Source of the DNA: Streptomyces sp. Je 1-332
GTDB taxonomy: Bacteria > Actinomycetota > Actinomycetes > Streptomycetales > Streptomycetaceae
Reading direction: 5' to 3'
NCBI RefSeq assembly: GCF_040730185.1
Contig: NZ_CP160402.1
Span: forward strand, 5,456,001 to 5,520,000
DNA: 64,000 nt
Every line of letters begins with the position of its first letter. Position 1 is the stretch's first letter. The position numbers were made by a program, and so were the translations under genes. The notes beneath the pieces are model-generated. The model saw only the letters and a list, made by a program, of their open reading frames with translations. It made no database searches and had not been told where the DNA came from. Of this stretch, positions 1 through 64,000 are shown one piece after another.

Positions 1-8
1 CGGTGGGA

Positions 9-1031
9 CTAGAACTCGTCGTCGAAGGAGACCGAACCCTCGACCGCGACCTGGTAGGCCGAAGGGCGCCGCTCGAAGAAGTTGGTCAGCTCCTGGACGC
101 CCTGGAGCTCCATGAACGAGAACGGGTTTGAGGAGCCGTAGACCGGCGCGAAGCCGAGCCGCTGGAGCCGCTGGTCGGCGACGCACTGGAGGTACTCGCG
201 CATGGAGTCGGTGTTCATGCCGGGCAGGCCCTCACCGCACAGGTCGCGAGCGAACTGCAGCTCGGCCTCGACGGCCTCCCTGAGCATGTCGGTGACCTGC
301 GTCTCCAGGGCGTCGTCGAAGAGCTCAGGCTCCTCCTTGCGGACGGTGTCGACGACGTCGAAGGCGAAGCTCATGTGCATCGTCTCGTCGCGGAACACCC
401 AGTTGGTGCCGGTGGCCAGGCCGTGCAGCAGGCCGCGCGAGCGGAACCAGTAGACGTAGGCGAAGGCACCGTAGAAGAAGAGGCCCTCGATGCACGCGGC
501 GAAGCAGATGAGGTTCAGCAGGAAGCGGCGCCGGTCGGCCTGCGTCTCCAGGCGGTCAAGCTTCTCCACCTCGTTGATCCACTTGAAGCAGAACTCCGCC
601 TTCTCACGGATGGAGGGGATCTCCTCGACCGCGTCGAAGGCCGCCGCGCGGTCCTCCGGGTCGGGCAGATAGGTGTCGAGCAGCGTCAGATAGAACTGGA
701 CGTGCACGGCCTCCTCGAAGAGCTGGCGGCTCAAGTAGAGCCGCGCCTCGGGGGAGTTGATGTGCTTGTAGAGGGTGAGCACGAGGTTGTTCGAGACGAT
801 CGAGTCGCCGGTCGCGAAGAACGCGACCAGGCGGCCGATCATGTGCTGCTCGCCCGGGGACAGCTTCGCCAGGTCGGCGACGTCCGAGTGGAGGTCGACC
901 TCCTCGACGGTCCAGGTGTTCTTGATCGCGTCGCGGTAGCGCTCGTAGAAGTCGGGGTAGCGCATGGGGCGCAGGGTCAGTTCGAAGCCCGGGTCGAGCA
1001 GGTTCTTGTCGGCGTTGGTGGTGGAGCTCAT
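9..1031 (-). CDS. nrdB: Ribonucleotide reductase class Ia, small (R2) subunit
   Basis: This subunit holds the di-iron centre and the radical used by the large subunit to reduce ribonucleotides to deoxyribonucleotides in the cytoplasm. The 340-residue product has both E-x-x-H iron-ligand motifs of R2 proteins: EEAVH at residues 106-110 and DETMH at 215-219, with a further Glu in IEGLFF near 182. Length is normal for the family. The chosen ATG overlaps the nrdA stop as TAATG, so the two genes are translationally coupled; the open frame extends further upstream, but only inside nrdA. In Streptomyces a third gene, nrdS, follows; it would lie beyond the window edge. Expression should follow the nrdA riboswitch and NrdR boxes. 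Confidence 0.96.
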   Translation of the reverse strand: MSSTTNADKNLLDPGFELTLRPMRYPDFYERYRDAIKNTWTVEEVDLHSDVADLAKLSPGEQHMIGRLVAFFATGDSIVSNNLVLTLYKHINSPEARLYLSRQLFEEAVHVQFYLTLLDTYLPDPEDRAAAFDAVEEIPSIREKAEFCFKWINEVEKLDRLETQADRRRFLLNLICFAACIEGLFFYGAFAYVYWFRSRGLLHGLATGTNWVFRDETMHMSFAFDVVDTVRKEEPELFDDALETQVTDMLREAVEAELQFARDLCGEGLPGMNTDSMREYLQCVADQRLQRLGFAPVYGSSNPFSFMELQGVQELTNFFERRPSAYQVAVEGSVSFDDEF

Positions 1032-3475
1032 TACTGGCAGGCCTCGCAGGACTCGGGGTTTTCCAGGGAGCAGGCGACGGCTTCTTCGGCCGACGCCTGG
1101 GCGGGTACGGGTACGGGAACGGGCTCGGCGGTCTTGCCGGCCGCTGCGCGGGCGATGCGGGTCGCCGGGCGCGAACGCAGGTAGTACGTGGTCTTCAGGC
1201 CCTGCTGCCAGGCGTACGCGTACATCGAGGAGAGCTTGCCGATGGTCGGCGTCTCCAGGAACAGGTTCAGGGACTGCGCCTGGTCCAGGAACGGCGTGCG
1301 CGCGGCGGCCATGTCGATCAGGCCGCGCTGCGGGATCTCCCACGCGGTGCGGTAGAGCTCGCGCACCTCGGCCGGGATCCAACTGAAGCCCTGCACCGAG
1401 CCGTTGGCCTCGCGCAGCGCCTCGCGGGTCTGCGCGTCCCAGACGCCGAGCCGTTTCAGCTCCTGCACCAGGTAGGCGTTGACCTGGAGGAACTCACCGC
1501 TCAGCGTCTCGCGCTTGAAGAGGTTGGAGACCTGCGGCTCGATGCACTCGTACACGCCCGCGATGGACGCGATCGTGGCAGTCGGCGCGATCGCGAGGAG
1601 CAGCGAGTTGCGCATGCCGGTCACGGCGATACGTTCCCGCAGCGCCGCCCAGCGCTCCGGCCAGGTCAGCTCGACGCCGTAGTGGTCGGGGTGCAGCACG
1701 CCGCGCGCGGTGCGGGTCTTCTCCCAGGCCGGGAGCGGGCCGATGGGGGTCCCCCCTGCACCGGAGCCTGTCGAAGGCGCTTGGGGGCGCTCGGCGAGGT
1801 CGGCGGATGCCTCGTACGCGGCGAGCATGATGCGCTCGGCGATACGGGTGGAGAGGGCGCGCGCCTCGGGGGAGTCGAAAGGCAGCTTCAGCTGGAAGAA
1901 GACGTCCTGAAGCCCCATGGCGCCCAGGCCCACCGGACGCCAGCGCGCGTTGGACTTCCCGGCCTGCTCGGTCGGGTAGAAGTTGATGTCGACGACACGG
2001 TCGAGGAACGTGACGGCGGTACGGACGGTCTCGTCGAGCCGCTGCCAGTCGATGTCACCGGCGGCCGTGTCCACGAACGCGCCGAGGTTCACCGAGCCCA
2101 GGTTGCAGACGGCCGTCTCGCCGTCGTCCGTGACCTCCAGGATCTCCGTGCAGAGGTTGGAGGAGTGGACGGTGTGGCCGGGCTCGGCCGTCTGGTTGGC
2201 GGTGCGGTTGGCGGCGTCCTTGAACGTCATCCAGCCGTTGCCGGTCTGCGCGAGGGTGCGCATCATGCGGCCGTAGAGGTCGCGGGCCGGGATGGTCTTG
2301 CGGGCGAGCCCCGCGGCCTCGGCCTTGCGGTAGGCGGCGTCGAACTCGTCGCCCCACAGGTCGACGAGCTCGGGCACGTCGGCAGGCGAGAACAGCGACC
2401 AGTCCTCGCTGGCGGCGACCCGGCGCATGAACTCGTCCGGGATCCAGTGCGCGAGGTTGAGGTTGTGCGTGCGGCGCGCGTCCTCACCCGTGTTGTCGCG
2501 CAGCTCCAGGAACTCCTCGATGTCGGAGTGCCACGTCTCCAGGTAGACCGCGGCAGCGCCCTTGCGCCGGCCGCCCTGGTTCACGGCGGCGACGGAGGCG
2601 TCCAGGGTCTTGAGGAACGGCACGATGCCGTTGGAGTGGCCGTTCGTGCCGCGGATCAGTGAACCGCGGGCGCGGATGCGGGAGTACGAGAGGCCGATGC
2701 CGCCCGCGTGCTTGGAGAGGCGCGCGACCTGGTGGTAGCGGTCGTAGATGGAGTCCAGCTCGTCCAGCGGGGAGTCGAGGAGGTAGCAGGAGGACATCTG
2801 CGGGTGCCGGGTGCCGGAGTTGAAGAGCGTCGGCGATGACGGCAGGTAGTCCAGGCGGCTCATCAGGCGGTACAGGGCGGCGACTTCGTCCACCGAGCGC
2901 GCGGAGCCGTCCTCGGCGAGGCCGCTCGCGACGCGCAGCATGAAGTGCTGCGGGGTCTCGATGACGTGCCGGGTGATCGGGTGGCGAAGGAGATAGCGGC
3001 TGTGCAGGGTGCGCAGGCCGAAGTAGCCGAAGCGGAAGTCCGCGCCGTCCTCCAGGGCGGACTCCACGAGACCGTCGAGACGCTCGGCGTGGTCGGCGAC
3101 GAACGCGGCGGTGCGGTCCGCGATCAGGCCCTCGCGGTGGCCCACGGCGACCGAGTCGGAGAAGCCGCGCACGCCCTGCGACGCGGCCTCGTCCCGGATG
3201 CTGAGGCTGAGGAGCCTGGCCGCCAGCTGCGAGTACGTCGGGTCCTCGGAGATGAGGCCGGCCGCGGCCTCGGTCGCCAGCTCCCGCAGCTCCGCCACGT
3301 CCGCCCTGGCCGAGCGGCCCCGCAGCGCGGCTGCGGCGACCCGGCCGGGGTCGGCGTCGGGGAGGTCGGCGGTGAGGTCGGTCAGGGTACGCAGCAGCGC
3401 GGTTCCTGGGCCGTCGGCGGTCTGCTGACCGCCGGTGGTCTGCGCTGACGCAGGTTCGGCTGGCGCGATGGTCAC
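1031..3475 (-). CDS. nrdA: Ribonucleotide reductase class Ia, large (R1) subunit
   Basis: The catalytic subunit for reduction of ribonucleoside diphosphates; it works with NrdB. The 814-residue protein shows R1 hallmarks: the active-site segment NLCTEI, the PTATIAS segment, and a C-terminal C-E-A-C pair that relays electrons from thioredoxin or glutaredoxin. The start is taken as a GTG (VTIAPAEP...), just upstream of which the cobalamin riboswitch leader ends; the longer open frame runs into that leader and is not credible. In Streptomyces this class Ia operon coexists with a B12-dependent class II enzyme and is shut down by adenosylcobalamin, which fits the riboswitch found here. Confidence 0.95.
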   Translation of the reverse strand: MTIAPAEPASAQTTGGQQTADGPGTALLRTLTDLTADLPDADPGRVAAAALRGRSARADVAELRELATEAAAGLISEDPTYSQLAARLLSLSIRDEAASQGVRGFSDSVAVGHREGLIADRTAAFVADHAERLDGLVESALEDGADFRFGYFGLRTLHSRYLLRHPITRHVIETPQHFMLRVASGLAEDGSARSVDEVAALYRLMSRLDYLPSSPTLFNSGTRHPQMSSCYLLDSPLDELDSIYDRYHQVARLSKHAGGIGLSYSRIRARGSLIRGTNGHSNGIVPFLKTLDASVAAVNQGGRRKGAAAVYLETWHSDIEEFLELRDNTGEDARRTHNLNLAHWIPDEFMRRVAASEDWSLFSPADVPELVDLWGDEFDAAYRKAEAAGLARKTIPARDLYGRMMRTLAQTGNGWMTFKDAANRTANQTAEPGHTVHSSNLCTEILEVTDDGETAVCNLGSVNLGAFVDTAAGDIDWQRLDETVRTAVTFLDRVVDINFYPTEQAGKSNARWRPVGLGAMGLQDVFFQLKLPFDSPEARALSTRIAERIMLAAYEASADLAERPQAPSTGSGAGGTPIGPLPAWEKTRTARGVLHPDHYGVELTWPERWAALRERIAVTGMRNSLLLAIAPTATIASIAGVYECIEPQVSNLFKRETLSGEFLQVNAYLVQELKRLGVWDAQTREALREANGSVQGFSWIPAEVRELYRTAWEIPQRGLIDMAAARTPFLDQAQSLNLFLETPTIGKLSSMYAYAWQQGLKTTYYLRSRPATRIARAAAGKTAEPVPVPVPAQASAEEAVACSLENPESCEACQ

Positions 3476-3619
3476 GGAGCACTCCCTCGCTCGGCTCGGA
3501 GCCTTGGGGAGGGGTGAGTGAACACACGGGGGCCCGGCCCCTGGGCAGGGCGGCGCTCCGCGTCCACCAGCCCATTCCACGAGGCCCGGACGTCGTCGGC
3601 ACCCGGACCGGTCGGAACG

Positions 3620-3725
3620 GGCGCACTGTCGACAGGTCTTCGGACTTGCGAGCACGACAAATGCGCACTCATACACCGTTGCGGGACAGTTCCGGACTTG
3701 CACCGGATTCCCCTGCGGCGACAGC
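3620..3725 (-). promoter_or_regulatory. Cobalamin (AdoCbl) riboswitch of nrdAB
   Basis: Read on the minus strand, the leader contains the cobalamin aptamer signature in order: GGGGAATCCGGTGCAAGTCC (about 3713-3694), the core CTGTCCCGCAACGGTGT (about 3688-3672), and AGTCCGAAGACCTGTC (about 3647-3632). It sits between the nrdA promoter region and the nrdA start. Streptomyces class Ia nrdABS is known to be turned off by coenzyme B12 through such a riboswitch, because a B12-dependent class II reductase can replace it. Confidence 0.93.
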
Positions 3726-3732
3726 GAGCACG

Positions 3733-3779
3733 AGCATACATCTTGTGCTGGCTCTGAGCGGCAGCCCCATATCTTGTGT
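3733..3779 (-). promoter_or_regulatory. Tandem NrdR boxes at the nrdA promoter
   Basis: Two 16-nt NrdR-box-like sequences are visible on the minus strand: ACACAAGATATGGGGC (3779-3764) and GCACAAGATGTATGCT (3748-3733). They are separated by 15 nt, the spacing typical of paired NrdR boxes. The second box ends in TATGCT, a plausible -10 element, so NrdR binding would block RNA polymerase. The first box is the poorer match in its right half. The riboswitch begins just downstream. Confidence 0.75.
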
Positions 3780-3789
3780 CGGCGCGCAC

Positions 3790-3828
3790 AAAAAAGCGCG
3801 GGCCGCCGGGGAATCCGGCGGCCCGCGC
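3790..3828 (-). terminator. Rho-independent terminator of the SSS symporter operon
   Basis: A perfect 14-bp stem (GCGCGGGCCGCCGG and its complement, 3796-3828) with a 5-nt loop is followed on the minus strand by six T residues. It lies 24 bases past the symporter stop codon and separates that operon from the nrdA promoter. Confidence 0.93.
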
Positions 3829-3852
3829 CAAGCGTTGCGTTCAGGGAGAGGC

Positions 3853-5502
3853 TCAGTGCCCGCCCGGTGCTCCCGCCGTGGCCGGCGGCAGCTCCTCCAC
3901 GACGCCCGGGTCGCCGGCGTCCGCGGTGTAGTCGCCGGGAGACGTCTCGTCGATGCCGTCAGGGGCCTTCATGGCGCGCAGGACGAAGGTCATGACCACG
4001 GTGACCACCACGTTCAGGACGAACGCCGTGAGGCCGATGTAGCCGATCTCACCGATGCCCGGGATCTCGTCGGACGAGCCGCCGAAGTGCTTCTGCGTGG
4101 GCGAGGCGACGCCGTACGCGGCAGCCGTTCCGTAGACCATGCCGACCGCCCAGCCCGCGAGCAGCGCCCAGCGGTGGAACCACCGCGTGAACAGGCCGCC
4201 GACCAGTGCGGGCATGGTCTGCAGGATCCAGATGCCGCCCAGGAGCTGGAAGTTGATCGCGACCGTCTTGTCCATGGTGAGGACGAATGCCAGGGCGCCG
4301 ACCTTCACCAGCAGCGAAACCAATTTGGAGACCTTGGTCTCCTGCGCGGGTGTCGCGTCCGGCTTGAGGAAGTCCTTGTAGATGTTCCTGGTGAACAGGT
4401 TCGCTGCCGCGATGGACATGATGGCGGCCGGGACGAGCGCGCCGATGCCGATCGCCGCGAACGCGACGCCGGTGAACCAGTCGGGGAACATGTTCTCGAA
4501 CAGCTGCGGGATCGCCAGCTGGCCGTTCTCGACCTTGACCCCGGCCGCGATCGCCATGAAGCCGAGCAGCGCGAGCAGCCCCAGCATCAGCGAGTACAGC
4601 GGCAGGATCGTGGTGTTGCGGCGGATCACGTTGCGGCTCTTGGAGGAGAGCGTCGCCGTGATCGAGTGCGGGTACATGAACAGCGCGAGCGCGGAGCCGA
4701 GCGCCAGCGTGGCGTACGTCCACTGCCCGGCCTCGCCCGGCGCGAGTCCCGCGACGGGCTTGCCCGCGGCCTCGTTCGCCGACGAGAACTTGTCGTTCGC
4801 CGCCTGGAAGATCTCGTCGAAGCCGCCGAGCTTGATCGGGATGTAGATGATCGCGACGGCGATGACGAGATAGATCAGGCCATCCTTCACGAACGCGATC
4901 AGCGCGGGCGCGCGCAGACCCGACGAGTACGTGTACGCGGCGAGCACCGCGAACGCGATCAGGAGCGGCAGGTCCTTGATGAACCAGTTCGTGTCCGGGC
5001 CGCCGCCGACGCCCATCACGTCAAGGACGGCCTGGATGCCGACCAGTTGGAGCGCGATGTACGGCATCGTGGCGAGGATGCCGGTGACCGCGACGGCCAG
5101 CGAGAGCCCCTTGGAGCCGAAGCGTCCGCGCACGAAGTCCGAGGTGGTCACGTAACCGTGCTTGTGCGAGACGGACCACAGCCGCGGCAGGAAGGTGAAG
5201 ATCAGCGGGTAGACGAGGATCGTGTACGGCACCGCGAAGAAGCCGGCCGCGCCCGCCGCGTAGATCGCCGCCGGGACGGCCACGAAGGTGTACGCGGTGT
5301 AGAGGTCGCCGCCGAGCAGGAACCACGTGACCCAGGTGCCGAACGACCGGCCGCCAAGGCCCCATTCGTCCAGGCTCTCGGTCTCGGCCTTGCGCCAGCG
5401 CGCGGCCAGGAAGCCCATCGCCGTGACGGCGGCGAAGAAGAAGATGAAGACGGCGAGCGCGATGCCGTTGACGCCGCCGGTGTCCGCTGCGAGCACGTTC
5501 AT
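3853..5502 (-). CDS. Sodium:solute symporter (SSS family), monocarboxylate-type
   Basis: A 549-residue polytopic membrane protein of the SSS family, the size of the MctP/MctC/ActP monocarboxylate transporters, with about 13 hydrophobic helices and the conserved N-terminal segment WGLGGRSFGTWVTWFLLGGD. It probably imports acetate, pyruvate, lactate or similar acids with sodium or protons; the substrate is inferred from family resemblance. Its ATG overlaps the stop of the upstream DUF3311 gene as ATGA, so the two are coupled. The C-terminal tail after the last helix is acidic and Pro/Gly-rich. A strong terminator follows. Confidence 0.85.
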   Translation of the reverse strand: MNVLAADTGGVNGIALAVFIFFFAAVTAMGFLAARWRKAETESLDEWGLGGRSFGTWVTWFLLGGDLYTAYTFVAVPAAIYAAGAAGFFAVPYTILVYPLIFTFLPRLWSVSHKHGYVTTSDFVRGRFGSKGLSLAVAVTGILATMPYIALQLVGIQAVLDVMGVGGGPDTNWFIKDLPLLIAFAVLAAYTYSSGLRAPALIAFVKDGLIYLVIAVAIIYIPIKLGGFDEIFQAANDKFSSANEAAGKPVAGLAPGEAGQWTYATLALGSALALFMYPHSITATLSSKSRNVIRRNTTILPLYSLMLGLLALLGFMAIAAGVKVENGQLAIPQLFENMFPDWFTGVAFAAIGIGALVPAAIMSIAAANLFTRNIYKDFLKPDATPAQETKVSKLVSLLVKVGALAFVLTMDKTVAINFQLLGGIWILQTMPALVGGLFTRWFHRWALLAGWAVGMVYGTAAAYGVASPTQKHFGGSSDEIPGIGEIGYIGLTAFVLNVVVTVVMTFVLRAMKAPDGIDETSPGDYTADAGDPGVVEELPPATAGAPGGH

Positions 5503-5768
5503 CGGGTCGCACCCCCCTTGGCCTGCTCGGCCTTGCGGGCGCGCTGGTCACGCTGCCACAACTTGTAAGCGATCATGGTCAGAGCGGTGGAGATGAGCAC
5601 CCACAGCATCTGGTACCAGTAGAAGAACGGGATGCCGATGAAGGTCGGGTCGACCTTCGCGTAGGAGCTCACCCAGAGCATCGCCACGAACGGCGCGACG
5701 AGACAGAGGGCAACGACCACGCGGACCGGCGTGATCACCGGTCTGCTCACTTCAGGCGCATCTGACAC
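5499..5768 (-). CDS. DUF3311 small membrane protein, symporter partner
   Basis: An 89-residue protein with two hydrophobic segments (about residues 14-30 and 45-65) and the FIGIPFFYWYQ motif typical of DUF3311, ending in a basic tail. DUF3311 genes commonly sit directly before SSS symporters of the monocarboxylate type, as here, and the product is thought to assist the transporter. GTG is the likely start. The gene overlaps the symporter by four bases (ATGA), which implies fixed stoichiometry. Confidence 0.85.
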   Translation of the reverse strand: MSDAPEVSRPVITPVRVVVALCLVAPFVAMLWVSSYAKVDPTFIGIPFFYWYQMLWVLISTALTMIAYKLWQRDQRARKAEQAKGGATR

Positions 5769-5889
5769 TTCGCGGCTCCGCTCCCTCGCTTATCCCACCT
5801 TTAACGTGCGGGAAATCTAAGCGAGAGGATTGATCTATGGAACCCCCGTCCGGATAGCGGACGGATGCCGGACGGGCCGACGCGCCTGC

Positions 5890-6087
5890 TCAGCAGCAGC
5901 GAAACCCCTGCCTGGGGTCGGACTCCTGGCGGTCCGTCCGCATTCGCTCGAACTCCCTCCGGGAGGGGACGGATGCCCCGGGATGCGTCCTCTGCGCGTG
6001 CTCCACATAACGGTCGTAGGCGGACTCATCGGTCAACTCCCGCGCGTACCACCGCACCCAGCGCAGGCCGCGCAGCACCCACGTCAC
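5890..6087 (-). CDS. YbdD/YjiX family protein, CstA partner
   Basis: A 65-residue basic protein with the family signature RWYARELTDESAYDRYV and a C-terminal Cys-Cys (FRCC). In enterobacteria YbdD/YjiX proteins are co-encoded with CstA/BtsT pyruvate transporters and are needed for their activity. Here the GTG start overlaps the CstA stop as GTGA, so translation is coupled. The open frame continues upstream inside cstA, but the overlap start fits the family length. Confidence 0.85.
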   Translation of the reverse strand: MTWVLRGLRWVRWYARELTDESAYDRYVEHAQRTHPGASVPSRREFERMRTDRQESDPRQGFRCC

Positions 6088-8243
6088 GACGACACCCTCG
6101 CCTCTTCGGCCGCCTTCGCCGCCGCCACTTCCGCCTTCTCCTCCGGGGTCGCGATGAGCCCGGCAGGCGCGGTCAGCTTCGACTCCACGTACTCCGCCTC
6201 GCTCAGCTTCGACGCCTGTGGGTTGCGGACGTGCTTCACGCAGATGCGGGCCGCGTCCGCGATCACGATGACGATGAGCAGGGCGAGCGCGGCGGAAAGG
6301 ACGCCGTCCACCGTGGAGTTGGTGACGACGGTGTGCATGTCGTCCATGGTCTTGGCGGGCGGCAGGATCTTTCCCTCGTCGATCGCGTCCTGGTAGTTCG
6401 AGCGCTGCTGGAAGAAGCCCACACGCGGGTCGCTGGAGAACACCTTCTGCCAGCTCGCGGTGAGCGTCACCGTCGCGTCCCAGGCGAGCGGGACCCCGGT
6501 GATCCAGGCCCACTTGAGGCGACCGGACTTCACCAGGAGCGTCGTGCAGACGGCGAGCGCGACCGCGGCCAGGAGCTGGTTGGAGATGCCGAAGATCGGG
6601 AAGAGCTGGTTGATCCCGCCGAGCGGCTCGTGCACGCCCACCCACAGGAAGTAGCCCCACAGGCCGGTGACGACCGCGCTGGTGATGATGAGGCCGGGCT
6701 TCCAACTGACGTTCTTGAAGGGCTTGTAGACGTTCCCGAGCATGTCCTGCAGCATGAAGCGGCCCACGCGCGTGCCCGCGTCGAGCGCGGTGAGGATGAA
6801 CAGCGCCTCAAACATGATCGCGAAGTGGTACCAGAACGCCTTCATGGAGCCACCGGTGACCTTCGAGAAGATCTCGGAGACACCGACCGCGAGCGTGGGC
6901 GCCCCGCCGGTGCGCGAGAGCAGCGAGGACTCCTCGACGTTCTTGGCGGCCTGCGCGAGATCCTCGGGGGAGATGGAGTACCCGAAGCTCGCGACTGCCT
7001 GGCTCGCCGCCTGGACGTTGTCCCCGATGACTCCGGCGGGCGCGTTCATCGCGAAGTAGAGGCCCGGGTCGATGATGCTGGCCGCGATGAGCGCCATGAC
7101 CGCGACGGACGACTCCATCAGCATGGAGCCGTAGCCGATCATCCGGATCTGCGTCTCCTTCTGGACCATCTTCGGAGTCGTGCCCGACGAGATCAGCGCG
7201 TGGAAGCCGGACAGGGCACCGCAGGCGATGGTGATGAAGACGAACGGGAAGAGCGAGCCCGCGAAGACGGGCCCGTCGCCGCGCGACGCGAAGTCGGTCA
7301 CCGGGTCCATCTTCAGCGTCGGCAGGGTGATGACGACGCCGAGCGCGAGCAGCAGGATCGTGCCGATCTTCATGAAGGTGGAGAGGTAGTCGCGCGGCGC
7401 GAGCAGCATCCACACCGGCAGGATCGAGGCGATGAACCCGTACGCCACCAGCCAGATGACCAGGGTGGACGGCGCGAGCGTGAACGCCTCCGCGAGGGAC
7501 GACTCGGCGACCCAGCGCCCGGCGACCAGCGCGAGAAGCAGCAGCGTGATCCCGATGAGGGAGACCTCGCTGACCCGCCCTGGCCGCAGGATGCGCAGAT
7601 AGAAGCCCATGAACAGCGCGATCGGAATGGTCATCGCGATGGAGAAGGTGCCCCACGGCGAGTCCGCGAGCGCGTTGACGACGACGAGCGCGAGCACGCC
7701 CAGCAGGACGATCATGATGGCGAACGCGGCGAGCAGCGCGGCGGCCCCGCCGAAGGGTCCGATCTCCTCGCGCGCCATCTGCCCGAGCGACTTGCCGTCG
7801 CGCCGGGTGGAGAAGAAGAGGACGACCATGTCCTGCACGGCACCCGCGAAGATCACGCCGACGATGATCCAGATCGTGCCGGGCAAGTACCCCATCTGCG
7901 CGGCCAGTACGGGCCCCACCAGCGGGCCCGCGCCCGCGATCGCCGCGAAGTGGTGGCCGAGCAGGACGCGGCGGTCGGTGGGGTGGAAGTCGATGCCGTT
8001 GTCGAGGCGCTCCGCCGGGGTGGCCCGCTTCTTGTCGACCTTCAGGACGCGGTTGACGATGAACTTGGAGTAGAAGCGATAGGCGATCGCGTACGAGCCG
8101 AGGGCCGCGGCCACCATCCAGGCGGCGGACACCTCCTCGTCCCGCGAGAGCGCGAGCACGGTCCAGCCCGCGGCGCCCACCAGCGCGACGAGGGACCAGA
8201 TGACGATGGATCGGGGGTTTGCTCGTGAAGCTGCCATGCGCAC
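6084..8243 (-). CDS. cstA: Carbon starvation protein CstA (pyruvate/peptide transporter)
   Basis: A 719-residue polytopic membrane protein with about 16-18 hydrophobic helices and CstA signatures such as HHFAAIAGAGPLVGPVLAAQ and the CGALSGFHALISSGTT segment. Members import pyruvate or small peptides during carbon limitation. The start is set at a GTG eight bases after GGGAGG; an ATG two codons later is an alternative. The downstream YbdD gene overlaps the stop. Together with the SSS symporter operon just downstream it makes a cluster for uptake of small organic acids. Confidence 0.92.
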   Translation of the reverse strand: MRMAASRANPRSIVIWSLVALVGAAGWTVLALSRDEEVSAAWMVAAALGSYAIAYRFYSKFIVNRVLKVDKKRATPAERLDNGIDFHPTDRRVLLGHHFAAIAGAGPLVGPVLAAQMGYLPGTIWIIVGVIFAGAVQDMVVLFFSTRRDGKSLGQMAREEIGPFGGAAALLAAFAIMIVLLGVLALVVVNALADSPWGTFSIAMTIPIALFMGFYLRILRPGRVSEVSLIGITLLLLALVAGRWVAESSLAEAFTLAPSTLVIWLVAYGFIASILPVWMLLAPRDYLSTFMKIGTILLLALGVVITLPTLKMDPVTDFASRGDGPVFAGSLFPFVFITIACGALSGFHALISSGTTPKMVQKETQIRMIGYGSMLMESSVAVMALIAASIIDPGLYFAMNAPAGVIGDNVQAASQAVASFGYSISPEDLAQAAKNVEESSLLSRTGGAPTLAVGVSEIFSKVTGGSMKAFWYHFAIMFEALFILTALDAGTRVGRFMLQDMLGNVYKPFKNVSWKPGLIITSAVVTGLWGYFLWVGVHEPLGGINQLFPIFGISNQLLAAVALAVCTTLLVKSGRLKWAWITGVPLAWDATVTLTASWQKVFSSDPRVGFFQQRSNYQDAIDEGKILPPAKTMDDMHTVVTNSTVDGVLSAALALLIVIVIADAARICVKHVRNPQASKLSEAEYVESKLTAPAGLIATPEEKAEVAAAKAAEEARVSS

Positions 8244-8431
8244 AGGGGTGCCCTCCCGATCATGCGATATCGGGAAAGACGGTAGAGCAAGGGGAGACGT
8301 TCTGCTATAGCGAGGAACTGATTCCACCGAAAGATTGATTGGTCCAGACCTTGAAGTGGACGGGGCGAGTCGACTAGCTTGTGTATCTGGCCAGTTGGCC
8401 ACTTTCGCACCGATAGATACGGGGATTCCGC

Positions 8432-9004
8432 ATGACCAAGCGGAACATATTTGCCGCTACGGGCATTGCTGCCACACTGCTCATGGGCAGCATTTCAGGG
8501 GCCGCTCCTGCGCAAGCGGCAGAGGCGGCGGCAGACGTGCCACATATTGCCTGCAAGACCTGGAAGTCGGGCAGCGGCAAGAAGGCGTACAGCCACTGCC
8601 GGGGTACCGCGACGGCCAACGCCTATCGAACGTTGGCGACATGCCTGCGTGGGGACGGCAACGGAACCTTTGCGAAGCGAAGCGGCTGGGAGGGGGTGGG
8701 GCGCCCCGAGGTCGGCACCGCCAACTGCGGAGCGAAGGTGGTTGCGTTGCAGGTGGAGTTCAAGAACAACGAACGCCCCTACCCGAAGTGCTCCGTCCGC
8801 AAGACCTCGAGTAAGGCCGCGTCCGCCAACTGCCAGAACATCAGGGACAGGAAAGTCAGGGCTCGCGTCACGTGCAAGAAGGGAAGCGACACGTGGACCA
8901 AGCGCGGCCCCTGGAAGAAGTCCACGAACTCGGTGGCGAAGTGCGGCGGCGGCGGCAAATTGAAGGGTGCTGTCGAACTCGAGATCAGTAAGCGTGGCGT
9001 GTAG
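8432..9004 (+). CDS. Secreted cysteine-rich protein of unknown function
   Basis: A 190-residue protein with a clear Sec signal peptide (TKRN, hydrophobic core to about residue 23, AQA cleavage at about 27-29). The mature part is basic and has eight cysteines. It seems to consist of two related halves: both show a C-x-x-G...KR-x-x-W...A-x-C-G pattern (residues about 70-100 and 145-172), suggesting an internal duplication with paired disulphides. I do not recognise a family. It stands alone between divergent cstA and convergent dasR and is followed by a hairpin terminator. Confidence 0.8.
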   Translation: MTKRNIFAATGIAATLLMGSISGAAPAQAAEAAADVPHIACKTWKSGSGKKAYSHCRGTATANAYRTLATCLRGDGNGTFAKRSGWEGVGRPEVGTANCGAKVVALQVEFKNNERPYPKCSVRKTSSKAASANCQNIRDRKVRARVTCKKGSDTWTKRGPWKKSTNSVAKCGGGGKLKGAVELEISKRGV

Positions 9005-9031
9005 CTCTATTGGTGTGTAGGTGCACATCGA

Positions 9032-9069
9032 GGAAGGCCGCTTTCCTGTTCTCGGGGAAGCGGCCTTCC
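9032..9069 (+). terminator. Hairpin terminator after the secreted protein gene
   Basis: GGAAGGCCGCTTTCC and GGAAGCGGCCTTCC form a long stem with one bulged base and a 9-nt loop, starting 28 bases after the stop codon. It lies between convergent genes and could serve dasR as well. Confidence 0.75.
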
Positions 9070-9141
9070 GGATGTCTGTTGTGAGCAATGTGTGGCGCCG
9101 ATCGGCGGGCGGGCGATCGGCGCCATGCTTGTATGGAGCGC

Positions 9142-10014
<873 letters not shown>

Positions 10015-10072
10015 TCAGGTGTCGGTCCGATAACGGACCTGACAGCCCTTCTTATACACCCTTGACACCCCT

Positions 10073-10127
10073 AAAGGTCTAGGCCAAGCTCCCCGTACTG
10101 GTCTACACCATTAAAGACCAGGTTCCA
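10073..10127 (+). promoter_or_regulatory. DasR operators (dre) in front of dasA
   Basis: ACTGGTCTACACCATT (10097-10112) matches the palindromic dre consensus ACTGGTCTAGACCAGT closely. A second, weaker site AAAGGTCTAGGCCAAG lies at 10073-10088, and a half-like AAAGACCAGG follows at 10114-10123. A TTGACA at 10062-10067 could be the -35 box of dasA, which would place the sites over the promoter. Both dasA and dasR could be controlled from here. Confidence 0.88.
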
Positions 10128-10201
10128 GTCCCACGGGCAGATCTCGGTCCATTTGGTCGCTGCGGGTGGGGGGTTGACTGGCATCCCTTGAGGAGGGTGA
10201 C

Positions 10202-11479
10202 GTGAAGCGCAAGCTCATAGCGGCCATCGGTGTCGCGGGCATGTTGGTCTCGATCGCGGCCTGTGGCAGCGACGACGACAAGAAGGCCGGGGGAGCCGAC
10301 AGCTTCAAGGGGGAGACCCTGACGCTTTGGGCGATGGACGGCTCAACGCCGGACGGCTGGACCAAGGACGTCAAGGCCGCCTTCGAGAAGAAGACCGGCG
10401 CCAAGCTGAACCTCGAAGTCCAGCAGTGGAACGGCATCCAGCAGAAGCTGACGACCGCCCTCTCCGAGGAGAACCCGCCGGACGTCTTCGAGATCGGCAA
10501 CACGCAGACCGCCGCGTACGCCAAGACCGGCGGGCTCGCCGAGCTCGGCGACCTCAAGGAAGGGGTCGGCGCCGACTGGACCGAGTCGATCAACGAGTCC
10601 TCGGTCGTGGACGGCAAGCAGTACGCCGCCCCGTGGTTCGTCCTGAACCGCGTCGTCATCTACAACAAGAAGGTCTGGGCCGACGCGGGCATCAAGGAGA
10701 CGCCCAAGACCCGCGCGGAGTTCCTGAAGAACCTCAAGACGATCGAGTCCAAGACGGACGCCGAGCCGATCTACCTGCCGGGCCAGAACTGGTACCACTT
10801 CGTCGGCCTGACCATCGGTGAGGGCGCCGAACTGGTCAAGAAGGACGGCGACAAGTACGTCTCCAACCTGACCGACCCCAAGGTCGCCAAGGCCATGAAG
10901 ACGTACAAGGAGTTCGCGGACCTCTCCAAGGCCCCCAAGAACAAGGACGAGGCCACCCCACAGCAGGCCGAGGTCTTCGCCAAGGGCAAGACCGGCGCCT
11001 TCATCGGCATGAGCTGGGAGGCCGCGACCGCGATCAAGGCCAGCAAGGACAAGAAGTTCGAGGAGAACATCGGCTACTTCACCATCCCCGGTGCCACGGC
11101 CGACAAGCCCGAGGGCGTCTTCCTGGGCGGCTCGAACCTCGCCGTCGCCGCGACCAGCAAGAAGCAGGAGCTCGCCAAGGAGTTCCTGAAGATCGCGCTG
11201 TCGGACAAGTTCGAGGGTGCGCTCGCCAAGGAAGGCGGCGTCATCCCGAACAAGCAGGCCTTGGAGGCCCAGCTCAAGGGCAACCCGGCCGCCGAGGCGA
11301 TGGCCCCCGCGACCGCCGGTGGCGGCACGACCCCGCTGATCCCGGAGTGGGCCGCGGTGGAGAACCCGCCGAACCCGATCAAGAACTACATGACCGCGGT
11401 GCTCAACGGTAAGTCGAACGCCGACGCCGCCGAACAGGTCGAGGGCGAGTTCAACAAGCGCCTGGCGCAGAAGCAGTAA
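10202..11479 (+). CDS. dasA: N,N'-diacetylchitobiose-binding lipoprotein DasA
   Basis: Extracellular solute-binding protein (family 1) of the chitobiose ABC importer. The 425-residue product starts with GTG and has a lipoprotein signal, MKRKLIAA...SIAAC with Cys at residue 21, so it is anchored outside the membrane. The body (ETLTLWAMDGSTPDGWTKDV..., rich in Lys) is a typical sugar-binding protein. DasA has the known role of capturing (GlcNAc)2 and influences development in S. coelicolor. It heads the dasABCD operon under DasR control; an SD (GAGGAGGGTGAC) precedes the start. Confidence 0.96.
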   Translation: MKRKLIAAIGVAGMLVSIAACGSDDDKKAGGADSFKGETLTLWAMDGSTPDGWTKDVKAAFEKKTGAKLNLEVQQWNGIQQKLTTALSEENPPDVFEIGNTQTAAYAKTGGLAELGDLKEGVGADWTESINESSVVDGKQYAAPWFVLNRVVIYNKKVWADAGIKETPKTRAEFLKNLKTIESKTDAEPIYLPGQNWYHFVGLTIGEGAELVKKDGDKYVSNLTDPKVAKAMKTYKEFADLSKAPKNKDEATPQQAEVFAKGKTGAFIGMSWEAATAIKASKDKKFEENIGYFTIPGATADKPEGVFLGGSNLAVAATSKKQELAKEFLKIALSDKFEGALAKEGGVIPNKQALEAQLKGNPAAEAMAPATAGGGTTPLIPEWAAVENPPNPIKNYMTAVLNGKSNADAAEQVEGEFNKRLAQKQ

Positions 11480-11585
11480 GGGCGTACTCCTGCCGGGGAT
11501 TCCGGGCCCGGGGTGTCATCACCCCCGGGCCCGGTGCCCCGGCGCAGCGCTGCGTTCCGCGATGCCCACGAAAGAGATGGCGAGC

Positions 11586-12566
11586 ATGACCGTGCAGACC
11601 GAACGGCCGCCCTCCGGCCCGACGGACGTCGTGAAAACGGACGGACGGCCGGCTGATCCCGGCAAGCCCCGCGAGCGGGCCCGGTCGCTCGCCCCCTATC
11701 TGCTCCTGCTTCCCGCGATCGCGGCCACCCTGGTGTTCCTCGGCTGGCCGCTGGTCAACAACGGGATCCTGTCGTTCCAGAACCTCAACATGAGGCAGTT
11801 CATCCTGCACCTCACGGAGTGGAACGGGATCGACAACTTCAAGGAGGTCCTCAGCGGCGAGGACTTCTGGCGGGTCACCGGGCGCTCGATCGCGTTCACC
11901 GCGGTCAACGTCGTACTGATCATGCTGCTCGGCACGCTGGTGGGCCTGCTGCTCGCGCGGCTCGGCAAGCGGATGCGGACGCTGCTCCTGGTCGGACTCG
12001 TGCTCGCCTGGGCCATGCCGATCATCGCGTCGACCACCGTCTACCAGTGGCTGTTCGCGACCCGCTTCGGCGTCGTCAACTGGGTCCTGGACAAGGCCGG
12101 CTGGCACTCGATGGCCGACTACGACTGGATGGGCAGCCAGTACTCCACGTTCTTCGTGGTCATCGTCCTGATCGTCTGGCAGTCGATCCCGTTCGTGGCG
12201 ATCAACCTGTACGCCGCGACGACGACGATCCCCAAGGAGCTCTACGAAGCCGCGTCGCTGGACGGCGCAGGAGCGTGGAAGCGGTTCACGAACGTCACGC
12301 TGCCGTACATGAAGCCCTTCCTCTACGCGACGACGTTCCTGGAGATCATCTGGGTCTTCAAGGCGTTCGCGCAGGTCATGGCGCTCAACGAGGGCGGCCC
12401 CGACCGGCTCACCGAGATCCTGCCCGTCTACGCCTACATCGAGGGCATGGGCAACCAGCACTTCGGCATGGGTGCGGCGATCGCGCTGCTCACGATCGTC
12501 ATCCTGCTGGCCCTGACCTCCTTCTATCTGCGGATCGTGCTCAAGCAAGGGGAGGACGAGCTGTGA
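11586..12566 (+). CDS. dasB: Chitobiose ABC transporter permease DasB
   Basis: MalF-type inner-membrane permease with six predicted helices after a hydrophilic N-terminus and the ABC-permease loop EAASLDGAGAWKRFTNVTLP (EAA motif) that docks on the ATPase. No ATPase gene is present in the cluster; in Streptomyces the shared ATPase MsiK, encoded elsewhere, energises it. The ATG at 11586 has GAAAGAG at good distance; ATGs at 11562 and 11577 are alternatives. The stop overlaps dasC as GTGA. Confidence 0.93.
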   Translation: MTVQTERPPSGPTDVVKTDGRPADPGKPRERARSLAPYLLLLPAIAATLVFLGWPLVNNGILSFQNLNMRQFILHLTEWNGIDNFKEVLSGEDFWRVTGRSIAFTAVNVVLIMLLGTLVGLLLARLGKRMRTLLLVGLVLAWAMPIIASTTVYQWLFATRFGVVNWVLDKAGWHSMADYDWMGSQYSTFFVVIVLIVWQSIPFVAINLYAATTTIPKELYEAASLDGAGAWKRFTNVTLPYMKPFLYATTFLEIIWVFKAFAQVMALNEGGPDRLTEILPVYAYIEGMGNQHFGMGAAIALLTIVILLALTSFYLRIVLKQGEDEL

Positions 12567-13405
12567 CGCGCAACGCTTCGTCTCGGCGGCTCCGCCGGAT
12601 CTGGCCCAACGCGGTGGCCGTCGTGCTCTTCATCGGGTTCGCCTTCCCGGTCTACTGGATGTTCGCCACGGCCTTCAAGCCGACCGGCGACATCATCAGC
12701 GAGGACCCGGTCTGGCTGCCGACCGACGTGACGTTCGAGCACTTCAAGACGGCCGTCAACGCCGACCACTTCTGGACGATGGTCGGCAACTCCCTCACCG
12801 TCACGCTGCTCGCCGTGGTCTTCTCGCTGATCATCGGCCTCGCGGCGGCGTTCGCACTCGCCCGGATGCGCTTCAAGGGCCGCAAGGGCTTCATCATCGG
12901 CTTCATGCTGGCCCAGATGGCGCCCTGGGAAGTCATGGTCATCGCGATCTACATCATCGTGCGCGACGCCGACATGCTGAACAGCCTGATTCCGCTGACG
13001 CTGTTCTACATGGTGATGATCCTGCCCTTCACGCTCCTGACGCTGCGCGGCTTCGTCGCCGCGGTGCCGCGTGAGCTCGAGGAGTCGGCGATGGTCGACG
13101 GCTGTTCCCGGATGCAGGCGTTCCGCCGGGTGATCCTGCCGCTGCTCGCACCGGGCCTGATGTCGACCTCGCTCTTCGGCTTCATCACCGCCTGGAACGA
13201 ATTCCCGCTGGTGCTTGTCCTCAACAAGGAGGCGGAGGCCAAGACGCTGCCGGTGTGGCTCTCCGGCTTCCGGTCTGTCTACGGCGACGACTGGGGCGCC
13301 ACCATGGCCGCCGCCTCGCTCTTCGCCATCCCGATCCTCGTCCTCTTCGTCTTCCTGCAGCGCAGGGCCGTCAGCGGTCTGACCGACGGTGCCGTGAAGG
13401 GATAA
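12563..13405 (+). CDS. dasC: Chitobiose ABC transporter permease DasC
   Basis: MalG-type permease, 280 residues with six predicted helices and the EAA-type loop EESAMVDGCSRMQAFRRVIL. It pairs with DasB to form the membrane channel for N,N'-diacetylchitobiose. Translation starts at a GTG overlapping the dasB stop (GTGA), so the subunits are coupled. The open frame extends far upstream within dasB but is a shadow there. Confidence 0.94.
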   Translation: MTRNASSRRLRRIWPNAVAVVLFIGFAFPVYWMFATAFKPTGDIISEDPVWLPTDVTFEHFKTAVNADHFWTMVGNSLTVTLLAVVFSLIIGLAAAFALARMRFKGRKGFIIGFMLAQMAPWEVMVIAIYIIVRDADMLNSLIPLTLFYMVMILPFTLLTLRGFVAAVPRELEESAMVDGCSRMQAFRRVILPLLAPGLMSTSLFGFITAWNEFPLVLVLNKEAEAKTLPVWLSGFRSVYGDDWGATMAAASLFAIPILVLFVFLQRRAVSGLTDGAVKG

Positions 13406-13413
13406 CACGCCAA

Positions 13414-14907
13414 ATGACGACACTTACCAGCCCCACCGACACTCTGACCCGCGACGCCCTGACCGTCCTGCAGCCCGGCTTCGTCGGGACCAGCGCGCCG
13501 GACTGGCTGCTCCGCAGGATCGGTGAGGGCCTCGCATCGGTCGGCCTGTTCGGCCGCAACATCGCCTCGCCCGAACAACTGGCCGCCCTGACGGCCCAGT
13601 TGCGTGCCGAGCGCGACGACGTCCTGGTCGCCATCGACGAGGAGGGCGGTGACGTGACCCGCCTGGAGGTCCGCTCCGGCTCCTCCTTCCCCGGCAACCA
13701 CGCGCTCGGCGCGGTCGACGACACGGCGCTCACCCGTGACGTGGCCGCCGAGCTCGGCCGCCGGCTCGCCGCGTGCGGCGTCAACCTCAACTGGGCGCCG
13801 TCCGCCGACGTCAACTCCAACCCGGACAACCCCGTCATCGGCGTACGCTCCTTCGGCGCCGACCCGCTCCTGGTGGCCCGGCACACCGCCGCCTACGTCG
13901 AGGGACTGCAGTCCGCGGGCGTCGCCGCCTGCACCAAGCACTTCCCGGGGCACGGCGACACCGCGGTCGACTCGCACCATGACGTGCCGCGCATCGGCGT
14001 CGACCCCGAGGTGCTCAGGGCGCGTGACCTGGCGCCGTTCCGGGCCGCGATCGCCGCGGGCACGCGCGCCGTGATGAGCGCGCACATCCTCGTCCCGTCG
14101 CTGGACGCGGAGTACCCGGCGACGCTCTCGCACCGCATCCTGACAGGAATCCTGCGCGAGGAACTCGGGTACGACGGCCTGATCGTCACGGACGGCATGG
14201 AGATGCAGGCCATCTCCGCCACGTACGGCATCGAGCGCGGCAGCGTCCTCGCCATCGCCGCGGGCGCCGACGCGATCTGCGTGGGCGGTGGCCTCGCGGA
14301 CGACGACACGGTCCTGCGCCTGCGCGACGCGCTGGTCGGGGCCGTGCGCGCGGGCGAGCTCTCCGAGGAGCGCCTCGCCGACGCGGCCACGCGTGTACGG
14401 GCGTTGGCCCACTGGACTTCGGTGTCGGGCGCGGCCGATCGTTCGGGGGGCGCGCCCGGCACCGAAGTCGGCCTGGTCGCGGCCCGCCGCGCCCTGACGG
14501 TCACCCGGGGCGAGACCTACGCGGCCCCGCTCACCGAAGCTCCGTTCGTCGCCGCCTTCACGCCGATGGCCAACATCGCGGTGGGCGACGAGACCCCGTG
14601 GGGCGTGGCCGCGGAGCTGGAACGCCTGCTCCCCGGCACGGAGACCGGCAGTTTCACGGGCGCGGACGCGGGTGCGCTGGCCCTCTCGGAGGCGGGGGAG
14701 CGTCGGATCGTGGCCGTCGTCCGCGATGCCCACCGCCACACGTGGATGGCGGAGTCCCTGACCACCCTCCTGACGGCCCGCCCCGACACCATCGTGGTCG
14801 AGATGGGCGTCCCCCAGTCCGCCCCGACGGGCTCCCTCCACATCGCCACCCACGGCGCGGCAAGGGTGTGCGGTCTGGCGGCGGCAGAGGTGATCACAGG
14901 GGCGTAG
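13414..14907 (+). CDS. dasD: Intracellular beta-N-acetylglucosaminidase DasD (GH3)
   Basis: A 497-residue glycoside hydrolase family 3 enzyme that splits imported chitobiose to GlcNAc. Seen motifs: the GH3 N-acetylglucosaminidase signature KHFPGHGDT (about residues 175-183), whose His belongs to the Asp-His acid/base dyad, and GLIVTDGMEMQ (near 255) with the nucleophile Asp. There is no signal peptide, in agreement with a cytoplasmic role after uptake. It starts 8 bases after dasC and ends the operon. The C-terminal third is outside the catalytic barrel. Confidence 0.94.
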   Translation: MTTLTSPTDTLTRDALTVLQPGFVGTSAPDWLLRRIGEGLASVGLFGRNIASPEQLAALTAQLRAERDDVLVAIDEEGGDVTRLEVRSGSSFPGNHALGAVDDTALTRDVAAELGRRLAACGVNLNWAPSADVNSNPDNPVIGVRSFGADPLLVARHTAAYVEGLQSAGVAACTKHFPGHGDTAVDSHHDVPRIGVDPEVLRARDLAPFRAAIAAGTRAVMSAHILVPSLDAEYPATLSHRILTGILREELGYDGLIVTDGMEMQAISATYGIERGSVLAIAAGADAICVGGGLADDDTVLRLRDALVGAVRAGELSEERLADAATRVRALAHWTSVSGAADRSGGAPGTEVGLVAARRALTVTRGETYAAPLTEAPFVAAFTPMANIAVGDETPWGVAAELERLLPGTETGSFTGADAGALALSEAGERRIVAVVRDAHRHTWMAESLTTLLTARPDTIVVEMGVPQSAPTGSLHIATHGAARVCGLAAAEVITGA

Positions 14908-14911
14908 GAGA

Positions 14912-14929
14912 GCGCCCCTTAAGGGGCGC
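14912..14929. terminator. Palindromic hairpin after dasD
   Basis: A perfect palindrome GCGCCCCTTAAGGGGCGC begins four bases after the dasD stop. Such AGGGGCGCGGGGAACTGCGCG-like blocks occur between genes throughout Streptomyces genomes and usually mark 3' ends of transcripts. Confidence 0.6.
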
Positions 14930-14981
14930 GGGGAACTGCGCGCCCAGCCCCCACGCACCCGCGGGTGAGGCACAAGCAAAA

Positions 14982-15023
14982 AGGTGCCGGACCGCCCCCC
15001 AGCAGGGGGGCAGGCCCGGCACC
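14982..15023 (-). terminator. Terminator of nagB
   Basis: Nested inverted repeats AGGTGCCGG...CCGGCACCT around CCCCCC...GGGGGG form a strong GC hairpin 24 bases past the nagB stop; on the minus strand it is followed by TTTTT. It separates convergent dasD and nagB. Confidence 0.85.
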
Positions 15024-15047
15024 TCCGCTCAGGGCCCAGGGGCCCGA

Positions 15048-15833
15048 CTAAAGCCCTTGCCAGGCAGGCTTCGCCGCATACGTGGCCCGGAAGTACTCCC
15101 CGAGCTTCAGCTTGGCGGCAGCCGCCTCGTCCACGACGACCGTCGCATGCCGGTGCAACTGCAGAGCCGAAGCCGGAACGACGGCGGCGACAGGTCCCTC
15201 CACCGTCGCGGCCACCGCGTCCGCCTTGCCCTCACCGGTGGCGAGCAGCACCAGATGCCGGGCTTCGAGGATCGTCCCGATCCCCTGCGTGATCACGTGG
15301 TGCGGCACCTGCTCGATGTCCCCGTCGAAGAAGCGCGCGTTGTCCACCCGCGTCTGCTCCGTCAGCGTCTTGATCCGCGTACGCGAGGCGAGCGAGGAGC
15401 ACGGTTCGTTGAACCCGATGTGCCCGTCCGTGCCGATCCCGAGCAGCTGGAGGTCCACACCCCCGGCGTCCGCGAGCGCCTGGTCGTACGCCTCGCAGGC
15501 CGCCTGCACGTCCTGTGCGCTGCCGTCGGGCCCCATGAAGGACTTCTCGCTGAGCCCCAGCGGCTCGACGACCTCGCGCAGCACCACGGAGCGGTAGGAC
15601 TCGGGGTGCCCGGCGGGCAGCCCCACGTACTCGTCGAGCTGGCAGATCCGCGCCTGCGACGCGTCCACGGCACCGGAGCCGACCTTGGCGGCCAGGGCTT
15701 CGTAGATGGGCAGCGGGGTGGATCCGGTGGCGACACCGAGCAGGGCGTCAGGCTTGCGGCGGACCAAGGCGGCCATGGCCTCCGCGATGAGCTCGCCGCC
15801 TGCCTTGGCGTCCGGGACGATGACAACTTCCAC
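15048..15833 (-). CDS. nagB: Glucosamine-6-phosphate deaminase NagB
   Basis: Converts glucosamine-6-phosphate to fructose-6-phosphate and ammonia, the last step feeding chitin-derived GlcNAc into glycolysis. The 261-residue protein shows the family motifs GVATGSTPLPIYEAL, LDEYVGLP and GIGTDGHIGFNEP. A GTG start gives the family's N-terminus VEVVIVPDA; the open frame upstream is non-conserved and crosses the promoter. It also controls the level of GlcN-6-P, the DasR effector, so it closes the regulatory loop of the locus. A DasR operator lies 68 bases upstream of the start. Confidence 0.97.
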   Translation of the reverse strand: MEVVIVPDAKAGGELIAEAMAALVRRKPDALLGVATGSTPLPIYEALAAKVGSGAVDASQARICQLDEYVGLPAGHPESYRSVVLREVVEPLGLSEKSFMGPDGSAQDVQAACEAYDQALADAGGVDLQLLGIGTDGHIGFNEPCSSLASRTRIKTLTEQTRVDNARFFDGDIEQVPHHVITQGIGTILEARHLVLLATGEGKADAVAATVEGPVAAVVPASALQLHRHATVVVDEAAAAKLKLGEYFRATYAAKPAWQGL

Positions 15834-15900
15834 GCTGGGCCTGCCGATCTGGAGAGGGCTCACGGGCCCGGAGAGAGGACCCACGGGGGACAACTGGCTA

Positions 15901-15916
15901 TGTGGTATAGACCAAT
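15901..15916 (-). promoter_or_regulatory. DasR operator (dre) of nagB
   Basis: On the minus strand ATTGGTCTATACCACA matches the dre consensus ACTGGTCTAGACCAGT except at one inner and a few outer positions. Its position upstream of nagB fits known DasR control of nagB. Confidence 0.88.
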
Positions 15917-16392
15917 CTAGCAGAGCTGGCCCGCCAGGTCCCCCGCTTCCGGGGCTTCGGGTTCCCGCCTTGCGTCACGCGTTCCCGCCTCCCGTCGACG
16001 CGTCACTCCCGTTCCATGCTCGGCGCTCCGGGGTGCCTTCGCAGGTCGAGCCCCGCCGACGCTGGAAGCGGTGGCCGAGCTGGCCATGCGGGTCCGGCCC
16101 GATGTACAACAAACATCTGCCGACGCGTAGACACAAGCGAATGGTCTAGTCCACAATGCGTGGGTAAAAGCATCCGCCCTTCCCGCACAGGAGGGCGGAC
16201 CGAGGAACCGGCACTCTCTGCCCTGACCGTGTCGGATCCTTAGATCGACCGTCCGGTACCGCACATTCCGGTGGTCGGTGTTCCTGAAGGGCTGCGGTGC
16301 CGTGGGTGGGTTGAGGGTCCCGCCCTGGCGCCGCGGCTCGTCGGGATTCTCCCGGAGCAGGCCCGCCGGACGTGCCAGGTACGCTCGCACAC
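15917..16392. other. Gene-poor 476-bp region with a DasR-like site
   Basis: No credible coding region is seen between nagB and the sensor kinase gene. It holds a dre-like palindrome at 16140-16155 (described separately) and, just before the kinase gene, TACGCT (16380-16385), a possible -10 box placed 7 bases from the GTG start. Confidence 0.6.
16140..16155. promoter_or_regulatory. Additional dre-like palindrome
   Basis: AATGGTCTAGTCCACA keeps the central TGGTCTAG of dre with a second half TCCA, one mismatch in the core. It is 238 bases upstream of the kinase gene and 307 bases from nagB, so its target is not obvious; the nearest start codon belongs to the PdtaS-type kinase. Confidence 0.55.
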
Positions 16393-17868
16393 GTGCCCTC
16401 CATGAACGACCTCGTACGCCAGCACACCGCTCTCGGTGACTCCGATCTCGAGTGGCTGCATCTGCTGGTCTCGGAGTGGCAGCTGCTCTCCGACCTCTCC
16501 TTCGCCGACCTCGTGCTGTGGGTTCCCACCCGCGACGGCACCCGCTATGTCTCCGTGGCGCAGATGCGGCCCAACACCGGGCCCACCTCCTACCAGGACG
16601 ACATGGTCGGCCACCTCGTCCCGCGCGGCCGCCGCCCGCTGCTCGACGCCGCCCTCGACGAGGGCCGCATCGTGCGCGAGGGCGACCCCGAGTGGCGCGA
16701 AGAGGTCCCGGTGCGGGTCGAGTCCATCCCCGTACGCAGGGAAGGGCGGGTCCTCGGGGTCATCGCCCGCAACACGAACCTGCTCACGGTGCGCACCCCT
16801 TCGCGCCTCGAACTGACCTACCTCCAGTCGGCGTCCGACCTGGCCCAGATGATCGCCGCGGGGTCCTTCCCGTTCCCCGGCCAGCAGGTCGACATGGACG
16901 CCTCCCCGCGTGTGGGCGACGGTCTGCTCCGGCTCGACGCGGACGGCATCGTCCAGTACGCGTCGCCGAACGCGCTCTCCGCGTACCACCGCCTCGGCCT
17001 CGCGGCGGACCTGGTCGGCCACCACCTCGGCACGGCGACCGCCGAACTCGCCCCGTCCCGCGGCCCGGTGGACGAGGCGCTCGCCAAGGTCGCCAGCGGC
17101 TGGGCGCCCCGCGAGTTCGAGATCGAGGGCGGCGACGGCGTGATCCAGCTCCGCGCGATCCCGCTCAAGCCCAAGGGCCCGCGCATCGGTTCGCTCGTCC
17201 TGCTCCGCGACGTCACCGAACTGCGCCGTCGCGAGCGGGAGTTGATCACCAAGGACGCGACCATCCGGGAGATCCACCACCGGGTGAAGAACAACCTCCA
17301 GACGGTCGCCGCGCTCCTTCGCCTCCAGGCGCGCCGCATCGACTCCGCCACCGGCCGCGAAGCCCTCGAAGAGGCCGTACGCCGCGTGGGCTCCATCGCG
17401 ATCGTGCACGAGACGCTGTCCCAGAACCTGGACGAGCGTGTGGAGTTCGACGAGATCGCCGACCGTGTCCTCGCGATGGTCGCCGAGATCTCGCCCGGCA
17501 AGGTCACCGGCCGGCGCACCGGCCGCTTCGGCATCCTGGACGCCGAGGTCGCGACCCCGTTGTCGATGGTCCTCACGGAGATTCTCCAGAACGCCCTGGA
17601 GCACGGCTTCCAGGAAGGGGACACCGGCACGGTCGAGGTCTCGGCCGTGCGTGGCGGCACCAGCAAGGACGCCCGTCTCCTGATCACCGTCCAGGACGAC
17701 GGCGTCGGCCTGCCCGACGGCTTCGATCCGCACCGCTCGGGCAACCTCGGCCTTCAGATCGTCCGCACCCTGGTGGAGGGCGAGATGGGCGGCACGTTCG
17801 ACATGGTGCGCGCCCCGGAGCGCGGCACGCAGGTCCTCCTCGACATCCCGGTGCGCGCCGACAAGTAG
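16393..17868 (+). CDS. PdtaS-type sensor histidine kinase (GAF-PAS-HisKA_2-HATPase)
   Basis: A cytosolic histidine kinase related along its whole length to mycobacterial PdtaS. Domain order: GAF-like region (about residues 1-150), PAS (about 170-280, with YASPNALSAYHRLGL), HisKA_2 phosphoacceptor IREIHHRVKNNLQTVAALL near residue 296, and a C-terminal ATPase with N-box ILQNALEHGF and DDGVGLP. No transmembrane segment is present. PdtaS signals to the RNA-binding ANTAR regulator PdtaR, which is not in this window. The GTG at 16393 is preceded at 7 bases by TACGCT and no SD, so a leaderless transcript is likely. The next gene, wblE, is the whiB1-type neighbour also found next to pdtaS in Mycobacterium. 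Confidence 0.9.
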   Translation: MPSMNDLVRQHTALGDSDLEWLHLLVSEWQLLSDLSFADLVLWVPTRDGTRYVSVAQMRPNTGPTSYQDDMVGHLVPRGRRPLLDAALDEGRIVREGDPEWREEVPVRVESIPVRREGRVLGVIARNTNLLTVRTPSRLELTYLQSASDLAQMIAAGSFPFPGQQVDMDASPRVGDGLLRLDADGIVQYASPNALSAYHRLGLAADLVGHHLGTATAELAPSRGPVDEALAKVASGWAPREFEIEGGDGVIQLRAIPLKPKGPRIGSLVLLRDVTELRRRERELITKDATIREIHHRVKNNLQTVAALLRLQARRIDSATGREALEEAVRRVGSIAIVHETLSQNLDERVEFDEIADRVLAMVAEISPGKVTGRRTGRFGILDAEVATPLSMVLTEILQNALEHGFQEGDTGTVEVSAVRGGTSKDARLLITVQDDGVGLPDGFDPHRSGNLGLQIVRTLVEGEMGGTFDMVRAPERGTQVLLDIPVRADK

Positions 17869-17924
17869 CGCACGCGGGCAGGGAAGTGCGCTACGGAACA
17901 CGCATACGGAACGCGCATACGCAA

Positions 17925-17965
17925 AGCAGTGAGCCCCGGACCGAAGTGGTCCGGGGCTCACTGCT
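17925..17965 (+). terminator. Strong terminator hairpin after the sensor kinase
   Basis: A perfect 18-bp stem AGCAGTGAGCCCCGGACC with a 5-nt loop lies between the convergent kinase and wblE genes; it can act in both directions. Confidence 0.88.
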
Positions 17966-18073
17966 CACGTTGCATTGCGCATCGGGGGGTACTGCGCGGC
18001 TGCGGCTCGGGGGCGGGAGATGCGTACTCGCTGTACGCGCCGCCGGGCTAAAGCTCGTAGGGGGGCGTGACCG

Positions 18074-18331
18074 TCAGGCGCTTGCCTGGCGTGCACGGTT
18101 GCGAGCGGCACGGCGCTTCATTGCGCGGCGCTCGTCCTCGCTGAGGCCACCCCAGACACCCGAGTCCTGGCCGGACTCGAGCGCCCACTGCAGGCACTGC
18201 TCCATGACGGGGCAGCGGCGGCAGACGGCCTTGGCTTCCTCGATCTGCAGCAGCGCAGGACCGGTGTTGCCGATGGGGAAGAAGAGCTCGGGGTCTTCCT
18301 CGCGGCAAACGGCGTTGTGACGCCAGTCCAT
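18074..18331 (-). CDS. wblE: WhiB-family iron-sulfur regulator WblE (WhiB1-like)
   Basis: An 85-residue WhiB-like protein with the four cluster-binding cysteines (C9, C37, C40, C46 in VCRRCPVMEQC), the G-V-W-G-G turn and a basic C-terminal tail. WhiB proteins hold a [4Fe-4S] cluster, sense NO or oxygen and bind the housekeeping sigma factor. Closeness to the WhiB1/WblE group is judged from the sequence and from the adjacent pdtaS gene. A strong SD (AAGGAGAGGTAGCAGCC) precedes the ATG. A GTG-N8-CAC palindrome lies 45 bases upstream. Confidence 0.95.
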   Translation of the reverse strand: MDWRHNAVCREEDPELFFPIGNTGPALLQIEEAKAVCRRCPVMEQCLQWALESGQDSGVWGGLSEDERRAMKRRAARNRARQASA

Positions 18332-18650
18332 GGCTGCTACCTCTCCTTGGTATTACGTACAAGCTTGCTTGTGAATGTGAACGCTTTCACGAATCCCTCG
18401 ACGACGGAAGGGACTTTCGTCACATACGCGACGATGTCCTATGTGTTGAGGAGGGGGTTCTGGCTTTCTGTGGGGCCGATGTTGCGGGCCGTCCCGATCG
18501 CCATGTAGAGATTCGCAAACCTCGGCGGCGGATACAACCCCTTCCGGCAAGTTTTTTTTGATTCCTCAGTGTCGGCTGGGTCACAGCCGTACTTCCATGG
18601 GGTGGACCCTGGCCTAAACGTTCGAGTGAAAGGAGTTTGGGCCCTTCCAC
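18332..18650. other. 319-bp intergenic region upstream of wblE
   Basis: No gene seen. It contains GTGAACGCTTTCAC (18377-18390), a palindrome of the GTG-N8-CAC type bound by Crp proteins, with another GTGAA just beside it (18371-18375), and a run of eight T residues at 18552-18559. I could not assign a clear -35/-10 pair for wblE. Confidence 0.5.
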
Positions 18651-19619
18651 TCACACAATCACACGCAGTGCACGGCGTACGCCTGTGAACGTCACGCTCG
18701 TGCGCAGCCCCAGGTGGTCACCGTCCATCTGGAGGGGGAGCGGCACCTTCGAATGCAAGGTGAAGTCGGTGAGGTCATGGAGCGTAACCGCGTGCTTGCC
18801 GTGGGGTCCGCGATCGGGCGTCGACGTCAGGAGCTGGGTGCCGTAGCGGGCCACCGCGGTGGTCGAGAGCTTGCTGAGACCGAGCACGTCGAGGCCGGTG
18901 TCGAAGGAGGCCTGCGGGGACGCGTACATCGGGCGATTGCCCAGGTAGGTGTACGGAGAGGTGTTGCAGACTATGGAGAGCACGAGGTCGGTCACCGGGT
19001 CCTCGCCGGCCCGTTCCAGCGTGATCATTCCGTGTCTGCGGTGCGGCTCGTCGAGGAACTGGCGGAACACCTGGCGCAAATACAGCGCATGGGTGGACCG
19101 CTTCCCGCGCTCCCTCTGTTGTTCGACCCGTCCCACCACTCCGGCGTCGAAACCGAATCCGGCGGCGAAGGTGAACCAGTGCCCGGGAATCGCCTCGTCC
19201 TCCGTGCCGGGAGTTCCCGACAGGTGGCCCAGGCTCACTGTGCGTTCACTTCCCTCACGCAGGGCGTCGAGCAGAGCGCCGGTCGCCTCCACGGCGTCGT
19301 TCGGCAGACCGAGGGCGCGCGCGAAGACGTTCGTGGAGCCGCCGGGGACGACGGCGAGGCGTGGCAGACGGTCCGGGTCGGGGCCGTTGTGCAGCAGGCC
19401 GTTGGCGACCTCGTTGACCGTGCCGTCCCCGCCGAGCGCGACGACGAGCTCGATGTCCTTGCTCTCGGCGGCCTGTCTTCCGAGGTCCCGGGCGTGCCCG
19501 CGGTACTCCGTGGTGACCGCCTCGAGTTTCATCTCGCTCGCCAGCGCGTGGATCAGTACGTCACGCGTGCGCGCGCTGGTGGTGGTTGCCGCCGGGTTGA
19601 CCACAAGGAGTGCACGCAT
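18651..19619 (-). CDS. Diacylglycerol/lipid kinase family protein
   Basis: A 322-residue lipid kinase of the DAGK catalytic family (YegS/BmrU type). The nucleotide-binding motif VVALGGDGTVNEVANGLL is at residues about 60-77 and the second motif VVPGGSTNVFARALGLP at about 89-105. It likely phosphorylates diacylglycerol or a related lipid alcohol at the membrane; the substrate is not predictable. TACGCT lies 7 bases before the ATG on the minus strand with no SD, suggesting a leaderless mRNA. It is divergent from the next small membrane protein gene. Confidence 0.9.
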   Translation of the reverse strand: MRALLVVNPAATTTSARTRDVLIHALASEMKLEAVTTEYRGHARDLGRQAAESKDIELVVALGGDGTVNEVANGLLHNGPDPDRLPRLAVVPGGSTNVFARALGLPNDAVEATGALLDALREGSERTVSLGHLSGTPGTEDEAIPGHWFTFAAGFGFDAGVVGRVEQQRERGKRSTHALYLRQVFRQFLDEPHRRHGMITLERAGEDPVTDLVLSIVCNTSPYTYLGNRPMYASPQASFDTGLDVLGLSKLSTTAVARYGTQLLTSTPDRGPHGKHAVTLHDLTDFTLHSKVPLPLQMDGDHLGLRTSVTFTGVRRALRVIV

Positions 19620-19711
19620 GCGAAGCAGCGTACCTAGCGGTCATGAACGGGCCTAGACCGAGGGGGCGGACCGGAGGCCGGAGCGCGGACACGCACAGCT
19701 ACCCTGCAAGG

Positions 19712-20164
19712 GTGAGTACACAGCGGAACCCCACCCCCGAAGCCCCGGAATCAGGCCCCCGTCCCGGACGTCTGACGGCCGCCGCGGCCCTTGCCGCGCT
19801 GGAGGGCGTCGCACTCATCGCCGCCGGTGTCTACATGCTCGTGATGGGCCTCGCGGGTGACCCCGACAACCCGGAACAGGCCACGACGGGCGGCGTCACG
19901 CTGATCGTCCTCGCGCTCCTGCCCCTGCTCGCCGCCCGCGGCCTCCTGCGCCGCCGCAGCTGGAGCCGGGGGCCCGCCATCATCACGCAGATCATGGCGC
20001 TTCCGGTGGCCTGGCAGCTGCTGCAGGCCGACAGCGTGGCCATCCCGGGCGGCATCGCGCTCGCCGCGGTCGCGGTGGCCGCGCTCATCCTGCTGGTCAA
20101 TCCCGCCACGACCGAGGCGCTCGGCATCAAGGGCCCGGGGAACGTACAGGACGACGTGAAGTAG
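19712..20164 (+). CDS. Small integral membrane protein, unknown function
   Basis: A 150-residue protein with four hydrophobic segments after a Pro-rich N-terminus: about residues 21-43, 60-80, 85-105 and 112-132. The family is common in Streptomyces next to the sigH region, but no function is known to me. The GTG start is placed by TACCCT, a -10-like hexamer 6 bases upstream, implying a leaderless mRNA. A 13-bp hairpin terminator follows. Confidence 0.8.
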   Translation: MSTQRNPTPEAPESGPRPGRLTAAAALAALEGVALIAAGVYMLVMGLAGDPDNPEQATTGGVTLIVLALLPLLAARGLLRRRSWSRGPAIITQIMALPVAWQLLQADSVAIPGGIALAAVAVAALILLVNPATTEALGIKGPGNVQDDVK

Positions 20165-20206
20165 CCGTCCCGCACGACCACACCTTCCGAGAGCGAAAGA
20201 CCTTCC

Positions 20207-20241
20207 GAAGGAGCAGACCAGGAGGGGCGGTCTGCTCCTTC
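20207..20241. terminator. Terminator between convergent genes
   Basis: GAAGGAGCAGACC and its exact complement GGTCTGCTCCTTC form a 13-bp stem with a 9-nt loop, ending one base before the sigH stop. It can serve both flanking genes. Confidence 0.85.
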
Positions 20242-20242
20242 G

Positions 20243-21286
20243 TCACTCCTCGACGAGGAGCTTCTCGCGCAGCTGCGCGAGCGTGCGGGCGAGAAGCCGG
20301 GAGACGTGCATCTGGGAGATGCCGACTTCCTGGGCGATCTGCGACTGCGTCATGTTGCCGAAGAACCGCAGCAGCAGGATGCGCTTCTCGCGCGGTGGAA
20401 GGTCTTCCAGGAGCGGTTTGAGGGACTCCCTGTACTCGACGCCCTCCAGGGCCTCGTCCTCCGAGCCCAGGGTGTCCGCGACCGCCGGGGACTCGTCGTC
20501 CGTGTCGGGGACGTCCAGGGACAGCGTGGAGTAGGCGTTGGCCGACTCAAGGCCCTCCAGGACCTCCTCCTCGGAGATGCCCAGCTTCTCGGCGAGCTCG
20601 TGCACCGTGGGCGAGCGGCCGTGCAGCTGGGACAGCTCCGCGGTCGCCGTGGTCAGCGCGAGCCGCAGCTCCTGGAGACGCCGCGGGACCCGGACCGCCC
20701 AGCCCTTGTCGCGGAAGTGACGCTTGATCTCACCGACGACCGTGGGCGTCGCGTACGTGGAGAACTCCACGCCGCGCTCCGGGTCGAAGCGGTCCACGGA
20801 CTTGATCAGGCCGATCGTGGCGACCTGCGTCAGGTCGTCGAGCGGCTCGCCGCGGTTGCGGAAGCGGCGGGCCAGGTGCTCGACGAGCGGCAGGTGCATG
20901 CGGACCAGCTTGTTGCGCAGGTCCGCGTACTCGGGACTGCCGTCCTTCAGCTCGCGCAGCTCGATGAACATCGCGCGTGCACCGCTGCGGTCCTGCGGAT
21001 CGTGCCGGGTGTGCTGCTGCTCACCGTGTTCGCTCATGTATCCCGCCCGTTGCGCGCCGCCCCGGGCGGAGGGCTTGGTGCGCTCCTCCTGGGCGGTCGG
21101 CTCTGCCTGCTCCGACGCGTCAGCCACAGTCGACGGACCCGGCTGCTCCGGGTCCTCGGGGTGCGGCCTGGCCTGCTGCTCGGGGATGCTGGTGAGGGCC
21201 GGCTCCACCGGGGCCTCGCGCCCCCTCGTCGGCGTCCCACCCCGGCCACCGGGCAGACCCCGTGTGCCGCGCTCTTCGTCCCGCAC
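20243..21286 (-). CDS. sigH: Stress-response sigma factor SigH (SigB/SigF family)
   Basis: An RNA polymerase sigma factor for osmotic stress and development. The conserved part (about residues 105-347) has region 2 (RFRNRGEPLDDLTQVATIGL, FSTYATPTVVGEIKRHFRDK), region 3 and region 4 with the helix-turn-helix MTQSQIAQEVGISQMHVSR. The GTG at 21286 has GGGAGGGG seven bases upstream and gives 347 residues with a low-complexity N-terminal extension; an internal ATG at 21037 gives a 264-residue form. In S. coelicolor SigH is known to exist in several lengths through alternative starts and proteolysis. The gene starts 17 bases after its anti-sigma partner. Confidence 0.94.
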   Translation of the reverse strand: MRDEERGTRGLPGGRGGTPTRGREAPVEPALTSIPEQQARPHPEDPEQPGPSTVADASEQAEPTAQEERTKPSARGGAQRAGYMSEHGEQQHTRHDPQDRSGARAMFIELRELKDGSPEYADLRNKLVRMHLPLVEHLARRFRNRGEPLDDLTQVATIGLIKSVDRFDPERGVEFSTYATPTVVGEIKRHFRDKGWAVRVPRRLQELRLALTTATAELSQLHGRSPTVHELAEKLGISEEEVLEGLESANAYSTLSLDVPDTDDESPAVADTLGSEDEALEGVEYRESLKPLLEDLPPREKRILLLRFFGNMTQSQIAQEVGISQMHVSRLLARTLAQLREKLLVEE

Positions 21287-21303
21287 CGGCCCCTCCCTGC
21301 CCC

Positions 21304-21717
21304 TCACGCCGGCCCGGGTCCCGCGCCGCGCTTCTTGTAGAGACTGATCGAGACGGTGTTGTCCTCGGCCACGGAGGAGTCGACCTGACCCGCGAGGGCG
21401 GACAGCACAGTCCAGGCGAAGGTGTCCCGTTCCGGGGCCCGGCCGTCGGTGGTCGGCGCCGAGACGGTCACCTCCAGGGAGTCGTCGACGAGCCGGAAGA
21501 CGCAGCTGAGCACCGATCCGGGCACGGCCTGCTGGAGCAGGATCGCGCAGGCCTCGTCGACCGCGATGCGGAGGTCCTCGATCTCGTCGAGAGTGAAGTC
21601 CAAACGGGCCGCGAGACCGGCCGTGGCCGTACGCAGCACCGACAGATAGGCACCCGCAGCCGGAAGGCGGACCTCGACGAAGTCCTGATTCCCGGGCTCG
21701 CCTGCGATCTGGGACAC
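21304..21717 (-). CDS. prsH: Anti-sigma factor of SigH (UshX/PrsH, RsbW family)
   Basis: A 137-residue GHKL-type serine kinase/anti-sigma factor. It has the N-box DLRIAVDEACAILLQQAV near residue 48 and the C-terminal strand NTVSISLYKKRG, like RsbW/SpoIIAB proteins. It binds and inhibits SigH until released by an anti-anti-sigma factor. The GTG start follows a strong SD, GGAGGTGAGG. The open frame upstream is not conserved in type and overlaps the promoter. It forms an operon with sigH. Confidence 0.92.
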   Translation of the reverse strand: MSQIAGEPGNQDFVEVRLPAAGAYLSVLRTATAGLAARLDFTLDEIEDLRIAVDEACAILLQQAVPGSVLSCVFRLVDDSLEVTVSAPTTDGRAPERDTFAWTVLSALAGQVDSSVAEDNTVSISLYKKRGAGPGPA

Positions 21718-21794
21718 CCTCACCTCCAAGGTGGTACAAGCACTTTCGGGGCTCCAGGTCCGCCGTCCCACGGCGGTCCGGACTGCGTCACACG

Positions 21795-21829
21795 GGTAAC
21801 GCACCACGTAGTTATGCGGTGACGCTACC
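21795..21829. promoter_or_regulatory. Inverted repeat upstream of prsH-sigH
   Basis: GGTAACGCACC (21795-21805) and GGTGACGCTACC (21818-21829) form an imperfect inverted repeat with a 12-base spacer, 78 bases upstream of prsH. sigH is a known BldD and stress target in S. coelicolor, but this repeat does not match the BldD consensus spacing exactly; the binding protein is unknown. Confidence 0.4.
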
Positions 21830-21964
21830 GCGCTCCCCAGTTCCGTGTCCCGGGGACCCCGCTCCGTTGCTGTCACTCATAGTAAGCCTAAGGGTACGGA
21901 GAGTGGCTAGGGGTCTCGCGGTCCCAATTGGAGAGTACGGGCGTCGGGTTGACGTACCCAGGCC

Positions 21965-22225
21965 TCAGACGATCGAACCGTCCACGAAGCACCAACGCCA
22001 GCTCTCGCCGGGTTCGAACGTCCTCATCACCGCGTGCCCGGTGTCCTTGAAGTGTGCCGTCGCGTGCTGGAAGGGCGAGGAGTCGCAGCAGCCCACGTGA
22101 CCGCAGTCGAGACAGAGCCGCAGTTGCACCGGGTGACTGCCGACCGCGAGGCACTCGGGGCAGGTCTCGCTCAGCGGCGCGGGTTCGGGGTGCGGCAGCG
22201 CTGCCACATGCGGGCACTCGTTCAT
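21965..22225 (-). CDS. UBP-type zinc finger protein
   Basis: An 86-residue protein made of a single ZnF-UBP domain. Cys and His ligands are at C4, H6, C22, C25, C38, C41, C46 and the histidines of FQHATAHFKDTGHAV. Eukaryotic relatives bind the C-terminus of ubiquitin; the bacterial role is unknown. The minus strand shows TAACCT 7 bases before the ATG and no SD, suggesting a leaderless transcript. It is divergent from the antiporter gene with only 46 bases between the starts. Confidence 0.88.
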   Translation of the reverse strand: MNECPHVAALPHPEPAPLSETCPECLAVGSHPVQLRLCLDCGHVGCCDSSPFQHATAHFKDTGHAVMRTFEPGESWRWCFVDGSIV

Positions 22226-22271
22226 GATTGCCAGGTTACGACGGGAACGCGTATCGCGGAGGGCCTGACCG

Positions 22272-23870
22272 ATGGACGTACTGCCCCTGGTGGCACTGAT
22301 CGCGGCGAGTGCGGCGGTGGCCGGAGCCGCCCGCTGGACCCCGGTGCCCGCGCCGCTGCTGCTCGTGGCGGTGGGTCTCGTCGCCGCGTACGTGCCCGGG
22401 GTGCCGGACTATCACCTGGACCCGCACATCGTGCTGCCGCTGATCCTGCCGCCCCTGCTGCACACCGCGGCCCTGGAGAGCTCGTACCTCGATCTGCGCG
22501 CCAACATCAGACCCGTGGCGCTGCTCTCGGTCGGGTACACGCTGTTCGCGACCCTCGCCGTCGGCTATCTCGCGTATCTGCTGATCCCCGATCTGCCGCT
22601 GACCGCCGCGCTGGTCCTCGGCGCGGTGATCGCGCCGCCGGACGCGGTGGCGGCCACAGCCATCGCGCGGAAGGTGGGGCTGCCGTCGCGGATCACCACG
22701 ATCCTGCAGGGCGAGTCGCTGGTGAACGACGCGACCGCGATCACCGCCTACAAGGTCGCCCTTGCGGCGGCGGTCGGCGAGGGCGCGAGCTGGGCGGGCG
22801 GCATCAGGGAGTTCCTGGTGGCCGCGGTCGGCGGGGTCGGTGTCGGGCTGATCCTCATGGTGCCGCTCCACTGGCTGCGCCGGCACATGAAGGAGGCGAT
22901 GCTCCAGAACACCCTCTCCTTGCTCATCCCCTTCGTCGCGTACGCGGCCGCCGAGCAGGTCGGCGCCTCCGGAGTGCTCGCGGTGGTCGTCGTCGCCCTG
23001 TTCCTCGGGCACCGCTCCTGGGAGGTCGACTTCGAGACGCGGCTCCAGGAAGCCGCCGTGTGGAAGGTCGTCGCGTTCATCCTGGAGTCGGCGGTCTTCG
23101 CGCTCATCGGTCTGCAACTGCCGCTCGTGCTCAAGGGGCTCGGCGAGTACAGCGGGCTCCAGGCGGCCTGGTATGCGCTGGGGGTCTTCTTCTTCGTCGT
23201 CCTCGTGCGCTTCGTGTGGTCGTATCCGGCGACCTATCTGCCGCGGCTCGTGTCGAAGCGCATCAAGGAGCGGGAGTCCGACATGGACTGGCGGCGGCCG
23301 CTGATCGTCAGCTGGGCCGGGATGCGCGGTGTGGTGTCGTTGGCGATCGCCTTCTCGATCCCGCTCGTCATGGACGACGGGGAGCCGTTCCCCGCGCGGA
23401 ACCTCGTCCTGTTCCTGACCTTCACCACGGTGATCGGCACGTTGGTCGTGCAGGGGCTCTCGCTGCCGTGGCTGATCGGGGTCCTGAAGCTTCCGGGGCG
23501 TGACGCGCAGGCGGAGACGCTCGCGGAGGCGCAGGCGCAGAACGCCGCCTCGCAGGCCGCGGAGCGGCGGGTGGACGAACTCATGCGGGACGAGCGCAAT
23601 CGCCTTCCAGAGCCCCTCCAGGACCGTCTGCGCACCGTCCTCGAGCGGCGCCGCAACTCCGTGTGGGAGCGGCTCGGTCAGTCCAACCCGGTGACGGGGG
23701 AGTCCGCCGACGACACCTACCGCAGGCTCGCCCGCGAGGCGATCGCCGCGGAGCGGGAGGTGTTCGTGACGATGCGGGACGAACGGCGCATCGACGACGA
23801 GATGATGCGGACGCTGTTGCGGAAGCTGGACCTTGAGGAGGCCGCGGCCTACCGGGAGGTCGAGGACTGA
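22272..23870 (+). CDS. Na+/H+ antiporter, CPA1 family
   Basis: A 532-residue cation/proton antiporter with about 12 hydrophobic helices and a long charged cytoplasmic tail from about residue 405. CPA1 hallmarks are visible: APPDAVAATAIARKVGLP and GESLVNDATAI, which carries the ion-binding Asn-Asp pair. It exports sodium or potassium in exchange for protons to keep pH and ion balance. The ATG has GGAGGG eight bases upstream. Its 3' end overlaps the convergent PLP-enzyme gene by 22 bases. Confidence 0.92.
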   Translation: MDVLPLVALIAASAAVAGAARWTPVPAPLLLVAVGLVAAYVPGVPDYHLDPHIVLPLILPPLLHTAALESSYLDLRANIRPVALLSVGYTLFATLAVGYLAYLLIPDLPLTAALVLGAVIAPPDAVAATAIARKVGLPSRITTILQGESLVNDATAITAYKVALAAAVGEGASWAGGIREFLVAAVGGVGVGLILMVPLHWLRRHMKEAMLQNTLSLLIPFVAYAAAEQVGASGVLAVVVVALFLGHRSWEVDFETRLQEAAVWKVVAFILESAVFALIGLQLPLVLKGLGEYSGLQAAWYALGVFFFVVLVRFVWSYPATYLPRLVSKRIKERESDMDWRRPLIVSWAGMRGVVSLAIAFSIPLVMDDGEPFPARNLVLFLTFTTVIGTLVVQGLSLPWLIGVLKLPGRDAQAETLAEAQAQNAASQAAERRVDELMRDERNRLPEPLQDRLRTVLERRRNSVWERLGQSNPVTGESADDTYRRLAREAIAAEREVFVTMRDERRIDDEMMRTLLRKLDLEEAAAYREVED

Positions 23871-24787
23871 GCCGTGGGCGCGGCCGCGTCCGTCGCGGTG
23901 ATCACGGCCGTGACGGTGCTGCCAGGGGGGAACGCGCCCTCTTCGGAGAGGGCTGTCAGCGCGTACAGGAGCTTGGCCACGTAGACGCGCTCCACGGGGA
24001 GGCCGTGCCGGTCCTCGAAGTCGTTCGCGAACGCGGTGAGTTCGGGGGGAGTGCGGGCGTACCCGCCGAAGTGGAAGCGCTCGTCGAGGTGCCAGTTGGC
24101 GGTGGGAGCGCCGAAGGTCCGCTGTTGCAGCGCCTGTATCTCGGGGCCGAGGAAGCCGCCCTTGAGCACCGGTATGCCGAGCGCGCGCTGGTGCGGGGCG
24201 AGGCCCGCGGCCATCCCGGCCAGGGTGCCGCCGGTGCCGCAGGCCACGGCCGCCGTGTGGGTGTGGTCGCGCAGTTCCTCGCCCAGGGCCGTACAGCCCT
24301 GTACGGCCAGGGAGTTGCTGCCCCCTTCGGGGATCACGTACGGGTCTTCGGCGCCTGTCGCGTGCAGGAGGGCGGTCAGGATCTCCGGCTCGGTCTTCCT
24401 GCGGTACGTCGCCCGGTCGATGAAGTGCAGGCGCATTCCGTCGGCCGCGCAGTGCGCGAGCGACGGGTTCAGGGGGCGGCCCGCGAGTTCGTCGCCGCGG
24501 ACCACGCCGATGGTCTCCAGGCCGAGGAGGCGGCCCGCCGCGGCGGTCGCCCGGAGGTGGTTGGAGTATGCGCCGCCGAAGGTCAGCAGGGCCTTGTGCC
24601 CCGCAGCGACGGCGGCGTCCAGGTTGAGGAAGAGCTTGCGGTACTTGTTGCCCGGGAGGTCCGGGTGGATCAGGTCGTCCCGCTTGAGTGTGAGGGTGAC
24701 GCCGTGCCGCGCGAACCGGTCGTCCTGGAGCTCCTGCAGCGGGGACGGGAGCCGGGGGCGCGGGGTGGTCGGCGGGGTGGTGCTCAC
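23849..24787 (-). CDS. ACC deaminase / D-cysteine desulfhydrase family PLP enzyme
   Basis: A 312-residue pyridoxal-phosphate enzyme of fold type II. The PLP lysine lies in LPGNKYRKL (about residue 50), the GGAYSNHLRATAA segment binds substrate carboxylate, and CGTGGTLAGMAAGL binds the phosphate. Such enzymes act on 1-aminocyclopropane-1-carboxylate or D-cysteine; the exact substrate cannot be told. Lacking the ACC-deaminase-specific residues in obvious form, D-cysteine desulfhydrase-type activity seems more likely. GTG start. Confidence 0.85.
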   Translation of the reverse strand: MSTTPPTTPRPRLPSPLQELQDDRFARHGVTLTLKRDDLIHPDLPGNKYRKLFLNLDAAVAAGHKALLTFGGAYSNHLRATAAAGRLLGLETIGVVRGDELAGRPLNPSLAHCAADGMRLHFIDRATYRRKTEPEILTALLHATGAEDPYVIPEGGSNSLAVQGCTALGEELRDHTHTAAVACGTGGTLAGMAAGLAPHQRALGIPVLKGGFLGPEIQALQQRTFGAPTANWHLDERFHFGGYARTPPELTAFANDFEDRHGLPVERVYVAKLLYALTALSEEGAFPPGSTVTAVITATDAAAPTAQSSTSR

Positions 24788-24853
24788 CCCGCCATTCTGC
24801 CCGGCACCGTGCGGACGGGCACGGTCGCGGCCGGCCCGCCCTGGGCGCTTGCC

Positions 24854-25444
24854 CTACTTGAGGCGCTCCTCGATACGCTCCCGCATGGCGTTCATGGTGA
24901 AGCCCTTGGGGTCGATCTTGCCCGGCTGCCATTCGAGGTGGCCGATCACCGACCGGTGGGTCCAGCCGTGGTGGCGGCAGATGGCCGCCGAGACCCTCTC
25001 GATGGCCTCCAGCTGCGCGTCGGGCCACGGATCCTCGCCGTCACCGAGGTTCTCGCACTCGAAGCCGTAGAAGTGGCGGTTTCCGTCGGTGTTCGACTCG
25101 TTGTCCGGCGGGAGCGCCTTCTCGGCGATGACCGCGCGCAGGACGTCGTCATCGCCTAGGCCCGCGTGGTTGGCGCGGCCGTACCCGACGAGGTGGACGC
25201 GGCCGTCCTTGGTGATCACGCCGTGGCAGAGCGGGCCGGGCAGCGACGCATACCCGTCCCGGCAGATCTCCACCGTCCGCGCGCTGCCCGACGTGACCGT
25301 GTGGTGGATCATCACGCCGTGCACGGGCCCCCACGGCCCCTTGTGGTTGCGGTTGTGGTGCGGCCAGTCGCCGACTTCGACGACCGTCACACCTTCGTCC
25401 TTGAGCACGTCCAGGAACTTGCCCGCGGACATGGGTGGGGCCAT
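24854..25444 (-). CDS. N-acetylmuramoyl-L-alanine amidase (Amidase_2/PGRP fold)
   Basis: A 196-residue peptidoglycan amidase with the zinc-binding histidine in GVMIHHTVT, a second zinc/catalytic region at VIGHLEWQPGKIDP and the conserved FYGFECEN strand. It cleaves the bond between MurNAc and L-Ala. No signal peptide is visible, so export or the site of action is unclear; related proteins in phages are endolysins, and a prophage origin of this single gene cannot be excluded. SD AAAGGAG precedes the ATG. Confidence 0.85.
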   Translation of the reverse strand: MAPPMSAGKFLDVLKDEGVTVVEVGDWPHHNRNHKGPWGPVHGVMIHHTVTSGSARTVEICRDGYASLPGPLCHGVITKDGRVHLVGYGRANHAGLGDDDVLRAVIAEKALPPDNESNTDGNRHFYGFECENLGDGEDPWPDAQLEAIERVSAAICRHHGWTHRSVIGHLEWQPGKIDPKGFTMNAMRERIEERLK

Positions 25445-25581
25445 GGCCGACTCCTTTGCGGAGCGCGACGGCCGCCTGCCGCGGACCGTCTTGTACGCCC
25501 GCTTTTACCGGAACCACGGTGCCCGGACCAGCCGTTCGGAAGGAATCCGTTGCTGTTCGGGCACCGTGCGAGCCGATTTGG

Positions 25582-25830
25582 TCAGCCGCGGTGGTCGCCG
25601 CTGTGCAGGAACGCGTCGCCGTTCGTCGCGATGTGGGCCTCGACCGCCTGCAGGGCCTGCTGCGTGGCCACGGGGGTTCCCGTGCCGTGCTGCTGTGCGT
25701 AATACGCGGCGCCCAGCTTCTTCAGAAGGTCGCTGCCCGTGCGCTGCGCCTGGACCTCGTCGATCTTCTGCTTGCCCTGATTGAGTCCGCGCTGCGCCTG
25801 TTCCTTGGCGCGATCCAGGAAGCCTGCCAT
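25582..25830 (-). CDS. Small soluble protein of unknown function
   Basis: An 82-residue protein, MAGFLDRAKEQAQRGLNQGK at its N-terminus, mostly amphipathic helix, with no membrane segment and no cysteine. Similar proteins occur widely in Streptomyces; no function is known to me. SD GGAGACGGCA lies before the ATG. It stands alone between the amidase and the divergent encapsulin gene. Confidence 0.75.
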   Translation of the reverse strand: MAGFLDRAKEQAQRGLNQGKQKIDEVQAQRTGSDLLKKLGAAYYAQQHGTGTPVATQQALQAVEAHIATNGDAFLHSGDHRG

Positions 25831-26073
25831 TGCCGTCTCCTACGGGGGTGCGGAGTGGTGCATATCGGTACGAACAGTATCGGCCGTTGCGTCCTGTTCA
25901 ACGGATGCACGGATCTTGGAGTTCCCCGTCCCTGGGGACCCCGTTCCTGGTACGCGGGTGAGTGCCCCGCTTTCGCCTGGTCCATTCCCGCTCGTTTGTG
26001 TAATGGCGCCGACACGCACCGTGCTGGAAGGGTTGTCGTCGCAGATCAGCGCTTGATCGGGAGGGCATAGCCA

Positions 26074-27480
26074 ATGTCGGTAGGCGAAGAGGTCCGTGCG
26101 GAACAGTCCGAGCAGCAGCAGAGCTTGGGTACGTCGGCCGCGCGGAATCTGGCCACCACCACCAAGTCCGCGCCGCAGATGCAGGAGATCAGCTCCCGCT
26201 GGCTCCTGCGGACGCTGCCGTGGGTGCAGGTGCAGGGCGGTACGTATCGAGTGAACCGGAGGTTGAGTTACTCGGTCGGCGACGGCCGTGTGACGTTCGT
26301 GAAGACCGGGGACCGGGTCCAGGTCATCCCCGCGGAGCTCGGCGAACTGCCGACCCTGCGGGACTACGAGGACGTCGAGGTCCTGGGGGAGCTGGCCCAG
26401 CGCTGCCAGCAGCGGGAGTTCGAGGCCGGCTCGGTCATCACCTCCTTCGGCAGCCAGGCCGACGAGGTGTACCTGCTCGCGCACGGCAGGGTCGAGAAGA
26501 TCGGCACCGGGCCGTACGGGGACGACACGGTCCTCGGGACCCTCGCCGACGGGGCCTACTTCGGCGAGCAGGCACTGCTCGACCCGGAGGCCATCTGGGA
26601 GTACACGACGCGCGCGGTGACCGCGTGCACCGTGCTCACCCTGCCGCGCCAGGACCTGGAGCAGGTCGCCGAGCGCACGGAATCGCTGCGTGAGCACCTG
26701 AGGCGGCTGCGCTCCATCCCGGCCCAGCGGACCAACAAGTTCGGCGAATCGCCCATCGACCTGTCCGCGGGACACATCGGCGAGGCCGTGCTGCCGGGCA
26801 CGTTCGTCGACTACGAGTCAGCGCCGCGTGAGTACGAACTGAGCGTCGCCCAGACCGTTCTGCGCGTCCACACGCGCGTGGCCGACCTCTACAACCAGCC
26901 GATGAACCAGACCGAGCAGCAGTTGCGGCTCACGGTCGAGGCGCTCAAGGAGCGCCAGGAGCACGAGCTGATCAACAACCGCGAGTTCGGGCTGCTCAAC
27001 AACTGTGAGTACGAGCAGCGGCTGCAGCCCCACGAGGGCGTACCGAGCCCGGACGACATGGACGAACTGCTCAGCCGCAGGCGGGGGTCGAAGCTCTTCC
27101 TGGCCCACCCGCGCGCGATCTCCGCTTTCGGCCGCGAGCTCAACAAACGCGGGCTCGTGCCGGAGACGATCGACATGGGGGGCCACCGCATCCCCACCTG
27201 GCGCGGGGTGCCCATCTACCCGTGCAACAAGATCCCGGTCACCGAGGCCCGCACCACCTCGATCATCTGTATGCGTACGGGCGAGGAGGAGCAGGGCGTC
27301 GTCGGCCTGCACCAGGTCGGCCTCCCGGACGAGATCGAGCCGAGCCTGTCGGTGCGCTTCATGGGGATCAGCGAGCAGGCGATCATCTCGTACCTGGTGT
27401 CGACCTACTACTCCGCGGCGGTCCTGGTGCCCGACGCGCTGGGCGTGCTGGAGAACGTCGAGATCGGCCGCTGGCGATGA
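26074..27480 (+). CDS. Family 2B encapsulin shell protein with cyclic-nucleotide-binding domain (EshA-like)
   Basis: A 468-residue protein related to EshA of Streptomyces. After an N-terminal arm (1-60) a cyclic-nucleotide-binding domain is inserted (about 100-205, with [20 protein letters not shown]), followed by the HK97-type shell fold, including the conserved A-domain stretch [20 protein letters not shown] and the C-terminus [11 protein letters not shown]. Family 2B encapsulins assemble into icosahedral protein cages that enclose enzymes. The next gene, a polyprenyl diphosphate synthase, is one of the two enzyme classes found beside this shell type, so it is the likely cargo. SD GGGAGG lies nine bases before the ATG. 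The CNB domain suggests gating or binding of a nucleotide, not shown here. Confidence 0.88.
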
Positions 27481-27576
27481 GGCCGTGTCTGTGGGCGCGC
27501 CGCCGGGTACACCCCATCCGTACGCGCCCGCAGGCCCAGGAAACGCCACCGTCCGCATCCTCCCCGGGGTGAGTCC

Positions 27577-28656
27577 ATGACGGACACGACGACGGACATG
27601 ACCACGGACATGACGGAGCCACAGGAGCAGGCGGGGCACGAATCGTCCGAGGCGGTGGAGATCCTGGCGTCGGCGCGGGCGTGCGTCGACCCGGAGCTGC
27701 GCCGGGCGATCGAGACCCTTCCCGGAGTGCTGCGCCGCGTCGCGCTCTACCACTTCGGCTGGGAACACGCGGACGGCACACCGGCGGCCGGGCACGCGGG
27801 CAAGGCGATCAGGCCCGCGCTCGTGCTCGCCGCGGTGGGCGCCCTCGGCGGGGACCAGGCCCTGGCCGTCCGGGCCGCGGCGGCGGTGGAGCTGACCCAC
27901 AACTTCACCCTGCTGCACGACGACGTCATCGACCGCGACACCACCCGCAGGCACCGGCCCACCGCATGGACCGTGTTCGGTGAACCCGACGCGATCCTGG
28001 CCGGTGACGCGCTCCAGGCGCTGGCGCAGCGGCTGCTCGCCGAGGACCCGCACCCCGGGGCCCCGGCGGCGGCCGCCCGGCTCGCCTCCTGTGTGGTGGA
28101 GCTCTGCGCGGGCCAGCAGGCGGACGGCGCGTTCGAGCGGCGCGGGCCCGACGAGGTCACGCTCGACGAATGCCTCGCCATGGCCGAGGCCAAGACGGGG
28201 GCGCTGCTGGGCTGCGCCTGCGCGGTGGGGGCGTTGTACGCGGGGGCGGGGCGCAGCGAGGTGGACGCGCTCGACGGGTTCGGCCGTGAGGCGGGTCTCG
28301 CCTTCCAGCTCATCGACGACGTGATCGGCATCTGGGGCGATCCGGGGCACACGGGCAAGCCGGCCCGCGCCGACCTCGCCGCCCGCAAGAAGTCCCTGCC
28401 GGTGGTCGCGGCGCTGGCCTCCGGCACCCCGGCCGGCGCGGAACTGGCCGAGTTGTACGGACACCCGTCGGCCGACGGCGACCTGGACCGCATGGCGCAC
28501 GCCGTCGAGACGGCGGGCGGCAGGGACTGGGCGCTGCTGCACGCGGGCGACCGGATGTCCCGCGCGATCAACCAGCTCGCCGGCGCGGTGCCTGTCCCGG
28601 AGGCGGCGGGCAGCCTGCTGGCGCTCGCGGAGTTCGTGACACGGCGCACGCACTGA
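27577..28656 (+). CDS. Polyprenyl diphosphate synthase, probable encapsulin cargo
   Basis: A 359-residue all-trans prenyl diphosphate synthase. The two Asp-rich motifs are DDVID (residues 115-119) and DDVIG (247-251), which bind magnesium and the allylic diphosphate; KAIRPALVL (about 76-84) is the substrate-binding Lys/Arg segment. It condenses IPP with an allylic diphosphate; chain length is not predictable. The first 25 or so residues are Thr/Asp/Glu-rich, repetitive (TTDM twice) and disordered, the kind of extension that carries cargo-loading motifs in family 2 encapsulins. It starts 96 bases after the shell gene on the same strand. Confidence 0.88.
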   Translation: MTDTTTDMTTDMTEPQEQAGHESSEAVEILASARACVDPELRRAIETLPGVLRRVALYHFGWEHADGTPAAGHAGKAIRPALVLAAVGALGGDQALAVRAAAAVELTHNFTLLHDDVIDRDTTRRHRPTAWTVFGEPDAILAGDALQALAQRLLAEDPHPGAPAAAARLASCVVELCAGQQADGAFERRGPDEVTLDECLAMAEAKTGALLGCACAVGALYAGAGRSEVDALDGFGREAGLAFQLIDDVIGIWGDPGHTGKPARADLAARKKSLPVVAALASGTPAGAELAELYGHPSADGDLDRMAHAVETAGGRDWALLHAGDRMSRAINQLAGAVPVPEAAGSLLALAEFVTRRTH

Positions 28657-28680
28657 ACGTACGTAAACGCACGGAACGCA

Positions 28681-28760
28681 CGGAGAGGAACCGAAAGAAA
28701 CCGAAAGGAACCGAAAGAAACCGAGAGGAACCGAGAGGAACCGATAGGAGACGACAGGAG
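28681..28760. repeat. Tandem 10-bp repeat, eight units
   Basis: Eight consecutive 10-base units of the form CCGAAAGGAA (variants CCGAGAGGAA, CCGATAGGAG, ACGACAGGAG) follow the polyprenyl synthase gene. The plus strand is purine-rich. It lies within the 3' UTR just before the terminator and codes for nothing obvious. Confidence 0.85.
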
Positions 28761-28762
28761 AC

Positions 28763-28804
28763 GAGCCCCGCACCCCGCCGGGATCCGGTCAGGGTGCGGG
28801 GCTC
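28763..28804 (+). terminator. Terminator of the encapsulin operon
   Basis: GAGCCCCGCACCC and its exact complement form a 13-bp stem with a 16-base loop directly after the 10-bp repeat array. Confidence 0.85.
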
Positions 28805-28903
28805 GCCCGTGCGCGGGGGACCCGATCACCTAGGCTGCACCCGTAGCAACCAGCGGGGACGTAAGCGCAGTTGAGCGCGGGCGAGGGGCAAGGGGGCGGG
28901 GCT

Positions 28904-29557
28904 GTGGGCGTAGTCATCCGGAGGGCCGGGGAGAGCGACAGAGCGGACGCGGTCCGGCTGCTCGACGTGGCGTTCCAGAACGATCCGGTGAGCAGCTGGG
29001 TCTTCCCCGGCGAGGAGGACCGCCGCCGCAGGCACGGCGCTCTGATGGACGCCTTCTACGACCTGGCACTGAGTCAGGGCTACGTGGACATCGCGGAGGA
29101 CGGCTCGGCCGTCGCGCTGTGGTGGTCCGTCCCCGCGGGCGGAGACGCGGACGCGGAGGCCGGCGCGGACGCCAGCGGCGAAGAGGGGCCCGCACAGCTG
29201 CGCGCGGCCATCGACCCGGACAACGCGCGGATCGAGGAGATCGGCAGGCTGACCGGCGAGGCGCACCCCACCGACCGGCCCCACCAGTATCTGCACATGG
29301 TCGGCGTGAGCCCGGAGCGGCAGGGCGAGGGGCTCGGCTCCGCGCTGATCGGCGCCGTGCTCGAACGCTGCGACAGGGAAGGGCTGCACGCGTATCTGGA
29401 GGCGAGCAGCAGCCGCAGCCGCGCGCTGTACACGCGGCTCGGATTCCATTTCACCGGCAAGGCCATAGACCTGCCGGACGGCCCGCACCTGTGGCCGATG
29501 TGGCGGGAACCCCGGCCTTTCGGCACGGACGGCGGCGACACCGACCGATTCGCATGA
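28904..29557 (+). CDS. GNAT-family N-acetyltransferase
   Basis: A 217-residue acetyltransferase with the acetyl-CoA pyrophosphate loop VSPERQGEGLGSALI and the C-terminal strand YLEASSSRSRALYTRLGF. It moves an acetyl group from acetyl-CoA to an unknown amine. GTG at 28904 with AAGGGGG upstream is preferred; a TTG at 28871 is possible. A linker of Asp/Ala/Glu repeats around residue 85 is unusual but common in high-GC genes. It lies after the terminator of the encapsulin operon, so co-transcription with it is doubtful. Confidence 0.88.
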   Translation: MGVVIRRAGESDRADAVRLLDVAFQNDPVSSWVFPGEEDRRRRHGALMDAFYDLALSQGYVDIAEDGSAVALWWSVPAGGDADAEAGADASGEEGPAQLRAAIDPDNARIEEIGRLTGEAHPTDRPHQYLHMVGVSPERQGEGLGSALIGAVLERCDREGLHAYLEASSSRSRALYTRLGFHFTGKAIDLPDGPHLWPMWREPRPFGTDGGDTDRFA

Positions 29558-29644
29558 ACCCGTGCGCTGCGTGGAGCTGCTCCTCTCCCGGTATCCCTTC
29601 TCGCCGGGCTATCCGGCAGGTTCGACCCGCCCTACCCTGAACGC

Positions 29645-29947
29645 ATGGGCAGCGACGGGAGCCCGTCCGGCCCCCGCCCGCGGAGCGAGCCGGTGTGCGC
29701 GAGCTGCGGACGGCCTGTCGGTACGGCCATCAGACGACGCAAGTTGCGCGGGGTGTACGTCCCTGTGTGGGACCCCGGCCCCTGCCGCAACCCCCGGTGC
29801 GACGGGGTGACCGCCGTGGACGCCACTGCGGCGCGGGCGCGGGCGCAACTGGGCGAGCGGGTACGGGCATTCGTCGCTGAAGCGCAGGAGCTCGGCCTCT
29901 CGGACGACGAGGTGCGATCCCTCGTGGACACCGCCCTGCGGGCGTGA
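29645..29947 (+). CDS. Small zinc-ribbon-like protein
   Basis: A 100-residue protein with a C-x2-C pair (CASC, residues 18-21) and a second C-x4-C (CRNPRC), consistent with one zinc site, followed by a helical C-terminal half (AQLGERVRAFVAEAQELGLS). Function unknown. TACCCT stands 6 bases before the ATG without an SD, suggesting a leaderless mRNA. Confidence 0.75.
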   Translation: MGSDGSPSGPRPRSEPVCASCGRPVGTAIRRRKLRGVYVPVWDPGPCRNPRCDGVTAVDATAARARAQLGERVRAFVAEAQELGLSDDEVRSLVDTALRA

Positions 29948-29948
29948 A

Positions 29949-30003
29949 GTGGCTGCTGGCGAGCAGCAGCGGACAGTGGCTGCTGGGCGAGCAGTAGCGG
30001 ACA
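29949..30003. repeat. Tandem duplication of about 27 bp
   Basis: GTGGCTGCTGGCGAGCAGCA and its following bases are repeated once with two changes (GTGGCTGCTGGGCGAGCAGT...). Each copy can fold CTGCT-GGCG-AGCAG. It sits in the short gap before the GNAT-HAD gene. Confidence 0.7.
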
Positions 30004-30019
30004 TCTGCATCATGGGCTC

Positions 30020-30142
30020 ATGGACATGACCGAGCTGGATCACCTTCCGTCGGCCGTCGGCGGCGAGCGGCTGCTCGCGCTCGCCGACGGCCATCACGCC
30101 CGCACCGCACGGCCCTTGGGCGCCCGCAAGGCCCCGCGATGA
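30020..30142 (+). CDS. Possible 40-residue upstream small ORF
   Basis: An ATG opens a 40-codon frame (MDMTELDHLPSAVGGERLLA...) whose TGA overlaps the ATG of the GNAT-HAD gene as ATGA. The overlap is what makes it worth noting: it could couple translation. No good SD is seen and no family is recognised, so it may be chance. Confidence 0.25.
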   Translation: MDMTELDHLPSAVGGERLLALADGHHARTARPLGARKAPR

Positions 30143-31263
30143 CGTACGACGAAGCACCCCCCGTCCGGACCGGCGACGCCCGCGTCCGACGTGCCCGGCC
30201 CGCCGACCTGCCCCGCGTCGTCGAGCTCGTCGCCGAGCACGCCGCGTACGAGAAAGGCGCCCCGCCCGCCCCCGGGCTCGACCGGCGCCTGGGCGAACTG
30301 CTCTTCGGGGTGCCCGACCCGCGGCTGCGCTGTCTGGTGGCCGAGTTGCCCGGTGGTGGCGAGGTCGTCGGTTACGCGACGTGTGTGCCGGAGATCTCCA
30401 CCTGGGACGGCGCCGAGTACCTCCACATGGACTGCCTCTTCCTGCGTGACGGCCACCGGGGTCTCGGCCTCGGCGAGCTGCTGATGGACGCGGTGGCGGC
30501 CGAGGCCCGTGCCCTTGGCCTCACCGAGGTGCAGTGGCAGACGCCCGCGTGGAACGAGGGCGCCATCCGCTTCTACGGCCGGATCGGCGCCGAGGCCAAG
30601 GAGAAACTGCGCTTCGGCTGGCAGCTGCCGCAGTTGCCGCCGCTGCCGCCGCTGCCGTTCGACGCCGTGCTCTGCGATCTCGACGGCGTGATCCGCTTCT
30701 ACGACATGACACGGGTGGAGGAGATGGAGCGCGCCGCCGGTCTGCCCCACGGCAGCACCGCCGAGTTCGCCTTCACGCCCGAGACCGATCTGCCGCTGAT
30801 GCTCGGGCACATCGGCAAGAAGGAGTGGGTGGAGGCCATCGCGCACGGCCTCGCGGACCGGGTGCCTTACGAGCGCGGGCACGCCCTGGGCGCCGCGCTC
30901 GCCGAGGCCGGTTTCTCCGCCGACGCCACGGTGGTTGACCTGCTGCGGCGGGCCCGCGCGCACCTGCACGTGGCGCTCGTGACGAACGCGACCCCCTGGC
31001 TCGACCAGGACCTGGCCGAACTCGGCATCGCCGACCTCGCGCACACCGTGGTCAGCAGCGCCGACGTCGGCATCGTCAAGCCCGACCGCCGGATCTACGA
31101 GATCGCCGTGGAGCGTACGGGGGTTCCCGCCGAGCGCTGCCTGTTCGTGGACGACCGCAAGGAGAACGTGGACGCGGCCGTCGCGCTCGGCATGACCGGG
31201 CTGCACTACACGGGACCCGGTGACCTGAGGGAGGCACTGGCCCCGGTGCTCGGCCGGAGCTGA
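30139..31263 (+). CDS. Fused GNAT acetyltransferase and HAD hydrolase
   Basis: A 374-residue two-domain protein. Residues about 15-155 are a GNAT acetyltransferase (FLRDGHRGLGLGELLMDAVA is the acetyl-CoA loop). A linker LPQLPPLPPLPF leads into a HAD-superfamily domain with motif I DAVLCDLDGV (nucleophile Asp), motif II VTNATP, motif III Lys in VGIVKPDRRIYE and motif IV FVDDRKENVDAA. Both domains look intact. The pairing suggests acetylation and dephosphorylation of one metabolite, but no substrate can be named. Confidence 0.88.
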   Translation: MTYDEAPPVRTGDARVRRARPADLPRVVELVAEHAAYEKGAPPAPGLDRRLGELLFGVPDPRLRCLVAELPGGGEVVGYATCVPEISTWDGAEYLHMDCLFLRDGHRGLGLGELLMDAVAAEARALGLTEVQWQTPAWNEGAIRFYGRIGAEAKEKLRFGWQLPQLPPLPPLPFDAVLCDLDGVIRFYDMTRVEEMERAAGLPHGSTAEFAFTPETDLPLMLGHIGKKEWVEAIAHGLADRVPYERGHALGAALAEAGFSADATVVDLLRRARAHLHVALVTNATPWLDQDLAELGIADLAHTVVSSADVGIVKPDRRIYEIAVERTGVPAERCLFVDDRKENVDAAVALGMTGLHYTGPGDLREALAPVLGRS

Positions 31264-31309
31264 GCCCCCCGCGTCGCTGGACTAGTGCACCGCCCTCCGC
31301 ACCGCCGGA

Positions 31310-31777
31310 CTAGCGCACCGTCCACCGCCCGCCCAGCATCAGCTCCCGGCCCTCCAGCTCGTCGGCCTCGCGCCAGGCCTGGAGCCGCTGGGGGGTGATG
31401 CGGAAGTAGGTGTAGACGGCGGTGAGTCTGCTGGGGTCGAAGCCCGTCTTCTCGGCGAAGGCGTCCCGGTCCTCGGGGGACAACTCGCCCTCCCCCAGGG
31501 CCCGTACGGCCCCCTCGATGAGGACGACGTCGCGGGTCGGCCCGAGACCGACCCGCGCCCTGCCGGTCGCCCGGAGGTTGCGTCCGGTGACGCTCGCGTC
31601 CGGGGTGGCCACCAGCAGGCTCTCGCCGTCCCAGAGGAAGGACAGCGGGATGAGGTAGGGGGCACCGCTCTCCGCGTCGGCCGTGGCCACCCAGGCGTCG
31701 ATGTCGTGGGCGAGGCGGTGCAGCGCGTCCTGCTTGCGCCGCTCGGGAGTGCGGGGCCCCGGCGTCTGCGTGTTCAT
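31310..31777 (-). CDS. Pyridoxamine-phosphate-oxidase-like flavin/F420 protein
   Basis: A 155-residue split-barrel protein of the PNPOx family (WVATADAESGAPYLIPLSFL and LLVATPDASVTGRNLRATG segments). In actinobacteria such proteins use F420 or FMN as redox cofactor; the substrate is unknown. SD GGAGGCACACAGTA precedes the ATG. It is divergent from the ECF sigma factor with 71 bases between, so the sigma factor may control it. Confidence 0.82.
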   Translation of the reverse strand: MNTQTPGPRTPERRKQDALHRLAHDIDAWVATADAESGAPYLIPLSFLWDGESLLVATPDASVTGRNLRATGRARVGLGPTRDVVLIEGAVRALGEGELSPEDRDAFAEKTGFDPSRLTAVYTYFRITPQRLQAWREADELEGRELMLGGRWTVR

Positions 31778-31848
31778 TACTGTGTGCCTCCAAGTGCGCT
31801 GCAGGGTGCGTCACTTGTACGACGTACCGCGACGAGGGAATGTGACAG

Positions 31849-32778
31849 ATGGATCAGAACAAGGCAGCGGTGGACCGGAGCGCCGAGCGTGACGAGGCGC
31901 TGGCGGCCCGCTTCGAGGAGCATCGGCCGCATCTGAAGGCAGTCGCCTATCGCATGCTCGGTTCGCTCAGCGAATCCGAGGACGCGGTCCAGGAGTCCTG
32001 GATCCGGCTCAGCCGCTCCGACAGCGACGAGGTGGCGAACCTGGGGGGCTGGCTGACGACGGTCGTCGGCCGGATCTGCCTCGACATGCTGCGTACGCGG
32101 CAGTCGCGGCGCGAGGAGTCCCTCTCGGTGTCGATGGACACCCATGTGCCGGACCCGGTGGTGAGTTGGGGGGACGTGGTCGACCCCGAGCAGGAGGTGC
32201 TGCTCGCCGACTCGGTGGGCCTCGCGCTGCTCGTCGTCCTGGAGACGCTGGCACCGGCCGAACGTCTCGCCTTCGTGCTGCACGACATGTTCGCCATGCC
32301 CTTCGACGAGATCGCCCCGATCGTGGAGCGCACCCCGGCCGCGACCCGGCAGCTGGCGAGCCGGGCCCGCCGCAGGGTGCAGGACTCGGCGCCCACCCCC
32401 GACAACGACCCCGTACGACAGCGCGAGGTCGTCGGAGCCTTCCTCGCGGCCGCGCGGGGCGGCGACTTCGACGCGCTGCTCGAACTGCTCGACCCGGGCG
32501 TGGTGTTGCGTGCGGACACCGGCGAACTCGCTTCCGGCCTCTCGAAGTTGGTACGGGGCGCTTCGGTGGTGGCCGGGCAGGCGGCGATGTTCAGGCAGGC
32601 GGCGCCGACCACCGAGATCGCGCTCGTCAACGGCCGCTTCGGCATGGTCGGAGTGCCGGACGGCGAGGTCGTCTCGGTCATGGAGTTCACGATCGCCGGC
32701 GGCAGGATCGTCGAACTCAACATCCTCGTCGACCCCGCCCGCGTGCGCGCCCTCGGGCTGCCCGCGTTCCGGCGCTGA
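31849..32778 (+). CDS. ECF sigma factor with SnoaL-like C-terminal domain (SigJ type)
   Basis: A 309-residue extracytoplasmic-function sigma factor. Region 2 contains HLKAVAYRMLGSLSESEDAV, region 4 contains the helix-turn-helix DEIAPIVERTPAATRQLASR, and a C-terminal SnoaL/NTF2-like domain (about 190-309, with NGRFGMVGVPDGEV) replaces an anti-sigma factor, as in the SigJ/ECF41 group, where this domain controls activity. No anti-sigma gene is next to it. SD GAGGG precedes the ATG. The divergent PNPOx gene is a plausible target. Confidence 0.88.
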   Translation: MDQNKAAVDRSAERDEALAARFEEHRPHLKAVAYRMLGSLSESEDAVQESWIRLSRSDSDEVANLGGWLTTVVGRICLDMLRTRQSRREESLSVSMDTHVPDPVVSWGDVVDPEQEVLLADSVGLALLVVLETLAPAERLAFVLHDMFAMPFDEIAPIVERTPAATRQLASRARRRVQDSAPTPDNDPVRQREVVGAFLAAARGGDFDALLELLDPGVVLRADTGELASGLSKLVRGASVVAGQAAMFRQAAPTTEIALVNGRFGMVGVPDGEVVSVMEFTIAGGRIVELNILVDPARVRALGLPAFRR

Positions 32779-32847
32779 CCCGTACCAAGGCCCCCTCCCT
32801 CTAGCGCCCCGTCGCTCCAACGCCCTGTCGCTCCAACGCCCCTCGCA

Positions 32848-34869
32848 CTAGCGCCGGACACCGGCCACCTCCCGCAGGTACTCCTTGCGGCAGAGCGGGT
32901 TGCGGTCGGTCCGCGGTCGCTCCGGGGCCTCGCCCCGGACCGGCTGGTACCGCTCGAAGGCCGACTCCAGCTCGCCCTCGCCACGCGTCAGCGAGGGCAG
33001 CAGCTGCTCCAGCTCGTGGACGCGGGCCGCCGGGATCTCGCCCTCGACCACGTACGAGGCGCCGCGCGCCGTCTGGGTGTGCGGGATGGCCCGCAGCCGT
33101 GAGAGCGCGGGCAGGAGCTGCCCGAACACGTCGTCCGGGACACTGAGCCGGAAGCGGTGCAGCGGCTCGTGCACCTCGGTGCCCGCCCGCCGCAGCGCGC
33201 TCAGGAGGACCAGCGGTGTCAGCTGCCGGAAGTCACCGGCCGTGCTGGACATGCTCTTGTCGAAGGTGGCGTGCGCGTGGCTCTGCCGGGGCCAGTACCC
33301 GGAGTGCGTCATGGTGACGGTGCAGTCGTCGACCTCCCACCCGTGGACCCCCTGGTGCAGGGCCTCGCGCACGCTCTCCTCGACGGCACGGAAGAACGCG
33401 TACGGCATCGAACCGAGCTCGACCTCCAGGCGGAACTCCACGCCGGAGCCCGGCAGCCCGGGATCGACGCGCAGGCCGACGGTGGCCAGGAAGGGGTTGT
33501 CGTCCTTGTCGATGATCTCGAAGGCGGAGCCGCTGCCGCTCACGCGTTCCACGCAGATGGTCGTGGTCTCGCGGAAGGCCACGTCGATGCCGTACTCGTC
33601 GAGGAGCGTCGCCTGGATGACCTCCTTCTGGACCTCGCCGTACAGCGACACGTACACCTCCTGACGGAGATCGTCCTGCCGCAGGTTGATCAGCGGGTCC
33701 TGCTCGGCGAGCTGGGCGAGCGCGAGATGCAGCGCGCCCTTGTCCCCGGGGCGGGCGGGGACGACGACGGTCTCCAGAGTGGGCGGCGAGAAGAAGTGCT
33801 GCCCCTCCCCGCCTCTCTTCGCGTGTGGCACGCCGACGACGTCGCCGATCCGGATGTCCCCGAGCCCCCACAGCTTCCCGATCCGGCCGGCGGAGACACC
33901 CTCGCGCGAGACGGCGGCCCCGCGGTCGAAGACGCTCACCGCGGTGACCTTGCCCTCTCGCCCGCCGCCGAACGGCAGCCGGTCCCGGGTGCGGATCGTC
34001 CCCGCGAACATCCGTACGTACGCGATCTTCTCCCCGGCGTCCCCGCGCTCGACCTTGAAGACGGTGCCGGAGACCGGGTCGTCGGCCCGCAGCGATCCGT
34101 CAGCGGAGGGGAGCAACTCCCGGATGCCCGCGACGAGTTCGGTGACGCCCGCGCCGGTGGCGGCCGAGCCGAAGTACACCGGGTGCACGAGGGCCTGCTC
34201 GGTCTGCGTGCCGAGTTCGGCGCGGAGCCGCCCGTAGGGGAGCTCCGTCGCGTCGTCGACGTAGGCGGCGAGCAGCTCGTCGTCGTGCGCGGCGAGTACG
34301 TCGACGAGGCGGGCGGTGAAGGAGGGGTCGCCGTCCTCGAAGGGCACGAAGGCCCCGTCGCGTCCGCCGAGGCCGCGCGGCGTCCCCATGGGCACGATGT
34401 CCGGGACGAGCCGCTCCGAGATGTCCCGCAGAAGGTCCTCGTGGCGCGCGCCGCGCCGGTCGATCTTGTTCACGAAGACGAGCGTGGGAATGCGGAGGCG
34501 CCGCAGCGTCCGCATGAGCACACGGGTCTGCGCCTGGACGCCTTCGACCGCGGAGACGACGAGCACGGCGCCGTCGAGCACGCTCAGCACCCGTTCCACC
34601 TCGGCGATGAAGTCCGGGTGCCCGGGGGTGTCGATGAGGTTCACGGTGACGTCGTCGACGGCGAAGGAGACGACGGCGGACTTGATCGTGATGCCGCGCT
34701 GCCGCTCCAGGGCCAGCGAATCGGTCTGGGTGCTGCCCGCGTCGACGCGACCGATCTCGTCGATGACACCGGCGGCGTGCAGAAGCCGTTCGGTCAGGCT
34801 GGTCTTACCGGCGTCAACATGCGCCAGGATGCCCAAGTTCAGGGTGTTGCACGTGCTCGACGTATGCAC
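32848..34869 (-). CDS. Ribosomal protection protein, OtrA/Tet(M) family
   Basis: A 673-residue EF-G-like GTPase that would remove tetracycline-type drugs from the ribosome. The G domain shows GILAHVDAGKTSLTERLL (P loop), RQRGITIKSA, DTPGHPDF and NKID; the C-terminal domains include the conserved GYWPRQSHAHATF region. Length and order match OtrA, the oxytetracycline producer's protein. It starts at a GTG overlapped by a leader reading frame in another frame. A housekeeping relative of otrA without a tetracycline cluster is common in Streptomyces; nothing here indicates a tetracycline biosynthetic cluster. Confidence 0.88.
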   Translation of the reverse strand: MHTSSTCNTLNLGILAHVDAGKTSLTERLLHAAGVIDEIGRVDAGSTQTDSLALERQRGITIKSAVVSFAVDDVTVNLIDTPGHPDFIAEVERVLSVLDGAVLVVSAVEGVQAQTRVLMRTLRRLRIPTLVFVNKIDRRGARHEDLLRDISERLVPDIVPMGTPRGLGGRDGAFVPFEDGDPSFTARLVDVLAAHDDELLAAYVDDATELPYGRLRAELGTQTEQALVHPVYFGSAATGAGVTELVAGIRELLPSADGSLRADDPVSGTVFKVERGDAGEKIAYVRMFAGTIRTRDRLPFGGGREGKVTAVSVFDRGAAVSREGVSAGRIGKLWGLGDIRIGDVVGVPHAKRGGEGQHFFSPPTLETVVVPARPGDKGALHLALAQLAEQDPLINLRQDDLRQEVYVSLYGEVQKEVIQATLLDEYGIDVAFRETTTICVERVSGSGSAFEIIDKDDNPFLATVGLRVDPGLPGSGVEFRLEVELGSMPYAFFRAVEESVREALHQGVHGWEVDDCTVTMTHSGYWPRQSHAHATFDKSMSSTAGDFRQLTPLVLLSALRRAGTEVHEPLHRFRLSVPDDVFGQLLPALSRLRAIPHTQTARGASYVVEGEIPAARVHELEQLLPSLTRGEGELESAFERYQPVRGEAPERPRTDRNPLCRKEYLREVAGVRR

Positions 34870-34933
34870 TGAGTGTCATGTCCTCTGGGTCGGTGGCGAT
34901 TCCCTTCTGGCTGGACATGAACAAACGGCGCAT
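34814..34933 (-). CDS. Leader peptide ORF overlapping the OtrA-type gene
   Basis: A 39-codon frame beginning MRRLFMSSQKGIATDPEDMT with a strong SD (AAGGAGACGC) at ideal distance from its ATG. It ends 56 bases inside the OtrA-type gene in a different frame (stop at 34814). The real gene's GTG, by contrast, has only a weak SD. The arrangement fits a translated leader that sets access to the resistance gene start when ribosomes stall. tet(M) is known to use a leader peptide; that this ORF works so is inference. Confidence 0.6.
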   Translation of the reverse strand: MRRLFMSSQKGIATDPEDMTLSAYVEHVQHPELGHPGAC

Positions 34934-35042
34934 TGCGTCTCCTTGACGGCTCGGGTGTACGGCAAGTGCAACAGGGGCGACGTGCGGCGGCAACCGATTT
35001 ATCGGGAGGCGCGACACAGCGGCGGGCCACTAGCCTCCCGCC

Positions 35043-35693
35043 ATGCTCACCGCCGTACTCGCGTTCGCGGGCGTCGCCGCGATCATCAACATCACGCCGG
35101 GCCTGGACACACTTCTGGTCCTGCGCACCTCCATGGCGCACGGCAGGGACGGCGGTCTCGCCGCCGCGCTGGGCATCCTCACCGGCTGTCTGGCCTGGGG
35201 CGTGGCGACGGCCATCGGCCTGACGGCAGTCCTCACGGCGTCCCGTTTCGCGTACGACGCCCTGCGCATCGGGGGCGCTCTGTACCTGGCGTGGCTGGGG
35301 GGGACGGCACTGTGGCGCTCCCGCCACCGGGTACGGGAGCCGGCCCCGGATCGGGAGGAAAAGGCGCGGGCCGATTCGGCCGCTCCCCGGGACCGCTGGG
35401 CGGCCTTCCGCGCCGGGCTCGCCACGAACCTGCTCAACCCCAAGGCCGGGCTCTTCTACATCAGCCTGCTCCCGCAGTTCATCCCGGAGGGCGCCCCCGT
35501 GTTCAGCGCGACGCTGCTGCTCACGGCGGTCGACCTGGTCGAACTCGCGCTCTGGTACTGGATCGTCACCTACGCGGCATCAGCGCTGGGCGAGCGCATC
35601 CGCCGTCCGTCGTTCCGGCGCCGTCTCGAGCAGTTCAGCGGGGTGGCGTTCCTCGGCTTCGCCGCGAACCTGGCGCTGCACGACCGGGCCTGA
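35043..35693 (+). CDS. LysE/RhtB-family amino-acid exporter
   Basis: A 216-residue membrane protein with six hydrophobic helices and the family motifs INITPGLDTLLVLRTSMAHG at the N-terminus and AFRAGLATNLLNPKAGLFYI in the centre. Members export amino acids such as lysine, threonine or homoserine lactone; the substrate here is unknown. TAGCCT stands 6 bases before the ATG and there is no SD, suggesting a leaderless mRNA. It is divergent from the OtrA leader. Confidence 0.88.
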   Translation: MLTAVLAFAGVAAIINITPGLDTLLVLRTSMAHGRDGGLAAALGILTGCLAWGVATAIGLTAVLTASRFAYDALRIGGALYLAWLGGTALWRSRHRVREPAPDREEKARADSAAPRDRWAAFRAGLATNLLNPKAGLFYISLLPQFIPEGAPVFSATLLLTAVDLVELALWYWIVTYAASALGERIRRPSFRRRLEQFSGVAFLGFAANLALHDRA

Positions 35694-35725
35694 TGCGGGA
35701 CCCTGGAAGGGAGGAAGTGAGTGCC

Positions 35726-36019
35726 ATGAGAGTCATGCTCAGAGCGCGTCTTGACACACAGGTCTCGAACGAGGCGATCAAGAACGGCACACTGCCGAAG
35801 ATCGTGCAGTCGGTGACGGAACAGCTCAAGCCGGAGGCGGCGTACTTCGGCCCCTGCGACGGAGGCCGGACGGCCACCTTCGTCTTCGACATGCAGGACA
35901 GTTCGGAGATCCCGGCCATCACCGAGCCGTTCTTCCTGGAGCTCGGCGCGGAGATCGAGGTCTACCCGGTGATGAACGCGGAGGACCTGCGCAAGGGCCT
36001 TGCGGCGTTGCAGGGCTGA
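35726..36019 (+). CDS. Small conserved protein (DUF3303-like)
   Basis: A 97-residue soluble protein (MRVMLRARLDTQVSNEAIKN at its start) with a ferredoxin-like pattern of alternating strands and helices; FGPCDGGRTATFVFDM and EIEVYPVMNAEDL are characteristic of small panthothenate-like or dimeric alpha-beta barrel proteins of unknown role. The ATG is preferred to a GTG three codons upstream because GGGAGG is then nine bases away. It follows the exporter gene by 32 bases, so the two are probably one operon. Confidence 0.72.
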   Translation: MRVMLRARLDTQVSNEAIKNGTLPKIVQSVTEQLKPEAAYFGPCDGGRTATFVFDMQDSSEIPAITEPFFLELGAEIEVYPVMNAEDLRKGLAALQG

Positions 36020-36095
36020 CAGCGGGTGCACGGCTGACAGCGGGCGCACGGCTGACAGCGGGCGCACGGCTGACAGAGGGTGCACGGCCGACAAG
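36015..36095. repeat. Tandem 18-bp repeat, 4.5 copies
   Basis: Units of GCTGACAGCGGGCGCACG (with T for C variants) run from inside the last codons of the preceding gene to 36095. The first unit supplies that gene's TGA stop. Inverted complementarity within units is weak; no coding role is likely. Confidence 0.88.
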
Positions 36096-36121
36096 GGGGC
36101 CTTCTTCGTCTCCTAGTAACG

Positions 36122-36176
36122 GGCCGGGTCGGTGACCTGCGGGGATCTTCCCTGCAGGTCACCGACCCGGCCTTTT
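36122..36176 (+). terminator. Strong rho-independent terminator
   Basis: GGCCGGGTCGGTGACCTGC and its exact complement make a 19-bp perfect stem with a 13-base loop, followed by TTTT. It ends the LysE/DUF3303 transcript. Confidence 0.93.
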
Positions 36177-36237
36177 GTCCGGATGGTGGGCGCAGGGTCG
36201 GTCCGTCTGACTTGGTCGCTTAGCCCATGACTTAACA

Positions 36238-36254
36238 GTTAGGCACCTGCTAAC
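36238..36254 (+). promoter_or_regulatory. Candidate ArsR-type operator
   Basis: GTTAGGCACCTGCTAAC is a palindrome (GTTAG-N7-CTAAC) 12 bases before the first start codon of the ArsR-family gene. TAACAT at 36251-36256 could be the -10 box, so binding would block transcription. AT-rich inverted repeats at this place are typical for autoregulated ArsR proteins. Confidence 0.6.
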
Positions 36255-36266
36255 ATCTCTTGGCAT

Positions 36267-36614
36267 GTGCTGGATGTTGACATGAGGGATCCCACGCCGA
36301 CAGGCGACGAGCTGGTGCAGGTGATGGCCACTCTGTCCAATCCGCACCGGCTGCGCGTCGTCGCGGCCCTCTCTGCGGGTGGGCGTAAGTATGTGAGCCT
36401 TCTGGCGCGCGAGCTGGACATCAGCAGGGCGCTGCTGCAGGTGCACCTGAAGAAGCTGGAGGCGGCCGGCCTGGTCAGCTCTCAGTTGGAGCTGTCGGAG
36501 GACGGCAAGGCAATGAAGTTCTACGAGGTGAGTCCCTTCTCGGTTCACCTGACACCGGAGTGCGTCGAGAGCGCCGTGGAGACGCTGACCATGGAGAAAG
36601 GACCATCGCGTTGA
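36267..36614 (+). CDS. ArsR-family winged-helix regulator
   Basis: A 115-residue dimeric DNA-binding protein: VMATLSNPHRLRVVAALSAG, then the recognition helix region SLLARELDISRALLQVHLKK and a wing (SEDGKAMKFYEVSPF). No Cys or His metal site is visible, so it is not a classical metal sensor. GTG at 36267 or ATG at 36282 are possible starts. It overlaps the next gene as TTGA and probably represses the ArsR/membrane protein/MMPL operon. Confidence 0.88.
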   Translation: MLDVDMRDPTPTGDELVQVMATLSNPHRLRVVAALSAGGRKYVSLLARELDISRALLQVHLKKLEAAGLVSSQLELSEDGKAMKFYEVSPFSVHLTPECVESAVETLTMEKGPSR

Positions 36615-36880
36615 ACGAGCACGAGTGGCAGGAAGTCATCGGGACGATCGGCATCTTCGTCCTGCTGACCGCTGTGATCATCACGGTCATCTGGCAGTTC
36701 GCCATCAGCTGGCGGGCCAAGGCTCAGCTGGCACGGGAGAGCGAGTACCGAAAGCTCGCCGAATCCGCCGTGGACGGGCAGCAGCGGATCGAGCAGCAGC
36801 TGGCTGAGATCGGTGGCCAGGTCACAGATCTGCAGAGCCGCACGGGCTCGATAGAACGGGTCCTGAAGGACGTCGAGTAG
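36611..36880 (+). CDS. Single-helix membrane protein with coiled-coil tail
   Basis: An 89-residue protein with one transmembrane segment (about residues 9-31, GTIGIFVLLTAVIITVIW) and a heptad-like charged C-terminal helix (QQRIEQQLAEIGGQVTDLQS). The TTG start overlaps the ArsR stop (TTGA) and has AAAGGA nine bases upstream. Function unknown; position between a repressor and an MMPL transporter suggests it senses membrane stress or assists the transporter. Confidence 0.75.
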   Translation: MNEHEWQEVIGTIGIFVLLTAVIITVIWQFAISWRAKAQLARESEYRKLAESAVDGQQRIEQQLAEIGGQVTDLQSRTGSIERVLKDVE

Positions 36881-36896
36881 CCCCGGACAGGGAGGT

Positions 36897-36928
36897 CCGG
36901 GTCGTCGAGCGGCAACTCGACGACCCGG
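36897..36928 (+). terminator. Intra-operon hairpin before the MMPL gene
   Basis: CCGGGTCGTCGAG and its exact complement form a 13-bp stem with a 6-base loop, 17 bases after the coiled-coil gene's stop and 73 bases before the MMPL gene. It lacks a T run, so it may attenuate or protect RNA ends more than terminate. Confidence 0.7.
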
Positions 36929-37001
36929 GCTGGGGAGCCGAACCACCTCGCCGCAGGCGAGTTTGCGCAGGAACACTCCACCAGGAAGAGGAGAGCAGCT
37001 C

Positions 37002-39302
37002 ATGCTGCCCACAAGCAAGTCCGACCACCGCCCGACGGATCGCGCCGACGACATATCCGCCGCCGGTGTGCCAGGTCCGGCGTCATCCGGATCCGGTGCG
37101 AAGCAGGGGCGCGTCCGTCCCGGCGTGATCGCCGCCGTCGCCGACTGGTCCACCCGGCACCGTGCCCTGGCGATCGGCGGCTGGCTCGCGCTGGTCGTGA
37201 TCGCCGTACTCTCCAGCGCGTTCGTGACGGGCGACGCCGCCCGTTCGGTGGATCCGGGTGAATCGGGCCGGGCGCAGCAGACCGTGAACGCGCAGCACAG
37301 CGGGGACTCCATCCGGGAGAACGTCCTGATCCAGCCCCGTGGCACCGCGGACGGCCCGCGCTTCGCGGACGACCCCGCGCTGCGCGAGGCGGCCGAGGAT
37401 CTGGTGGCCGAGCTGAGCCGGACCCCGGGTGCGGTCGACGACATCGGATCCCCACTGGCGGCACATGGCGAGCGCTGGCTGTCGCAGGACGGCCGTTCCG
37501 GCCTGGTCACCTTTGAAGTCCCGGGCCCCGAAGCCGAGTTCGATGCGCACTACGCGGCGGTCGTGAAGGCCGTGGAACAGGTGAAGGCGCGCCACCCCGA
37601 GGTACGGCTCGCCCAGGCGGGCGACCGCAGCCTCTCCGAGGCGGCCAACGAGGGCATCAAGGATGACCTGAAGCGAGCCGAGACGACCTCGCTGCCGCTC
37701 ACGCTGCTGATCCTGCTGGTCGTGTTCGGCTCGCTGATCGCCGCGGGGATACCGCTGCTGCTCGCGGCGACCACTGTGGCCGGAGCTTTCGGCCTGCTGC
37801 AACTGGTCAGTCAGTGGGTGCCGTTCAACAGCGCGGCCTCCTCCATCATCCTGCTGATCGGCATGGCTGTCGGCATCGACTACTCGCTGTTCTATCTGCG
37901 CCGGGTACGCGAGGAGCGGGCCGCCGGGCGCGAGGTGCGCGAGGCGCTGCGGATCACGGCAGGTACGTCGGGGCACGCGATCGTTGCCTCGGGCCTGACC
38001 GTGATGGTCTGCATGGTCGGGCTGCTCTTCACCGGTGTGGACGTGTTCAAGGGGCTCACAGTCGGAACGGTCCTGGTGGTCGGTCTGGCCGTGCTCAGCT
38101 CGGTGACCGTCCTTCCAGCGCTGCTCGCCCTCCTTGGGGACCGCGTCGACAAGGCCCGTATCCCCTGGCTCGGCCGGCGCCGGATCGCGGCGAAGGAGTC
38201 ACGCCTGTGGGGCCGTGTGGCCCGTGCGGTCGTACGGCGGCCCGTCGTGGCGGGCGCGACGGCGGCTCTGGCCTTGCTGGTCATGGCACTGCCGGTACTC
38301 GGCATCCGGCTGCAGGACGCCGCGGTGACCGCGAGTCTGCCGCCCGGCGTCTCGGCCGCGGTGGATGCGGCGAGCGATATGCAGCAGGAGTTCCCCGGGG
38401 CGGCGACCTCGGCCCGGGTCGTCATCGACCGGGCGGACGGTGCGTCGGCCGACACCCCAGCCGTGCGGAAGGCGATCGACGCACTGCACGAGCAGGCGGC
38501 GGCCAGTGGTGGTGCGCTGCGGGAGCCGATCACGGCCGTGCCGGTCGGCGCGGCCATGGTGGTGCGGGTGCCGCTGGCGGGCGCCGTCACCGATCCCGTC
38601 GCGAACCGGGCGTTGGAGACTCTGCGTGAGCAGGCGCTGCCCGCGACGCTGGGCAAGGTGGCGGGTGTCGACTACGGCGTCGCGGGAAAGACCGCCATGC
38701 CGCACGACTTCACGGAGCAGGTGAACGACCGGACCCCGATCGTCTTCGCCTTCATCCTCGGTCTGGCCTTCCTGCTGCTCGCGGTGGCCTTCCGGTCGTG
38801 GACCATTCCCCTCGCATCGATCCTGCTCAACCTGCTGTCCATCGGCGCCGCTTGCGGGGTGCTCACCTGGGTCTTCCAGGACGGCCACCTGGAGTCCCTC
38901 CTGGGCTTCAGCTCCTATGGAGGCGTGGTCAGTTGGCTTCCCTTGTTCATGTTCATCATTCTCTTCGGCCTGAGCATGGACTACCACATCTTCATCCTCA
39001 GCCGGATCAAGGAACGGTGGCTCGCGGGCGCGGAACCGCGCGATGCGGTCGTCGGCGGCACAGCCGCCAGCGCGGGTGTCGTCAGCAGCGCGGCGTTCAT
39101 CATGACCGGTGTCTTCACCGTGTTCATGACCCTGTCCGCCATCGAGTACAAGATGCTGGGCCTCGGCATGGCCCTGGCGATCCTCATCGACGCCACCGTG
39201 GTGCGCGGGGTGCTCCTGCCAGCCGCGATGTCCCTGCTGGGCGCACGAGCCTGGGGGTCGCGGGTGAGGCCTCGCGACGGTACCGACCCGGCCTCCTCTT
39301 GA
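37002..39302 (+). CDS. MMPL-family RND transporter
   Basis: A 766-residue protein with two repeats of the MMPL fold: each has one helix, a large outer loop and then five helices. The second half of the pattern is seen around MAVGIDYSLFYLRRVREE and again FGLSMDYHIFILSRIKER, the conserved GxDYS/MDYH proton-relay motifs. Actinobacterial MMPL proteins export lipids, or drugs; the substrate is unknown. SD AGGAGAG is seven bases before the ATG. Likely co-regulated by the ArsR protein upstream. Confidence 0.92.
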   Translation: MLPTSKSDHRPTDRADDISAAGVPGPASSGSGAKQGRVRPGVIAAVADWSTRHRALAIGGWLALVVIAVLSSAFVTGDAARSVDPGESGRAQQTVNAQHSGDSIRENVLIQPRGTADGPRFADDPALREAAEDLVAELSRTPGAVDDIGSPLAAHGERWLSQDGRSGLVTFEVPGPEAEFDAHYAAVVKAVEQVKARHPEVRLAQAGDRSLSEAANEGIKDDLKRAETTSLPLTLLILLVVFGSLIAAGIPLLLAATTVAGAFGLLQLVSQWVPFNSAASSIILLIGMAVGIDYSLFYLRRVREERAAGREVREALRITAGTSGHAIVASGLTVMVCMVGLLFTGVDVFKGLTVGTVLVVGLAVLSSVTVLPALLALLGDRVDKARIPWLGRRRIAAKESRLWGRVARAVVRRPVVAGATAALALLVMALPVLGIRLQDAAVTASLPPGVSAAVDAASDMQQEFPGAATSARVVIDRADGASADTPAVRKAIDALHEQAAASGGALREPITAVPVGAAMVVRVPLAGAVTDPVANRALETLREQALPATLGKVAGVDYGVAGKTAMPHDFTEQVNDRTPIVFAFILGLAFLLLAVAFRSWTIPLASILLNLLSIGAACGVLTWVFQDGHLESLLGFSSYGGVVSWLPLFMFIILFGLSMDYHIFILSRIKERWLAGAEPRDAVVGGTAASAGVVSSAAFIMTGVFTVFMTLSAIEYKMLGLGMALAILIDATVVRGVLLPAAMSLLGARAWGSRVRPRDGTDPASS

Positions 39303-39333
39303 TCGGTAGCGCCGGGCGGAGCCATCAGGACGC

Positions 39334-39747
39334 TCATGGTGTCGTCCGTCCTGCGTACTTGAAGCAGGACCAGACGATCTTCCCCAACGGGTTGCGGTCC
39401 TCGACTCCCCAGCCATCGGCGAGCGCACTCACCAGGATCAGCCCGCGTCCGGAGGTGTCCGTGTGGGCGGCCTGGCGTACCTCGGGATGCTGGCGGCGGC
39501 TGTCGTGCACTTCCAGGCGTACGACTTCCTCGTCCGCGTCGAGTCGGACCAGGAAGCCGCGGTCCGCGACGGTGCCGTGAACCAGGGCATTGGTGGCGAG
39601 CTCGGAAACGCAGAGCCGGATGTCTTCGGCCCGACCCAGTAGGCCCCACTCGGTGAGGGCGTCGGTGGTGAACGTCCGTGCCTGGCCGACTGATCCTGGC
39701 CGGGCCTTGAAGAACCGCTGGGTTGAATCGGCCATCTCGGTCCTCAT
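39334..39747 (-). CDS. RsbW-like ATP-binding (HATPase) regulator
   Basis: A 137-residue GHKL ATPase-fold protein of the anti-sigma/serine kinase type common in Streptomyces. N-box CVSELATNALVHG, then VRLEVHDSRRQHPEV and GRGLILVSALADGWGV. No sigma factor gene is adjacent. Start at 39747 overlaps the stop of the upstream resolvase-like gene as ATGA; an ATG at 39735 with GAGGACC is an alternative. Confidence 0.85.
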   Translation of the reverse strand: MRTEMADSTQRFFKARPGSVGQARTFTTDALTEWGLLGRAEDIRLCVSELATNALVHGTVADRGFLVRLDADEEVVRLEVHDSRRQHPEVRQAAHTDTSGRGLILVSALADGWGVEDRNPLGKIVWSCFKYAGRTTP

Positions 39748-40169
39748 GACTCGGCGTTCAGGGCGCGGGTGGTTCCGGGCCGGCGGCGGACGAAGCCGCT
39801 GGGCGAGACGGAGGGGTGCGTGGGGCGGGGGCGGCGGATCAGCAGCAACCGCGAGCTGGCTGTCTCGATCCGGCGTGCGCGTTCGGGGGCTATGGCCTTC
39901 GGCCCCAGGTGCGACATGGCTGGGGCGATGACGCCGTAGACGTCCGGCAGCGCGAGCACGTCCATCAGCCCGGTGAACGCCGCCGACGCGGGGCCCGCGT
40001 CGGCGGCGCGGTCGGTGAAGACGCCTGACAGTTGCAGCTCGTGGGTGCGGCAGTACTCGGCGAGCGAGGCGACCAGCGCGTCCTGTCGCGCTCGGGATGC
40101 TCACATCAGCCGCAGGAATCCGTAGACGACCGGGCCGCTGACCGGGCGGTGCTCCGTGAGGGGTTCCAT
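39744..40169 (-). pseudogene. Resolvase-like gene interrupted by an in-frame TGA
   Basis: The frame starts MEPLTEHRPVSGPVVYGFLR and after 22 codons meets TGA at 40103-40101, then continues open in the same frame for 118 codons (…ALVASLAEYCRTHELQLSGV…) to a stop that overlaps the HATPase gene. The product resembles the catalytic-domain-only resolvase-like proteins of Streptomyces (V-Y-G-F-L-R, later ALPDVYGVIAPAMSHLGP). The region just after the stop, ASRARQ, differs from the expected SEHPERQ-type sequence, suggesting compensating small indels. Probably inactive, unless the downstream part starts internally. Confidence 0.65.
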
Positions 40170-40322
40170 GCTCAGGACCGTCCAAAGGCTCGACAAGTGG
40201 TGACGTTCTGAGTGTGGCCGCGTCCTAAATCGCGGCCAATCGCCGGCCGTTCTACTTCCGTTCCACTTTCGTCCCGCCGACTGCACGCATCTGCTTCGAT
40301 GACCCGTGGAAGGGAGTGAGGC

Positions 40323-41423
40323 GTGGCGACCGTGCACCACTGGACCGGCTTGGAGGCCAGGGCTCTGCGTCTCGCCCTGCGCCTGAGCATCAGATCCTTT
40401 GCCCAGAAGCTCGGCCTGGCTGTCGCGACCGTCTCCAAGTGGGAGTCCAAGCTCGCCGACACCGAGCCCAGACCCGACACCCAGGCCATCCTCGACACCG
40501 CCCTCGGCCGCGCGGACGCCGCCGTACACCTGCGCTTCGAGACGCTCCTGTCGGAGATGACCAGCCCGCTGACCGCCGCCCGGCGCCGTGTCACCGCCTC
40601 CGGACCCCGGGCTTGGGAGTACGAGTCCTGGGCAGACGATCTGGACCGCGTTCTGGTAGCCCTGTCCCGGCAGAACTTCGCCTTCGCCGACAGCCTCCTG
40701 ACGCGGTGGCTGGGCCGGTTCAAGGCCCCTGAGCTGGATGAGAAAGGCCTGTACCTGTTCGCCCGTTCCACTGCCCTGCTCGGCGACCTCAAGCGTGACC
40801 AGGGCGCCGTCCTCGGCCCGCTGTCTGCCCAGCACTCCTACACCGGCGCCCGCGCGGTCTTCGCCCAGCTCGACATCCCCCGCCGCGTCGCCCAGCTCGA
40901 CCTGTCCCTCGCCGTGGTCACGGAGATGTCCGGGAAGCTGGAGACCGCCGCCCGCAACTACGAGACCCTCGCCGTCGATGACCGGCTGTCCCGCCGCGAC
41001 CGTGCGAGGGCCCGGCTGTGGGTGGGGACTGCGCTGAGCAAAGACGGCCAGCACGACTATGCGACCCGCGTCATGCAGGCCGCCACCCGCGACTTCCAGG
41101 ACCTCACCGAACCGGACGACTGGACGGTGGCCCACCAGAAACTCGCCCTCGCCCGTCGTGGGGCGGGCGACCTCACCCAGGCTCTGCACTTCATCGACAT
41201 CGCTCGCAGCAGCGGTGCGACCGACTCGCCGATGCAACGCGTGCGGCTGGACACCGCTGATGGTCACATCCTGCTCTCCGACAAGGCGACCCGGGATGAT
41301 GGACTCCTCGTCCTCGGCCACGCCGCCGAGATGGCCGCGCAGTACGGACTCGTGCACCAACTGCGCAGTATCGAGGGCGTCAAGGCCATGAGTGAGGGGC
41401 CGCTGGGCCCCCGGCAACGGTGA
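40323..41423 (+). CDS. XRE-family HTH regulator with TPR-like helical domain
   Basis: A 366-residue protein: N-terminal helix-turn-helix (LSIRSFAQKLGLAVATVSKW, about residues 21-40) followed by helical repeats of the TPR type to the end. Such regulators are frequent in Streptomyces and often bind small ligands or partner proteins. GTG start with GGAAGGGAGTGAGGC upstream. The next gene, YdcF-like, follows at once, so the two form an operon. Confidence 0.85.
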   Translation: MATVHHWTGLEARALRLALRLSIRSFAQKLGLAVATVSKWESKLADTEPRPDTQAILDTALGRADAAVHLRFETLLSEMTSPLTAARRRVTASGPRAWEYESWADDLDRVLVALSRQNFAFADSLLTRWLGRFKAPELDEKGLYLFARSTALLGDLKRDQGAVLGPLSAQHSYTGARAVFAQLDIPRRVAQLDLSLAVVTEMSGKLETAARNYETLAVDDRLSRRDRARARLWVGTALSKDGQHDYATRVMQAATRDFQDLTEPDDWTVAHQKLALARRGAGDLTQALHFIDIARSSGATDSPMQRVRLDTADGHILLSDKATRDDGLLVLGHAAEMAAQYGLVHQLRSIEGVKAMSEGPLGPRQR

Positions 41424-41437
41424 CCAGGGAGAAACGC

Positions 41438-42103
41438 GTGCGCAACGACCAGCAGGCCATCACCGAGGACCAGTGGCGCCAGGCCAAGCTGATCTGGGAC
41501 TACCACCAGATGCAGCACGAGCCGCGGCCCGTCGACGTGGCGATCGGGCTGGGCAGCCACGACCTCGGCGTCGCGGCCCACTCCGCCGAGCTGTATCGCT
41601 CCGGGCACTTCCCGACCCTGGTGTTCACCGGGGGCAACAGCCCCACCACCGCCAAGGTCTTCCCCCGCGGTGAGGCTGTCCACTTCCGCGAGCATGCCAT
41701 CGACCTCGGCGTTCCCGCCGAGGCGATCCTGCTGGAGCCCAACGCGGGCAACACCGGGCAGAACATCACCCTCTCCCGTGAGGTCCTCGCCGCCGCCGGG
41801 ATCCGGCCGAAGAGAGTGCTGCTGGTCTCCAAGCCCTATATGGAGAGGCGATCGTTCGCGACTGCCCGCAAGTTGTGGTCCGACGTCGAGATCCTGTGTG
41901 CGTCGGAGCCGCAGGAGTTCGACGACTACCTGAAGTCCATCGGCGACGAGAAGCTCGTTCTGGACATGCTCGTCGGCGACCTCCAGCGGGTCATCGAATA
42001 CCCGAAGCTCGGATTCGCCATCGAGCAGGAGGTCCCGGAGGACGTGCATGCCGCCTACGAGTCCCTCATCCGCGACGGCTTCACCAGCCGCCTCATCTCG
42101 TGA
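41438..42103 (+). CDS. YdcF-family (DUF218) protein
   Basis: A 221-residue protein of the YdcF/SanA type with a Rossmann-like start DVAIGLGSHDLGVAAHSAEL, VFTGGNSPTT and EPNAGNTGQNITLSREVL. Some family members bind S-adenosylmethionine; the cellular role is unknown. No signal or membrane helix is present. The GTG at 41438 has AGGGAG at good distance; a GTG at 41420 overlapping the previous stop (GTGA) is the other option. Confidence 0.82.
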   Translation: MRNDQQAITEDQWRQAKLIWDYHQMQHEPRPVDVAIGLGSHDLGVAAHSAELYRSGHFPTLVFTGGNSPTTAKVFPRGEAVHFREHAIDLGVPAEAILLEPNAGNTGQNITLSREVLAAAGIRPKRVLLVSKPYMERRSFATARKLWSDVEILCASEPQEFDDYLKSIGDEKLVLDMLVGDLQRVIEYPKLGFAIEQEVPEDVHAAYESLIRDGFTSRLIS

Positions 42104-42636
42104 CCTGCCCGAGCCGGGCGGGCTCTGGGCCATCCACCAGCCGAACTTCCTGCCCCGGCTGACCACGCTGGCCAAGCTGTTCGCGGCGGACTACTGGATC
42201 GTCCTGGACGACGTGCAGTTCACCCGCCGCGACTACCAGCACCGAGCCCGCCTCGCTGCCCTCGATGAACCCGCCCGTCAGCAGTGGCTCACCATCCCGA
42301 CCCACCTACCGAGCGGACGGCCCACCCTCATCCGGGGCGCCGTGATCGACAGCCCCGCCCTTGCCCGCCGCAGAACCGCAGGTGTGCTGCGGCAGAACTA
42401 TCGGGCCAGCGTTCACTGGCCCGCCTTCGCCGAGGCTCTGGATCTGATGTTGGACGCCTTCGACACGAGCAGGACCGCGACGGTCGCCGAGACCTCCACC
42501 CGCGTCCTGCTGGACCTGCTCGGCTGGGGGGGGGCAGGTTCTTACCTGCAGTCGTCTGCCAGCCCGGTCGGGCCGATCCGCGCGGCTCGCCGACCTGGCC
42601 GCAGCGACCGGCGCGCGCGGCTCATCCGAGCGGCGA
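42090..42636 (+). pseudogene. WbqC-family gene, frameshifted and 3'-truncated
   Basis: The frame encodes the WbqC N-terminus (AIHQPNFLPRLTTLAKLFAA, LDDVQFTRRDYQHRARL) as far as LLDLLGW. There a run of nine G (from 42536) shifts the frame; reading one base back restores QVLTCSRLPARSGRSARLAD, the expected continuation, up to about 42630, where homology ends in integrase-like sequence. No good start codon is seen after the ydcF stop. The G run could be a sequencing error, but the 3' end is truly missing, so the gene is broken either way. WbqC proteins are glycan-related and of unclear function. Confidence 0.7.
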
Positions 42637-42720
42637 TCGTGCTGCTCGCCGGAGCAGGCTTGCGCATAGGCGAGTTGCTCGGCCTCAAGGTGTCGGACGT
42701 CGACTTCAAGGCCGACGCCA
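42627..42720 (+). mobile_element. Tyrosine-recombinase (integrase) remnant
   Basis: About 31 codons read AAIVLLAGAGLRIGELLGLK then VSDVDF, the conserved box around the first catalytic Arg of XerC/phage integrases (G-L-R-I-G-E-L-L-G-L). Nothing before or after continues the fold. It abuts the WbqC break on one side and the sodN terminator on the other. Confidence 0.65.
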
Positions 42721-42724
42721 GAAG

Positions 42725-42835
42725 AAGACCGCACCCGGACCGTCATGGACGCCGTTCTCGGCGGCCTGCGGACCGGGTGCGGTCAGGTAAACGATGAGAC
42801 CCGCGAAAGTGCAGGTCCAACGGCCTAGGTCAAGA
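42725..42835 (-). ncRNA. sodN 3' UTR, expected source of small RNA s-SodF
   Basis: In S. coelicolor a roughly 90-nt RNA, s-SodF, is cut from the 3' UTR of sodN mRNA and represses sodF. The matching stretch here runs from the sodN stop to its terminator on the minus strand. The base-pairing region with sodF cannot be tested in this window because sodF is elsewhere. Confidence 0.55.
42728..42783 (-). terminator. Terminator of sodN / s-SodF
   Basis: ACCGCACCCGGTCC and its near complement (one mismatch) form a 14-bp stem around a 28-base loop that itself can fold (GGCCGCCGAGAACGGCG). On the minus strand it is followed by CTTCTTC. Confidence 0.75.
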
Positions 42836-43231
42836 TCAGGCCTTCTTGGTCTCCCAGAAGATCTTGTCGATCTGGGCGATGTAGTCCAGCGCCTTCTGGC
42901 CCGTGGCCGGGTCCGACGAGCCCTTGGCGGCCGAGAGGGCCTTCAGGGTGTCGTTGACCAGCTGGTGCAGCTCCGGGTACTTCTCGAAGTGCGGGGGCTT
43001 GAAGTAGTCGCTCCAGAGCACCGACACGTGGTGCTTGGCGAGCTCCGCGCGCTGCTCCTTGATGCCGATGGCGCGCGTCTGGAACTGCGCGTCGTCGTTG
43101 CCGGCCATCTTCTCCTGGACGGCCTTGACCGACTCGGCCTCGATGCGGGCCTGGGCCGGGTCGTACACGCCGCAGGGGAGGTCGCAGTGGGCGCTGACCT
43201 TTACCTTGGGGGCAAACAGGCGGGAAAGCAT
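42836..43231 (-). CDS. sodN: Nickel superoxide dismutase SodN
   Basis: Ni-dependent superoxide dismutase of 131 residues. A 14-residue propeptide (MLSRLFAPKVKVSA) precedes the nickel hook HCDLPCGVYDP, whose His1, Cys2 and Cys6 bind the metal after cleavage. The remainder is the four-helix bundle ending KALDYIAQIDKIFWETKKA. It acts as a cytoplasmic hexamer. SD GAGGAAGGACC precedes the ATG. The processing peptidase gene sodX is divergent upstream. In S. coelicolor sodN is induced by nickel, inversely to iron SodF. Confidence 0.97.
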   Translation of the reverse strand: MLSRLFAPKVKVSAHCDLPCGVYDPAQARIEAESVKAVQEKMAGNDDAQFQTRAIGIKEQRAELAKHHVSVLWSDYFKPPHFEKYPELHQLVNDTLKALSAAKGSSDPATGQKALDYIAQIDKIFWETKKA

Positions 43232-43376
43232 GCAGCGGTCCTTCCTCGTGATCGTCTTCTCAGGTGGGACATTACTCCGTGAGAGACGGCTTTTCGCGAG
43301 TGCCCCCATGGGCTTAGGACAAAAGTCCAGGGTCAGACTGGGACTCGTGGAGGATAGGACCGGGGGAGGTGCGGTG

Positions 43377-43817
43377 ATGCCGGAGCTGTCGCAGGGGAGC
43401 GAACGCAGAAGGGCCATCCTGCCGTTGGGCGCGGCCGAGGTGACCGGCCCTTCGATGGTGCCCACGCTGTACCACGGGGACCGCCTGGTGGTGCAGTGGG
43501 GCGCGCGGGTCCGAGCGGGTGACGTGGTGGTGCTCCGCCATCCGTTCCAGCAGGACCTGTTGGTCGTCAAGCGCGCCGCCGAGCGGCGCGAGGGCGGCTG
43601 GTGGGTGCTCGGGGACAACACGTACGCGGGCGGGGACAGCACGGACTACGGCACGGTGCCCGAGGAACTCGTCCTGGGGAAGGTGTGGTTCCGCTACCGC
43701 CCGCCCCAGTCGAGGTCCGGTCAGCGCTCGCCGTTCAGCCTGCTGCGCTGGGCCGTTTCGGCCGCGCGGCCCGTGCTGGCCGACCGCTCCGTCTCCAGGC
43801 GCTTGCGGGCGCGGTAG
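43377..43817 (+). CDS. sodX: SodN maturation peptidase SodX (S26 signal-peptidase-like)
   Basis: A 146-residue protease of the S26 type with the catalytic Ser in TGPSMVPTLYHGD and the Lys in LLVVKRAAERR, and the WWVLGDN box. It lacks an obvious membrane anchor, unlike normal signal peptidases. It removes the SodN propeptide to expose the nickel-hook His. It is divergent from sodN. Its 3' end overlaps the convergent CGNR gene by 97 bases. The ATG is preceded by an in-frame GTG and by GGGGGAGG. Confidence 0.92.
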   Translation: MPELSQGSERRRAILPLGAAEVTGPSMVPTLYHGDRLVVQWGARVRAGDVVVLRHPFQQDLLVVKRAAERREGGWWVLGDNTYAGGDSTDYGTVPEELVLGKVWFRYRPPQSRSGQRSPFSLLRWAVSAARPVLADRSVSRRLRAR

Positions 43818-44350
43818 GCGGCGACATTGGCCCGGGTCGCGCAGCGGTCCGAGCAGTAGCGCCGGGAGCGGTTCGTCGACGTGTCGAGGTAGGCGTTGCG
43901 GCACGGCGCTGCCTCGCACAGGCCGAGGCGGTCGACCCCGTGCTCGGTGAGGTGGAAGGCGAGGCCCATCGCGGCGATCGCCGCGTACCCGGACGTCGCG
44001 TTCGACGGGTGGTCCGCGAGGTGCATGTGCCACAGCGGGTTGCCGCCGTCGTCGCGGTGGTCGTGCCCCGAGATCTGCGGGCTGACCGGGAACTCCATGA
44101 GCAGTGAGTTCAGCAGGTCGACCGCGAGGGTCTCGTCCCCGCCGTCGGCCGCCTCGAAGACCGACCTGAGCCTGGCCCGCACCGAACGGAAGCGGGTGAC
44201 GTCGGAGTCCGTGGCGCGACGGGCCGCCTGCGCATTGCCTCCGAACAGCTCACGGACCGCGTCGACCGACGTCAGCGCGTCCTTGTTGCGACCCGGCTCC
44301 TCGCTGTTGACCAGACGTACGGCGTAGTCCGAGTAATAGGCCAGTTCCAC
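43721..44350 (-). CDS. CGNR zinc-finger / ABATE-domain protein
   Basis: A 209-residue protein: an N-terminal ABATE domain (ELAYYSDYAVRLVNSEEPGR), then a C-terminal CGNR-type zinc finger with LCEAAPCRNAYLDTSTNRSR and RYCSDRCATRANVAAYRARK. Such proteins are probable transcription regulators of stress responses. The Arg-rich tail overlaps sodX on the opposite strand for 97 bases. It is divergent from the methyltransferase gene. Confidence 0.88.
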   Translation of the reverse strand: MELAYYSDYAVRLVNSEEPGRNKDALTSVDAVRELFGGNAQAARRATDSDVTRFRSVRARLRSVFEAADGGDETLAVDLLNSLLMEFPVSPQISGHDHRDDGGNPLWHMHLADHPSNATSGYAAIAAMGLAFHLTEHGVDRLGLCEAAPCRNAYLDTSTNRSRRYCSDRCATRANVAAYRARKRLETERSASTGRAAETAQRSRLNGER

Positions 44351-44417
44351 TTGTAGTCCTTACCGGGGCGGGCTATCTTCGTCAGGTGCGTGAGTAACAG
44401 CTGCGCGCGCTTCTAGG

Positions 44418-44438
44418 GTATTACGAGAGCGTATTACG
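44418..44438. repeat. Direct repeat GTATTACG
   Basis: GTATTACG occurs twice with a 13-base period (44418-44425, 44431-44438) in the short divergent promoter region between the CGNR gene and the methyltransferase gene. It could be an operator. Confidence 0.45.
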
Positions 44439-44454
44439 TACGGGAGGGCTTCTC

Positions 44455-45216
44455 ATGACGGAAACGGCGGCCAAGGCCGACTGGCGGGCCTGGCAGGACA
44501 GCTGGGACCGGCAGCAGGAGTGGTATCTGCCCGACCGCGAGGAGCGGTTCAGGGTCATGCTGGACATGGTCGAGGCCGTCGTCGGCACCGAGCCCCGCGT
44601 CCTCGACCTCGCGTGCGGTACCGGGAGTATTACGGACCGGCTGCTCAAGAGGTTCCCGAAGGCGGTCAGCACCGGCGTCGACCTCGACCCCGCGCTCCTC
44701 GCCATCGCCGAGGGCACCTTCGCCGGGGACGACCGCGTCACGTTCGTGACCGCGGACCTCAAGGACCCCGAGTGGACGGCGCAACTCCCGTACGACTCAT
44801 ACGACGCCGTGCTCACCGCCACCGCCCTGCATTGGCTGCACAGCGAGCCCCTCACCACCCTCTACGGGCAGATCGCGGGTCTCGTGCGTGACGGCGGCGT
44901 CTTCCTGAACGCCGACCACATGCCCGACCCCGCGACCCCGCGCCTGAACGACGCCGACCGGGCCCAGCGGCACGCCCGCATGGACCGGGCCAAGGCCGAG
45001 GGCGCCCTGGACTGGCGGGACTGGTGGGACCTCGCCGCCAAGGACCCGGTGCTCGCCGGGCCCACCGCCAAACGCTTCGAGATCTACGGCGAGCACGCGG
45101 ACGGCGACACCCCCTCGCCGGAGTGGCACGCGCGGACGCTGCGCGACGCGGGCTTCGGTGAGGCACGGACGGTGTGGGCCTCGCCTTCGGACGCGATGGT
45201 GCTGGGCCTGAAGTAG
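44455..45216 (+). CDS. SAM-dependent methyltransferase
   Basis: A 253-residue class I methyltransferase. Motif I is RVLDLACGTGSITDRLL (about residues 48-64), with an acidic residue after the second strand in STGVDLDPALLA, and motif IV TATALHWLHSEPL. Product and substrate are unknown; small-molecule O- or N-methylation is likely. It has GGGAGGGCTTCTC upstream. Its promoter region is shared with the CGNR gene. Confidence 0.9.
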   Translation: MTETAAKADWRAWQDSWDRQQEWYLPDREERFRVMLDMVEAVVGTEPRVLDLACGTGSITDRLLKRFPKAVSTGVDLDPALLAIAEGTFAGDDRVTFVTADLKDPEWTAQLPYDSYDAVLTATALHWLHSEPLTTLYGQIAGLVRDGGVFLNADHMPDPATPRLNDADRAQRHARMDRAKAEGALDWRDWWDLAAKDPVLAGPTAKRFEIYGEHADGDTPSPEWHARTLRDAGFGEARTVWASPSDAMVLGLK

Positions 45217-45393
45217 CGCCACCCACAGGAAGTTCTGCCAAGTTCCGCCTTTTACTCCCGATCATTCTGCGAGAAATCGGGTGAATTCCCTTTCATTGAT
45301 ATTGCTTGCCGATGGGGCGGGCGTGTGCGAAAGTTCTGGTGTTCGCGCTCTGAGCGCTTTTGGTAGGTGCGCTCGGCAATCAAGGGGGAGTTT

Positions 45394-45798
45394 ATGAAGT
45401 TTCGATTGAAGGCGTCGCTCCTGACGGGAGCCGTGGTGGCGGGATCCCTGATCGGTGGTGCTCCGGCACAGGCCAACACCAGCAAGACATGCATTCCCCT
45501 GATGACGTGGTCGTTCGGGGACGTCTGTTTCGACGGGAACGGCGACAAGTTCATCATGAGCGACTATCGGGAGGATCACCGCAGGATAGTCGTGAAGTGG
45601 GTGGCGCATGACGGATCCGGTCGGACCGGTGAGTGCCACGACGCGGACGGCGCCATGAATGGCGCCAAGATATGCAACTACAACTTCAGAGAAGGCAAGA
45701 ACAACTACCTCGAGTTCGTGGGTATGACGCGTAACGGTGCGCACGGCACGAGCGCGAATATCAGCCCCACTCTCCGTGGCTACATCACCCCCAGGTAG
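45394..45798 (+). CDS. Small secreted protein of unknown function
   Basis: A 134-residue protein with a signal peptide (MKFRLKASLLTGAVVAGSLI, cleavage after AQA at about residue 28). The mature part has four cysteines (CIPL, VCF, ECHD, ICNY), likely two disulphides, and a strand-rich pattern. No family is recognised. SD AAGGGGGAG precedes the ATG. A perfect 16-bp hairpin follows. Confidence 0.8.
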   Translation: MKFRLKASLLTGAVVAGSLIGGAPAQANTSKTCIPLMTWSFGDVCFDGNGDKFIMSDYREDHRRIVVKWVAHDGSGRTGECHDADGAMNGAKICNYNFREGKNNYLEFVGMTRNGAHGTSANISPTLRGYITPR

Positions 45799-45831
45799 GT
45801 CCTGCATCCGTAGGCGCTCGGGGTAACGTGC

Positions 45832-45868
45832 AATTTGGGCCCAGATCAGAGCGATCTGGGCCCAAATT
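45832..45868. terminator. Bidirectional terminator
   Basis: AATTTGGGCCCAGATC and its exact complement form a 16-bp stem with a 5-base loop; the ends are A/T-rich, giving short T runs on either strand. It lies between the secreted-protein gene and the convergent ABC operon. Confidence 0.93.
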
Positions 45869-45906
45869 TGTGTGCTCTGCTCTTCAATGGCGCGAGCCTA
45901 TTTCCT

Positions 45907-46668
45907 CTAGAGCACCTTGGAGAGGAACGACTGGGTTCGTTCCTGACGAGGGTTCGAGAGAACATCACGCGGATTGCCGGATTCGACCACCACGCCCTCG
46001 TCCATGAAGACGAGGCTGTCGCCGACCTCGCGCGCGAAGCCCATCTCGTGCGTGACGACGATCATCGTCATGCCGGACTCCGCGAGGTCGCGCATGACGT
46101 CGAGCACGTCACCGACGAGCTCCGGGTCGAGCGCCGACGTCGGCTCGTCGAAGAGCATCAGCTTCGGTTCCATCGCGAGCGCGCGGGCGATGGCCACCCG
46201 CTGCTGCTGGCCGCCCGAGAGCTGCGAGGGGTAGTTCTTCGCCTTGTCGGCGAGGCCCACCCGCTCCAGGAGCTGCCCGGCGCGCTCCCTCGCCGCCGCC
46301 TTCGACTCGCCCTTGACCTGGACCGGCGCCTCCATGACGTTCTCTAGGGCCGTCATGTGCGGGAAGAGGTTGAAGCGCTGGAAGACCATGCCGATGTCCC
46401 GGCGCTTGAGGGCGACTTCGCTGTCCTTGAGCTCGTACAGCTTGTCTCCCTTCTGCCGGTAGCCGACCAGTTCGCCGTCGACGTAGAGCCGGCCGGCGTT
46501 GATCTTCTCCAGGTGGTTGATGCAGCGCAGGAACGTCGACTTGCCGGAGCCGGACGGGCCGATGAGGCAGAAGACCTCGCCCGACTTGACCTCCAGGTCG
46601 ATGCCCTTCAGTACTTCTACGTGACCGAAGGACTTGTGGACGCCCTCAGCTTTCACCATGGCAGTCAT
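45907..46668 (-). CDS. Polar amino-acid ABC transporter, ATP-binding protein
   Basis: A 253-residue ABC ATPase of the GlnQ/GluA type: Walker [10 protein letters not shown], signature LSGGQQQR, Walker [14 protein letters not shown] and H-loop VVTHEMGF are all intact. It powers uptake of a polar amino acid, perhaps glutamate or glutamine. Its ATG overlaps the permease stop (ATGA), so translation is coupled. Confidence 0.94.
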
Positions 46669-47609
46669 GCCATGCCCCCCTTCGGGCGGCCCAGGGAGAG
46701 CAAACTGACCCTGACCTTTTGCAGCGGAGTCTGCGGCAGAGTGCGGCTGGAGCCGCGCGCGTAATAGCGCTCCAGGTAGTACTGACCGAAGCTGAGGATG
46801 GACGTCATGATCAAGTACCAGGCGGCTGCAGTGAAGTACATCTCCACCGGTGCGCCAGAATTCTGCCCGATGTCCTGGGCATATCGGAACAGCTCATTGA
46901 ATTGGACCGCAGCAACCAGCGAGGTCGTCTTCAGCATGTTGATGACTTCGTTACCGGTCGGCGGCACGATGACGCGCATTGCCTGCGGGATCACGATCCG
47001 CCGGAGGGTCTTGGCATGGCTCATGCCGAGCGCGTGGGAGGCCTCGGTCTGTCCCTCGTCGACAGACAACAGACCGGCGCGGCAGATCTCCGCCATGTAC
47101 GCCGCTTCATTCAGGCCGAGGCCGAGCAACGCCGTCAGAAGCGGCGTCATGAAGTCGGACCATTCGTCCTTGTAGACCGGCCCGAGGTTGATGGTGTCGA
47201 AGACCAGGCCGAGGTTGAACCACACGAAGAGCTGGACCAGGACCGGAGTACCGCGGAAGAACCAGATGTAGAACCAGGCGATCGAAGAGGTCACCGGGTT
47301 CCGTGACATGCGCATCACGGCGAGCAGGACACCACCTGACACACCGATCAACATCGAGAGCACGGTGAGCAGGAGAGTCTGGCCCATTCCGCGGAGAATG
47401 CGGTCATCAAAGAAGTAGTCGGGAACGGTGTCCCATTTGATGTCACCCTGCCCGAAGGCATAGATGACTATTCCGAATGCGGCGAGGGCGATCAGCGCGG
47501 AGAAGTATCGACCGTAGTGCCTGACCGGGACGGCCCTGATGGCCTCGGGGCCCGAAGGTGGCGGTGGCGGAGGGTTGCCTGAGTCTGACTTGCGTACGTC
47601 AGCAGTCAC
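46665..47609 (-). CDS. Polar amino-acid ABC transporter, permease
   Basis: A 314-residue HisM-type permease with about five to six helices after a hydrophilic Pro-rich N-terminus. The EAA loop reads [20 protein letters not shown]. Only one permease gene is present, so the channel is probably a homodimer. The gene lies between the binding protein and the ATPase genes. Confidence 0.92.
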
Positions 47610-47675
47610 GGGTGGTGCCTTTCAACGGCTTGAGAGGAGGGGGGCACGGATACGTGAACCACGCGTGATTCGTGG

Positions 47676-48638
47676 TCACTTGCCGCCGTTGATCTTGGCT
47701 TCCTTGACCGCGCCGTCCTCGACGCCCCACTTCGAGATGATCTTGCCGTACTCGCCGTTCTTGATGATGGCGTCGAGCGCGGCCTTGATCGCGTCGCGCA
47801 GCTCGGGGGTCTTCTTGGAGATCGCGATGCCGTACGGAGCGGCCTCGACCTGCTCGCCGACCAACTCGAAGTCCTTGCCGCCGCCCGAGGTCTTCACCGC
47901 GTACGCGGCGACCGGGAAGTCGGAGGAGCCGGCGTCGGCGCCGTCGGAGCGCAGCCGGGTCTGGGCCTGCTGGTCGTTGTCGAAGGACTCGATCGCGATG
48001 TCCTTGCCGCCCTTGCACTTCTTCGACTCGGCCTTGGCCAGGTCGTGCGAGACGGTGCCGCGCTGGAGGACGATCTTCTTGCCGCAGAGGTCGGCCCAGG
48101 TCTTGATGCCCTCGCCCTCGCCCTTCTTGGTGTAGATCGAGACGCCGGCAGTGAAGTAGTCGACGAAGTCGACCCCCTCACCCACCTTCTTGCCGGTCTC
48201 CTCGTCGACACCTTCCTGGCGGTTCTTGGTGTCGGTCATCGCGGACATGGCGATGTCGTATCGCTTGGAGCGCAGTCCGGTGATCAACGTGTCGAACGTG
48301 CCGTTCTCGAACTGGAACTCCACGCCGAGCTGCTTGCCGAGGGCTTCGCCGAGGTCGGGGTCGATGCCGACGGTCTTGCCCGACTTGTCCTTGAACTCGA
48401 CGGGCGGGTACGCGATGTCCGAACCGACCTTGATGACACCCGCGTCACGGATGTCCTTGGGGAGCTTGTCGGCGAGCGGCGCGTTGCTCACCTTCTCGCC
48501 GCCCTCGTCCTTGCTCTTGGTCTGGTCACCGCAGCCGGTCAGCAGCAGCGCGCCGGCGACCGCGATCGCGCCGACCGTGGCCATCCGGGACTTCGCGGAC
48601 TTACCGGCGGTGGTACGACAAATGGAGCGTGCGGTCAT
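47676..48638 (-). CDS. Polar amino-acid ABC transporter, substrate-binding lipoprotein
   Basis: A 320-residue solute-binding protein (SBP_bac_3). A lipoprotein signal ends LLLTGC, so the protein is anchored outside. The binding-domain pattern VIKVGSDIAYPPVEFKD, then GIDPDLGEALGKQLGVEF is typical of the glutamate/glutamine group. SD GGAGGACC precedes the ATG. It is the first gene of the ABC operon. Confidence 0.93.
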   Translation of the reverse strand: MTARSICRTTAGKSAKSRMATVGAIAVAGALLLTGCGDQTKSKDEGGEKVSNAPLADKLPKDIRDAGVIKVGSDIAYPPVEFKDKSGKTVGIDPDLGEALGKQLGVEFQFENGTFDTLITGLRSKRYDIAMSAMTDTKNRQEGVDEETGKKVGEGVDFVDYFTAGVSIYTKKGEGEGIKTWADLCGKKIVLQRGTVSHDLAKAESKKCKGGKDIAIESFDNDQQAQTRLRSDGADAGSSDFPVAAYAVKTSGGGKDFELVGEQVEAAPYGIAISKKTPELRDAIKAALDAIIKNGEYGKIISKWGVEDGAVKEAKINGGK

Positions 48639-48984
48639 GAGGGTCCTCCGGCGGATGAGGGAGTTGCCGAGCGGTCGTGCACACACCTTCGGGTGTCGCG
48701 ACCTCGTGTGATGACGGCATCTTGCCATTCGGACCGTCCGATTCTGGGTGCCAGAGATGTCAAAATCGGATAACGGGTGATCGCGGCACCTAGACAGGTT
48801 GGGACAACTGGTCCGAACCGGCAGCGAACGAAGTACCGCCATTTGAGATGTTCGAGGAATCTCGGGTGAATCTCGCGATGTGGACCGGCGTCGTGCGCTC
48901 GCCGGAAAAGTCGGGCAGGGGACGTCGCCCGTTGTTGAGATGAGCCGGCTGCTCGGCGGCTGGTGGGGGTGCTGGAAAGGTGCG
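48639..48984. other. 346-bp region between the ABC operon and the TnpB element
   Basis: No gene seen. It should hold the ABC operon promoter: on the minus strand a TTGACA is at 48763-48758, but no good -10 follows. TCGGACCGTCCGA (48729-48741) is a perfect 6-1-6 palindrome and a possible operator. Confidence 0.5.
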
Positions 48985-50796
48985 TTACACCGTTCTTGAT
49001 CGCTGAGTGGCCAGCGGGCTCCGGTTCCCCTGAGCGCTGGTCAGCGGCCTGTCCCGAACGGTTGGGGACAGGCTGGTTCCCCCATTTCTCGATCTTGGAT
49101 CCTCCCGTTGGGGCCTGCGCATCGCGTACGCGGTCCCCGGACCAGGGCTCGGCCCCGGTCTGCCCGACCCACCAGGGTCGGGGACGGGTGCGGGGGTCCC
49201 TCGCTCCACCGGACACCTGCTCGCCGCACGGTCGCGGTGTCCACTGCCATCACTCCGGTGACAGTGGGCCGCTCCTGCTCTGGCTCCCACGGGGGCCGGA
49301 ACAGGCCTGCGTCGTCGCGCGCTGTATCCGAAGGCGCGCCGTCCGATCACCAGGCTCGCGGCCTGGTGACGGGTGGTCTCATGGTTCGACGTGGACGTCG
49401 GCGTCCGCCAGTGCTGGTCACCCCAGATCGACGAGTACGCCGGGTCTACCGCCACCAGATCCATCCCGGCCCGGGTCGCCATGCCCCGCAGCCGCCCCTT
49501 GAAGATCGCGGTGGGGAAGGCGGAGATCAGATGCCGGAACTTCCTGTGGCCATGCCGGTCGCGGGACTTGGAGCCGGTGAAGTCCAGATCCTCGATGACC
49601 AGCGCCCCCACACCATGCTTGCCGCACCACCTCAGCAACCTGGTGATCGTCTGACGGATCTGAGCATCGCGGTGCGAGCCGGTGCCCGACAAGTCGAAAG
49701 GAAAGTCCCTGGGGCGGCCCACCGGATTGCCATGCTCGTCGAGCCGCCATACGACCAGGTGGTCGGCGTTCAGGTCGACTCCGGCAGCACCACGGGCCAA
49801 CGCGGCCTTCAAAGCCGCCCCGTCGCTGTTCGGCTGTGGGCTTCGAGAGCTCCGGGTGACTGTCTGCGCTGCCGTCCAGGAGCACGTCACGTACCAGCGC
49901 CCACCCCGTGTGGGATCAAAGGCGATCCGATAAGCCAGCGCAGCGCCCTCCGCCTGCCTTTGAGCCCACTCGCCGCTGCGCCAGGCGAACCGTACGGGAG
50001 CAGCGAGGACGTATCGGCCGTACGGTGCGTTCGCGTAGTGCTCCAAGGCCTTGGGCAGGCGGATCGAGAGCCGGCCCTCACTGTCGACCCGGATCGTGTC
50101 GTTCCCGCCGGGCTTGCCAGCTTCGCCATCAGCCTGCAGAAACAACCGTGAGGCTTCCCACTCCGCACGCCAGGCCGTCAGAGCCCCGCCGTCACCGGAC
50201 AGGTGATGCCGTGCGTTCGCCCGACTCCGCCCGCCGCGCACCATGTGTAGTACGCCGACCGCACGATCCGCCTCGACCCGGGTCAGACGGGCTATGAGGT
50301 GAGCCAGTCGAATCTGCTTGCCCCGGCGCTCGGATCGGGACCTGTACCCACCGGGCCGCCCCTTGGCGCCCTTGCTCCTGAGCGGGAGCACAAGCCGCTG
50401 CTCGATCAGACCGATGGCCCGCCGGAGCTCGGCGGCCTCCCGAGCCTGGGCCTCGCGCCGGGCCGCGTACTGCCCGTTCACCCAACCGGTGATCGACCCG
50501 GCCCATCGGGACGACGTGACCTTCGTGAGGGATCGTTTGCGCTCCGCCCACCGCCGCGAACGATCGGCGGACTGCTCCGCCCGCCCGTCGCTGCACCTGG
50601 CGGCCAGATCCTTGGAGGCTAGGGAACCCAAGAAGCACCCGAGCTCCCAAAGGAGCCCCGACTCCTCGACAGAGAGATGGAGCCGGGTTCGGACCGAGGC
50701 CCCCGCCGGAGCGGGCACCGGGACCGGAGAGGCCAGCGGGCGCAGCGGCTTCCGGCCACCCGGTTCAGTCACCCGGCTCGCCCTCTTGCTTGCCAT
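48985..50796 (-). CDS. TnpB-related RNA-guided nuclease-type protein (IS605 OrfB)
   Basis: A 603-residue TnpB-family protein. RuvC-I has GVDLNADHLVVW with Asp341; RuvC-II has GALVIEDLDF with Glu402. The usual RuvC-III stretch (D-x-N-A-A) appears as TTRHQAASLVIGRRAFG (474-490) without a visible Asp, and no C-x2-C zinc ribbon is seen before it. The last hundred residues are Arg/Pro/Gly-rich and probably overlap the guide-RNA region rather than form a domain. TnpB proteins cut DNA using an RNA from the element's 3' end. No TnpA transposase is present, so the element cannot move alone. Confidence 0.85.
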   Translation of the reverse strand: MASKRASRVTEPGGRKPLRPLASPVPVPAPAGASVRTRLHLSVEESGLLWELGCFLGSLASKDLAARCSDGRAEQSADRSRRWAERKRSLTKVTSSRWAGSITGWVNGQYAARREAQAREAAELRRAIGLIEQRLVLPLRSKGAKGRPGGYRSRSERRGKQIRLAHLIARLTRVEADRAVGVLHMVRGGRSRANARHHLSGDGGALTAWRAEWEASRLFLQADGEAGKPGGNDTIRVDSEGRLSIRLPKALEHYANAPYGRYVLAAPVRFAWRSGEWAQRQAEGAALAYRIAFDPTRGGRWYVTCSWTAAQTVTRSSRSPQPNSDGAALKAALARGAAGVDLNADHLVVWRLDEHGNPVGRPRDFPFDLSGTGSHRDAQIRQTITRLLRWCGKHGVGALVIEDLDFTGSKSRDRHGHRKFRHLISAFPTAIFKGRLRGMATRAGMDLVAVDPAYSSIWGDQHWRTPTSTSNHETTRHQAASLVIGRRAFGYSARRRRPVPAPVGARAGAAHCHRSDGSGHRDRAASRCPVERGTPAPVPDPGGSGRPGPSPGPGTAYAMRRPQREDPRSRNGGTSLSPTVRDRPLTSAQGNRSPLATQRSRTV

Positions 50797-50874
50797 GTAC
50801 CAGCCCCTCGTCCAGCCGCTTCTTCCCGCGTCGAACAGCTCAACGAGGCCAGCTGCGGAAGGTCACCCGTCCGG
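48988..50874 (-). mobile_element. IS605-type element carrying only TnpB
   Basis: The 5' limit is proposed just after TTGAT on the minus strand (50879-50875), the kind of target sequence used by TTGAT-type IS605 elements. Near the 3' end the minus strand shows GATCAAGAACGG (about 49000-48989), and a hairpin CCTGTCCC/GGGGACAGG stands at 49048-49072, as expected of a guide RNA scaffold or right end. Exact ends are inferred, not proven. Confidence 0.5.
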
Positions 50875-51128
50875 ATCAAGAACATCTGTTCCGGCTTCAA
50901 GGGCTACCTGCGGAGTCGCTGAAACCAATGTCACTCGCCCGCGCCCACTGCCTTCAGGTAGAAAGGTTGGCTACACCCCTCATCCGGGGCCCAGGGCGCG
51001 TGTGCGGCGCGCTCGCGTGTCTGTACCTCCCCCCGCCGACAGGCGGGGCACAGACGCGGTGCCCGCCCACTTCTCAACCAGGAGTGGACACCCTCAACTG
51101 ATGATTTAAGACTTAAGGGGTAAGACAA
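50797..51128. other. 332-bp region between tnpB and the malic enzyme gene
   Basis: It contains the presumed left end of the TnpB element (to about 50874) and then the malic enzyme promoter region. TGGACA, 16 bases and TAAGAC (ending near 51113) are a weak -35/-10 candidate just before the SD. No coding region is credible. Confidence 0.5.
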
Positions 51129-52343
<1,215 letters not shown>

Positions 52344-52470
52344 TCGGTGCCTTCAAGGCGTGACCGCGCCCCCGTTTCGTACGCCCCCTTCGCGTACGAG
52401 GCGGGGGCGCGGCGTGTGTCACAGTCGTGCGTGGTTACGCCCGGGTAGGCCCGCGGCCTATCGTCACCCC

Positions 52471-53436
52471 ATGTTCGCTGCCTACGCCGCCCGCATCGAC
52501 CGTGACCAGCCGCTCAGCGGCCTTGAGTTGGGGGATCGTCCCGCCCCCGCTGCCAGGCCCGGCTGGTCGACCGTGAACGTCCGGGCCGCCTCCCTCAACC
52601 ACCATGACCTGTGGTCCCTGCGCGGGGTCGGCCTCCCCGAGGGGAGGCTGCCGATGATCCTCGGCTGTGACGCCGCGGGGATCGACGAGCACGGCAACGA
52701 GGTCGTCCTGCACTCCGTCATCGGCCAGACCGGGTACGGGGTCGACGCGGGCGAAGGCCGCTCGATCCTGACCGAGAAGTACCAGGGGACGTTCGCCGAG
52801 CAGGTGTCCGTCCCCACGTGGAACGTGCTGCCGAAGCCGAAGGAACTGTCGTTCGCCGAGGCGGCCTGCCTGCCGACCGCGTGGCTCACCGCGTACCGCA
52901 TGCTGTTCACCAACGCCGGTGTGCGCCCCGGGGACTCGGTCCTCGTCCAGGGCGCGGGCGGCGGTGTCGCGACGGCCGCGATCGTGCTCGGCAAGGCGGC
53001 GGGGCTTCGCGTCTTCGCCACGAGCCGCGACGAGGCCAAGCGGAAGCGGGCCCTGGAGCTGGGCGCGGTGGAGGCCGTCGAGTCCGGGGCGCGGCTGCCG
53101 GAGCGGGTGGACGCCGTCATCGAGACGGTGGGGGCGGCCACGTGGTCGCACTCCGTCAAGTCCCTCAAGCCGGGCGGCACTCTGGTGATCTCGGGCGCGA
53201 CCAGCGGCGACCGGCCCTCGCACGCGGAGCTGACCCGGGTCTTCTTCCTGGAGCTGAAGATCGTCGGTTCGACGATGGGGTCCAAGGACGAGCTGGAGGA
53301 CCTGCTGTCCTTCTGCGCGGCCACGGGTGTGCGCCCCGTCATCGACGAGGTGCTGCCGCTCGACCGGGCACGTGAGGGCTTCGAGCGCGTGGAGTCCGGC
53401 GACGTGTTCGGGAAGATCGTGCTCGAAGTCGGGTGA
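52471..53436 (+). CDS. MDR-superfamily alcohol dehydrogenase / quinone oxidoreductase
   Basis: A 321-residue zinc-free-looking MDR enzyme: GroES-like N-domain (VNVRAASLNHHDLWSLRGVG) and the NAD(P) site VLVQGAGGGVATAAIVLGKA. The substrate is unknown. TATCGT stands 6 bases before the ATG and no SD is seen, which suggests a leaderless transcript. Open sequence upstream of this ATG overlaps the malic enzyme gene and is not conserved in type. Confidence 0.9.
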   Translation: MFAAYAARIDRDQPLSGLELGDRPAPAARPGWSTVNVRAASLNHHDLWSLRGVGLPEGRLPMILGCDAAGIDEHGNEVVLHSVIGQTGYGVDAGEGRSILTEKYQGTFAEQVSVPTWNVLPKPKELSFAEAACLPTAWLTAYRMLFTNAGVRPGDSVLVQGAGGGVATAAIVLGKAAGLRVFATSRDEAKRKRALELGAVEAVESGARLPERVDAVIETVGAATWSHSVKSLKPGGTLVISGATSGDRPSHAELTRVFFLELKIVGSTMGSKDELEDLLSFCAATGVRPVIDEVLPLDRAREGFERVESGDVFGKIVLEVG

Positions 53437-53444
53437 CCTTGAGC

Positions 53445-53488
53445 GTCAACTTTGATTGACATCCGCCTCTTGTCAACGTAAGTTGACA
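53445..53488 (+). promoter_or_regulatory. Promoter with paired operators of the HTH/Clp-N operon
   Basis: TTGACA (53456-53461), 17 bases, and TAAGTT (53479-53484) form a near-consensus promoter whose start point would fall on the ATG at 53492. Two inverted repeats cover it: GTCAACTTTGATTGAC (53445-53460) over the -35 and TGTCAACGTAAGTTGACA (53471-53488) over the -10. Their spacing suits a dimeric autorepressor, most likely the first gene's product. Confidence 0.8.
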
Positions 53489-53491
53489 TGC

Positions 53492-53701
53492 ATGACCGAA
53501 GCTACGGATCTCGCCGAGCGTGCGGGTGACCGTGACCCACGAGTCGGACTGCGGGCCGTCTCCGCGCTGCGGAGGCTGGTGGAGCAGTTGGAGGCCGTGC
53601 AGGTGCGCAGTGCGCGTCAGCAGGGCTGGTCGTGGCAGGGGATCGCCGCGGAGCTCGGAGTGAGCAGGCAGGCCGTGCACAAGAAGTACGGGAGGCAGTG
53701 A
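53492..53701 (+). CDS. Small HTH repressor (ClpC2 N-domain type)
   Basis: A 69-residue protein: a helical dimerisation part (LRAVSALRRLVEQLEAVQVR) followed by a helix-turn-helix GWSWQGIAAELGVSRQAVHK. It resembles the N-terminal DNA-binding part of mycobacterial ClpC2. The mRNA should be leaderless. The stop overlaps the next ATG (TGATG), so repressor and Clp-N protein are made together. It probably represses its own promoter through the two palindromes. Confidence 0.85.
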   Translation: MTEATDLAERAGDRDPRVGLRAVSALRRLVEQLEAVQVRSARQQGWSWQGIAAELGVSRQAVHKKYGRQ

Positions 53702-54270
53702 TGTTCGAGCGGTTCACGAAGGACGCCCGCGCCGTGGTCAAAGGCGCGGTCGAGCATGCCGATGGCGAGGGTGCGGCCTCCGTCGACGACGGGCACATGC
53801 TCCTCGCGCTGCTCGACCGCGAGGCCAGCCGGGCGTCCTTCGCCCTGGCCTCGCTCGGCGCCACACGCCGCCGGGCGTCGATCGAGGGCGCGCTGGGCGA
53901 GGCGCGGCGCCGCGGCGGTCTCTCGCAGGCCGACGCGGCGGCGCTGGCCGAACTCGGCATCGACGTGTCCGAGATCGTCTCCCGGGTCGAAGAGACCCAC
54001 GGGGTGGGCGCGTTGGTGGGTGGCCGCAGGGCCGGGCGACCGGGGCGGGGCCGGGGCTGGAGCGGGCACCTGCCGTTCACCCGCGAGGCCAAGGACACCC
54101 TGGAGAAGTCCCTGCGCATTGCCACCGCGCGCCGGGACCGGCACATCGGTGACGAGCACATCCTGTTCGCCCTGACCGTCCGCCCAGGCCCTGTCAGCGA
54201 GGTCCTCGCTGACCATGGCGTGACCCACGAGTCGGTGGAGCGGGTCCTGTACGGCGAGGGCGCCGCGTAG
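53701..54270 (+). CDS. Clp N-domain protein (ClpC2-like, no ATPase)
   Basis: A 189-residue protein with two Clp N-terminal repeats: MFERFTKDARAVVKGAVEHA ... DDGHMLLALLDR and FTREAKDTLEKSLRIATARR ... GDEHILFALTVRP. There are no Walker motifs, so it cannot be an unfoldase. In mycobacteria a ClpC2 with this domain binds Clp-targeting peptide antibiotics and gives partial protection. Here the domain is separate from its HTH partner, which is translated just before it. Confidence 0.88.
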   Translation: MFERFTKDARAVVKGAVEHADGEGAASVDDGHMLLALLDREASRASFALASLGATRRRASIEGALGEARRRGGLSQADAAALAELGIDVSEIVSRVEETHGVGALVGGRRAGRPGRGRGWSGHLPFTREAKDTLEKSLRIATARRDRHIGDEHILFALTVRPGPVSEVLADHGVTHESVERVLYGEGAA

Positions 54271-54367
54271 GCCGCCGGGGCTGCGGGCCTGGGCGGTCTT
54301 GCGTGACCTCCGGGCTTGGGCGGCTTGAGCGGCCTGCGTGACCCCCAGGCCTGCGTGGCTGCCCAGG

Positions 54368-55492
54368 TCAGTTCCTCGGTGCGCGCAGGGTCGCGGCGAT
54401 GTGTGCCGCTGCCGACGACAAATGGCTGCGGGCGTCGCGGAGTTGATCCTCCGTCACGCCGTGGTCCCGGGCCGCGTCACGGATGTCGTCACGGAAACGA
54501 TCCAGGAGCCGGTCCAGATCACGTGACGGATTACCGGTGGTGTCCTCCTGGGCCCACTCCGGGACGTACTCCGTGGGGACCCCGTCCTCGGGGGCGGACG
54601 TGAACTTGGGCTTCTCGGCGGTGGATCGCGGCCCCTTGCGGCCGAAGTCCTTGCCCGGGTCCTTGCCGAACTCGCCGAACTCCTTGGCCAGTTCCGTCAG
54701 GCCCTCGCGCACCCCCGTCGGCCAGTCACCCCGCGCGAAGTGGTCCTGCACCTGGTCCTGGACGCGCCGTGCGATGCGCTGCACCTCCTCCTGCGCCTGG
54801 GCGCGCGCGGTCTCCTGCGCGTCCTGGGCCTGGCGGCGGGCGCGCTGGGCCTCCTCGCGTGCCCTGCGGCTCTCGTCCTTCGCCCGCCGGGCTTGTTCCT
54901 TCCACTCCTGCTTGGCGCGCTTGAACTCCTCCTTGGCCTGCCGCCAGCCCTCCTTGTCGCCCCAGGAGCCGTCGAAGAAGTCCGAGGGATCGGGGAAGGG
55001 TTTGCCGGAGCTCGGGCGCGAGCTTGAGCTTGGGCCCGTTCGGGAGCCGGAGCCCGGGCCCGAGCCGGAGCCGGTGCTCGTGCCCTCGGGCCCGCCGCCC
55101 GACGCGCGCGCCTCCCTGGCCGCCTCCCGCATCTCACGGCGGAGCTCACCGGCCGCGCCCCGCACGCCGTCCCGGATCTCGGCGGCGAGCTCGACGACGG
55201 AGTCGCGGATCTCCAGCTCCAGATCGGCCAGCTCACCGCTGCGGTCGGCCAGTTCGGCGCGGCCTGCGTCCGTGATGGCGTACACCTTGCGGCCGCCCTC
55301 TGTGGTGTGCGTGACCAGGCCCTCGGCCTCCAGCTTCGCCAGGCGCGGGTAGACCGTGCCGGCCGAAGGTGCGTACAGCCCCTGGAAGCGCTCCTCCAGG
55401 AGGCGGATCACTTCATAGCCGTGGCGCGGCGCCTCGTCGAGGAGCTTGAGGAGGTACAGGCGCAGTCGGCCGTGGGCGAACACGGGGGCCAT
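54368..55492 (-). CDS. PadR-family regulator with long coiled-coil C-terminus
   Basis: A 374-residue protein whose N-terminus is a PadR winged helix (LRLYLLKLLDEAPRHGYEVI, APSAGTVYPRLAKLEAEGLV). The rest is unusual: a helical section, a Ser/Gly/Pro-rich linker (about 130-170) and a highly charged helix rich in Arg, Glu, Ala and Gln (about 185-260). It starts one base after the DUF4097 gene's stop, in the same operon, and probably represses it from the palindrome upstream. Confidence 0.88.
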   Translation of the reverse strand: MAPVFAHGRLRLYLLKLLDEAPRHGYEVIRLLEERFQGLYAPSAGTVYPRLAKLEAEGLVTHTTEGGRKVYAITDAGRAELADRSGELADLELEIRDSVVELAAEIRDGVRGAAGELRREMREAAREARASGGGPEGTSTGSGSGPGSGSRTGPSSSSRPSSGKPFPDPSDFFDGSWGDKEGWRQAKEEFKRAKQEWKEQARRAKDESRRAREEAQRARRQAQDAQETARAQAQEEVQRIARRVQDQVQDHFARGDWPTGVREGLTELAKEFGEFGKDPGKDFGRKGPRSTAEKPKFTSAPEDGVPTEYVPEWAQEDTTGNPSRDLDRLLDRFRDDIRDAARDHGVTEDQLRDARSHLSSAAAHIAATLRAPRN

Positions 55493-55493
55493 C

Positions 55494-56426
55494 TCAGAGC
55501 ACCTTCTTGTCGGTCGGGGCGGCGTCGTCGGCCGGGGAAGTCTCGGTCGGGTGCGACGGGTACGACGGGTCCGTCGAGGGTGCGGTGGTCGGCGGGGCCC
55601 CGGCGGACGGATCCTCCTCCGTCGGTGGCCTGCGCAGCAGCGCGATGGACCCCGAGACCGTCGTGGCCTTGAGCTTTCCGCTGCCCGAACCCAGCCGGCC
55701 GGTGATCTTCTTCGCCCCCCACTGGCCGCTGACCCGCAGATCCTCGAACGCGTTGGACACCGAGCCGCTCGCGGTGTTCGCCTCGACGTCCGCGTCCGTC
55801 GGATGGGGCAGCCGTATCGCGATCTCGCCCGAGACGCTCTGGAGCCCGACGTCGGTCGGGCTGCCCGCCGGGTCGAGGTCCACGATCATCGAGCCGCTCA
55901 CCGAATCGGCCCGAATGGAGGAGCCCGCGCCCTCGAAGACCGTCAGGTCGCCGGAGACCGAGTTGAACCGCAGGTCGCCGGTGATGCCCTGTGCCTCCAG
56001 GCTGCCCGAGACCGTGTGGGCGCGCACCCGGCCCGAGAGACCGACGAGGGTCGTGTCGCCGGTGACACCCTTGACCTCCGTGCTTCCCTCGATCCCCGAG
56101 ACCACGGCGCCCGCCCCGACCACGCCCACCTCGACGAGGGTGCCCGCGGGGACGGCCACGGAGACCACGGCGCTGCGGCGCCAGCCCTTGCCGTCGAGCC
56201 ACTTGAGGAAGCCCTTCCAGGGCAGGTCGTCATACGCGACGGTCAGGGTGCCGTCGGCCTGCGTGACGGTCAGGGGCGGGCCCTCGATCTCGGAGACCTC
56301 GAGCCGTGCGGAAACTTCGTCGGTGCCCACGACGTTCACCGTTCCGTTGACCACGCGCACATGGAGGGTCTCCACGGGGGCGTCGAACGTGAGCTTCTGG
56401 GGCTCGGCGACGGACCACTCTGACAT
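55494..56426 (-). CDS. DUF4097 beta-helix adhesin-like protein
   Basis: A 310-residue protein with repeated V-x-G-x-T/S strands (GSTEVKGVTGDTTLVGLSGR, FNSVSGDLTVFEGAGSSI) of the DUF4097/LiaG-like right-handed beta-helix type and a Pro/Thr-rich tail. No signal peptide or membrane anchor is visible, so it is probably cytoplasmic. Function unknown. SD GAGGAGGTC precedes the ATG. First gene of the PadR operon. Confidence 0.88.
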   Translation of the reverse strand: MSEWSVAEPQKLTFDAPVETLHVRVVNGTVNVVGTDEVSARLEVSEIEGPPLTVTQADGTLTVAYDDLPWKGFLKWLDGKGWRRSAVVSVAVPAGTLVEVGVVGAGAVVSGIEGSTEVKGVTGDTTLVGLSGRVRAHTVSGSLEAQGITGDLRFNSVSGDLTVFEGAGSSIRADSVSGSMIVDLDPAGSPTDVGLQSVSGEIAIRLPHPTDADVEANTASGSVSNAFEDLRVSGQWGAKKITGRLGSGSGKLKATTVSGSIALLRRPPTEEDPSAGAPPTTAPSTDPSYPSHPTETSPADDAAPTDKKVL

Positions 56427-56483
56427 CGGGCTGACCTCCTCGGGCGGGCTGGGTACAACGCGCCATATCGCGTCTCTCACATA

Positions 56484-56497
56484 CACGATATATCGTG
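56484..56497. promoter_or_regulatory. Perfect palindrome, candidate PadR operator
   Basis: CACGATATATCGTG is a perfect 14-base palindrome, A/T-rich in a very GC-rich surrounding, 57 bases before the DUF4097 start; a half site ATATCGCG lies near 56465-56472. PadR proteins bind such sequences and repress their own operons. Confidence 0.75.
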
Positions 56498-56565
56498 GTT
56501 ACGGAAAGTCAAGACACCTTCGCTCCTCAGCGCTGAATACGCCGATTTGACCTAGCGTGGGCCTC

Positions 56566-57405
56566 ATGTCGTCCGAAGCTTTCGAGCACGCCGCCGCCGG
56601 TGCGCTGCTGCTCTGCCGGGCCGAACCCGACGTGGTCGAGCCCGCCGCCCGCCTGCTGCGCGAACAGATGCTGCTCGCCCCCGCGGGCGCCGAGTGGAGC
56701 GTGCTCGTGCCCGAGGGCAAGCCCTGGGCGCACGGCGGTGAGCCGGTGGACCGGGTGCTCACCGGATGGGCCACCGCGCTCGCCGTCGGGTCGAACTGGC
56801 CGGTGCTCGCGCTGTGGTGGGACGCCGACCGCTCGGGCTGCACTCTGGCGGCAGGCTTCCGGCGCACCGTCGAGTACGTATGGCTCGCGAACGGGATGCC
56901 CGTCGGTGAGGACGAGGCCCTGCGCACCTTCGGCGCACGCCTCGGCCTCGACCCCGTCCTGGACATGCAGTCCCTGGAGGCCCTGGGACGCCCCGACCCG
57001 GAGTCCGACGCCCGCGCGCGGCTGCTGGGCATGCTCGCCGTCCTCGCGCGGGCGGGCGTGACGCTCCCGTCCGGCCTCGGCCCCGGTGAACCCGCGGACC
57101 GGCTGTGTACGGTCGCGCGAGTGGCGCCGGGCGTGCGGGAAGTCGAGTGGTCCGGGTGGCGGGACGCGGTGCGGGCGGAACTCGACGTGGTGGAACAGGG
57201 CCCGCTCGGACCCTGGCTACGAGGCCCTCGGGCCCGCGCCATCGCCGTGGCTCAGATGGCCGCCGCCCTGCCGCTCCTGGCATGGGCCGCACGACGGCGC
57301 AGCGGCGGCTGGGCCGCCGCGGGGACGCTCCTGCTGGTGCACGGCTCGCTGGGCCTCGCGTACGACAGGGTGCGGGCGGCCGACCCGGGGCCCACGGGGG
57401 GCTGA
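56566..57405 (+). CDS. Conserved hypothetical protein with C-terminal hydrophobic segments
   Basis: A 279-residue protein. The first 190 residues are soluble (FEHAAAGALLLCRAEPDVVE, WPVLALWWDADRSGCTLAAG); the end has two hydrophobic stretches (AIAVAQMAAALPLLAWAA, GGWAAAGTLLLVHGSLGLAY), so it may be membrane-tethered. No family function is known to me. TAGCGT is 7 bases before the ATG with no SD: probably leaderless. Confidence 0.78.
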   Translation: MSSEAFEHAAAGALLLCRAEPDVVEPAARLLREQMLLAPAGAEWSVLVPEGKPWAHGGEPVDRVLTGWATALAVGSNWPVLALWWDADRSGCTLAAGFRRTVEYVWLANGMPVGEDEALRTFGARLGLDPVLDMQSLEALGRPDPESDARARLLGMLAVLARAGVTLPSGLGPGEPADRLCTVARVAPGVREVEWSGWRDAVRAELDVVEQGPLGPWLRGPRARAIAVAQMAAALPLLAWAARRRSGGWAAAGTLLLVHGSLGLAYDRVRAADPGPTGG

Positions 57406-57466
57406 TGTCGCCGGAGGGCTGGGACTGAAGCCGTTGCGGAAGGGATCCGCCGAGGGGACCGAACCC

Positions 57467-57649
57467 CTACTCGTCCTCGTCCTCGTCGTCCAGACGGGCC
57501 AGCCACGTCGCCAGGCGTTCGACCGGGACCTCGAAGTCGGGGTTGAGGTCCACGAAGGTGCGGAGCTGTTCGGCGAGCCACTCGAAGGTGACTTCCTCCT
57601 CGCCGCGCCGCTTCTCCAGTTCCTCGATGCCACGGTCGGTGAAGTACAT
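57467..57649 (-). CDS. Small acidic protein (DUF6104-like)
   Basis: A 60-residue protein MYFTDRGIEELEKRRGEEEV ... ending DDEDEDE. Mostly helical, with a strongly acidic C-terminus. Family members occur across Streptomyces just downstream of the 2-oxoglutarate decarboxylase gene; function unknown. Confidence 0.8.
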   Translation of the reverse strand: MYFTDRGIEELEKRRGEEEVTFEWLAEQLRTFVDLNPDFEVPVERLATWLARLDDEDEDE

Positions 57650-57736
57650 GACAGGCTCCGCGATTCAAGAACGACTGACGGTCGATGTGTGCTGGACCGG
57701 TCGATGTGTGCTGGACGGACGTCCAGGATAAGCCGA

Positions 57737-57793
57737 TACGCCGGTGGGCCCGGCCCCGGGTGACAAGCACTCGGGGCCGGGCCCACCGGCGTA
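57737..57793 (-). terminator. Strong terminator of the kgd transcript
   Basis: A perfect 22-bp stem (TACGCCGGTGGGCCCGGCCC and two more pairs) with a 13-base loop lies 23 bases past the kgd stop. It separates kgd from the small acidic protein gene. Confidence 0.92.
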
Positions 57794-57815
57794 CGGACTG
57801 TTCAGCTGTTCAGGC

Positions 57816-60800
57816 TCACGCCTCGAAGACCTCGTTCAGGAGCTGTTCCTGCTCCTGCTCGTGGCGCTTCTTCGAGCCGACCGCCGGGGACGAGCCGTGC
57901 GGCCGCGAGATGCGGCGCAGGCGCTCGCCGTGCGGGATGTCCGCGCCGACCGCCAGGTCCAGGTGGTCGATGAGGTTGAGGGCGATGAAGGGCCACGCGC
58001 CCTGGTTCGCCGGCTCCTCCTGCGCCCACAGGTACTTCTCGGCGTTCGGGTACTTCGCGATCTCCGCCTGGAGCTCGGCACCCGGCAGCGGGTACAGACG
58101 CTCGATACGGATGATCGCGGTGCCCGTGTCGCCGCGCTTCTTCCGCTCGGCCTCGAGGTCGTAGTACAGCTTGCCGGCGCAGAAGACGACCTTGCGGACC
58201 GCTGAGGCGTCGACCGTGTCGTCGCCGATGACCGGGCGGAAGCCGCCCGTCGTGAACTCCTCCGTCTTCGAGGCCGCCGCCTTGAGGCGCAGCATCGACT
58301 TCGGGGTGAAGACCACCAGCGGCTTGTGGTGCGGGTTGTGCACCTGCCACCGCAGGAGGTGGAAGTAGTTCGACGGGAGGGTCGGCATCGCGACCGTCAT
58401 GTTGTTCTGCGCGCACAGCTGGAGGAAGCGCTCGATGCGGGCGGAGCTGTGGTCCGGGCCCTGGCCCTCGTAGCCGTGCGGAAGCAGCAGCGTGACGCCG
58501 GAGTGCTGGTTCCACTTCTGCTCGGCGGCCGAGATGTACTCGTCCACCACTGTCTGCGCGCCGTTGACGAAGTCACCGAACTGCGCTTCCCACATGACGA
58601 GGGACTCGGGGCGGGCCAGCGAGTAGCCGTACTCGAAGCCCATCACCGCGTACTCGGACAGGAGCGAGTCGTAGACGTTGTAGCGCGCCTGGTCCTCGGA
58701 GAGGTACAGGAGCGGCGTGAAGTCCTCGCCCGTCTCGCGGTCGATGAGGACCGCGTGGCGCTGACCGAACGTGCCACGACGCGAGTCCTGGCCCGACAGG
58801 CGGACCGGCGTGCCCTCCAGGAGCAGCGAACCGATGGCCAGGGTCTCGCCCATGCCCCAGTCGATCGTGCCTTCCTCGACCATCGACGCGCGGCGCTGCA
58901 GCTGCGGCAGCAGACGCGGGTGGACGGTGACCCGGTCGGGGATGTTGACCTGGGACTCGGCGATCCGCTTGACGACTTCCTGGGTGATCGACGTGTCGAC
59001 GTTCACCGGGAACTCGGCCTCCGGGGCCGGGACCTCGGCCTCGGCGGGCTGCGAGATGGCCTCGCGGACCTCCGTGAAGACCTTCTCCAGCTGCCCCTGG
59101 AAGTCCTGCAGGGCCTGCTCGGCCTCTTCCAGGGTGATGTCGCCGCGACCGATGAGGGACTCGGTGTAGAGCTTGCGCACCGAGCGCTTCTTGTCGATCA
59201 GGTCGTACATCAGCGGCTGCGTGAACGCCGGGTTGTCCGACTCGTTGTGACCGCGGCGGCGGTAGCAGATGAGGTCGATCACGACGTCCTTGTTGAACGC
59301 CTGACGGAACTCGAAGGCGAGCCGCGCGATGCGGACGACGGCCTCGGGGTCGTCGCCGTTCACGTGGAAGATCGGCGCCTCGATCATGCGGGCCACGTCC
59401 GTGGCGTACATGGAGGAGCGCGACGACTCCGGGGCGGCGGTGAAGCCGACCTGGTTGTTGATGACGATGTGGACCGTGCCGCCCGTGCGGTAGCCGCGCA
59501 GCTGCGACATGTTGAGCGTCTCGGCGACCACACCCTGGCCCGCGAAGGCCGCGTCACCGTGCAGGGCGACCGGCAGGACCGTGAAGTCCGTGCCGCCCTT
59601 GTTGATGATGTCCTGCTTGGCGCGGACGATGCCCTCGATGATCGGGTCGACCGTCTCCAGGTGGGACGGGTTCGCCGCGAGCGAGACGTTGATCTGCTCG
59701 CCGTCCAGGCCGGTGAAGGTGCCCTCGGCGCCCAGGTGGTACTTCACGTCGCCGGAGCCGTGCATGGACTTGGGGTCCATGTTGCCCTCGAACTCGCGGA
59801 AGATCTGGGCGTACGACTTGCCCACGATGTTCGCGAGGACGTTCAGCCGGCCGCGGTGGGCCATGCCGATGACGACCTCGTCGAGGCGGGACTCGGCGGC
59901 GCTGTCGAGCACGGCGTCGAGCAGCGGGATGACGGACTCGCCGCCCTCCAGGGAGAAGCGCTTCTGGCCGACGTACTTCGTCTGGAGGAACGTCTCGAAG
60001 GCCTCGGCGGCGTTCAGCCGGCGCAGAATGCGCAGCTGCTCCTCGCGCTCGGGCTTCGTGGCGTGCGCGCGCTCGATGCGGTCCTGCAGCCACTTGCGCT
60101 GCTTCGGGTCCTGGATGTGCATGAACTCGATGCCGGTGGTGCGGCAGTACGACTCACGCAGCACGCCCAGGATGTCGCGCAGCTTCATCATCGACTTGCC
60201 GGCGAAGCCGCCGACCGCGAACTCCCGCTCCAGGTCCCACAGGGTGAGGCCGTGCTCGGTGATGTCCAGGTCGGGGTGCTTGCGCTGCTTGTACTCCAGC
60301 GGGTCCGTGTCGGCCATGACGTGGCCGCGGACGCGGTAGGAGTGGATCAGCTCGAAGACGCGGGCGGCCTTCGTGACGTCGTCGTCGTGCGAGGCGTCGA
60401 TGTCCTTGAGCCAGCGGACCGGCTCGTACGGGATCCGCAGCGCCTTGAAGATCTCGTCGTAGAAGTCCTGCTCGCCGAGCAGCAGGTTCGCGACGATCCG
60501 CAGGAACTCGCCCGAAGCGGCGCCCTGGATCACCCGGTGGTCGTAGGTCGACGTGAGCGTCATGACCTTCGAGATGCCGAGCTTGTTCAGGGTGTCCTGG
60601 GAGGTGCCCTGGAACTCCGCGGGGTAGTCCATCGAGCCGACGCCCATGATGACCGACTGTCCGGGCATCAGGCGCGGGACCGAGTGGACGGTGCCGAGGC
60701 CGCCGGGGTTGGTCAGCGAGACCGTGACGCCGGTGAAGTCGTCCATGCCGAGCTTGCCGTCGCGAGCGCGGCGGACGATGTCCTCGTAGGCCTGCCAGAA

Positions 60801-61607
60801 CTCGAAGAAGTTCAGCGTCTCGGCCTTCTTGATGCCCGCGACGACCAGCTGGCGGTCGCCGTTGGGCTTCACGAGGTCGATGGCGAGGCCGAAGTTCACG
60901 TGCTCCGGCTTGACCAGCGTCGGCTTGCCGTCCTTCTGCACGAAGGAGTAGTTCATCGACGGCATGGCCTTGATGGCCTGCACCATCGCGTACCCGATGA
61001 GGTGCGTGAAGGAGATCTTCCCGCCGCGGGCGCGCTTGAGGTGGTTGTTGATGACGATGCGGTTGTCGAAGAGCAGCTTCACCGGGACCGCGCGGACCGA
61101 CGTCGCCGTCGGGACCTCCACGGAGGCGTTCATGTTCTTCGCGACCGCGGCGGCGGGGCCGCGCAGTGTCACGTACTCGGGTCCTGCCGGGGCCTCCGTC
61201 GCGGGCTCCGCCTTGGCTGCGGGCTTCGTGGCGGCGGGCTTGGCGGCGGGGGCCGGAGCGGCTGCCGCGGGCTTCGCAGCCGGAGCTGCGGGCGCGGCGG
61301 GCGCGGGCTTCGCGGGAGCAGCCGGAGCGGCTGCGGCGGGAGCTGCGGGGGACGTGGTGGCCGCAGCCCCCGCGGCTGCGTCACCCGCCGGCTTGGCCGG
61401 GGCAGCGGCAGGTGAGCTGCTCGCTCCTGGCTTGTAGTCGGCGAAGAAGTCCCACCAGGCTCGGTCGACCGAATTCGGGTCCTGGAGGTACTGCTGATAG
61501 ATCTCGTCGACGAGCCACTCATTGGGACCGAAGGCAGCAGCAGGGCTCTTGCCTTGCCCGTCTTGGTCGGTCGAGATGCTCGAGCTACTGGGGGACTGTG
61601 ACGACAC
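57816..61607 (-). CDS. kgd: Multifunctional 2-oxoglutarate decarboxylase/dehydrogenase E1-E2 (Kgd/SucA)
   Basis: A 1263-residue fusion of the E2 succinyltransferase domain and the thiamine-dependent E1 component of 2-oxoglutarate dehydrogenase, in the actinobacterial style. Order: N-terminal segment [20 protein letters not shown], an Ala/Pro linker (about 60-140), the E2 catalytic domain with [14 protein letters not shown], and E1 with [39 protein letters not shown] and [15 protein letters not shown]. It joins the TCA cycle at 2-oxoglutarate. GTG at 61607 gives the family N-terminus. In actinobacteria it is controlled by the FHA protein GarA/OdhI, not encoded here. Confidence 0.95.
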
Positions 61608-61866
61608 GGCGGTAACCGCCCTCTTCCGCTTCACAAGGTGATGGACAGCGGGAATCAAGGCTACGCCTCCATCGCCGCCAGGTGCAGGCCGGGCCCGTCA
61701 TCCGTCGCGTAAGTCACATCGGGCGGATGGTTTCGGCGGCTGAAATGGCGGGAAACAAGCGAGGTTCCGGAACGCAGGAGGGCCGCGCGGGCCGTGCCCT
61801 GCGCGGTGGCGTCACCCGGGCGCGCTTCCGATGCGCCCGCGAATCGCTTCCGTTTCGAACCCTACG

Positions 61867-62964
61867 TCAACTTCGCACTTCGGGCAGGCCCGGAAGAGTG
61901 ACCTGGATGCGGCAGCCGCGAGGGGATTCAGCCACACCGATGTGCCCGCCGTGCATGTCGACCGCCCAGCGCGCGATGGCGAGCCCGAGCCCGGTGCCGC
62001 CGTCGCTGCCGGGGCCCGACGGAGGTGTGTTGGCGTGGCTGCCGCGGTTGAAGCGCTCGAAGACGCGGTGCCACTCCGACTCCGGGATGCCGGGGCCCTC
62101 GTCGAGGACCTCCAGGTCCAGGGACTCGGGGTAGAGGCCGCGCCGGGCGCGTACGGTGACGCGGCCGTGCGGCGGGCTGTGCTTGACCGCGTTGTCGATG
62201 AGGTTGGCCACCACCTGGTGCAGCCGCTCGGCGTCCGCGTGCGCGGTCAGCTCGGGCGGCGTGACGTCCAGGTGCAGGTGCACGTCCGTCCGTGTGTGGC
62301 TGCCGGAGCCCGACGCGATGCCCGCGCGCGCGGAGGCCACCATGTTGGCCTCCTTCAGGACACCCGACAGATAGGGCCACACCTCGAAGCGGCGGGCGTG
62401 CAGCGGTACGACGCCGTTGTCCAGGCGGGACAGGTCGAGCAGCGTCTCCACGAGCCGCCCGAGCCGCTCCGTCTGCTTCAGGGCCGTACGCATGGTCTCC
62501 GGGTCGGCGGCGGACACTCCGTCGACGACGTTCTCCAGGACCGCGCGCAGCGCCGCGATGGGGGTGCGCAGTTCGTGCGAGACGTTGGCGACCAGCTCCT
62601 TGCGCTGCTGGTCCTGGGCCTCCAGGTCGTCCGCCATGCGGTTGATCGTGGTGGCCACGTCGCCCAGCTCGTCGCGGCGGTCGGCGCCGCGCACCCGGCG
62701 CGTGTAGTCGCCGTGCGAGACGGCACGCGCCACGGAGTTCATCTCGTCCAGGGGCGCGGTGAGGCTGTGCGCCACGAACTGCGTGATCAGCAGCGTGGCG
62801 ATCACCGAGAAGACGGTGATGAAGCGCAGCTCCGTCTCCGTCTTCATCGCCACCATCAGCAGACCCGTGGTGATGAAGACCGAGACGACCACCAGGGTGC
62901 CGAGCTTGGTCTTGATGGAGAACGGCCGCAGCCCGCCGAAGGGACCTGTCATCGGAACGGTCAC
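61867..62964 (-). CDS. Two-component sensor histidine kinase
   Basis: A 365-residue membrane kinase: two N-terminal hydrophobic segments (about residues 22-42 and 46-65) with almost no external loop, HAMP (about 66-118), H-box ELVANVSHELRTPIAALRAV, N-box VVANLIDNAVKHSP and G-box DEGPGIPESEW and GTGLGLAIARWAVD. Lacking an outer sensor domain, it may sense within the membrane or cytoplasm. GTG start one base after the response regulator stop: one operon. Confidence 0.93.
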   Translation of the reverse strand: MTVPMTGPFGGLRPFSIKTKLGTLVVVSVFITTGLLMVAMKTETELRFITVFSVIATLLITQFVAHSLTAPLDEMNSVARAVSHGDYTRRVRGADRRDELGDVATTINRMADDLEAQDQQRKELVANVSHELRTPIAALRAVLENVVDGVSAADPETMRTALKQTERLGRLVETLLDLSRLDNGVVPLHARRFEVWPYLSGVLKEANMVASARAGIASGSGSHTRTDVHLHLDVTPPELTAHADAERLHQVVANLIDNAVKHSPPHGRVTVRARRGLYPESLDLEVLDEGPGIPESEWHRVFERFNRGSHANTPPSGPGSDGGTGLGLAIARWAVDMHGGHIGVAESPRGCRIQVTLPGLPEVRS

Positions 62965-62965
62965 C

Positions 62966-63706
62966 TCAGGGGGTCGGGGTCTCCAGGGCGTACCCGACGC
63001 CGTGCACCGTACGGATCCGCTCGGCGCCGATCTTCCGGCGCAGCGCCTTGATGTGGCTGTCGACGGTCCGGGTGCCCGACGCGTCCGCCCAGTCCCACAC
63101 CTCGGCGAGCAGCTGCTCGCGGGAGAGGACCGCGCGGGGGGTGTTGGCCAGGCAGACCAGGAGGTCGAACTCCGTCGGCGTCAGATGGACGTCCTCGCTG
63201 CGGACCCTGACCCGCCGCTGGGCGTGGTCGATCTCCAGCTCGCCGAGCCGCAGGATGCCGCTGCGCGGGGTGGTCGCGGCCAGGGCGGCCCGCTCGACCC
63301 TGCGCAGCAGGACGTGCACGCGGGCCGCGAGCTCCCGCATGGAGAACGGCTTGGTCATGTAGTCGTCGGCGCCGACTCCGAGCCCGACCAGCATGTCCGT
63401 CTCGTCGTCGCGCGCCGTCAGCATGAGGACCGGGACCGGCCGCTGGGCCTGCACCCGGCGGCACACTTCAAGCCCGTCGAAGCCCGGCAGCATGATGTCC
63501 AGGATCAGCAGATCGGGCTGCCAGGCCTGCGCGGTGTCGACCGCCGAAGGACCGTCCATCGCCGTTTGCACTACGAAACCCTCGGCGCGTAGCCGGGCGG
63601 CGATGGCGTCGACGATCGTCGCATCGTCCTCGACCACCAGAACCCGGCGCTGGGCGCCTGGCATCGCCGCCGTCGCGCCGTTGTGGGAGGTGTGTGTCTG
63701 CTCCAT
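62966..63706 (-). CDS. Two-component response regulator, OmpR/PhoB family
   Basis: A 246-residue regulator: receiver domain VLVVEDDATIVDAIAARLRA with phosphoacceptor Asp in LLILDIMLPGFDGLE and Lys in DDYMTKPFSMREL, then a winged-helix DNA-binding domain LTPTEFDLLVCLANTPRAVL ... TVDSHIKALRRKIGAERIRT. It is transcribed ahead of its kinase. Target genes and signal unknown. Confidence 0.94.
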   Translation of the reverse strand: MEQTHTSHNGATAAMPGAQRRVLVVEDDATIVDAIAARLRAEGFVVQTAMDGPSAVDTAQAWQPDLLILDIMLPGFDGLEVCRRVQAQRPVPVLMLTARDDETDMLVGLGVGADDYMTKPFSMRELAARVHVLLRRVERAALAATTPRSGILRLGELEIDHAQRRVRVRSEDVHLTPTEFDLLVCLANTPRAVLSREQLLAEVWDWADASGTRTVDSHIKALRRKIGAERIRTVHGVGYALETPTP

Positions 63707-63771
63707 CGCCCGCCCCTGACACTGATCGCTTGTGTTCGACCAGCAGGGTACGGGGCGCGAAGGCACCTCGG

Positions 63772-64000
63772 CTACGCAGCGCTTACGCCGAGATGAACCA
63801 CGTCGGGTACGCCTCGGGCAACGGGGATCTCTTCCGTCCGTACCGACTGGAATCCGGCATTCCGTAGAGCGAAGTCGAAAGCGGACGAGGGCTGGGCGGA
63901 CCACACGGCGAGCACTCCACCGGGCTTGAGGCGGGCCTGACAGGCAGCCAGACCGGCAGGCGAATAGAGGGAGTTGTTGTCCTCCGTCACCGTCCAGTCC
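63772..64000 (-). CDS. Spermidine-synthase-like protein, partial
   Basis: The 3' end of a gene that enters from beyond the window. The visible C-terminal residues (DWTVTEDNNSLYSPAGLAAC, KPGGVLAVWSAQP and DVVHLGVSAA) match the C-terminal part of spermidine/spermine-synthase-fold proteins common in Streptomyces; a true polyamine substrate is not established. Coding runs to the last base of the window. Confidence 0.75.
   Translation of the reverse strand, partial: DWTVTEDNNSLYSPAGLAACQARLKPGGVLAVWSAQPSSAFDFALRNAGFQSVRTEEIPVARGVPDVVHLGVSAA

Follow-up and report, generated by a model that had tools for sequence, protein, structure and literature searches.

A family 2B encapsulin shell gene paired with a polyprenyl diphosphate synthase, its probable cargo, in Streptomyces sp. 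Je 1-332

The window considered here, a single stretch of 64,000 nucleotides from the 8.27-Mb single-contig genome of Streptomyces sp. Je 1-332, carries a family 2B encapsulin shell gene followed on the same strand by a gene for a trans-prenyl-diphosphate synthase. Both open reading frames lie where a previous sequence-only reading had put them, at 26074-27480 and 27577-28656. The genes of the locus are as follows, with neighbor counts given over 77 loci.

22272..23870, + strand: Na+/H+ exchanger (PF00999), matched in 69 of 77 loci
23849..24787, - strand: PLP-dependent, ACC-deaminase-like enzyme (PF00291; TIGR01275 at 93 bits, under its cut-off), 73 of 77 loci
24854..25444, - strand: enzyme of the N-acetylmuramoyl-L-alanine amidase type (PF01510), 53 of 77 loci
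26060..26065, + strand: Shine-Dalgarno-like GGAGGG ahead of the shell gene, from direct reading of the letters
26074..27480, + strand: family 2B encapsulin shell gene, 468 residues (NF041163 at 774.3 bits, cut-off 400; PF19307; PDB 9bhu with E = 1e-201)
27481..27576, + strand: intergenic spacing of 96 bases, from the ORF coordinates
27577..28656, + strand: trans-prenyl-diphosphate synthase, probable cargo, 359 residues (NF041169 at 481.7 bits, cut-off 450; pLDDT of the model 89.8; closest in fold to 3nf2)
28871..29557, + strand: GNAT acetyltransferase (PF00583), 51 of 77 loci

A promoter scan of the locus restricted to the sigma-70 consensus found nothing, and a terminator scan gave matches at chance level. 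These shared neighbors fit vertical inheritance of the pair at a fixed chromosomal place. The sequence-only reading had also held that the pair does not stand in a terpene cluster; this is true of the adjacent genes, but the nearest PF19086-type terpene cyclase (one of five such matches in the genome) is an epi-isozizaene synthase that, together with an albaflavenone P450, ends ≈27 to 29 kb before the shell gene, just outside the window, and any functional link between the two is putative.

The first gene product belongs securely to the family 2B sequence family, since it passes the threshold of NF041163 (“family 2B encapsulin nanocompartment shell protein”). The SrpI-like domain PF19307 (452.8 bits, residues 216-466) is preceded by the cNMP-binding domain PF00027 (65.9 bits, residues 114-201), an arrangement in which the cNMP-type domain is inserted ahead of the main HK97 segment (E-loop), and residues 7-467 are co-linear with PDB 9bhu, the family 2B shell of S. 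griseus. The earlier identification of a family 2B shell with a cyclic-nucleotide-type domain is thus borne out.

26125..26160, + strand: shell N-arm motif, 12 residues (18-29), resembling the terpene-cyclase motif GPTGLGTSAAR published in PMC8346489
26413..26676, + strand: cyclic-nucleotide-binding-type domain (CBD), shell residues 114-201 (PF00027)
26563..26568, + strand: nucleotide-cassette residues Gly164-Glu165, retained here (Glu or Asp among PT-linked relatives), from alignment to CRP and shell counts
26596..26598, + strand: Trp175, at the site of the phosphate-binding Arg of CRP (hhalign to E. coli CRP; 150 of 152 shells)
26611..26613, + strand: Arg180, a marker of PT-linked shells and not the phosphate Arg (86 of 86 PT-linked shells; Thr in 25 of 31 cyclase-linked shells)
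26719..27471, + strand: HK97-type shell domain (residues 216-466) containing RRR at 335-337 (PF19307; aligned with 9bhu and with the shells of S. lydicus)

Because the full-length shell model is poor (pLDDT 48.4, with the HK97 part at low confidence and its matches disregarded), we infer the HK97 fold of this protein from its homology to the solved 9bhu. The CNBD fold of the inserted domain is predicted with confidence, and the tested part of the shell matched CNBDs or 9bhu exclusively among the 50 VIA-align matches listed. The RRR sequence is invariant across 35 sequences and occupies the site of the diagnostic motif described in PMC12407261.

The second gene product is a polyprenyl diphosphate synthase, as the sequence-only reading had it, with 186.9 bits to PF00348 and secure membership in the NF041169 sequence family (“family 2 encapsulin nanocompartment cargo protein polyprenyl transferase,” PT). 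The next-best model, that of the GGPP synthase IdsB, scores 352 bits, under its cut-off of 475. The family scores of both gene products lie far beyond what chance would give. The genome holds eight polyprenyl-synthase matches and four CNBD matches in all.

27577..27639, + strand: disordered N-terminal tail of the synthase, residues 1-21 (pLDDT < 50; no GLGT or RR.PIG-like motif)
27919..27933, + strand: first Asp-rich motif DDVID, residues 115-119 (D115, D116, and D119 invariant in 25 sequences)
28315..28329, + strand: second Asp-rich motif DDVIG, residues 247-251, of the form DDxxG and not DDxxD (D247, D248, and G251 invariant in 25 sequences)

The synthase should be catalytic because the Asp residues of both motifs are invariant in these 25 relatives and the DDxxG form recurs in 3nf2; a C15-C20 product would be our family-based guess.

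Pairing of the two genes is the rule at PT loci in Streptomyces. The shell gene lies directly upstream on the same strand in 77 of 78 PT loci from other genomes, each taken with ≈6 kb per side, the one exception being locus L088. In a second, partly overlapping sample of 80 named PT loci, which are the best relatives of the synthase and all from Streptomyces, 77 have the shell directly upstream, and the other three have 0, 109, and 184 bases of available sequence ahead of the PT frame. A PT above the NF041169 cut-off occurs in 93, and a 2B shell above cut-off in 119, of the 121 Streptomyces genomes sampled; among 246 genomes sampled from the phylum, eight have such a PT, all of them Streptomyces. 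That this pairing is of a known family 2B type, as previously claimed, agrees with Andreas and Giessen 2021 (PMC8346489), who report 900 PT-containing operons of family 2B, of which 888 are from Actinobacteria. The PT is treated there as a putative cargo with a disordered N-terminal domain of 50 to 100 residues, in which no conserved targeting motif was found. Among the open papers listed in a literature survey, none is devoted to a PT-type shell, judging by title and start of abstract.

We collected 161 shell sequences, all from Streptomyces, and removed nine with an identical 440-residue end, leaving 152, of which the non-PT shells were taken among the matches listed. In a FastTree phylogeny of these, 86 of 86 PT-linked shells group together in a single 89-tip clade (support 0.956); the other three tips are nested inside it, and for two of these the local support is weak. 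The PT-linked shells form one clade, and the pairing of shell and PT is therefore old. A few loci show what happens when the pair comes apart. Exchanger, PLP enzyme, and amidase are all present at L157, which keeps the shell and a single 50-residue PT match, at L143, which keeps the shell with no PT match, and at L088, which has an intact PT (490.2 bits to NF041169) without a shell. At L169, a shell of the PT clade sits at another place with none of these three neighbors, and downstream of it is a two-domain terpene cyclase (NF041168 at 1175.8 bits, just below the cut-off of 1200). From these four loci it follows that either gene can persist alone and that a shell of the PT clade can have another partner.

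We consider it likely that the synthase is packaged in the lumen of the shell, on the basis of the gene pairing and by analogy. An unlikely alternative is that the two genes are merely a co-inherited pair sharing regulation, with the synthase cytosolic or bound to the shell exterior. The synthase-only locus L088 and the shell-only loci L143 and L157 would suit such an arrangement, as would a tail that is short, like those of paralogues, and carries no common targeting motif (see below). Set against it are the side-by-side position of the genes in nearly every locus of the first sample and the naming of terpene cyclases among encapsulated cargo in the introduction of PMC12407261; a few losses are moreover to be expected across a genus.

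The N-terminal tail of the synthase was described by the sequence-only reading as disordered and rich in Thr, Asp, and Glu. The disorder stands, but pLDDT falls below 50 at residues 1-21 only, and the tail is short, under the 50 to 100 residues of the published class; 29 residues precede the tail anchor (Leu30). For comparison, PT tails were derived by in-frame translation from the shell stop onward and may therefore contain untranslated bases; from 155 starting tails, four without an anchor and six duplicates were removed, leaving 145. The cyclase-type cargo motif [GS]LGT[AS] is found in none of these 145 distinct tails. An RR.PIG-like motif, absent from the tail of the window synthase, is found in 20 of the 145, compared with a mean of 1.0 and a maximum of 4 in shuffled tails (strict form in eight), a count in which related sequences are scored separately and the number of independent events is thus overstated; this gives a weak indication that the motif may be above chance in some PT clades. 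MT[DE]T occurs in 49 of the 145.

As a control for the tail, we used hopene-cluster paralogues of the synthase from 20 loci and from the window's own genome (L063). The latter is flanked by HpnE and a squalene-hopene cyclase and scores 411.9 bits to NF041169, below 450; an HpnE-like gene lies upstream in 20 of the 20 other loci, and a shell gene is found at none of the 21. The paralogue tails are rich in Thr, Ser, and Asp, 18 of 21 gave the same anchor as the window synthase, and starts with a Shine-Dalgarno-like sequence lie 16 to 31 residues before it (one also at 58). Tail length and composition were accordingly rejected as a mark of cargo: the Thr/Asp/Glu-rich tail lends no support to packaging because paralogues without a shell carry the same kind of tail. 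The idea of a second cargo in the genome hidden behind a GP[ST]GLGT motif was also rejected, as the sole match is the 2-methylisoborneol (2-MIB) synthase, which has a shell of its own next to it; LGT[SA]AAR matches the two shells and one unrelated ORF.

In E. coli CRP, an Arg-Ser pair contacts the phosphate of the cyclic nucleotide. Aligned by hhalign to a profile of PT-linked CBDs (a single sequence-profile alignment), this pair falls on Trp175-Glu176 of the window shell, in which the cassette Gly-Glu is retained and the phosphate-binding Arg of the cNMP cassette is absent by this alignment, with Trp in its place. The Trp is present in all 86 PT-linked, all 26 two-shell, and all nine other shells, and in 29 of the 31 cyclase-linked ones, where the cyclase-linked (“TC”) class was defined by a single 2-MIB synthase query that missed the two-domain cyclases at L169, L036, and L037, whose shells were first labeled “none”; it also recurs in 77 of 77 shells of the second sample, the genomes of which partly overlap those of the first. 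The commonest residues around it differ by class, being Ile174, Glu176, and Arg180 in PT-linked shells and Arg174, Asp176, and Thr180 in cyclase-linked shells. The combination of G[ED] with Arg180 in 86 of 86 PT-linked and none of 31 cyclase-linked shells had suggested that Arg180 might be the cassette phosphate Arg, and that PT-linked shells might retain cNMP binding. Both ideas were dropped when the profile alignment to E. coli CRP placed Arg180 in the next strand (CRP VRAKTACEV), leaving it as a class marker only.

The simplest reading is that phosphate binding has been lost, with the Arg replaced by a conserved residue. This agrees with PMC12407261, where an Andreas and Giessen preprint is cited for the demonstration that cyclic nucleotides are not bound by the 2B insertion domain. 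The replacement points to another ligand or to a structural role for the CBD, in which Trp175 may line a new pocket or pack structurally. A more elaborate reading, which we find quite unlikely as a whole, would have the 2B inserted domain be a rebuilt nucleotide sensor (Arg exchanged for a near-invariant Trp that usually has an acidic residue after it) that gates the pores by a non-nucleotide ligand, with the pocket edge at positions 174, 176, and 180 varying by cargo class; the cyclase motif GLGTSAAR would copy the LGTSAAR of the shell N-arm and dock in its place, and PTs would load otherwise. If this were true, the shells of each cargo class would respond to their own metabolite.

That the pore domain is a true cAMP or cGMP sensor gating the compartment, a proposal compatible with packaging, we judge very improbable. 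Its confident CNBD fold and the retained cassette Gly-Glu would allow it, and a review names EshA a cAMP-binding protein; a canonical cyclic-nucleotide ligand, and with it a cyclic-nucleotide gate, is nevertheless unlikely for the window shell because Trp occupies the CRP phosphate-Arg site and because 2B domains are published as lacking cNMP binding.

The genome encodes a second 2B shell above cut-off (C1:7732815-7734164), 2.25 Mb from the first, which precedes a 2-MIB synthase (NF041167 at 504.9 bits). In S. venezuelae, eshA and mibA-mibB form an operon, and eshA is reportedly dispensable for 2-MIB synthesis (PMC6428758), so that a shell may be dispensable for product formation. By elimination, we infer that the window shell corresponds to EshB (SCO5249), the EshA paralogue of S. 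coelicolor, and the gene pair to SCO5249 with SCO5250, because the only other over-cut-off 2B shell of this genome adjoins a 2-MIB synthase, as EshA does. According to the reports that mention these genes, the SCO5249 promoter is up-regulated in development in both the parent and a whiH mutant (PMC3878966), SCO5249 is tabulated among mycelial-stage transcript changes (log2 2.9, 3.2, and 2.4; PMC3610822) and may be negatively regulated by AtrA (PMC13170358), and SCO5250, which is counted among the genes of the isoprenoid pathway, showed 4.4-fold higher expression on glucose (PMC7494193). Association of the 2-MIB locus with the PT locus was tested over 121 genomes using the 38 orthologue-grade 2-MIB synthase matches (≥75% identity) of 58, and was rejected: 32 of 93 genomes with the PT locus have the synthase versus six of 28 without (Fisher p = 0.25). 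Highly improbable, then, is a shared compartment in which this shell also encloses a terpene cyclase or forms mixed assemblies with the genome's other 2B shell, bringing chain maker and cyclase together from genes 2.25 Mb apart: the two shell genes of this genome, the co-assembly of two 2B shell proteins published for S. lydicus (PMC12407261), and the cyclase neighbor of the L169 shell would accommodate it, but it is countered by this lack of association and by the single GP[ST]GLGT of the genome, which belongs to the synthase beside its own shell.

On balance, we think it probable that the locus is a single-shell family 2B locus of the PT type, vertically inherited in Streptomyces, with the synthase inside the shell and a CBD that is not a cyclic-nucleotide sensor. 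The shell protein would self-assemble into an icosahedral shell of the T=1, ≈28-nm kind described for 2B relatives, and the CNBD-type domains would be expected to sit above the two-fold pores. The synthase, most likely held inside, would receive IPP and an allylic starter through the pores and convert them into a short-to-medium prenyl diphosphate, and the pore domain would most likely bind another small ligand or serve as a structural lid. In weighing this account as a whole, we counted for it the two family models passed, the 9bhu alignment, the pairing, the single clade, the invariant Asp residues, the RRR motif, and the published class; counted against it were the missing packaging signal, a tail no longer than those of the paralogues, the pairs that come apart, the L169 cyclase, the poor shell model, and the dispensability of eshA for 2-MIB.

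The locus offers a clean single-shell case of a compartment type whose PT is widespread in the Streptomyces genomes sampled, and two tempting assumptions are weakened, namely that its pores are gated by a cyclic nucleotide and that the tail proves the synthase to be cargo. Trp175 and the class-specific positions 174, 176, and 180 are singled out as candidate functional residues, and natural loci with a shell or a synthase alone make packaging addressable by strain comparison. What is mainly added here is evidence on what the sensor domain of the shell and the tail of the synthase can and cannot do.

Comparison with known systems places the locus closest to the PT operon type of Andreas and Giessen, with which it shares a shell with an inserted cNMP-type domain adjoining a polyprenyl synthase, both proteins being over the cut-offs of their family models; it differs in having ≈21 disordered tail residues instead of 50 to 100, and in its single shell gene. 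The synthase finds its best match in both sequence and fold in 3nf2, a polyprenyl synthetase from S. coelicolor (43% identity, TM 0.88/0.93), which has the same DDxxG second motif. Visual inspection shows 3nf2 to be almost identical to the hopene-cluster paralogue in the window's genome, a gene that has no shell beside it. The S. griseus shell 9bhu, which we take to be 2-MIB-linked, has the same domain order as the window shell, whereas its CBD reads TATAETS where the window has TTRAVTA, with Thr for Arg180 as in most cyclase-linked shells.

Two-component 2B shells, defined by two shell genes within 10 kb, were described by Dutcher et al. 2025 (PMC12407261); in S. lydicus, where the two proteins co-assemble, Sl-Enc2 alone forms T=1 shells of ≈28 nm and Sl-Enc1 alone does not. 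The S. lydicus shells (9bje and 9bix) share family and domain plan with the window shell, but two shell genes are found there versus one here, with no second shell gene within 10 kb. At the first diagnostic motif, the window has RRR, Sl-Enc2 has RRRK, and Sl-Enc1 has TVWK, and the window shell in this respect resembles the self-assembling Enc2. The locus is an ordinary member of a class that is already described and common.

Just to the left of the window, and separated from it by little of the same chromosome, lies a terpene locus, and a small ORF stands in the shell's upstream region:

L310 (same genome) 2304-4804, i.e., genome 5452304-5454804: epi-isozizaene synthase and bifunctional albaflavenone P450
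window 25582-25830, minus strand: small ORF, 82 aa, upstream of the shell

The epi-isozizaene synthase and albaflavenone P450 genes are ≈27 to 29 kb upstream of the shell gene; the 82-aa ORF has no match in Pfam or NCBIfam.

Among the loci compared, L088 retains the polyprenyl-transferase-type synthase (PT) without a shell, L143 a shell without PT, and L157 a shell with a PT remnant, all three keeping the shared neighbors (Na+/H+ exchanger, PLP enzyme, and amidase); these loci are natural single-gene survivors. At L169, a two-domain terpene cyclase of 775 aa adjoins a shell of the PT-linked clade in place of PT, and this pair (L169:592-4644) occupies a chromosomal position different from that of the PT loci. 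In six relatives (L188, L198, L203, L205, L118, and L134), a candidate GTG start for PT overlaps the shell stop codon (GTGA), from which the PT tails would be longer; in several of these, the longer tail would harbor an RRGPIG/RRSPIG-like motif.

The shell N-arm carries a motif that can be compared with cyclase loci L144, L162, L170, and L174:

window 26125-26160: shell N-arm motif LGT[AS]AARNLATT

Such an N-arm motif was found in 79 of the 86 shells linked to a PT and in 24 of the 31 linked to a cyclase, and a GL[GS]T motif is present in 27 of the 31 terpene cyclases found. Motif comparison reveals that LGT[SA]AAR is common to the N-arm and to GPTGLGTSAAR, a published candidate motif of terpene cyclases (PMC8346489); the cyclase cargo peptide may be a copy of the shell's own N-arm.
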